This document shows, in pieces, positions 1 to 24,495 of a DNA stretch of 24,495 nucleotides. Location: IMG/VR virus record IMGVR_UViG_3300042465_002689, positions 1-24,495 of that record; one strand, 5' to 3'. Positions within the stretch are counted from its first letter, which is position 1. Each line of letters opens with the position of its first letter. Source of the stretch: a virus. The position numbers and the translations under genes were made by a program. The notes beneath the pieces were generated by a model. It was not told the DNA's origin and made no database searches. It worked only from the letters and a program-made list of their open reading frames with translations.

Positions 1-2548
1 CTAGTTCATCAAGGCTTGCACCAAGCGGGTCGGTTTCGCTTTTAAGGTCTTTAAACACTTGGTCAAACTTGAGCGCCTTAGCAACTTGCTCATTTAGGTC
101 ATTGCCAGCACGAATAAGGGTCTGCGCCCCTGCGCTGATACCCGTGACGATGCCTTGTTGGATTGCCAGTTGCGTGACGTATGCAACCGCAGCAGCTTGG
201 TCTTCACCAAAGTTCTTAACGCCAGCGCCCTTGGTGCGGCCAGCGCCAGTTGGGTCAACCACAAAGTCTTTATTGCGTTGACCAAGGCTAACCCTGACGT
301 TGCCACCCAATGTGCCACCAAGCTGCTCTGCGATGTTGCCAAGGCCTTTGAGCAAGCCATTAGCCATATTGTCAGCGATGCCCTTAAGAGCCGCGCTATT
401 GCCCGTCAAAGCACGTTCCATAGAACCGCCAGCAATTTGGTTAAGCGTTACGCTGCCCGTTTTGGTTTTCTTCAACAAGCCACCGACAAGGCCACCAATT
501 AATCCGCCAGCGATAGCGCCAAGAGGCCCAGCCATGCCGCCAAGAGCTTTCCCGAAGGTATCTCCAGCAATCTTTGTGCCAATGCTTTTTAACGCATCTC
601 CGCCAAAACTTTTGCCTAAAGCGCCACCAATGCCGCCGCCGATAGCTCCACCAGCGCCGCCGCCAACCATTTTACCGATTGCAGCATTGGCAAGTATGGT
701 CGCAAGTGAGCCACCAAAGTCCTTGAAAACGTCCTGCATATTTTGTGGCAATTCGTCAAAAATTGCCTTGAGGTCATTCTTCAAGTCGGGCGCGACTATA
801 TTTATCTCGTTGCCAAGGCTCTGTAAAAATGAGCCAGCACCGCCAAAAAGTTCGTCGGTTATGCTGACAAGGCCAGCAAGTGTTTCTTTTAGCTTTTCCG
901 CTTCTTTTTGCTTTAGGTCTAAAGCACTTTGGCCATTGATGAGGCGCATTTCAGCGGTGTAATATGCTAACCAAGCCGCACTGACATTGGTTAGCCCCTT
1001 AGCCAATAAGTCAGCTTTGAAAGCTTCTTCCTGCATACGCAGCGCAGCAATTTCACGCGCACGGCCTGTAAGTCCAAGAAGTGCATATTCATCAGCAAGC
1101 GCCTTTAGCGTCTTGTCTAACTCCTTATTTGCTTCCTTGCGTTTCTCTGCACGCAAACCTTCAACAAGTGCGCTACCCAATGCAATAATTTCATTGCGTA
1201 AATCTTCTGTAGGTGCAGCCGCAGCCTTTGCAGCGATTTCCATTTCTTTTAATTGTATCGCAGTTTTGCCAATAGCAGCAGCTTGGTCTTCCAAAGATTT
1301 TATAAAATCTTCAGCCGCCTTCTTATCGCGCTCAAATTGCTTTTGCTCATCAGACAAGCCAGCCTTCTTCGGCTTACCTTCGTTACGCTTTTCGATAAGC
1401 GCGGCAGCCTGCGCCGCCAAACGTGACTTGGTTGCGTCCAATGTGTTTTGTTTAATCTGAAGGCCAATTGCCTTCATGCCAGACAGGGCTTCGTTGTAAC
1501 GGCTGGCATAAGCATCAAAAACAGCGGCAGTTGTTCTTGCGGCAGCGCCAGCATTTTCATTGGCGACCCTGCCAAGTTTTACGCTTTCGACCTGTGCAAA
1601 AACAGCAGCCAAGCCCATTGAGGTCAGGACGCCGTTGGCCTTTGTGGTGACATAGTTAATGCCATCAAGCACGGTGTTGACCAGCATTTCGACGGCTTTG
1701 ATTGAAAGGTTTACCGCTTGAACAAACAGGTCGCCCAAAACTGCCGGAAGGTTTTTCCATACAATCTTGATGGCATCAAACGAGCCAGCAAAATAAGCAT
1801 AGATGCCAGCCGTTGCCATGCCAGCGCCTTTTAGAATTACATCAAAAGCTTGAACGGCAAATTCGCTTATGGATTGCCAAACTTGGTCAAGCCCAAGCCC
1901 TTCGCTGATTGTTGTCCATACGCCAGACAGCACATCACCAAAGGTAACATGGACGTTTTCAAGTTCGCGCAATTCCTTTTTGGTAAGGCCAAGGGAATTT
2001 GCGTAATCTTTAATCTCACCACTTTCAGCAACCGCCGACTGAAACTGCTTGAATGCTACATAAGCAGCAGTTGCAGCCGCAGCTATGCCCATTAAGATAG
2101 GGTTGGTTACGATTGCCAGTGTTGCCGCAGCAACCATTGAACCAAAGGCACGGACAACGCCGCCAATGCCAATTTGGGCTTGCGTCATAATGCCGCCAAT
2201 TTGAGCGCCCTGCTGAATGAAGGCGGTCAACGGATTTGCACCGCTGGCAATCTGAACACCCAAATCCTGAAACTGGAAGCCAAGGTTCATCATGTGATGC
2301 CGAGCAAGCTGACCAGTTTGACCAACGGCACGGTTTGCGTTCGCGGCAGCGATTTGCGCTTGTTCGCCCTGCTGAATGATGTTCGTCATGTTACGCATTG
2401 CCGAACCCGTGCTTTGGGCGGCAGTGCCTACATTACGAACATCTTTTTCTGCGGTTCCAGCAGCCGCACCAAGTGCATTAAGGTCAGTCGTGGCGGACTT
2501 AACATCACGGCTATCAACGCTAATTTTAAGGTTTGCTAAATCTGCCAC
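1..2548 (-). CDS. tail tape measure protein (3' part beyond window)
   Basis: Tail length tape measure protein, which sets tail length and is threaded through the tail tube. The reading frame begins at a GTG (2548) preceded by a GGGG ribosome-binding stretch 7 nt away, and stays open to the left edge, so about 849 residues are visible and the C-terminus lies outside. The N-terminus (VADLANLKISVDS) and the following Ala/Gly/Thr-rich helical part with hydrophobic stretches resemble the TMP_2 prophage tape measure family. A central charged coiled-coil part (KRKEANKEL-type) is followed by a glycine-rich hydrophobic segment (GGGAGGAIGGGIGGALG) of the kind thought to interact with membrane. It follows the tail chaperone genes, the canonical order. 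Long plus-strand frames over it are shadows. Confidence 0.9.
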   Translation of the reverse strand, partial: MADLANLKISVDSRDVKSATTDLNALGAAAGTAEKDVRNVGTAAQSTGSAMRNMTNIIQQGEQAQIAAANANRAVGQTGQLARHHMMNLGFQFQDLGVQIASGANPLTAFIQQGAQIGGIMTQAQIGIGGVVRAFGSMVAAATLAIVTNPILMGIAAAATAAYVAFKQFQSAVAESGEIKDYANSLGLTKKELRELENVHVTFGDVLSGVWTTISEGLGLDQVWQSISEFAVQAFDVILKGAGMATAGIYAYFAGSFDAIKIVWKNLPAVLGDLFVQAVNLSIKAVEMLVNTVLDGINYVTTKANGVLTSMGLAAVFAQVESVKLGRVANENAGAAARTTAAVFDAYASRYNEALSGMKAIGLQIKQNTLDATKSRLAAQAAALIEKRNEGKPKKAGLSDEQKQFERDKKAAEDFIKSLEDQAAAIGKTAIQLKEMEIAAKAAAAPTEDLRNEIIALGSALVEGLRAEKRKEANKELDKTLKALADEYALLGLTGRAREIAALRMQEEAFKADLLAKGLTNVSAAWLAYYTAEMRLINGQSALDLKQKEAEKLKETLAGLVSITDELFGGAGSFLQSLGNEINIVAPDLKNDLKAIFDELPQNMQDVFKDFGGSLATILANAAIGKMVGGGAGGAIGGGIGGALGKSFGGDALKSIGTKIAGDTFGKALGGMAGPLGAIAGGLIGGLVGGLLKKTKTGSVTLNQIAGGSMERALTGNSAALKGIADNMANGLLKGLGNIAEQLGGTLGGNVRVSLGQRNKDFVVDPTGAGRTKGAGVKNFGEDQAAAVAYVTQLAIQQGIVTGISAGAQTLIRAGNDLNEQVAKALKFDQVFKDLKSETDPLGASLDEL

Positions 2549-2582
2549 GCTATAACCCCGTCCAAAGTTAATTGCCTATACC

Positions 2583-2921
2583 TTAAAACTTTCTGCTTGT
2601 CTTGCCCACATTGATTTTATCAGCCCATGATGACATTGCATCAGAAATCTTTTGCCTACGCTGCTCCGACAAGATGTTTGGGTCTACCCAAGGCGGTGGG
2701 CAATTAACATCACTGGCTTGCCCCAGCATATAGGCATATTCCTTGGATAAAGTGCGGACAGCCCTTGCTTCCCAAGGACTTAAGCTGACACCTTGGTTGT
2801 ATTGCCAAGCCACAAGGTCAACTTCATCAATGCCAATTTGCTGCCCCATGCCAGATGATTTAGATGGGCCAACTTCAAATAATATTTCAAGCAAGTGAGC
2901 GCCAGCCTCAATTTGAGGCAT
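2583..2921 (-). CDS. tail assembly chaperone, downstream (T-like) frame
   Basis: The 112-residue product from ATG 2921 contains MPQIEAGAHLLEILFEVGP, a WQ..GV.LSPWEA block and a C-terminal CPPPW motif, a pattern I know from short phage proteins encoded between the tail chaperone and the tape measure (T in the G/GT pair). The ATG has no convincing ribosome-binding site. The frame is open upstream across the end of the preceding chaperone gene, so the protein may instead be made by +1 (or -2) frameshifting from that gene. It ends 35 nt before the tape measure start. Position and motifs support the role; the mode of translation is unresolved. Confidence 0.75.
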   Translation of the reverse strand: MPQIEAGAHLLEILFEVGPSKSSGMGQQIGIDEVDLVAWQYNQGVSLSPWEARAVRTLSKEYAYMLGQASDVNCPPPWVDPNILSEQRRQKISDAMSSWADKINVGKTSRKF

Positions 2922-2973
2922 GGCGTCCGACTTGGTTTCCCGCCGAGGACGCTTTGCCCCCGACGGAATTGTA

Positions 2974-3420
2974 TTAATCCAAGCTGATTGTTTTACGAAC
3001 AGGAGCAGTTGCTGGAGCGTCTGTGCGAAAAAAGTTAGCGCGATTGCCAACAAACTCCTGCACTTGCTCTTTAATCCATGCCCAATCGGTGTAGACCATG
3101 CGGACGTTATCAGGCGTAAATTCAAGTTTTTTGCCATCAAGGGCAAAGCCCGTCCATGCAGTTGTAAGCTTGACCAAATCTTCAATGCTATCTTCCGACA
3201 GCTTTTCAGCGTCAAGGTCGATAGCCTTTTTGCCCTTAGCCATACGGTTAAGTGCAGCCTGTTGCTTGCCCATTTGCAATTTGCGGTAAACTTTGCTGTC
3301 CTGCCCAAGAAGGGTAATCGTCATGCCGTCAATCAGTTCTTCTGTTTCAGGATGCACAATATTAAGAACAGCGCCATCGTCAGCCATAACTGGCTTCAGC
3401 GAATTTAGGTCAAAAGACAT
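2974..3420 (-). CDS. tail assembly chaperone (G-like)
   Basis: 148-residue acidic/helical protein starting MSFDLNSLKPV, with the early TETEELIDGMTITLLG-type strand pattern and a conserved aromatic stretch (LTTAWTGFALDG, then a TPDN...Y.....W...Q block) typical of phage tail assembly chaperones that follow the tail tube gene. These chaperones bind the tape measure and recruit tail tube subunits, and are absent from the virion. ATG 3420 is preceded by GGAG at 7 nt spacing. It lies directly downstream of the tail tube gene, separated from it by a stem-loop. The last codons overlap the open T-like frame. Assignment rests on position and family-like pattern. Confidence 0.8.
   Translation of the reverse strand: MSFDLNSLKPVMADDGAVLNIVHPETEELIDGMTITLLGQDSKVYRKLQMGKQQAALNRMAKGKKAIDLDAEKLSEDSIEDLVKLTTAWTGFALDGKKLEFTPDNVRMVYTDWAWIKEQVQEFVGNRANFFRTDAPATAPVRKTISLD
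2990..2997 (-). other. candidate +1 frameshift site (CGT AAA AC)
   Basis: Near the end of the upstream chaperone gene the zero-frame codons CGT AAA ACA contain a run of four A. A tRNA on AAA can re-pair with AAA one base downstream, moving the ribosome into the frame that continues through the downstream T-like product. The zero-frame stop (TAA) is at 2974-2976. Another candidate is the T run at 3028-3033 (TTT TTT CGC). Sequence-only inference. Confidence 0.3.
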
Positions 3421-3459
3421 TTTAAAACTCCATCCGAATGCACCGATGTTGAAAGTCTC

Positions 3460-3491
3460 CCCCGCCGTGGTCGGATGCAGCCACGACGGGG
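3460..3491 (-). terminator. stem-loop after tail tube gene (attenuator)
   Basis: Eleven-base-pair stem (arms 3460-3470 and 3481-3491) with a 10-nt loop. In minus-strand RNA every position pairs, one as U-G; in plus-strand RNA that position would be a C-A mismatch, so the hairpin belongs to the leftward late transcript. The following U-run is weak (GAGACTTTC), so it is more likely a partial terminator or an mRNA 3'-end stabiliser for the very abundant tail tube message than a full stop. Confidence 0.6.
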
Positions 3492-3506
3492 AAGTTTATT
3501 AGCTAC

Positions 3507-3965
3507 TTATGCAGCAACCTTAACAACCGAATTGTCGATTTCAAGCGTAACTTCAGCCATCGTGATGGCGTCAGCATTACCGACATTGACCTTGTAGGAC
3601 ATAACTTGAGCCGTAAAATACTGGATTTCGCCGTTGACCAAGGCAACCTTGACCGAAACTAGAGCGTCAGTGCCAGCAGCAGCTTCAGCCGAGTCTTGCA
3701 GAATGGTTTGACCAGCGTCATCTTCTGACACAGCCATCGTCAATGCTACCGAACCGTAGTTCAGCGAACCGCGACGCTTGGCAACAATGCCAGTAGCAAG
3801 CGGGGTGTGTGTAGCAAGTGCAGCTTCAGCACCGAAAGCTGGCAATTCAGCCAATTCGCCGCAAGCCGACCAAGTAAGGGCAGCAAAGCCAGTAGCGTTG
3901 TAAGTGGCAGGGGCGTTAGCCGACACCGAAACAATAGTGCCAACCGAAGAAACAATATCAGACAT
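3507..3965 (-). CDS. major tail (tube) protein
   Basis: 152-residue protein (MSDIVSSVGTIVSVSANAPA...) rich in Ala, Val, Thr and Ser, with alternating hydrophobic beta-strand pattern, a mid-protein KRRGSLNYGSVALTMAV segment and a C-terminal strand (ITMAEVTLEIDNSVV) as in tail tube proteins of siphophages. It would polymerise into the hollow tail tube around the tape measure. ATG 3965 has GGAG at 8 nt spacing. It follows the tail completion genes and precedes the chaperones, the usual place. A 57-nt leader upstream may carry a weak promoter, and a strong stem-loop follows, fitting high expression. Confidence 0.85.
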   Translation of the reverse strand: MSDIVSSVGTIVSVSANAPATYNATGFAALTWSACGELAELPAFGAEAALATHTPLATGIVAKRRGSLNYGSVALTMAVSEDDAGQTILQDSAEAAAGTDALVSVKVALVNGEIQYFTAQVMSYKVNVGNADAITMAEVTLEIDNSVVKVAA

Positions 3966-3986
3966 AATTCAATCTCCATGCATGGG

Positions 3987-4016
3987 ATTTAACATTTAAC
4001 ACAAAAAAGCAGTCAA
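3987..4016 (-). promoter_or_regulatory. possible weak promoter before tail tube gene
   Basis: In the 57-nt gap upstream of the tail tube gene the minus strand shows TTGACT (4011-4016) and TTAAAT (3987-3992) with an 18-nt spacer. The -10 match is mediocre (4 of 6), so this is only a candidate for an internal promoter boosting tail tube mRNA. The gap also contains the palindrome CCATGCATGG just before the ribosome-binding site. Confidence 0.25.
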
Positions 4017-4022
4017 GTCACC

Positions 4023-4406
4023 CTAACGCATTTTGCGTTCTGCGCGGTTGATTGCTAACCGCACCATACCACTTGGCGCTTGCTTTGACCATTGCTCAAA
4101 TTCAAGTCGATAAATGTATGGCAGATTGTTGCTAATCCAAAAGATGTTGCGCGGCGCACTGGCTATATCATCAGAAGCCCTACTGATGGCAACGCCAGCA
4201 GCAGATGGAGCGCCTTCATATTCAATAGTCGCTGCTGAAGGTGAGCCAATGCTTGTAAACCAGTTGGCCCTAGCTCTGCCCGTATCGACAGGCGTGTTCA
4301 AAACGATGTCCGACAACAGGTCTAAGCAGACTTTGCTAATAACGGCATCAGCGGCTTCTTCAGCCTGTTGAGCAAACTTTTTTACGTCTAAGCTAAACGT
4401 GGTCAT
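4023..4406 (-). CDS. HK97 gp10-like tail completion / neck protein
   Basis: 127-residue protein with the hallmark block NTPVDTGRARANW (about residues 37-49) and a later NLPYIYRLEFEQWSKQAP segment ending in MVRLAINRAER, as in the HK97 gp10 / minor tail protein family acting at the head-tail interface. ATG 4406 overlaps the stop of the upstream gene as ATGA, indicating translational coupling. It lies between the tail terminator and tail tube genes, where gp10 homologues sit. Family assignment is fairly firm; the exact structural role is inferred. Confidence 0.82.
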   Translation of the reverse strand: MTTFSLDVKKFAQQAEEAADAVISKVCLDLLSDIVLNTPVDTGRARANWFTSIGSPSAATIEYEGAPSAAGVAISRASDDIASAPRNIFWISNNLPYIYRLEFEQWSKQAPSGMVRLAINRAERKMR

Positions 4407-4798
4407 GCGAAGGCTCTGTAAGTCACGCTTACAGGTATAACAAAGCGGTCACCAGACATAAATGCGGGGTTCTGTGTCGTGCGCTGTATCGTCACTGTAA
4501 CGCCATCATAAACAAGCCTATCGCCACGCTGGAAAGCAGCGGCAACATCATCGGCAGTGCTTCGTGCTGGGCCTTTGTTGGCGTCAGCAGGGGCATATAC
4601 AAGCACTTGGTAGACACCGCTAAACTCATCAGAAGCTGCGCTTGCAATGCCCACAGGGGTTGTGTCGCCGCTCAACAGGCTTTCGCTTAGGTAAATTTGT
4701 CCATTGGTGGGTGTAAACTTAGCATTTTCCCAGTGCGTAGGCAGGTCAAGCGTATCCAATTGGGTCGCAAGTGCCGCGCTTATTTTGCTGTTAATCAT
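4403..4798 (-). CDS. tail terminator protein (DUF4128-like)
   Basis: 131 residues beginning MINSKISAALATQL. The pattern 'P..WEN..F.P..G..Y' (PTHWENAKFTPTNGQIYL) followed by SGVYQVLVYAPA, a helix with AAAFQRGDRL, and a C-terminal strand VIPVSVTYRAF is typical of DUF4128 proteins, regarded as tail terminators related to lambda gpU. Such a protein caps the tail tube when the tape measure length is reached. Start ATG 4798 overlaps the upstream stop by 8 nt, and the stop overlaps the gp10-like start by 4 nt, a tightly coupled neck/tail-completion operon. Confidence 0.82.
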   Translation of the reverse strand: MINSKISAALATQLDTLDLPTHWENAKFTPTNGQIYLSESLLSGDTTPVGIASAASDEFSGVYQVLVYAPADANKGPARSTADDVAAAFQRGDRLVYDGVTVTIQRTTQNPAFMSGDRFVIPVSVTYRAFA

Positions 4799-4979
4799 AT
4801 AAAGGCTCCACGATTTGCATATCTATGGCGACCTTTTTACCATTATCGAGCAGAATTATATAGGCGATAACGTGGTTTTGCGTATCATGCAGAACGCTAT
4901 CCAATATGCCAGAGTCCCATTGCGATGGGAAGAAAACCCTCTGGCCTATCGGCAACATCAGTTTGACCTTAGCTGGCAT
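4791..4979 (-). CDS. small hypothetical protein in neck gene cluster
   Basis: 62 residues (MPAKVKLMLPIGQRVFFPSQ... ending MQIVEPLYD). The alternation of short strands (QRVFFP, HVIAYIILLDNGKKVAI) suggests a small beta-barrel of SH3-like type, but I recognise no family. It overlaps the upstream connector gene by 22 nt and the downstream terminator gene by 8 nt, so it is almost certainly translated with them. A GAGGA lies 12 nt before the ATG, rather far, in keeping with coupling. It could be a small structural or assembly factor. Confidence 0.65.
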   Translation of the reverse strand: MPAKVKLMLPIGQRVFFPSQWDSGILDSVLHDTQNHVIAYIILLDNGKKVAIDMQIVEPLYD

Positions 4980-5311
4980 ATGTAAATTACATCCTCACCT
5001 GTCAGGCGGATAGGCTGAACGTCCATGATGCGGTAAGTTGTGCCGTCAATGGTCGATAAACAGCCCACAGCGGGGCGTGTGGCGATAAGTTCAAGGATTA
5101 GGCGTATATCACCTGCCTGAATGACCGTGCCGTCAATATCGTTCTTGTGGTAAGCAGCAGGATAGCCCTTGCCGTTTATCGTTGTGCTGGTGTCCGTCCC
5201 GATGACTGCGCCCGTGATAGGGTCTGTTGCGCCATAAACAGGGAAGATGATGGACACAGCTTCGCCATATTTAGCAAGCAGCCGTGATGCTGTTTGCGCT
5301 TGGCTACTCAT
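4958..5311 (-). CDS. putative head closure / head-tail connector protein
   Basis: 117 residues. The central GDIRLILELIATRPAVGC, then LSTIDGTTYRIMDVQPIR and a C-terminal strand VIYICQL form the pattern of a small beta-barrel connector common in phages between the adaptor and tail terminator genes (stopper or head-closure role). ATG 5311 overlaps the preceding stop as ATGA. Function is inferred from gene order and strand pattern; the exact family name is uncertain. Confidence 0.7.
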   Translation of the reverse strand: MSSQAQTASRLLAKYGEAVSIIFPVYGATDPITGAVIGTDTSTTINGKGYPAAYHKNDIDGTVIQAGDIRLILELIATRPAVGCLSTIDGTTYRIMDVQPIRLTGEDVIYICQLRSN

Positions 5312-5820
5312 GTGCGAATAACCCTTGTTACGCTGAACCCGCTTTCCGATGAGGATAAAAGGTATGGAGTAAGCATCCGATTGACCAATGGGTAACGCTG
5401 CGTTGGGTCGGAATAATCTTGGTATTCAACCTCAATTACGTCAATCTTTTCGCGCTTCACCTTTTGGCCTTGGTCAGCAATTAGCGTTTCACCAGCCGAA
5501 GCCCGTAATGCCATCTCTACGCAAGCGTTTACGACCTGTGGCGGCACAACGCCGCTAGGGTAATTAAAGCCATCCACAACCACGTTATAGCGGGGCCATG
5601 ACAATGCTTGTGTTTCGCTGACGCGATTGCCCTTCCAAGCATCGCGGTAGGTGGCTTCCAGATAGTCTGTTGCCTTAACTAGCGATTGCTCTTTGATTGT
5701 TTGCGACAGGCTTGCCCAGCCCGTTATGCCACGGTCAGCAACATAGCCATCCGCAGCCGAAACGCTGGCATAGCTATTTGCGTTAGAAAGCCCTGCACCT
5801 GTTTCGACCACGAATGCCAT
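5308..5820 (-). CDS. head-tail adaptor, DnaT-like family
   Basis: 170 residues with N-terminal GAGLSNANSYASVSAADGY, a KATDYLEATY motif, then WKGNR, ALSWPR and VVPPQVVNACVEMALRA. This is the pattern of the phage family often annotated 'DnaT-like ssDNA-binding protein', found between major capsid and tail genes and acting as a head-tail adaptor rather than in replication. ATG 5820 has a strong AAGGAG at 6 nt spacing. It starts 3 nt after the upstream stop and overlaps the downstream gene by 4 nt. Confidence 0.8.
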   Translation of the reverse strand: MAFVVETGAGLSNANSYASVSAADGYVADRGITGWASLSQTIKEQSLVKATDYLEATYRDAWKGNRVSETQALSWPRYNVVVDGFNYPSGVVPPQVVNACVEMALRASAGETLIADQGQKVKREKIDVIEVEYQDYSDPTQRYPLVNRMLTPYLLSSSESGFSVTRVIRT

Positions 5821-5823
5821 TTG

Positions 5824-6138
5824 TTACTCCTTACGGCTTTTGCCAGTTTTCGCTTCTGGTTCTGCTTCTTCAACAACTGGGGCTTCTTCAACCACAGGTG
5901 CTTCTTCAACAGTTTCCTCAACGGCTGGTGTTTCTTCTACTGGCGCTTCTACCACTTCCACTACCTCTGGGGCAATGACGGGTTCAGGTGCAGCAGTATT
6001 TTCTTCTACATCCAGTTTTTGGTGCAAAGGTGTGCCAGCAGGGGCAAAAACAGCATCAATGATTTTGTAGCCTTGCGCTTGCAGTTTAGCCTTACGCGCA
6101 GGGTTCATTGGATGCGGTTCATAAATGATTTTAGCCAT
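5824..6138 (-). CDS. acidic low-complexity protein after major capsid gene
   Basis: 104 residues from ATG 6138, chosen because GGAGG stands 5 nt upstream; a longer frame start at 6174 would run through the leader stem-loop. The N-terminal 45 residues (MAKIIYEPHPMNPARKAKL, then GYKIIDAVFAP) look folded. The C-terminal half is a Val/Glu/Pro/Ala repeat (EEAPVVEEAPVVEEA) ending in a basic tip KTGKSRKE. I do not recognise a named family. Its place after the major capsid gene suggests a head-associated or assembly role. The repeat could expand or contract by slippage. Confidence 0.7.
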   Translation of the reverse strand: MAKIIYEPHPMNPARKAKLQAQGYKIIDAVFAPAGTPLHQKLDVEENTAAPEPVIAPEVVEVVEAPVEETPAVEETVEEAPVVEEAPVVEEAEPEAKTGKSRKE

Positions 6139-6157
6139 AAAATCCTCCAAATAGATT

Positions 6158-6186
6158 GGGAGCCGCCCTTCCAACCGACGGCTCCC
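6158..6186 (-). promoter_or_regulatory. stem-loop between capsid gene and next gene
   Basis: Minus-strand RNA forms a 10-bp stem (GGGAGCCGUC with GGCGGCUCCC, one U-G) around a 9-nt loop, 11 nt after the capsid stop codon and 19 nt before the ATG at 6138. There is no clear U-run, so it may be a capsid mRNA stabiliser or attenuator. It also has the geometry of the leader hairpins seen at five other genes here. Confidence 0.6.
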
Positions 6187-6196
6187 TAACTATGGT

Positions 6197-7168
6197 TTAC
6201 TCGTCAGCGTCACCGATTGCCAAGACACCAGCGGTGTGCTTGATTGACGTTGCAACCTTGTCCCAGTTGGAACCAGTTGCTAGTTCAGCGTCCGTTGGCG
6301 ACTTGCCGCCGTTCGTAACATCCCAGCTATAGCCCTTCAAAGCCACGCCAAAGGTGTAATCGACCTGCATCGTTGTTTCGATACGGGTCTGACCGTTGTT
6401 GGTTTCGATGTTGCTGATAACGTCGCCGCCGTCATAAACGATGGCTGCGCTGTCTGCCAAGCCAAGAACCTTCGACTTGTTAGGTGTGCCAGCAGTATAC
6501 AGCGCAGGAGCGTCAGTCACAACGACAGGACGGCCAAGGATGTCTACAACCTGCACGTTCTGAGCAACGAACAACTGTGCGCCGTTAGTCAGGTTCTGCG
6601 AAATCAACTTGTGATATGCAGCGCCGTTCATGACGTTAGCAACGATGCTCGACGAATTGTCACCGAACAAAGCGTTGGCGGCGTTCATTGTGCCATAGGT
6701 TACAGCAGCCGAAGCCGAAACGTCTACAGTTGTTGCAGCGCCTTGGTTGGCGATTGCAGCAACAAGTGCAGCGATTGCAGTGTTCAACTGGTCAGCCATC
6801 AAAGCTTCAGCAAAGTTACGCGATGCAACTTCAATGCCTTCCGACGTTGGCTTCTGCAACCATGTAAGCTGCGAAGGCTCAAAGCGGATTGGGCCAAAGC
6901 CACCAGCAACTTTCACGCCGTTAAGCTGAAGTTGCGTAAGGTCAGTTGCACTAGCCGATGCTTGGTTTGCATAACGGTCAACGCGACGCTGTGCGCTATG
7001 CACGGCAGCGAAGAACGACTCTTGATAGAAGTCGCCGTCAAAGCCAGTTGTGGTCAAACGGATTGCGCCGCCCGATGCCGCATTGAATTTCTCGACCATC
7101 TGGGCGAGAGTTTCGATGGTTGCTGGCATGACGTATTCGTTAAATACCTTCATTTGCGAAAGTGACAT
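6197..7168 (-). CDS. major capsid protein (gp13-like, HK97 fold)
   Basis: 323 residues beginning MSLSQMKVFNEYVMPATIETL, with DGDFYQESFFAAVHSAQRRVD (N-arm/E-loop region), a mid GVKVAGGFGPIRFEPSQLTW, then a domain with SIVANVMNGAAYHKLI and a C-terminal RIETTMQVDYTFGVALKGYSWD. This pattern matches gp13-like major capsid proteins with the HK97 fold, which build the icosahedral shell. Length is typical. It follows the scaffold gene and precedes the connectors. The ATG at 7168 has a GGA element. A stem-loop follows the stop. Confidence 0.9.
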   Translation of the reverse strand: MSLSQMKVFNEYVMPATIETLAQMVEKFNAASGGAIRLTTTGFDGDFYQESFFAAVHSAQRRVDRYANQASASATDLTQLQLNGVKVAGGFGPIRFEPSQLTWLQKPTSEGIEVASRNFAEALMADQLNTAIAALVAAIANQGAATTVDVSASAAVTYGTMNAANALFGDNSSSIVANVMNGAAYHKLISQNLTNGAQLFVAQNVQVVDILGRPVVVTDAPALYTAGTPNKSKVLGLADSAAIVYDGGDVISNIETNNGQTRIETTMQVDYTFGVALKGYSWDVTNGGKSPTDAELATGSNWDKVATSIKHTAGVLAIGDADE

Positions 7169-7180
7169 AATTCAAAATCC

Positions 7181-7774
7181 TTATGCTAGGTCAGGGAACA
7201 TTTGTTTAATTGCGTTTGTCCGCTGCGTCTTGTCGCCTCCAAGGTTGCCCTTGGGTGCTATAGCAATGCCATTGCCAGTCCCGCCAGTGGCTCCGCCACC
7301 AGAGTTTGCGGGTGCAGAAACAAAGTGTTTACCTTCATCCCCAGCAGCCCATTCAGCAATTGCTTCATTCAGCGGTTTTTCACCCATAAGTGCGGAATAT
7401 TGACCATTCTCTGCCATCAACTTTGTTTGTGACTTCAGCATGGCCTTTGCAGCAGTCATAAATTCAGGTTTGATACCAGCCTTTAGCATTGCATCGTTCA
7501 ACCCGTTGTCGATTAGATAAGACTGAAGCGCACCATCCTTTTCATTCAGGCTTGCTTGCAACTGTTCAATCGTCTTCGTGTTATCCTTTGCAACCTTGTC
7601 GAGTTGCGACTTAAGCGTTTCATTTTCAGTCTGAAGCGCCATAAAATCGTTTGGGTCTATCTCAACGCCTTTCGCTTTCGCTCTGGCAACTTTGACTTCC
7701 CTTAGAAGTTCGCTATTTTTGGCACTCAGCGCCTCCATTGCTTCTTCTAACTCTGCAATCCGTTCTTCACTCAT
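7181..7774 (-). CDS. capsid scaffolding protein
   Basis: 197 residues from ATG 7774, preferred over an in-frame GTG at 7804 because GAGGA lies 7 nt before this ATG and the GTG sits inside a hairpin. Residues about 1-80 are a highly charged coiled coil (RIAELEEAMEALSAKNSELL), followed by LIDNGLNDAMLKAGIKPEFM, then a helical region and a Gly/Asn-rich linker (NSGGGATGGTGNG) ending in a basic/aromatic tip with MFPDL. This is the build of phage scaffolds, which guide capsid assembly and then leave. It lies directly upstream of the capsid gene. Confidence 0.88.
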   Translation of the reverse strand: MSEERIAELEEAMEALSAKNSELLREVKVARAKAKGVEIDPNDFMALQTENETLKSQLDKVAKDNTKTIEQLQASLNEKDGALQSYLIDNGLNDAMLKAGIKPEFMTAAKAMLKSQTKLMAENGQYSALMGEKPLNEAIAEWAAGDEGKHFVSAPANSGGGATGGTGNGIAIAPKGNLGGDKTQRTNAIKQMFPDLA

Positions 7775-7797
7775 AAGTTTGTCCTCTGGACTTGGTT

Positions 7798-7810
7798 GCC
7801 CCACGGGGGC
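7798..7810 (-). promoter_or_regulatory. leader stem-loop before scaffold gene
   Basis: The 97-nt gap between the MuF stop and the scaffold ATG contains, on the minus strand, GCCCC-CGT-GGGGC: a 5-bp stem with 3-nt loop, 23 nt before the ATG and just ahead of the ribosome-binding site. The rest of the gap shows no convincing promoter (TTTACC and TATTAG, poorly spaced). Confidence 0.5.
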
Positions 7811-7871
7811 GGTTTATGCCTCGGCTCTGCTTTGGCGTAACTTTTCTAATATCACGGTAAACACCACATTA

Positions 7872-8894
7872 CTATAGGCGCTTTAATTGCGCTAAAGTCA
7901 GCGGATTTCCGCGCTGGTCTAATAGTTGGTTTAATGTAATCTTTCCGCTGCGCCAAAGCTCTGCACGGCCTTTGCCAAGCATCTTGTCTGCAAATTCGGG
8001 CGGCTTATTCTTTAAGAATTGGTCGAACGTCAGGTCGGCAGCAACCTGACCGTCCATGCTTGCGCGGGTCGCTGGCTCAATTGTATCCTTGATTTTGCCA
8101 CCCGTCAGTTCCGCAAATGACTTTGTAATTGGTATAAACGTGCTGCGGCAATTCCAGTGCGCTGGTGGGCCACCATTCCAAGGTATCTTGTGACCGATTG
8201 GCTTGAAATCAGGATAAGTCCATGTCTTGCCCGAACGCACAACACATATTTCGCTGGTGCGGCTATCCAAGGTCGATACCCATTGCACCGCCTTGATGAT
8301 GTTGGCGTTGGCTTCCAGTGACGCCACCCTTGTGTCGTTTGCTACGGTCTGAACGGCTGTGCGTGTAATAGCCATTGCATCGCGTCGTGCTTTAGCAATC
8401 GGCTGACCGCCCTTGTCGCCAATGCCGATAAGTTCTTTTGCAATCTGTGCATTTGTCTGCCCAAGCAATACGCCATTTTTAACAACGCGCTCGATGTCAA
8501 ACCTTGCGCTTTCGTTCAAACGGGCGAACCAATCGCCAATCGTTGCGCCTTGTATCAAGCTGCTTTGTGCAATCCCTTCCAAAGCGGCCACAGGGGGCAG
8601 CACAGCGTCAATACCGACGTTGACCATAGCATCCCTAAAGAAACTGGCTTCTGCCGCTGCAAGGTCGCTTAAATCGGGTTTCTTGACGTTTACGATGGCC
8701 TTCAGTTCAGCAATGGCCTTATCCAGCCGCTTGCCTTGGTATTCGGTAAGCTCTTTGCCCTTCAACTGCTTTTGAAGCGCAGCAGCAACGGCATCAAGCT
8801 GCTTGTTTACCTCAGCACTTTGACCAGCAATAACCCGCTGTAATAGCAGTTGCCGTATGATGGTCAGGTCAAGGAGTTTGTCCGATAGGTTCAA
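7872..8894 (-). CDS. minor head protein, MuF family (SPP1 gp7-like)
   Basis: 340 residues. A long helical N-terminal half is followed by the MuF signature: TLDSRTSEICVVRSGKTW, then PPAHWNCRSTFIPIT, with the conserved C..R.G..W and P..H.NCRC/S residues. These proteins sit in a few copies at the portal vertex and may be ejected with DNA. The start is TTG (8894), overlapping the upstream stop as TTGA; no ATG occurs before residue 89, so a non-AUG coupled start is very likely. Its neighbours, portal upstream and scaffold downstream, fit the family. Confidence 0.92.
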   Translation of the reverse strand: MNLSDKLLDLTIIRQLLLQRVIAGQSAEVNKQLDAVAAALQKQLKGKELTEYQGKRLDKAIAELKAIVNVKKPDLSDLAAAEASFFRDAMVNVGIDAVLPPVAALEGIAQSSLIQGATIGDWFARLNESARFDIERVVKNGVLLGQTNAQIAKELIGIGDKGGQPIAKARRDAMAITRTAVQTVANDTRVASLEANANIIKAVQWVSTLDSRTSEICVVRSGKTWTYPDFKPIGHKIPWNGGPPAHWNCRSTFIPITKSFAELTGGKIKDTIEPATRASMDGQVAADLTFDQFLKNKPPEFADKMLGKGRAELWRSGKITLNQLLDQRGNPLTLAQLKRL

Positions 8895-9919
8895 GGCGCA
8901 ACTTTATTGACTGTTAGAATGATGGATGGTGTCCGTGGTCTAACGGGGGCAGTTCGTGCTGGCAATCCTGCAATGTAAACCAACTCGCTGGCCGCAGACC
9001 ACATCAACCTGAAATATTCGTCTTTCTGCGCCCGATAGTAAAAATTCCATGCAGCAACAGCAGCGCCGTTATAGCTGCCATGCTTTTTAGGCACAGTAAT
9101 GTCCGTGCAGCTATCAGGCTCCGCTACGCCATCACGGGCAAGCCAAATGCTAACGTCATGCTCTTGGCTGTCAGAATTAAGCAACTGTGCGCTAAACTGG
9201 ATGTTATACAATCCGCTTTCGCTAAAGACCACGCGCACGTTGTCTTCAATCCCAATGCCGTAATTTTCTATAACGGTGTCAAATTCCATCGCTGTTGCGG
9301 TATTCGCAGCGTGTGTTTGCGTCTGCACATCAACGGCTGACAGATAAACAGGCTTGGGAATACCACCACCGCTACCGCCACCAATTATTCTTTTGGGTTT
9401 CGGCAGTTCAATCTGAAACTCTCGCCCGTCTGTCAGTGTTATCCAGAAAGACGTATCGTCGCGCTGTTCCACCAGTGCCACACCAACGCCGTCGGAACCA
9501 GCAGCACCAGCAGCACCGTCCCGACCATTGCTACCATCCCGACCATCCCGACCATCAGCACCATCGCGGCCATTGCTTCCAGCAGGGCCAACCAGTGAAG
9601 CGCGGTTAATTTCAAACCAGACATTGACGGCAAGTTGTATCTCCTCATCCGTTGGTGGGCGACCTTCTGGGCCTTGCTGCCCGTCTTGTCCGTCAACACC
9701 GTCGGCTGGCTGCGATATGTTGTCTTGCAGCCAAGCGACAGCAGCAGCTTTGATTTGTTCGTCAGTAACAGGAGGTGCATCTTCGCCCCGTTCACCTTGT
9801 GGGCCAGCTTCACCTTGCGGCCCCTGTATCAATGTGCGCGACAAAGCATCGTTCGTGCGCTGGTTTAACGCAGCAACAGCCTCTACTAGCGAGGCAATGA
9901 TTTCCTCGCTGACAGCCAT
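8891..9919 (-). CDS. collagen-like fibre protein with C-terminal jelly-roll
   Basis: 342 residues. An N-terminal helical segment (1-32) is followed by three Gly-X-Y stretches at about 33-47, 74-86 and 111-146 (GPAGSNGRDGADGRDGRDG), the first two separated by helical spacers of the type PPTDEEIQ..V..W. A Lys/Gly linker leads to a C-terminal beta-rich domain (about 200-342) with THAANTATAMEFDT, YNIQFSAQL, ITVPKKHG and ELMW-like strands, resembling the C1q/TNF-like trimerisation domains of phage proteins. Collagen repeats plus jelly-roll imply a trimeric fibre. The place between portal and MuF genes suggests a head or neck fibre rather than a tail fibre; this is inference. Confidence 0.85.
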   Translation of the reverse strand: MAVSEEIIASLVEAVAALNQRTNDALSRTLIQGPQGEAGPQGERGEDAPPVTDEQIKAAAVAWLQDNISQPADGVDGQDGQQGPEGRPPTDEEIQLAVNVWFEINRASLVGPAGSNGRDGADGRDGRDGSNGRDGAAGAAGSDGVGVALVEQRDDTSFWITLTDGREFQIELPKPKRIIGGGSGGGIPKPVYLSAVDVQTQTHAANTATAMEFDTVIENYGIGIEDNVRVVFSESGLYNIQFSAQLLNSDSQEHDVSIWLARDGVAEPDSCTDITVPKKHGSYNGAAVAAWNFYYRAQKDEYFRLMWSAASELVYIAGLPARTAPVRPRTPSIILTVNKVAP

Positions 9920-9921
9920 TC

Positions 9922-11433
9922 TTAAAGACCCAAGCGGCTGCGAATGTTAGCCATCAACGTCTGTTCTTCAACGTCATTGCTATCGTCACCATTGTTATCT
10001 TCAGGCATATCTTCTGCGAAAGACGGGCCTTCGTCGGCCAACTGCGCTTCGTATTCTTCAAACTCCATGCTTGGCGCAATAAGTTCGCCACGCTGGAAGT
10101 TATCAAACAATACCGAAAGCGGCATTGCATCGCCTTGGTATGCACCAAGCAATGCTGTAACCATCTGTGGAGCCATACGCGCTGCGCCAAAGTCTGTGTT
10201 TAGGTCAAACTCAACGTCCTGCGGTGCGCCTACCCATTCAGCCATCCAGTTAAGCACCCGTGTCATAGCGTCGGATGCCGAGCGGCTAATTGAAGCAAGG
10301 ATGGAGCGTTCGCCAGCAGTCTTTAATTCGACCGTTCCAAAGGCTTCAGCGGTGCGCTTATCGTCGGCAAGCATCCGTGCGCCAAGCACTGCCATGCGTT
10401 GCTCTTTGTCTTTCAGTGCTTCCCGCAGCGTCTTCAGGCCATCGCCCTTAAATTCAAGGTAGCCAGCGTTTGCGGCTGGGTCAGGGAATATCCATGCGCT
10501 CATCGAGCCGACAGAAAGCGTTGCGCCCTCTGGAAGCTGGACACCCGCAACATATGGGGTAGGCAAGCCCGTGAAATGCAAGCCATGCTCATAATCGGCG
10601 CTGTTACGATAGTGGGCTAGGTTTGTGTCTACCAAGTCAAGCAATGGCGGCTTCTGCACTGTTGCAGTCGCGCTGTTCGCACCAAGGATAACGAACGGAA
10701 TATACGACAACGGGCCACCGTTCTGTATGGGATACGTTTCGCTTTTCAGTGCGTTGCTATCGTCCATTACGCGAACGCGATAGCCCTGTTCCGTAAGGTC
10801 AAGCACCCGATATTGCACAACCTGATTGGATGTGAATTCATCTTCCTGCACATCAATGGTTTCTTTAAGCACAACCAGTGTCAGCACTTGTGCGCCGTTA
10901 ATGTAGCTAGTGCGCCAGTTGATGATGCTTTCGGCGGTGTAATAACGCAGGAATGGGCGGATGTTTAAGGCTTCCGCTGCGGCAATCGTGATGTTGGTCG
11001 GCGCATTGGCTGGATAATCGACCATGATGCCGACGCGACCAACAGCGATTTGTTGCTCGACAACTTGTTCGCTAAATTCGCGCAGATTATCGCCAGCAAG
11101 CGTTATGTCATCAGCATAAGGCTCAATCGCGGTTGGCAGCTTATAAACTGGGTCTTTGGCAAATATCATGCCCGTGAAGGCATCCAGTGTCCGTGCGCTG
11201 GCGTTGAAGAAAGCAGCACGTTCCTGATAAGTGATATATTCAACATCCGTCTGGCCTGTAAGCCGTGGCAGATAGTTGTTGGTGTCGAATGACGGGTTGT
11301 AGAGGCTTCCAGTGTAGCGTGTATTGCTCACATAGTTCTGGATTAAAGCGTCACGACCAGAAATGACATCGCGGCAACGCTTCCACTTAAAGCGGTTAGC
11401 GTCATATTCGGTGTTGGTGTTGGAGACAGACAT
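9922..11433 (-). CDS. portal protein (DUF4055 type)
   Basis: 503 residues. N-terminal YDANRFKWKRCRDVISGRDA, RLTGQTDVEYITYQERAAFFNA, GRVGIMVDYP and RPFLRYYTAESIINW are the conserved blocks of DUF4055 phage portal proteins. A long C-terminal helical wing with AEAFGTVELKTAGERSILAS is followed by an acidic tail (ADEGPSFAEDMPEDNNGDDSND). Twelve copies would form the portal ring at one capsid vertex, through which DNA is packaged. ATG 11433 follows the terminase stop without a gap (TAAATG), with GGGGTG just before. Order terminase-portal-MuF is canonical. Confidence 0.95.
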   Translation of the reverse strand: MSVSNTNTEYDANRFKWKRCRDVISGRDALIQNYVSNTRYTGSLYNPSFDTNNYLPRLTGQTDVEYITYQERAAFFNASARTLDAFTGMIFAKDPVYKLPTAIEPYADDITLAGDNLREFSEQVVEQQIAVGRVGIMVDYPANAPTNITIAAAEALNIRPFLRYYTAESIINWRTSYINGAQVLTLVVLKETIDVQEDEFTSNQVVQYRVLDLTEQGYRVRVMDDSNALKSETYPIQNGGPLSYIPFVILGANSATATVQKPPLLDLVDTNLAHYRNSADYEHGLHFTGLPTPYVAGVQLPEGATLSVGSMSAWIFPDPAANAGYLEFKGDGLKTLREALKDKEQRMAVLGARMLADDKRTAEAFGTVELKTAGERSILASISRSASDAMTRVLNWMAEWVGAPQDVEFDLNTDFGAARMAPQMVTALLGAYQGDAMPLSVLFDNFQRGELIAPSMEFEEYEAQLADEGPSFAEDMPEDNNGDDSNDVEEQTLMANIRSRLGL

Positions 11434-12687
11434 TTACACCCCAGAAATTTGAGCAAAGGATACCGTTCCTCTACCGATAGCATATTTATATGCAATAAAA
11501 TAGCCGATAGCATCATTCAGATGGTCAAAGCCGCTTGATTTATCTGGTTCGCCATTTTTGGCATAGGCTTGGCGCTCCAGACCTTCAATCACATTAGGGC
11601 ATTTGTCAGGATTGACCAATAGCCTTCGCTTGCCTTGGTTATAAATCATCTGATTGACTGCCATCAGCCTATCTTTGACCGCAGGGTTTTTGCTGTTTGC
11701 CAATACCGTGAAGCCAGCCGACCGAAGCAACGTCAAATCTGACAGGCTGGCGTTGACGCTCTTGGTCGCGCCGCCCGATGCGTCAGGGTAAACCGTTATT
11801 TGATGCCCAGCAAAGCGTTCCTGTAATACCCGTATGAGCGTTGGCGTATCGCGCACACCCGATAATTCATCCAGTGCCAGCGGGTCGTTATTCCGTATCA
11901 CGCACACGACGGCGCTCATGTTGTTGACGTTGAAGTCAACACCGATGTGGAGTGGTTCGCGCTGTTCAATGGTCGCAAAGGTGATATTCAGTTTGCGGTC
12001 AAATTCTGGATATATGCTGCCAGCGGTAAGGTTGACGAATTCACCATCAAGGTATGCAGCAAGCAAGCTGGCGCTGTAGCTGTTTTGCAAGTTCTGGATG
12101 TAATCAGGTGGAAGGTTGGCGGCATTGTCGGATGTCTTGGCTTTGAACAGCGCATAGCCCTCGGCCTTGTTCTTTACCCAGCGGTCATAGACAAAACGGA
12201 AGCCTTCAGGCGTGGTGGCAACGCCGACAGTATTGCGGACAGGCTTGCCACTGATGGTAAAGGCCTTCTGGCGGTTACGGGCGATAATCTTGTTCCAGAC
12301 AGCCCGTGCCTTTTCGATGGGCAGCGTATCAAGTTCATCGACAACGCTATGGGCGACTTCGTAACCGACGATGCGGTCAGGTTGCTCCATGTTGCGAAAG
12401 ATGATGCGGCCCAGTTCCGTTTCCAGCACAGCCTTTTGCTGGTTCAGCTTGAACGGGATGTTGTTGCGCTCAAACAAAGCGGGGAAGCGTTGGAAGGCGA
12501 TGTCTTCAATCAGCGGATAGGTTGGCAAGTAATATGCAACATCCTGATACGGGCAATAACGCTTTAAGCGCATAAGCCGTGCGATACCCGCAGCCGTCTT
12601 GCCAGAACCAAATCCGCCGACGAAAGCAGGGAATGGGTCTGTGCTGTATATGAAATCCTTTTGGCTGGGCGTGAAGGTCAAAGCCAA
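11434..12687 (-). CDS. terL: terminase large subunit (packaging ATPase/nuclease)
   Basis: 417 residues with Walker A GGFGSGKT (24-31), Walker B HSVVDELD (113-120, catalytic E118), the coupling-type TTPEGF block (158-163), YLDGEFV (212-218) and nuclease motif IGVDFN (D251) with a later DHLNDAIGYF acidic site. It powers DNA translocation and cuts the concatemer. The start is TTG 12687: an in-frame TGA lies two codons upstream, and the first ATG would come after the Walker A motif. Overlaps the small subunit gene by 10 nt, with GGA 6 nt upstream. Confidence 0.95.
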   Translation of the reverse strand: MALTFTPSQKDFIYSTDPFPAFVGGFGSGKTAAGIARLMRLKRYCPYQDVAYYLPTYPLIEDIAFQRFPALFERNNIPFKLNQQKAVLETELGRIIFRNMEQPDRIVGYEVAHSVVDELDTLPIEKARAVWNKIIARNRQKAFTISGKPVRNTVGVATTPEGFRFVYDRWVKNKAEGYALFKAKTSDNAANLPPDYIQNLQNSYSASLLAAYLDGEFVNLTAGSIYPEFDRKLNITFATIEQREPLHIGVDFNVNNMSAVVCVIRNNDPLALDELSGVRDTPTLIRVLQERFAGHQITVYPDASGGATKSVNASLSDLTLLRSAGFTVLANSKNPAVKDRLMAVNQMIYNQGKRRLLVNPDKCPNVIEGLERQAYAKNGEPDKSSGFDHLNDAIGYFIAYKYAIGRGTVSFAQISGV

Positions 12688-13070
12688 TCTTCATCCGTAA
12701 TAGGCTTGAAGTGCATATTAACGGCCAGCTTGGTCGGTTCGTTATAGCCGTGCATGATGTTTAGTTCTTTGACAGCAGCCGTCATGCCCGTTGATGCCTT
12801 AGCTTCCAGCGCAATCCTGTATGCGCTCATTAAGCCCTTAACGGACATTTCGCGTGTCCATAATTGCTTTTCGGCAACCTGCGCTTTCAATTCGGCAACC
12901 CTTGCCGTAACCTTTCCGTCACTCATAAGCACAGACGCTTTGGAATAAATGGTGTTATCCTTCATGCCTTCAGCGTCATAAGCCATGCGATAAGCGTCTG
13001 CTTGGCCTAAGCCATCAGCTATGCCTTGGCAGAATGCTTCTTGCTTTGCGGTCAGTTTAGCGTCCGTCAT
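12678..13070 (-). CDS. terS: terminase small subunit
   Basis: 130 residues from ATG 13070 (MTDAKLTAKQEAFCQGIADG), preceded by GGGGAAG. An alternative ATG at 13094 would add 8 residues and overlap the methyltransferase more. The N-terminal block LTAKQEAFCQGIADGLGQADAYR and the Y.A.....N.TI..KAS.L....V..R..EL pattern are those of the Terminase_2 family, a helix-turn-helix DNA-recognition domain followed by oligomerisation helices. It would bind the packaging site and load the large subunit, which overlaps its 3' end. It overlaps the upstream gene by 14 nt. Confidence 0.92.
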   Translation of the reverse strand: MTDAKLTAKQEAFCQGIADGLGQADAYRMAYDAEGMKDNTIYSKASVLMSDGKVTARVAELKAQVAEKQLWTREMSVKGLMSAYRIALEAKASTGMTAAVKELNIMHGYNEPTKLAVNMHFKPITDEDWL

Positions 13071-14205
13071 CGAAGGCTTCCCCTGTTTCTGCATGAACGG
13101 CCTTCTTACCAGTGAAGTCCTGCCAACGCTTGATAATTACATCACTGAATTTTGGGTCAAATTCCATAATGAAAGACTGGATGCCGTGCTTTTCTGCCGC
13201 AATAAGTGTAGAGCCACTGCCACCAAAATAATCAGCAATTGTGTTAGCAGACAGATTGAAGCGCTTAATAATCCACTCCATTAAAGCAACTGGTTTTTGA
13301 GTGGGATGGACGCGGTTTGTTTTCTCGCTTGCCATTGTAAACTGCCTCACAACACTGCGGAAGTTTGCCCATGCAAGCTCACAATCCGTTTGGTCGCTTC
13401 CACCATTGTTCTTGTCCCAAACAAGCCAGCACTCGCTGTCAGGTAATATTGAGCAATAGTAATTTGCTCCCCACCAAATTTGTTTGGCGTTTGGATATAA
13501 CCCGTAAATTAGATGGAAAGCATCTTTAGCAACATCAGGGTTATCATCACCCAAAATGTCCGTTTTATAGTTTTTCTTTAGCACCGATGATTTGCTGACA
13601 GCATTCATTCCATAAGGCGGGTCTGTATGGATTAAGTCTGGATAAACACCGACCATAAGCTTATTGATGTCATCAATGCTGGTGCTATCCCCGCACATAA
13701 GCCGATGGTTACCCAGCACCCAAACGTCACCAAGAACGGTCTTTGGCGTTTCAGGCACTTCAGGAACAGCGTCTTCGTCGGTCAGCCCGTCCGTTGGTTC
13801 TGGCTCAAGCAAGCCATCAAGAAACTTTTCGTCAAAGCCCAGTAGGTTAATATCGAAGTTCTCCAAGTTGAGGTCTTCAATTTCAGCCTTCAGCATATCC
13901 ATGTCCCACCCTGCGTTTAGCGCAAGCTGGTTATCGGCTATCACAAGGGCGCGTTGCTGTGCTTTGGTCAAGTGGTCAAGGATAATGGCTGGCACTGTGC
14001 CTAAGCCCAGTTTTCGTGCGGCCAATAATCGGCCATGCCCTGCAATGATGGTGTTATCGCCATCAATTAGAATTGGGCTGGCCCATCCGAATTCCTTTAT
14101 GCTTGCCGAAATTTGAGCGACCTGCGCGTCGCTATGCGTCCTGCTATTAGCCGCATATGGAATAAGTTCTGCAACGCTTCGATATACAACTTGCAATTCA
14201 GACAT
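13057..14205 (-). CDS. ParB-domain DNA methyltransferase (N4/N6, beta class)
   Basis: 382 residues from ATG 14205, coupled to the HNH stop by an 8-nt overlap. Residues 1-100 are a ParB/Srx-like domain (LIPYAANSRTHSDAQVAQI, then GWASPILIDGDNTIIAGHGR). The catalytic motif DPPY is at 195-198, RVHPTQKP at 298-305 and the SAM-binding FGGSGST at 327-333. The order DPPY before FxGxG marks the beta class. It modifies an adenine-N6 or cytosine-N4 of an unknown site, probably shielding phage DNA from restriction. It sits between the HNH gene and the terminase genes, a frequent site for such enzymes. Confidence 0.92.
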   Translation of the reverse strand: MSELQVVYRSVAELIPYAANSRTHSDAQVAQISASIKEFGWASPILIDGDNTIIAGHGRLLAARKLGLGTVPAIILDHLTKAQQRALVIADNQLALNAGWDMDMLKAEIEDLNLENFDINLLGFDEKFLDGLLEPEPTDGLTDEDAVPEVPETPKTVLGDVWVLGNHRLMCGDSTSIDDINKLMVGVYPDLIHTDPPYGMNAVSKSSVLKKNYKTDILGDDNPDVAKDAFHLIYGLYPNAKQIWWGANYYCSILPDSECWLVWDKNNGGSDQTDCELAWANFRSVVRQFTMASEKTNRVHPTQKPVALMEWIIKRFNLSANTIADYFGGSGSTLIAAEKHGIQSFIMEFDPKFSDVIIKRWQDFTGKKAVHAETGEAFDDGR

Positions 14206-14833
14206 ACTCTGCGTTCCATCCATAACATGATTTTCTATTGCCATTTGCAACGGCGTGAATTGATTGTGGCCTAAATCCGTTTTTGACCAAATCAGCGCAC
14301 CCATAGGCAATAATGACTTTGCTGCCGTTTGTTAGTTTGATGGGCTTAGTATTATGATGCTTTGCGCCCATTTTTACCAACCCTGTAGATACAGCATGGC
14401 GCTTGTTTTCGCTTGATGTAACATATTCTAAATTGCTGGCGCTATTATTAGCCTTATTGCCATCAATGTGATTAACTTCCATGTTTTCGGGGCATGGGCC
14501 AATCCAGCAATGGGCGACCAACCTATGCACCCTAATTTGTCCGTTTTTTGTCCAATCTAAACGCCTCATGGTTGTTAGCTTGTAACCGTCTTTGTCGTTA
14601 CATTGCGACAATATTTTTGCGGCCCTAACGGAAGTGCCGCCCCACCGATTTTTATATTCATGAGGCAATGAAATAATGACGCCACACTTCGATACGGCAT
14701 AATCACCAATCATAACCCATTCTTTTATGCTTGCCGCTATTTGGGCGACCTGTGCATCGGAATGAGTGCGGCTGTTTGCAGCATACGGGATTAGGTCAGC
14801 GACAAGGCGCTGTTCAATTTTGGGGTTGCTCAT
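14198..14833 (-). CDS. HNH homing-type endonuclease fused to ParB-domain remnant
   Basis: 211 residues. Residues 1-38 are nearly the same as the start of the downstream methyltransferase (27 of 30 identical over 9-38). At residue 39 the sequence changes abruptly to a NUMOD4-like segment (EWVMIGDYAVSKCG), then an HNH_3-type core VHRLVA (102-107) and NHIDGNKANN (121-130), and a C-terminal NUMOD/helix-turn-helix DNA-binding part (FRPQSIHAVANGNR). Key H103, N121, H122 and N130 are present, so it may be active. ATG 14833 has AGG 4 nt upstream. A self-mobile endonuclease inserted in a methyltransferase gene is the best reading. Confidence 0.88.
   Translation of the reverse strand: MSNPKIEQRLVADLIPYAANSRTHSDAQVAQIAASIKEWVMIGDYAVSKCGVIISLPHEYKNRWGGTSVRAAKILSQCNDKDGYKLTTMRRLDWTKNGQIRVHRLVAHCWIGPCPENMEVNHIDGNKANNSASNLEYVTSSENKRHAVSTGLVKMGAKHHNTKPIKLTNGSKVIIAYGCADLVKNGFRPQSIHAVANGNRKSCYGWNAEYV
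14720..14833 (-). repeat. diverged copy of methyltransferase 5' end
   Basis: These 38 codons are a diverged paralogue of 14092-14205, the first 38 codons of the methyltransferase gene. By eye roughly three quarters of bases agree, with many differences at third codon positions. Similarity stops at the HNH junction. The divergence argues against a recent duplication within this genome and for arrival together with the endonuclease from a related phage. Confidence 0.8.
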
Positions 14834-14879
14834 TGCACCTTGTTATATGACCATTATCATTTTGGCAACTGGCGCATAA

Positions 14880-15017
14880 TTATTTGACAAACTCTTTCCA
14901 TTGCCAGTTTGCCCATTGCCGCATTGCATCGCTTGACCATTTATGCTTGCGCCATTTTGCAAGCAGCGCCGCCTTATCCTTAACCTTGCTTAACTTATAG
15001 GCTATCAGGTCGGTCAT
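14880..15017 (-). CDS. small basic, tryptophan-rich hypothetical protein
   Basis: 45 residues beginning MTDLIAYKLSKVKDK, then LLAKWRKHKWSSDAM and a Trp-rich end WANWQWKEFVK. The frame overlaps the upstream HTH gene by 23 nt and stops 46 nt before the HNH start. There is no good ribosome-binding site, so translation would rely on coupling. Composition (five Trp, many Lys) looks like a real small DNA-associated peptide rather than chance, but no family is recognised. The remaining 46 nt before the HNH gene hold nothing obvious. Confidence 0.5.
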   Translation of the reverse strand: MTDLIAYKLSKVKDKAALLAKWRKHKWSSDAMRQWANWQWKEFVK

Positions 15018-15240
15018 ATAGTCCGTGCCAGTCATCATCGTTTTCGTCTTCAAAGGGGTCGTATCCCTTTAGCATAGCATCGACAGCAACGGAAATAGGC
15101 CCCGTGATGTTGACCTTTCCAGCCTCCATCTTTCGGATGCTTGTTGGCCCTGTTGTGGGTGACAGGCGCAAGGCGTCGGCCATGTCTGTCAGGCTGTAGC
15201 CAAGATAATTTCTTGCTGTCTTTAGGTCTGATGGTTTCAT
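14995..15240 (-). CDS. XRE-like helix-turn-helix regulator
   Basis: 81 residues: SDLKTARNYLGYSLTDMADAL, then SIRKMEAGKVNITGPISVAVDAML, which is the five-helix XRE DNA-binding layout (helix-turn-helix about residues 15-40), followed by an acidic tail (DPFEDENDDDWHG). Probably a transcription regulator of the late operon or a small DNA-binding protein. ATG 15240 overlaps the upstream stop as ATGA. The target site is not evident. Confidence 0.78.
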   Translation of the reverse strand: MKPSDLKTARNYLGYSLTDMADALRLSPTTGPTSIRKMEAGKVNITGPISVAVDAMLKGYDPFEDENDDDWHGLYDRPDSL

Positions 15241-15479
15241 TCTGCGGCTTCCATTTTTTTCATCTTCTGTAATGCATGAAGAATTGTGCTATGGTCGCGG
15301 CGCATTATGCGACCAATTTCGGGAGTGCTAAAGCCTTGCTCACGAAAAAACTTTATACATTCGTAACGCACTTCGACCAGCACCTTAAAGCGTCGTGGCC
15401 CAAGAATGTCGTGCCTATCATATCCATAATCTGACGCAATGTGGTCAATGATGGTCAGGTTTCTTTCGCGTGGTGTCAT
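15237..15479 (-). CDS. stand-alone DnaA domain IV-like DNA-binding protein
   Basis: 80 residues from ATG 15479, chosen because GAGGAG lies 6 nt upstream (a longer frame starts at 15533 inside the upstream gene). The whole protein matches DnaA domain IV: DYGYDRHDILGPRRFKVLVE, then EIGRIMRRDHSTILHALQK, with the DnaA signature RDHSTILHA at 61-69. The ATPase domain III is absent, so it can bind DnaA-box-like DNA but not melt an origin. It could compete with host DnaA or act as a transcription factor. Overlaps the HTH gene as ATGA. Confidence 0.85.
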   Translation of the reverse strand: MTPRERNLTIIDHIASDYGYDRHDILGPRRFKVLVEVRYECIKFFREQGFSTPEIGRIMRRDHSTILHALQKMKKMEAAE

Positions 15480-15480
15480 T

Positions 15481-15732
15481 TTACGCTCCTCGTTGAAGGT
15501 AAAGGGCTTCTTCAAGCAATTGGTCTTGGACATCGCGCAATTGGTTTATTCGCGCATAATGCTCATTGCGGTCTGCAATGCACTGGTCAACATTGCTTGG
15601 ATAATCGCGTCCATTGGGCGTTATCAATTTTAAGATTTTTATGGCAGCTTCAATTGCGTCCATCGCGTCTATGCGGCCACGAATAAGTTCTTCTTTGCTG
15701 GTTCCGTTTATATTTAGCGTTGGGGTTATCAT
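15481..15732 (-). CDS. hypothetical helical protein
   Basis: 83 residues, mainly helical and charged (ELIRGRIDAMDAIEAAIKIL; NQLRDVQDQLLEEALYL), ending two nt before the DnaA-like start. ATG 15732 has AGGAA upstream and a short stem-loop further upstream. No family recognised. First-in-line position in the late/regulatory operon suggests an early accessory role. Nothing indicates membrane location. Confidence 0.7.
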   Translation of the reverse strand: MITPTLNINGTSKEELIRGRIDAMDAIEAAIKILKLITPNGRDYPSNVDQCIADRNEHYARINQLRDVQDQLLEEALYLQRGA

Positions 15733-15751
15733 GTCATGTTCCTTTCATGGC

Positions 15752-15764
15752 GAGGCTGGGCCTC
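15752..15764 (-). promoter_or_regulatory. leader stem-loop before 15732 gene
   Basis: On the minus strand, GAGGC-CCA-GCCTC: a 5-bp stem with a 3-nt loop, 19 nt before the ATG, followed by CGCCATGAAAGGA. The same layout, including the CGCCA after the stem, occurs at 16040-16052 and 22802-22815. The spacer between the two genes is only 38 nt and has no promoter. Confidence 0.55.
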
Positions 15765-15770
15765 TGAAAA

Positions 15771-16019
15771 TTATTTGTTCCAGCAGCGAACCATGTGGTT
15801 AGCAAATTCCATGCTGTATGCGTCATCCGTTTTTACAAAAAATGTAACCGAACGATTGCTGGCTTTAACCTTAAAAACTTTAGGATTAAAAGCATCTGGA
15901 TAAGCCTTGGCAATGTGGGCCATGCGCTGATTGCATTCCAGTTCATCGTTAAAACATTCATGCATTGCCCAAAACTTATCTTCGGTGCAATAAACTTCAA
16001 AAGCGGTAAAATTCGTCAT
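15771..16019 (-). CDS. hypothetical protein, first gene of leftward operon
   Basis: 82 residues from ATG 16019, chosen because GGGA stands 7 nt upstream (an in-frame TTG at 16025 is less likely). The sequence MTNFTAFEVYCTEDKFWAMH, then an alternating strand FKVKASNRSVTFFVKTDDAY and a final HMVRCWNK, suggests a small alpha/beta fold of unknown function. It is the first gene behind the strong leftward promoter at 16066-16094. Confidence 0.72.
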   Translation of the reverse strand: MTNFTAFEVYCTEDKFWAMHECFNDELECNQRMAHIAKAYPDAFNPKVFKVKASNRSVTFFVKTDDAYSMEFANHMVRCWNK

Positions 16020-16039
16020 AATCAAATCCCTTATGTGGC

Positions 16040-16052
16040 GGGGCAGCGCCCC
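16040..16052 (-). promoter_or_regulatory. leader stem-loop of leftward operon
   Basis: In minus-strand RNA GGGGC-GCT-GCCCC folds a 5-bp stem with 3-nt loop starting about 7 nt after the predicted transcription start and ending 20 nt before ATG 16019. It is followed by GCCACATAAGGG, which contains the ribosome-binding site. Close kin of the element at 22802. Confidence 0.6.
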
Positions 16053-16065
16053 TCGTTGATGACCC

Positions 16066-16094
16066 CTTATACAAAGGTTGGTTTATCCTGTCAA
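16066..16094 (-). promoter_or_regulatory. strong leftward sigma70-type promoter
   Basis: Minus strand: perfect -35 TTGACA (16089-16094), 17-nt spacer, -10 TATAAG (16066-16071). Start of transcription would be near 16059, giving a leader of about 40 nt for the gene at 16019 and the whole leftward late block, unless there are further promoters. It diverges from the rightward promoter at 16142. Confidence 0.85.
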
Positions 16095-16121
16095 CACCTT
16101 TTTTCATAAAATAAAACTTTT

Positions 16122-16143
16122 TTTATATATGAAAAAGCCTCTT
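16122..16143 (+). promoter_or_regulatory. operator-like motif, copy A
   Basis: TTTATATATGAAAA followed by AGCCTCTT matches copy B at 18781 in 19 of 22 positions and resembles copy C at 22764. Here it lies between the two divergent promoters and its last two bases overlap the rightward -35 box, so a protein bound here could repress or activate the rightward unit. The inner palindrome is less perfect than in copy B. Confidence 0.6.
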
Positions 16144-16170
16144 GACATTGTGTTCCGACCTTGCTATAAG
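16142..16170 (+). promoter_or_regulatory. strong rightward sigma70-type promoter
   Basis: Plus strand: TTGACA (16142-16147), 17-nt spacer, TATAAG (16165-16170). It has the same boxes and spacing as the divergent leftward promoter. Transcription would start near 16177, leaving a leader of about 60 nt before ATG 16238. Confidence 0.88.
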
Positions 16171-16199
16171 GCATTTGTCAGCAGCACAAAGCTGTTGAT

Positions 16200-16212
16200 G
16201 GGGCTTGGCCCC
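16200..16212 (+). promoter_or_regulatory. leader stem-loop before 16238 gene
   Basis: GGGGC-TTG-GCCCC, a 5-bp stem with 3-nt loop, 25 nt before the ATG. The GGAG ribosome-binding site lies between the hairpin and the ATG. The stretch from 16026 to 16237 is otherwise filled by the two promoters and an AT-rich core. Confidence 0.55.
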
Positions 16213-16237
16213 GCTCTTTGACAATTTGGAGACTGAT

Positions 16238-16474
16238 ATGACTTTGAAAGACCTACGCGCACGGGCTGCGTCCATTGGCATCCGCATTGAAGCTGAACGC
16301 TTTGACGTTCCAGTGGGCGGCAACTTCTGGGGCTATTGGCTCATTGATGAAAAGACCAATGATGGCGTCTGGGATGATGAAAATTATTGTTCCGACCATC
16401 AGGAGTTGAGCGAAGCGTTACGGAAGCTTGAATTTGAACGTGGCGTTAGATGCAAGGCAATGATGCCCTTCTGA
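16238..16474 (+). CDS. hypothetical protein in moron-like unit
   Basis: 78 residues from ATG 16238 (GGAG 6 nt upstream; an earlier in-frame start would have no leader and no such site). MTLKDLRARAASIGIRIEAE, then GGNFWGYWLIDEK, DDENYCSDHQELSEAL and KLEFERG. The pattern suggests a small alpha/beta protein; similar unnamed proteins occur in alphaproteobacterial phages. It stands alone: its own strong promoter upstream, a terminator right after the stop, and genes on both sides on the other strand. Such units often carry lysogenic-conversion, superinfection or anti-defence functions, but nothing in the sequence shows which. Confidence 0.8.
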   Translation: MTLKDLRARAASIGIRIEAERFDVPVGGNFWGYWLIDEKTNDGVWDDENYCSDHQELSEALRKLEFERGVRCKAMMPF

Positions 16475-16479
16475 CAAAG

Positions 16480-16515
16480 ATGGCCCCGCCTTGATTGGTG
16501 GGGCCATTCTTGTTT
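16480..16515. terminator. bidirectional intrinsic terminator
   Basis: Stem of 11 bp (ATGGCCCCGCC with GGTGGGGCCAT, one G-U in plus-strand RNA), loop TTGATT, then TCTTGTTT. It begins 5 nt after the stop of the rightward gene and ends at the stop codon of the converging mazG-like gene, so it can end transcription from both sides. Confidence 0.85.
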
Positions 16516-16811
16516 CAGCTATCCTCTTTGATAAAAACTCCGTCCACCATACGGCCTTTGCGGTCTTTTATTTGATGCCATGCGTGGACAACGCATTCCT
16601 CAATTTCCAAATCCTTTTGCGCTGCCAAGATGGTTAGCACGACAAAAATGTCACCGATGCTGTCCATGAATTGCTCATCCTTGCCCTTGGCGATGGCTTC
16701 AGCCAATTCCCCTGTTTCCTCAATCAGTTTGACGAATTGCGCTTGCACGGTGCTGCCTTCAATCAGGTTGCGGTCTTTAGCCCATTGGCGAATTGAATTT
16801 CCGTAAATCAT
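16515..16811 (-). CDS. MazG-like nucleoside triphosphate pyrophosphohydrolase
   Basis: 98 residues. The all-alpha NTP-PPase motif is clear: EETGE (31-35) and D50..D54 in DSIGD, the E-E-x-x-E plus D-x-x-x-D residues that bind magnesium, followed by AWHQIKDRKGRMVDGVF. It would hydrolyse (d)NTPs or alarmones such as ppGpp to monophosphates; phage MazG proteins are thought to adjust nucleotide pools or starvation signalling. ATG 16811 has AAGGA 8 nt upstream. Last gene of the leftward replication block, ending at the terminator. The 58 nt before it show no promoter. Confidence 0.9.
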   Translation of the reverse strand: MIYGNSIRQWAKDRNLIEGSTVQAQFVKLIEETGELAEAIAKGKDEQFMDSIGDIFVVLTILAAQKDLEIEECVVHAWHQIKDRKGRMVDGVFIKEDS

Positions 16812-16869
16812 TAGTTCATCCTTTTTTGGTGTTCAGTGGTTGGTGTCTTGTTCGTTGTGGTGGCGGCGG

Positions 16870-17451
16870 TCACCTGAGTGTGTATTCCCCATCAACAAAG
16901 CGAAGGTAGCCCTGTGTTTCGGCAATACGCAACCAACGCTTTGGCTTGTCTTTCAGTTCAACAGGCTCATTGCACCGCAGCGACATAATAAACTCATCAA
17001 ACCTTGCTTGCGTATGGTTCGCGCAAATCAGAAGCGCCTTATCCTTTTTTGATGCAGGTGGCGTGTAGGCATCCAATATCTGCAAGCACTGGCGCGGGGT
17101 GGGAAACCAATCCAGTTCCTTGCATACGCGCTCTGTCATGTAGCTAAGGGCTTCTTTGGTATATCCGCCCAATATCCGAGCATATACCGCTGTCCGCATT
17201 TGACCGCTTTGTTCGTCGGTGTTTTTGCTTGGCAGGGTTGCTTCAATGAATTGCAGTTGCTTGGCAAGTTCACGGGTTTCCACTGGGATGCTTTCGATAG
17301 GCATCGCCAATGCAATCGACCGTAGTTCGTCGCATTCTGCCACAGTCAAATCAGAACGGGTCATCAGTTCGTCCATCCGCAACGTATCGAAGTGCTGCGG
17401 CAAAGCCGTTTTGGTTTCCACGTTGACCAGTTGTCCGATTTGCTGCGCCAT
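16870..17451 (-). CDS. hypothetical replication-module protein (possible helicase loader)
   Basis: 193 residues, helical, beginning MAQQIGQLVNVETKTALP. Contains an EATLPS segment, YARILGGYTKEALSYMTERV and ELDWFPTPRQCLQIL, the last resembling the 'WFPTP/WPPS' segment of phage replication-partner proteins. No Walker motif is present, so it is not a DnaC-type ATPase. It lies directly after the O-like initiator, where lambda-type phages encode the P helicase loader, and overlaps that gene by 101 nt in another frame. ATG 17451 has AGGA 9 nt upstream. The loader role is inference from position. Confidence 0.75.
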   Translation of the reverse strand: MAQQIGQLVNVETKTALPQHFDTLRMDELMTRSDLTVAECDELRSIALAMPIESIPVETRELAKQLQFIEATLPSKNTDEQSGQMRTAVYARILGGYTKEALSYMTERVCKELDWFPTPRQCLQILDAYTPPASKKDKALLICANHTQARFDEFIMSLRCNEPVELKDKPKRWLRIAETQGYLRFVDGEYTLR

Positions 17452-18034
17452 TTTTCATATCCTTTGGTTCGTATATATCAAGCCAGCCGTTTATCGTTGA
17501 ACGGTCTAGCAGGTCTTCAATGTCATGGCCTTTGTTTCGTATGGCATCCAGCTTATTGATAGCCCTTGCGGTTGCCCTGTCGGTCAATGGTCGCTTGCGC
17601 TGCTTCCGCATAGCAACCCATCCGTTCCAAGCATCCAATGGAAGCCAATCGGGAAGCTGCTCCTTTATACACTTGGTGGTTAATTGATGTATCATTGATG
17701 TATTGGGTGAACGTGGTTCAGGGGTGGGGTGAACGTCGTTCAGGGGTGGGGTGAACGTGGTGCAGGGGTGAACGTCGTTCAGGGGTGTGCTTATCCAATA
17801 GCGGTTGCCTTTACCAAGCACTTCTTCGCGCCTGATAAATCCAGCATCTTCCAAGCTGCGTATTGTCTTTTGCACTGCACGGGATGTCAAAGACGCTTTG
17901 ATGGCCAACCTATTGATAGAAGGCCAACATAAACCTTCGTCATTTGCCCAATCAGCCAAAGCCAGCAAAACAAGTTTTTGCGTCGATGATAGGTCTTCCC
18001 TATCCCATACTGCTGTCATGATTTTGATGCTCAT
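17351..18034 (-). CDS. lambda O-like replication initiator with internal iterons
   Basis: 227 residues. Residues 1-82 form a winged helix-turn-helix (TQKLVLLALADWANDEGLCW, INRLAIKASLTSRAVQKTIR, LEDAGFIRREEV), as in the N-terminal origin-binding domain of phage replication proteins. Residues about 83-110 are a low-complexity link encoded by DNA iterons. A C-terminal domain follows (LPDWLPLDAWNGWVAMRKQR, then RAINKLDAIRNKGHDIEDLL, TINGWLDIYEP), common in phage replisome organisers. It would bind the origin within its own gene and recruit helicase. The start ATG 18034 has AAGG at 9 nt within a small hairpin. Confidence 0.85.
   Translation of the reverse strand: MSIKIMTAVWDREDLSSTQKLVLLALADWANDEGLCWPSINRLAIKASLTSRAVQKTIRSLEDAGFIRREEVLGKGNRYWISTPLNDVHPCTTFTPPLNDVHPTPEPRSPNTSMIHQLTTKCIKEQLPDWLPLDAWNGWVAMRKQRKRPLTDRATARAINKLDAIRNKGHDIEDLLDRSTINGWLDIYEPKDMKNGAANRTTGQRGNQNGFAAALRYVADGRTDDPF
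17683..17789. repeat. iterons and AT-rich repeats: candidate origin of replication
   Basis: Inside the initiator gene four repeats of GTGAACGTSGTKCAGGG start at 17707, 17729, 17751 and 17768 (spacings 22, 22 and 17). Each contains an inverted repeat GAACG-T-CGTTC, perfect in copies 2 and 4. Next to them, at 17683-17703, is an AT-rich block with ATTGATGTAT twice, 11 nt apart, suiting a DNA-unwinding element. This layout mirrors the lambda origin within gene O. Confidence 0.7.
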
Positions 18035-18036
18035 AA

Positions 18037-18050
18037 CGCAAAGCCTTGCG
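18037..18050 (-). promoter_or_regulatory. hairpin over the initiator ribosome-binding region
   Basis: Minus-strand RNA can fold CGCAA-GGCT-TTGCG just before ATG 18034. The only ribosome-binding candidate (AAGG) lies in its stem and loop, so the fold could lower initiation on the initiator mRNA. Five base pairs only; a weak call. Confidence 0.35.
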
Positions 18051-18113
18051 CTATGGTTCTGTGGCGTATATAATACTTCATATGCGGTGCTACCTCCCTT
18101 GGTTAAGCATTGC

Positions 18114-18149
18114 GGCCAGCGAAAATTGTTTCCCCTTTTTTCGCTGGCC
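18114..18149. repeat. 12-bp perfect inverted repeat in initiator leader
   Basis: Arms GGCCAGCGAAAA (18114-18125) and TTTTCGCTGGCC (18138-18149) around a 12-nt pyrimidine-rich loop on the plus strand. It lies in the 148-nt space between the DUF1064 gene and the initiator gene. There is no U-run on the minus strand after it, so it is not a standard terminator for the leftward operon. It may be an attenuator, an mRNA processing site or a protein-binding site. A possible TATTAT box lies at 18070-18075 on the minus strand, without a -35 match. Confidence 0.6.
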
Positions 18150-18182
18150 CCCCTCTTACATCAATATCAGCCTTTTATAAAG

Positions 18183-18536
18183 CTACTTTGTTTGCCGAAA
18201 GTCGATTGTCGGGAACAGGGCTTTGAATATAGCTTTCCGTAACGTAAAGTCAGGCGTTACCATTCCCTTCACATCCTCAACGCATTCCTGACCGCCTTCC
18301 GTGTAGGCAAAGTCAGGTTTATAGCCAACGCGCCGCCCGTTATCGTGTTTCACCTGACTGCCGTTGATGACGAACCAAAACTGCGGATGGATGACCAAAT
18401 CGCCAATTACACCCGCAGCCCATAAAACGTGCAGTTCATCACATCGCGCTGCTTCACGCTTGCTGTCGTGCTTGTGGCAATGGGCGCAATACGCTTTCTT
18501 GGCGTTGAATTTTGACCGACGGTTAAACAGCGCCAT
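18183..18536 (-). CDS. DUF1064 family protein (PD-(D/E)XK-like nuclease fold)
   Basis: 117 residues from ATG 18536, overlapping the HTH gene end by 14 nt; a TTG start at 18551 is less likely. FNRRSKFNAKKAYCAHCHKH, DSKREAARCDEL, then GYKPDFAYTEGGQECVEDVKG. The 'SK.EA.R..EL', 'PDF' and 'E-D-VKG' blocks are the DUF1064 pattern, with D..E.K residues as in restriction-like nucleases. An added CAHC/H cluster could bind zinc. In phages the family sits in replication modules and may resolve or nick DNA; this is unproven. Confidence 0.82.
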   Translation of the reverse strand: MALFNRRSKFNAKKAYCAHCHKHDSKREAARCDELHVLWAAGVIGDLVIHPQFWFVINGSQVKHDNGRRVGYKPDFAYTEGGQECVEDVKGMVTPDFTLRKAIFKALFPTIDFRQTK

Positions 18537-18735
18537 TGGTCTTGGCTGCAATCAATTCTTCCAATGCCTGTTCGACAGCCAGATATGCTTCCAACATTGG
18601 AGTAGCTCGCTGGCACTTCCAGTTGCTTAATGTGACCCGACTGAGGCCAGCAGCAGCGGCAAGTTTCCCAGCGGTGATTTGATGTTCCGCAGCGCGTCCA
18701 TAGATACGCATTACGGCTTGATGGCTTAACGTCAT
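18523..18735 (-). CDS. Cro-like helix-turn-helix regulator
   Basis: 70 residues from ATG 18735 (AAGGA 7 nt upstream; the longer frame from 18849 would cross the promoter). Residues about 8-45 (RIYGRAAEHQ, ITAGKLAAAAGLSRVTLSNW) form a helix-turn-helix of the XRE/Cro type, followed by a helical tail (AYLAVEQALEELIAA). It is transcribed leftward from the divergent control region at 18766-18809, opposite the recombination operon, as Cro- or CI-type switch genes are. The palindrome there is the likely target. First gene of the leftward replication block. Confidence 0.82.
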   Translation of the reverse strand: MTLSHQAVMRIYGRAAEHQITAGKLAAAAGLSRVTLSNWKCQRATPMLEAYLAVEQALEELIAAKTNGAV

Positions 18736-18765
18736 GTGATGTTCCTTTTCGTTAGATACAACGCG

Positions 18766-18809
18766 CCTATAAAAAAATGCTTTACATATGTAAATGCCTC
18801 TTTTAGAAA
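18766..18809. promoter_or_regulatory. back-to-back promoters on a perfect 14-bp palindrome (operator copy B)
   Basis: The palindrome TTTACATATGTAAA (18781-18794) supplies TTTACA as -35 on both strands. Rightward: TTTACA 18781-18786, 17 nt, TAGAAA 18804-18809, for the gene at 18830. Leftward: TTTACA 18789-18794, 17 nt, TATAGG 18766-18771, for the HTH gene at 18735. A dimer bound to the palindrome would block both. TGCCTCTT follows on the plus strand, as in copy A. Confidence 0.7.
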
Positions 18810-18829
18810 AAGCCAAAGGGGAAAGCATT

Positions 18830-19039
18830 ATGAACATTGAAACTTGCACAATTTGCGCTTTTGAGTTGACGCCAACTTTCTGCTGCCCAGCTTGTGATGC
18901 GGCTGACGCAATCGTTGAAGCTGGCGGTTGTCACCCAAATTTCAAAGAAGCGTTGGCTGAAAAAATCGGCAACATTCTCGCTGACAATGATTGGCATACG
19001 CTAATCAACGTCCGCAAAGTTTATCCACGATTTTATTAA
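18830..19039 (+). CDS. small cysteine-rich hypothetical protein
   Basis: 69 residues from ATG 18830; AGGGGA stands 7 nt upstream, whereas an earlier ATG at 18794 lies within the promoter. C6-x2-C9 and C19-x2-C22 (with C18) suggest a zinc ribbon at the N-terminus, followed by a helical part (FKEALAEKIGNILAD) and a C-terminal strand. First gene of the rightward recombination operon. No family recognised; immediate-early position suggests a regulator or host-takeover protein. Confidence 0.72.
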   Translation: MNIETCTICAFELTPTFCCPACDAADAIVEAGGCHPNFKEALAEKIGNILADNDWHTLINVRKVYPRFY

Positions 19040-19049
19040 GGGGAAGAAA

Positions 19050-19622
19050 ATGAGTGAAGATAAAATATGCGCTGCATATGTTGCAGCATTTGCTGAATTG
19101 GAGGCGGCAACAAAGACTGCCAGCAATCCGCATTTCAAATCCAAATATGCTGACTTGCCTACAGTGATTGACGCTATCAAGCCGCACCTTGCCAAGCATG
19201 GCCTTGCATTCATGCAGATGCCAAAACCAAGCGACGGCGGCATATCAATCGAAACCATCCTGATACACAGCAGCGGCGATAAGCTTTCGATGGGCGTATT
19301 GTTTGTGCCAGCCAATAGGCAGGACGCACATGGTTATGGGTCGGCCCTAACTTATGCGCGGCGCTACGCACTGCAAACTTGCTTTGGTCTGCCCACAGAA
19401 GATGATGACGGCAACGCAGCGGTTAAATCGCAGCAGCCAGCGCCAGCAAAGCCCATCACGCAGGAACAGTTCGCGGTGCTGCAAGACCTTATTGACCGCA
19501 CAGGCACTGACGTAGCTGTCATGGCAGCGCATTACAAAGTGTCAGCCATCGCAATGCTTCCATCGACTGCGTTTGAAACAGCAAAGTCGGCCTTGGAAAG
19601 GAAGCTGCAAAATGCGGGTTGA
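19050..19622 (+). CDS. erf: ERF-family single-strand annealing protein
   Basis: 190 residues. AFAELEAATKTASNPHFKSK, then YADLPTVIDAIKPHLAKHGL, and the diagnostic GSALTYARRYALQTCFGL, followed by the DDDGN acidic stretch, are the conserved blocks of the ERF superfamily. It anneals complementary single strands during phage recombination. A Pro/Ala/Gln linker (SQQPAPAKPITQEQ) leads to a small helical C-terminal domain. ATG 19050 has GGGGAAG upstream. It overlaps the exonuclease gene by 11 nt; an annealase plus exonuclease pair is the usual two-component recombinase. Confidence 0.95.
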   Translation: MSEDKICAAYVAAFAELEAATKTASNPHFKSKYADLPTVIDAIKPHLAKHGLAFMQMPKPSDGGISIETILIHSSGDKLSMGVLFVPANRQDAHGYGSALTYARRYALQTCFGLPTEDDDGNAAVKSQQPAPAKPITQEQFAVLQDLIDRTGTDVAVMAAHYKVSAIAMLPSTAFETAKSALERKLQNAG

Positions 19623-20253
19623 TGTCGAACAGCGCAGTGAAGATTGGTATACTGCACGATGCGGTTCGCTGGGGGCGTCACAAGTAGCTGACGCCCTATC
19701 CCGCACCAAAAGCGGATACAGCGCCACCAGAACCAATTTGCGGGTCAAGCTGGCTCTGGAAAGGCTGACGGGCAAGCAAGCGGGTGGTTTTGTCAGTGCG
19801 GCAATGCAGCATGGCATCGACACCGAAGCTGAAGCCAAAATAGCCTATTCGTTTGAACAGAACGTAACGGTTACCGAAACAGGGCTGGTCAGGCATTCAA
19901 GCATCCCGTGGACGCATTGTTCGCCCGATGGTCTTGTTGGCGATGAAGGGCTTGTCGAAATCAAGTGCCGCCAACCAGCAGGGCATCTTGAAACGCTAAC
20001 ATCAGGCGAAATACCATCGCAGTATGTGACGCAAATCAACTGGCAGCTTGCTTGTATGCCAGAACGCCAGTGGGTTGATTATGTTTGTTACAACCCAGAC
20101 TTTCCCGAAGACCTCAAACTTTTTATCAAAAGGCACTATCGAAATGACCAACAAATCTTGGAATTGGAGCAATCTGTTTGCGAATTTCTTGCAGAAGTCG
20201 AAGCCGACCTCGCAGCCATCGACGGCATTAGGGGAAGGGCTAAGGTTGGCTAA
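19612..20253 (+). CDS. YqaJ/lambda-exo-type recombination exonuclease
   Basis: 213 residues from ATG 19612, with AAAGGAAG 7 nt upstream. N-terminal QRSEDWYTARCGSLGASQVAD is the YqaJ motif. The core then shows GIDTEAEAKIAY (conserved E), CSPDGLVG (D) and LVEIKCRQ (E-x-K), the PD-(D/E)XK active site, and YVTQINWQLACM (Q). It degrades one strand of duplex ends processively, producing single strands for the ERF protein encoded just upstream. The C-terminal helix is acidic. Length is typical. Confidence 0.93.
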   Translation: MRVDVEQRSEDWYTARCGSLGASQVADALSRTKSGYSATRTNLRVKLALERLTGKQAGGFVSAAMQHGIDTEAEAKIAYSFEQNVTVTETGLVRHSSIPWTHCSPDGLVGDEGLVEIKCRQPAGHLETLTSGEIPSQYVTQINWQLACMPERQWVDYVCYNPDFPEDLKLFIKRHYRNDQQILELEQSVCEFLAEVEADLAAIDGIRGRAKVG

Positions 20254-20524
20254 ACTGTCAGCCAATAAGCAAGGCCCAGAATGGCAAGCTGCTGCATATC
20301 AGGCTTATGTGGAACACGCCAAGCGCCACAGGTTCTTTACTACCGAAGATGTGCGGAAGTCGGCAAAGAACGTCCCTGCGGCCTCAAACAACAGCGCATG
20401 GGGGCATATTGCAAAGACAGCCAGCAAGAATGGCATCATGGTTGAGTTTGAAACCATGCGGTCAAAAAGCGCCTCCACGCACGGGCGACACATCATCATC
20501 TGGCAATCGACGTTGATGTCATGA
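20246..20524 (+). CDS. hypothetical winged-helix-like protein
   Basis: 92 residues from TTG 20246, which has GAAGGG 6 nt upstream and overlaps the exonuclease stop by 8 nt. An upstream ATG in this frame would lie deep in the exonuclease gene. WQAAAYQAYVEHAKRHRFFT, TEDVRKSA, then SAWGHIAKTASKNGIMVEFE and a terminal HGRHIIIWQS hairpin read like a small winged helix. Similar unnamed proteins lie next to recombination genes in proteobacterial phages. Stop overlaps the next ATG. Confidence 0.72.
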   Translation: MAKLSANKQGPEWQAAAYQAYVEHAKRHRFFTTEDVRKSAKNVPAASNNSAWGHIAKTASKNGIMVEFETMRSKSASTHGRHIIIWQSTLMS

Positions 20525-20868
20525 TGTTACCGCGCAAGATACCAAAAGAGCCAAAGCGCCAAAGCAGATGGAAGTCGCCAGCGCATTGCAATTTTGTCAG
20601 GGGCCACGCCTGTTCCATATGCGATAGCACGGCAGCAATCGAAGTTGCTCATATCCGCTACGGAAGCGGCGCTGGCATGGGGCAGAAGCCGCACGACTGG
20701 TTTACTGTCAGCCTGTGCAAGCAATGCCACACGAACCAGCACAGCGTCGGTGAGCGCACGTTCTGGGCAACGTATAACATAAACCCATTCGCATTGGCTG
20801 AAGCGTTTGCCAAGGCCAGCCCAAAGGCGGCGGAAATAGCTGCAAAGAAGCGGGAATTAGGGTTATGA
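20521..20868 (+). CDS. DUF968-like HNH/zinc nuclease
   Basis: 115 residues. C31-x2-C34, H44 in EVAHIRYGSGAGMG, QKPHDWFTVSLC (C66) and C69-H70 with H74 and GERTFW match the DUF968/Ref-type pattern in which a zinc-bound HNH fold carries the nuclease site. Such proteins lie in phage recombination modules and may trim branched DNA. The basic N-terminus (PRKIPKEPKRQSRWK) would bind DNA. Coupled on both sides by ATGA overlaps. Confidence 0.82.
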   Translation: MMLPRKIPKEPKRQSRWKSPAHCNFVRGHACSICDSTAAIEVAHIRYGSGAGMGQKPHDWFTVSLCKQCHTNQHSVGERTFWATYNINPFALAEAFAKASPKAAEIAAKKRELGL

Positions 20869-21245
20869 CGCAGACAGTTATTTTGCGGGGCCAGTTGCAG
20901 CGCGAATTAGCAAAGCAGTTAATTGATAAAGCGCCCGTCGATGGTGTTGTATCAATCAGCGCAGCCAAGCGGTCAGATGACCAAAACGCAAAGATGTGGG
21001 CCATGCTATCGGATATAAGCCGAGCCAAGCCAGAAGGCAGGGCGCATATAGCCGAAGTGTGGAAGTGCATCTTTATGGCGGCACTGGGCCACGAAACAAA
21101 GTTTGAAATGGGTTTGGATAACCAGCCCTTTCCAATAGGGTTTAGGACATCGAAGCTGACAAAGGCCCAGATGTCCGACCTGATAGAATTTATCTATGCC
21201 TATGGCGCAAAAAACAACGTAAAATGGAGTGAAAAATATGAGTGA
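20865..21245 (+). CDS. ninB: NinB recombination mediator
   Basis: 126 residues. N-terminal strand/helix [20 protein letters not shown], then [18 protein letters not shown] (the conserved RS.DQN..MW..L block), WKCIFMAAL, and C-terminal [21 protein letters not shown] are the pattern of the NinB/Orf family. Lambda Orf binds single-stranded DNA and SSB and helps load annealing protein in place of RecFOR. It fits the ERF, exonuclease and SSB genes around it. ATG overlaps the upstream stop as ATGA. Confidence 0.93.
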
Positions 21246-21471
21246 GCCGCACAGCGAACAGCTTCGCCTTTTGATTGAGCGCATCGAGCGTTTGAACGAA
21301 GAAAAAAAGGGCATCAGCGATGACATCCGCGATGTTTACAATGAAGCCAAAGCGCATGGTTACGACACCAAAATTGTCCGCGCTGTCATCCGCCTTCGTG
21401 CAATGGGCGATAATGACCGCCAAGAATATCAGGCTGTGCTTGATACATACATGACCGCCCTCGGTCTTTGA
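21238..21471 (+). CDS. GapR-like DNA-binding protein (DUF2312)
   Basis: 77 residues from ATG 21238 (GGAG 8 nt upstream), overlapping the ninB stop by 8 nt. [40 protein letters not shown] and IRLRAM.. with a final YMTALGL match GapR/DUF2312 along its whole length. Caulobacter GapR wraps overtwisted AT-rich DNA, stimulates gyrase/topo IV and supports replication. The family is found in alphaproteobacteria and their phages, the best host clue here. Lys/Arg residues in helix 2-3 are kept, so DNA binding is expected. Confidence 0.93.
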
Positions 21472-21482
21472 AAGGATAGATT

Positions 21483-21929
21483 ATGTCATCATTGAATAAA
21501 GTAAGTTTGTTGGGTTCGCTTGGCGCAGACCCAGAAATAAAATCGTTCCAGAATGGTGGTCGCGTTTGCAATTTGCGGCTGGCAACATCCGAACGCTGGA
21601 AAGACAAAAGCACGGGTGAGCAGAAAGAAACGACCGAATGGCACAGCGTGTCCATCTTTAGCGATGGGTTGGTTGGCGTTGCAGAACGCTTTCTGACTAA
21701 GGGCAGCAAGGTCTATATCGAAGGCCAGCTAAAGACGCGCAAATGGCAGGACGCCAGCGGAAACGATAAATACAGCACGGAGATTGTGTTGAACGGCCCG
21801 AAAGCTGCACTGATTTTGCTGGGCAGCAAAGGTGAAGCAAAGCCATTGGATGCGTCTGTTGACCCATCAAAGGGTGAACATAACACTTGGGACAATGACC
21901 TTGACCTCGACGACTCAATACCGTTTTAG
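21483..21929 (+). CDS. ssb: single-stranded DNA-binding protein
   Basis: 148 residues. OB-fold beginning MSSLNKVSLLGSLGADPEIK, with NLRLATSERWKDK, TEWHSVSIF, FLTKGSKVYIEGQLKTRKWQD and YSTEIVL. It has a short linker and the acidic tip DDSIPF, the C-terminal peptide that recruits partner proteins. It coats single strands in replication and recombination. ATG 21483 has AAAGGA upstream. The linker is shorter than in host SSB (typical for phages). Confidence 0.96.
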   Translation: MSSLNKVSLLGSLGADPEIKSFQNGGRVCNLRLATSERWKDKSTGEQKETTEWHSVSIFSDGLVGVAERFLTKGSKVYIEGQLKTRKWQDASGNDKYSTEIVLNGPKAALILLGSKGEAKPLDASVDPSKGEHNTWDNDLDLDDSIPF

Positions 21930-21966
21930 AATTGACTCCGTTTTAGGTTAATGGCATGAGTAAGTT

Positions 21967-22410
21967 ATGGAAAAAAACTGCACTCTTTGTGGCTCACTCA
22001 AGCCATTAACCGAATTTTATAAAGCCGTGACAAAGGATGGGTTGGCAAATCAATGCATCCCCTGCGTAAAAGCTAGAGCACGAATTAGGCAAGTTGTAAA
22101 AAAAGACGAAATTCGCGCTTATGATAGGCAGCGGTCAAAGTTGCCGCACAGGATAGAGGCCAGAGCTAAAGCACTGCAAAAAGAAGCGCATAACAAGCCA
22201 GAGCGTATTATAGCTCGTTATGCCGTTGCAAATGCTGTTCGAGATGGGCGGTTAAGAAAAATGGACTGCGCTTTTTGTGGTTCATCAAATACGGTTGCCC
22301 ATCATCACGATTATACAAAGCACTTGGATGTTACTTGGCTTTGCCAACCATGTCACACTCGTTTTCACGCGCTAGAATTAATGGCAAAAAATGCAAAGGT
22401 TGAGCCATGA
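21967..22410 (+). CDS. HNH-like double zinc-finger protein
   Basis: 147 residues. N-terminal zinc finger C5-x2-C8 ... C30-x2-C33 (CTLCGSLKPLTEFYK), a basic helical middle (RQRSKLPHRIEARAKAL), and a C-terminal HNH-type site: C101-x2-C104, VAHHHDYTKHLDVTWLC and C129-H130 with H134. This layout is common in phage proteins annotated as HNH endonuclease or zinc-finger protein. The ribosome-binding site is weak, and the gene looks more AT-rich than those before it, so it may be a later arrival. Preceded by two copies of CCGTTTTAG (21921 and 21939). Confidence 0.75.
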   Translation: MEKNCTLCGSLKPLTEFYKAVTKDGLANQCIPCVKARARIRQVVKKDEIRAYDRQRSKLPHRIEARAKALQKEAHNKPERIIARYAVANAVRDGRLRKMDCAFCGSSNTVAHHHDYTKHLDVTWLCQPCHTRFHALELMAKNAKVEP

Positions 22411-22742
22411 CACAAATTTCAATTAAGGATGTGGTTGAGCAGTGCAGGATTTACGTTTCCGACAAGAAAGTAGCCGAAATCCTAAATTGCCCAATAACTT
22501 TAGTGGAAGCCTGTCGGCCCATGATTTACGCCCGTGGCAAGCACCCGACAAATTTGGGGCTAAACGAAGAAACTGGTAAGCATTGCCAAGTTACGCTGCG
22601 TTACAGAAACGATAATGAAGCCATCAAAATTGCATCGCAAAAGTTGCTAATCAAACAACTCGAAACGGGGCATCATTGGCTAAACAACGAAAGATTTTTC
22701 CATATAGTTTCAAAGCTAAATCCTGAATATGGATTGGCATAA
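22407..22742 (+). CDS. hypothetical protein
   Basis: 111 residues (MTQISIKDVVEQCRIYVSDK...). The segment VSDKKVAEILNCPITLVEACRP could be a helix-turn-helix, and the rest is alpha/beta with a C-terminal NERFFHIVSKLNPEYGLA. I do not recognise the family. ATG overlaps the upstream stop as ATGA. It is the last gene before promoter/operator copy C. Confidence 0.68.
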   Translation: MTQISIKDVVEQCRIYVSDKKVAEILNCPITLVEACRPMIYARGKHPTNLGLNEETGKHCQVTLRYRNDNEAIKIASQKLLIKQLETGHHWLNNERFFHIVSKLNPEYGLA

Positions 22743-22763
22743 GCTGATAATTGAAAAAAGTGG

Positions 22764-22792
22764 TTTACATATATAAAAAGCATCTTTATTGA
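22764..22792 (+). promoter_or_regulatory. rightward promoter with operator motif copy C
   Basis: TTTACATATATAAA (22764-22777) differs from the 18781 palindrome at one base and is followed by AAGCATCTT. TTTACA as -35, a 17-nt spacer and TATTGA (22787-22792) as -10 give a plausible but weak promoter starting near 22799, directly before the leader hairpin of the next gene. Confidence 0.6.
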
Positions 22793-22801
22793 GAATGGAC
22801 A

Positions 22802-22815
22802 GGGGCAGCAGCCCC
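22802..22815 (+). promoter_or_regulatory. leader stem-loop before small-gene cluster
   Basis: GGGGC-AGCA-GCCCC, a 5-bp stem with 4-nt loop close to the predicted transcription start, followed by GCCATTTAAGGAG and ATG 21 nt after the stem. The downstream part closely resembles the leader at 16019-16040 on the other strand. Confidence 0.6.
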
Positions 22816-22836
22816 GCCATTTAAGGAGTTTTAATT

Positions 22837-22950
22837 ATGACCATTCGTGAAATTATCCAATCGCAGCCATTGAGCGAAATTATCAGCGGCATTGCAATGG
22901 TAATTGTTTTGCCCATCCTGTTTGTCGCATTGATGGTGGTGCTGCCATGA
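22837..22950 (+). CDS. small single-pass membrane protein
   Basis: 37 residues from ATG 22837, with a strong AAGGAG 8 nt upstream. A short N-terminal MTIREIIQSQPLSE is followed by one hydrophobic segment (about 15-37: IISGIAMVIVLPILFVALMV) running to the C-terminus. Likely an inner-membrane peptide. First gene after promoter C and coupled by ATGA to the next. Function unknown; small membrane proteins in such early clusters can act in superinfection exclusion or host takeover, but no motif shows this. Confidence 0.7.
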   Translation: MTIREIIQSQPLSEIISGIAMVIVLPILFVALMVVLP

Positions 22951-23120
22951 AAAAAACTCTTACAGTTGAAGAACGCCGTCAGTTTTACAAGGGGGTTACT
23001 GAAGCCCTGTGGGAACGCATAAAAACAGAAGGTTTAGATGATGACGCAGATGCTCCACATCCCGACGATTACGATGGTGGACGGTTTGATTTTTACACAA
23101 CACGGGGGATTTCAAAATGA
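22947..23120 (+). CDS. hypothetical acidic small protein
   Basis: 57 residues: a basic start MKKTLTVEERRQFYKGVTEA, helix LWERIKTEG, then the acidic stretch DDDADAPHPDDYDGG and FDFYTTRG. Soluble, no known family. GGTGGT lies 6 nt before the ATG, and it shares ATGA overlaps with both neighbours. Confidence 0.6.
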   Translation: MKKTLTVEERRQFYKGVTEALWERIKTEGLDDDADAPHPDDYDGGRFDFYTTRGISK

Positions 23121-23272
23121 CGCAGCCAAACACGACTTCTGAATTGACCATACGCACTGCCGCCCCAATGGGCCTGAAGCATCGTATCAGCCCTCAATCA
23201 GCATGGCCTTTGCGCGGTGCAGACGGAAAGACGTTCGCAGAGCGCCGCAAGGAACAGGAACAAAGCAAATGA
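23117..23272 (+). CDS. hypothetical small protein
   Basis: 51 residues beginning MTQPNTTSELTIRTAAPMG and ending TFAERRKEQEQSK. GGGGGA lies 7 nt before the ATG. Proline- and charge-rich, probably without a large fold. ATGA overlaps on both sides. A plus-strand frame starting inside it (23203) belongs to the next gene's frame and is not a real start. Confidence 0.58.
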   Translation: MTQPNTTSELTIRTAAPMGLKHRISPQSAWPLRGADGKTFAERRKEQEQSK

Positions 23273-23634
23273 CAAACGATAGCATTGAAGCAAAAGCCTT
23301 GGCGCTGCTGAATGAGGTTCGGGCAGAGCGTGGCTGGATGTCAGTCCCCACTCTTTACCGCACCGACGTTAATATGGAAGCGCTATGCCGCGCCATCGAA
23401 CGGCACGAAGCCTTTAAGCAAGAGGTGAGCGATGCGGTTGTGACGGAATACCTTCACGCAGAATACGCACCAGAGCGTATGCAAGCCTTCATCATCCCCA
23501 AGCCCAAGCCTGACCCGCTGGTGGATGTGTTGATAGAAGCTGGATGGGCCGATGCTGTCATCGACAGTTGTGCGCCATCTCTCCGCGCCGCACTGGACGC
23601 CCTTGGCTTTGAGATACGGGAGAAGGGGCAATGA
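23269..23634 (+). CDS. hypothetical protein
   Basis: 121 residues from ATG 23269, chosen because it overlaps the upstream stop as ATGA and has AGGAAC upstream. Starts MTNDSIEAKALALLNEVRAE, with VPTLYRTDVNMEALCRAIER and later PLVDVLIEAGW and SLRAALDALGFEI. Helical; the N-terminal A.ALLNEV...RGW and C.AIERHE pattern is seen in unnamed proteins of alphaproteobacterial phages. No catalytic motif. Confidence 0.7.
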   Translation: MTNDSIEAKALALLNEVRAERGWMSVPTLYRTDVNMEALCRAIERHEAFKQEVSDAVVTEYLHAEYAPERMQAFIIPKPKPDPLVDVLIEAGWADAVIDSCAPSLRAALDALGFEIREKGQ

Positions 23635-23840
23635 TGGACGATTTGGTAACGCTGGTAAGGCAATATGACATACCAATCAGCAATCAAGCCGCCGACCGCA
23701 TCGAAGCCCAAGCGGCGGAGATTGAGCGGCTGCGGGAGGCTTTGGAGTATTACGCACAGGAACTGATGACTGGTCCGTGGGGTATTGATAGCCTCGACTT
23801 TGGCGATGTTGCTCGCGCAGCACTGGAGCAAAGCAAATGA
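23631..23840 (+). CDS. hypothetical coiled-coil protein
   Basis: 69 residues: MMDDLVTLVRQYDI, then a heptad-like helix ADRIEAQAAEIERLREALEY, and a short end DFGDVARAALEQSK. The 'ADRIEAQAAEIERLR' coiled coil is very common in small phage accessory proteins. Coupled by ATGA overlaps to both neighbours. Role unknown. Confidence 0.68.
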   Translation: MMDDLVTLVRQYDIPISNQAADRIEAQAAEIERLREALEYYAQELMTGPWGIDSLDFGDVARAALEQSK

Positions 23841-23914
23841 CCCTGCGCCAATTCCTGTTCGATAATTTCGGCTGGGATATTTACGACTGGGCCGACGATG
23901 AGATTAGATTTTAA
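23837..23914 (+). CDS. 25-residue micro-ORF
   Basis: MTLRQFLFDNFGWDIYDWAD followed by DEIRF, acidic and aromatic. It has GGAG 8 nt before the ATG and overlaps the preceding stop as ATGA, continuing the chain of coupled genes. Very short, so coding is supported only by context. Confidence 0.45.
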   Translation: MTLRQFLFDNFGWDIYDWADDEIRF

Positions 23915-23924
23915 GGGGCAACAA

Positions 23925-24053
23925 ATGACCGCCGACAACTGGCTTTTCATAACAATCATGGCGGTGATAATCCTCGCCGCTTATCTGAACGCTACTAAGC
24001 CAAAGATAACCGAGCAAGAACGCAAAGAGATGGAAGAAGATTGGTGGTCTTAA
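23925..24053 (+). CDS. small single-pass membrane protein
   Basis: 42 residues from ATG 23925 with GGGG 6 nt upstream. MTADNWLFITIMAVIILAAY is a signal-anchor-like transmembrane segment (about 5-22), followed by a charged cytoplasmic-type tail (KPKITEQERKEMEEDWWS). Its TAA overlaps the TAA of the converging gene at 24050. Function unknown. Confidence 0.66.
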   Translation: MTADNWLFITIMAVIILAAYLNATKPKITEQERKEMEEDWWS

Positions 24054-24193
24054 CGCTTCCTGCGCTTTTTCTTGGCTTCTTCCGCCACCGATAGCGCAAT
24101 AGCAATAGATTGCTTTTGGCTTTTGCCGCTTTTCATTTCGCGCTTAATATTTTTGGACACGCTTTTGGGTGAGTAGCCTTTAATCAATGGCAT
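24050..24193 (-). CDS. small basic phage protein (DUF6496-like)
   Basis: 47 residues from ATG 24193, with AGGAG 6 nt upstream. MPLIKGYSPKSVSKNIKREM, GKSQKQSIAIALSVAEEAKK and a basic end KKRRKR. The 'GYS...S.NI..EM..GK...QA.AIALS.A' pattern is a very common small phage protein (I recall DUF6496); the strong positive charge suggests binding to DNA or to virion DNA. It ends tail-to-tail with the rightward gene, sharing TTAA. Confidence 0.8.
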   Translation of the reverse strand: MPLIKGYSPKSVSKNIKREMKSGKSQKQSIAIALSVAEEAKKKRRKR

Positions 24194-24202
24194 CGTTATC
24201 TC

Positions 24203-24484
24203 CTACCATTTAACCTTGTCAGCCCAGTATGCAGCCGACATTTTGCCCTTGGCGATATTCTCCGCATGACGCGCCTTGAATGAAGCCCGACGCGCTTTGT
24301 CGGCCTTGCTTTCGTCTTTGCGCGGCGGCGAACCAGATACGCCCTGTTGACCAAAGCGAATGGTTTTTACCTTGTCGCCTTCCTTAGCCACGACAACATG
24401 GCTTTTGGTTGGGTGGCTAGGTGTGCGCTTGGGCTTGTTATAGCCTTCCACGCCCACCTTTGCCAATTTCGGGTCTTTAGCCAT
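24203..24484 (-). CDS. conserved basic phage protein
   Basis: 93 residues: MAKDPKLAKVGVEGYNKPKR, TPSHPTKSHVVVAKEGDKVK, TIRFGQQGVSG, then RRASFKARHAENIAKGKMSA and AYWADKVKW. The strongly conserved look (GYNKPKRTP.HP.KSH.V, FKARH..NI..GK.SAAYWA..VKW) marks a widespread small phage protein, often near structural genes, of unknown function. Very basic. ATG 24484 lies 11 nt from the window edge. It ends 9 nt before the next start, so both form one leftward unit. Confidence 0.8.
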   Translation of the reverse strand: MAKDPKLAKVGVEGYNKPKRTPSHPTKSHVVVAKEGDKVKTIRFGQQGVSGSPPRKDESKADKARRASFKARHAENIAKGKMSAAYWADKVKW

Positions 24485-24495
24485 TAGCCGCCAAT

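Follow-up and report, generated by a model that had tools for sequence, protein, structure and literature searches.

Architecture of the HNH-methyltransferase locus

The window, by which we mean the whole 24,495-nt stretch of viral DNA analyzed here, carries two overlapping genes on its minus strand: an HNH endonuclease ORF of 211 amino acids (14198-14833) and, downstream of it, a ParB-methyltransferase gene of 382 amino acids (13057..14205). The HNH ORF matches three families annotated as HNH endonuclease (phrog_59, phrog_959, and phrog_1492) and consists of a 38-codon ParB-type start (14720..14833, minus strand) and an HNH body that runs from codon 39 to the stop (14198..14719, minus strand). 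The catalytic and NUMOD modules of the NUMOD/HNH homing endonuclease class are both recognizable on the same strand, as a Pfam HNH_3 domain at residues 101-145 (about 14399-14533; E 1.8e-14) and as a weak NUMOD4 match at residues 43-85 (about 14579-14707), although the latter lies below the curated cut-off. The body has no conserved in-frame start: codon 41 is ATG in the window and CTG in the two closest relatives of the chimaera (contigs L003 and L004), and a more distant relative (L220) has none. An AlphaFold model of the chimaera, built from an alignment of four sequences, reached a mean pLDDT of 48, too low to be of use.

The methyltransferase gene has an open frame with DPPYG and FGGSG motifs, an N6_N4_Mtase domain, and a ParB_N match slightly under the cut-off; a match to phrog_498 (DNA methyltransferase) spans residues 4-380. 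Its frame stays open upstream as far as a TTG at 14310, but we take the ATG at 14205 as its start because homologous genes begin at this MS.. position. The HNH stop and the methyltransferase start share eight nucleotides, ATGTCTGA (14198..14205, minus strand), and the identical overlap is present in L003 and L004. This is compatible with coupled translation of the two genes, and the overlap and open frame bear out the first-pass annotation in its view that an intact gene is regenerated there. An RBS-like AAGG (14838..14841, minus strand), which now belongs to the HNH ORF, comes from the resident ParB-methyltransferase gene, and the context in which it stands, ..ATAACAAGG(T/G)GCA-ATG, is common to most uninterrupted alleles. 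The window also encodes, at 15237-15533 and upstream of a small HTH gene, a small protein with a DnaA C-terminal HTH domain (Bac_DnaA_C, E 7e-12).

The beginnings of the two genes are homologous and diverged. When 14720-14833 and 14092-14205 were compared codon by codon, 29 of the first 45 residues were identical in register, as against only 1-5 identities in shifted registers; over residues 9-38 the agreement is 27 of 30, as had been claimed for the first 38 residues of the HNH protein and of its neighbor. The match breaks off at codon 38/39, where the ASIKE of both proteins continues as WVM.. in the HNH ORF and as FGW.. in the methyltransferase, so that the abrupt end reported in the first-pass annotation is indeed found where the HNH sequence starts, with only the weak, below-cut-off NUMOD4 match to name the sequence that follows. 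At the DNA level, the copies differ at 32 of 105 positions, yet these differences amount to only eight residue changes, which excludes an assembly echo or a recent duplication. Two familiar explanations for an endonuclease within a gene were also considered. A group I or group II intron was rejected: no Rfam intron was found in window positions 12600-16500, in L003, or in L004, and an intron would leave the duplicated exon start unexplained. An intein is excluded, since the HNH ORF stops before the new start codon.

The travelling copy and the uninterrupted alleles

Scanning viral contigs with the chimaera recovered two further full chimaeras, those of L003 and L004 (95-96% identity), along with 15 contigs that match residues 1-39 only, where these residues begin a ParB gene that is not interrupted; a scan of genome contigs, with patterns lying in the ParB part, returned ParB relatives only. 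The comparison of close element copies is accordingly one of three. Across these genomes, the HNH body is identical at 502-516 of 522 nt (96-99%; 502-506 for the window against L004 or L003) and the 5' end heading the methyltransferase at 111-113 of 114 nt (111-112 for the window against L003 or L004), whereas the 5' copy within the HNH ORF agrees at just 81-95 of 114 nt. The window's 14720-14833 matches the corresponding part of L003 and L004 at 79-81 of 105 nt, and the 60 nt upstream of the HNH ORF at only 11 of 60. Binned by 30 nt, the alignments show high identity in a single stretch, which opens in the last codons ahead of the junction and closes at about codon 42 of the downstream gene, with a drop on either side. 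The body of the HNH gene therefore moves together with the downstream 5' end but not with the HNH N-terminus. The mobile unit is thus made up of two parts, an HNH body that lacks a conserved start and a replacement for the 5' end of the target gene (about 41 codons, 14083..14205, minus strand), and the N-terminus of the HNH protein is the displaced start of the resident gene.

The adjacency of the two 5' ends is what would be expected if the 5' end had been duplicated in tandem in place, if one of two tandem genes had decayed, or if the assembly were at fault. We regard these explanations as scarcely credible. The window's downstream copy matches its own upstream partner at 73 of 105 nt, but the same part of the other elements at 102-103 of 105; the arrangement recurs in independent contigs; and same-lineage relatives have a single, uninterrupted copy. 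The last observation also counts against the earlier suggestion that two tandem methyltransferase genes existed and the first was destroyed, as the sampled same-lineage relatives carry one uninterrupted copy at the site.

A search of relatives for HNH-free ParB-methyltransferase genes, which the first-pass annotation had proposed, yielded two same-lineage alleles of this kind. One of them, L022, is 90% identical to the window over 14721-15492, a stretch that covers the upstream flank of the HNH ORF along with the 5' copy inside it, and 88% identical over 9393-13058, and it carries an uninterrupted gene at the site (ASIKEFGWTNP). Its 5' end agrees with the window's upstream copy at 98 of 105 nt, without a single residue change, and with the downstream copy at 67; of the 60 nt upstream of the resident start, 57 are identical. 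L232, found through a shared upstream gene, is the matching empty allele for L003, with 96 of 105 nt in common with the upstream copy of L003 and 76 with its downstream copy. The HNH gene is thus present or absent at one precise site (window versus L022, L003 versus L232), and the displaced native end, which at 14720-14833 matches L022, is kept across the nuclease gene from the replacement end. Fisher tests on the 5'-copy counts gave p between 5e-4 and 3e-9, values that serve as guides only because the sites are not independent. In a tree of the 5' ends, the three downstream copies form one clade (support 0.965) apart from all uninterrupted alleles, and the upstream copies of the window and L003 adjoin their own empty alleles. 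The upstream copy of L004 groups with L102; an empty allele of clearly the same lineage as L004 was not found among the sampled relatives.

These comparisons reverse part of the history first proposed for the locus. Insertion at codon 38 of a ParB-methyltransferase gene stands, but the identity of the foreign copy does not: it is the copy heading the methyltransferase that travels. The endonuclease had been thought to arrive with its own 5' flank, a foreign ParB N-terminus placed before an intact native methyltransferase, and the divergence of the two 5' ends is in keeping with this. The HNH N-terminus, however, matches the empty alleles of its own lineage and varies between elements, and it is the 5' end of the methyltransferase that stays constant; the comparisons with L022 and L232 contradict the scheme, and we consider it highly improbable. 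The copy in the HNH ORF is instead the resident start. A donor lineage for the replacement 5' end was looked for and not found.

The gene in which the element resides is itself variable. An N-terminal ParB part is common to L004 6620-7402, L003 5456-6685, and window 13057-14205, and the C-terminal parts differ, comprising two different methyltransferase halves and, in L004, a third C-terminus with no assigned function. The ParB-methyltransferase locus is modular and mosaic, and the right boundary of the element is blurred as a result. A nucleotide search of phages matched the methyltransferase in part only, in six records.

Related arrangements beside other HNH genes

A more distant case comes from another phage, L220, whose HNH body is 52% identical to that of the window. 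Here too the HNH gene is fused to a ParB 5' end at the same codon (MSNYKYIILDIKDLIPYVNNSRTHSDDQVNQIASSIKE followed by WAV), and the ParB gene that comes next bears another 5' end (MSKLVITYKNIDEIIPYINNSRTHSKEQITQIKSSIAEFGM). That so divergent an endonuclease sits at the same codon indicates that the arrangement persists across long divergence.

We also surveyed NUMOD/HNH genes for translated similarity between the upstream and downstream DNA abutting them, with other ORFs of the same loci as controls. Initially, 17 of 146 HNH regions were positive, compared with 1 of 328 control ORFs, the one control positive being of low complexity. After duplicate HNH genes were removed and loci added, 13 of 162 HNH genes were positive, and setting aside the doubtful flank similarities in L122, L224, and L293 leaves 10 of 162 (p 1e-4); a weakness of these figures is that the abutting criterion was fixed after the first positives had been seen. 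Among the survey positives, polarity was tested for the window's element only. The HNH genes of 13 loci from annotated cultured phages included none with abutting end duplications, so the frequency differs between samples.

Positives of the 5' type involve ParB genes, terminase large subunits (L132, L200-203, L296), and a helicase (L159), and those of the 3' type a terminase (L108), a phrog_513 family protein (L110), and exonucleases (L264, L117/L119). In L132 (2270-2971), 5' ends of the terminase large subunit stand on both flanks of the HNH gene (MMFQYTTAIKKIRAMT / MFSYTSAISRIRRMT and similar), and likewise in L200 (about 3860-4590) and L296 (about 2320-3090). From such flanks, the terminase large subunit appears as a second target gene for 5'-end replacement. 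In L159 (about 215-1035), a helicase 5' end (MELRPYQDEIAKKATKILKECGFVYLSMEV, then a stop) lies upstream of the HNH gene, and the intact helicase gene downstream of it carries a second 5' end. The 3'-end duplications (L108 3228-4560, L110 3177-4443, L264 3069-4617, L117 1032-2376) follow a WHO-like order, with a complete gene upstream, then the HNH gene, then a second 3' end. Fusion of an HNH body to a resident 5' part also occurs in Salmonella phage epsilon34 gp31 (EaE-like/HNH, EU570103), where the body is likewise in frame; unlike at our locus, the genes after the fusion have no repeated EaE start and a flank duplication was not detected. We therefore rejected this fusion as a second case, the regenerated gene being absent.

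The terminase genes beside related HNH genes have a further peculiarity. In L132, L187-L193, L194-L199, L200-L203, and L296, their frame is broken at the Walker A codons, between GGTSAG and KT, by an insert of roughly 30-45 nt with an in-frame stop and a strong hairpin, and the reading frame continues beyond it; the insert is often flanked by matching codons (GGA..GGA in L132 and L192). In sequence, this looks like translational bypassing of the T4 gene 60 type beside a homing endonuclease, for which the terminase of Streptomyces phage Hau3 has been suggested as an earlier case (PMC5009743).

The survey bears on two further explanations of the window's locus. Ordinary phage recombination could have spread the arrangement, with the HNH gene no longer, or never, the driver of homing, and the methyltransferase region is mosaic in general. 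But three resident sequences and the distant L220 share the junction codon, the HNH_3 motif is intact, and HNH genes have end duplications beside them more often than other ORFs do, so that we hold this to be unlikely. Selection could also have kept the ParB N-terminal half as a part that works for the endonuclease in targeting or regulation; it is fused at the same codon in the window, L003, L004, and L220, and it is intact in all of them. Recruitment of this kind seems very unlikely, however: the segment and the endonuclease are not inherited together, in the window and L003 it equals that of their own empty alleles at the protein level, as resident origin explains, and the related HNH genes that target terminases and helicases are not similarly fused to the displaced end. 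The earlier proposal that the chimaera keeps a target-recognition segment at its N-terminus loses ground for the same reason, the segment being whatever the resident gene had.

End replacement as a probable homing strategy

Very probably, then, codon 38/39 of this phage ParB-methyltransferase gene is occupied by a homing-endonuclease element that puts a new 5' end on the gene it enters. The boundaries of the unit, the native origin of the HNH N-terminus, and the regenerated open frame of the target emerge from comparison with empty alleles and with the other elements, and the same comparison shows that the HNH ORF is now headed by the resident RBS and start codon and by the first 38 resident codons, all left behind upstream. 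During co-infection, the HNH protein would cut an uninterrupted allele near codon 38/39, and repair would introduce both parts of the mobile unit; the displaced 5' copy (14720..14833) is proposed as the left homology arm, and the remainder of the gene would serve as the right one. The HNH protein would then be translated as a fusion from the resident start, and the methyltransferase by coupling from the replacement start. A short left conversion tract would fit, since ahead of the junction the three elements have no more than the last few nucleotides in common.

Sequence differences in the replacement end may also make the regenerated gene harder to cleave. Its junction, AAGGAATTCGGATGGGC, departs from that of L022, AAAGAGTTTGGATGGAC, at only a few bases, and two of these differences occur in some empty alleles too, with both AAG and TTC in the empty allele L015, so that self-resistance through sequence difference is no more than a possibility.

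The closest parallels lie in fungi. WHO elements of Torulaspora and Lachancea yeasts replace the 3' end of the nuclear gene FBA1; their cleavage has been tested experimentally and is allele-specific, with conversion tracts of 5-14 bp on one side and 106-306 bp on the other (PMC7282813). As in WHO, the mobile unit pairs an endonuclease gene with a replacement gene end that travels with it (111-113 of 114 nt downstream versus 81-95 of 114 upstream), the target gene is regenerated, and the displaced end is retained as a second homology region (PMC7282813). Resistance through allelic differences, shown for WHO (PMC7282813), is proposed for the phage element. The two differ in the nuclease, which in WHO is an intein-derived LAGLIDADG zinc-finger protein and here HNH, and in the end replaced, the phage element taking the 5' end and the victim's start codon and WHO the 3' end (PMC7282813). 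The phage element works like WHO, and by nuclease family and replaced end it is not a member of the WHO family.

The mORFs of fungal mitochondria (Allomyces atp6; Glomus atp6, atp9, cox2, and nad3), which are mobile endonuclease ORFs, similarly bring a foreign gene end in place of the native one, with the displaced native end closer to relatives than the new end; they replace C-terminal ends, however, and are mostly LAGLIDADG (PMC3630166). Among phages, T4 mobA and gene 60 offer an HNH homing gene inside a coding region, but mobA splits its gene in two and a duplicated start is not described there; the bypassed 50-nt insert of gene 60 is thought to be protective against cleavage (PMC2988022, PMC5009743). 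The mycobacteriophage ShiLan has HNH homing in a methylase gene without splicing, but its HNH gene lies in another frame of an uninterrupted methylase ORF, and the gene end is not replaced (PMC11855218). The only descriptions of the end-replacing trick we could find are those in fungi, where it is the end of the gene that serves as the spare part; our search of the open-access literature found no phage or 5'-type case, although an earlier description is possible, as subscription papers lay mostly outside it.

Without an intron or intein, a homing endonuclease gene is usually confined to intergenic positions. The element described here is a way to occupy a gene without splicing, by bringing a spare copy of the part it displaces, and it is a mirror-image phage counterpart, built on another nuclease family, of the WHO elements of fungi. 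In principle, it resembles what synthetic home-and-rescue drives carry as a rescue copy (PMC7968924). The chances are about even, in our estimation, that end-replacing homing is a general and overlooked route by which NUMOD/HNH endonucleases enter useful or essential phage genes. The replacement 5' or 3' end would provide a built-in rescue whose sequence differences also give resistance, with the 5' kind, which lacks a start codon, taking that of its victim and some terminase-targeting relatives adding an insert that may be bypassed. If the route is general, it would explain HNH genes fused to fragments of neighboring genes, as well as abrupt phylogenetic breaks at gene ends, and the frequency with which homing replaces the ends of phage genes would become testable.
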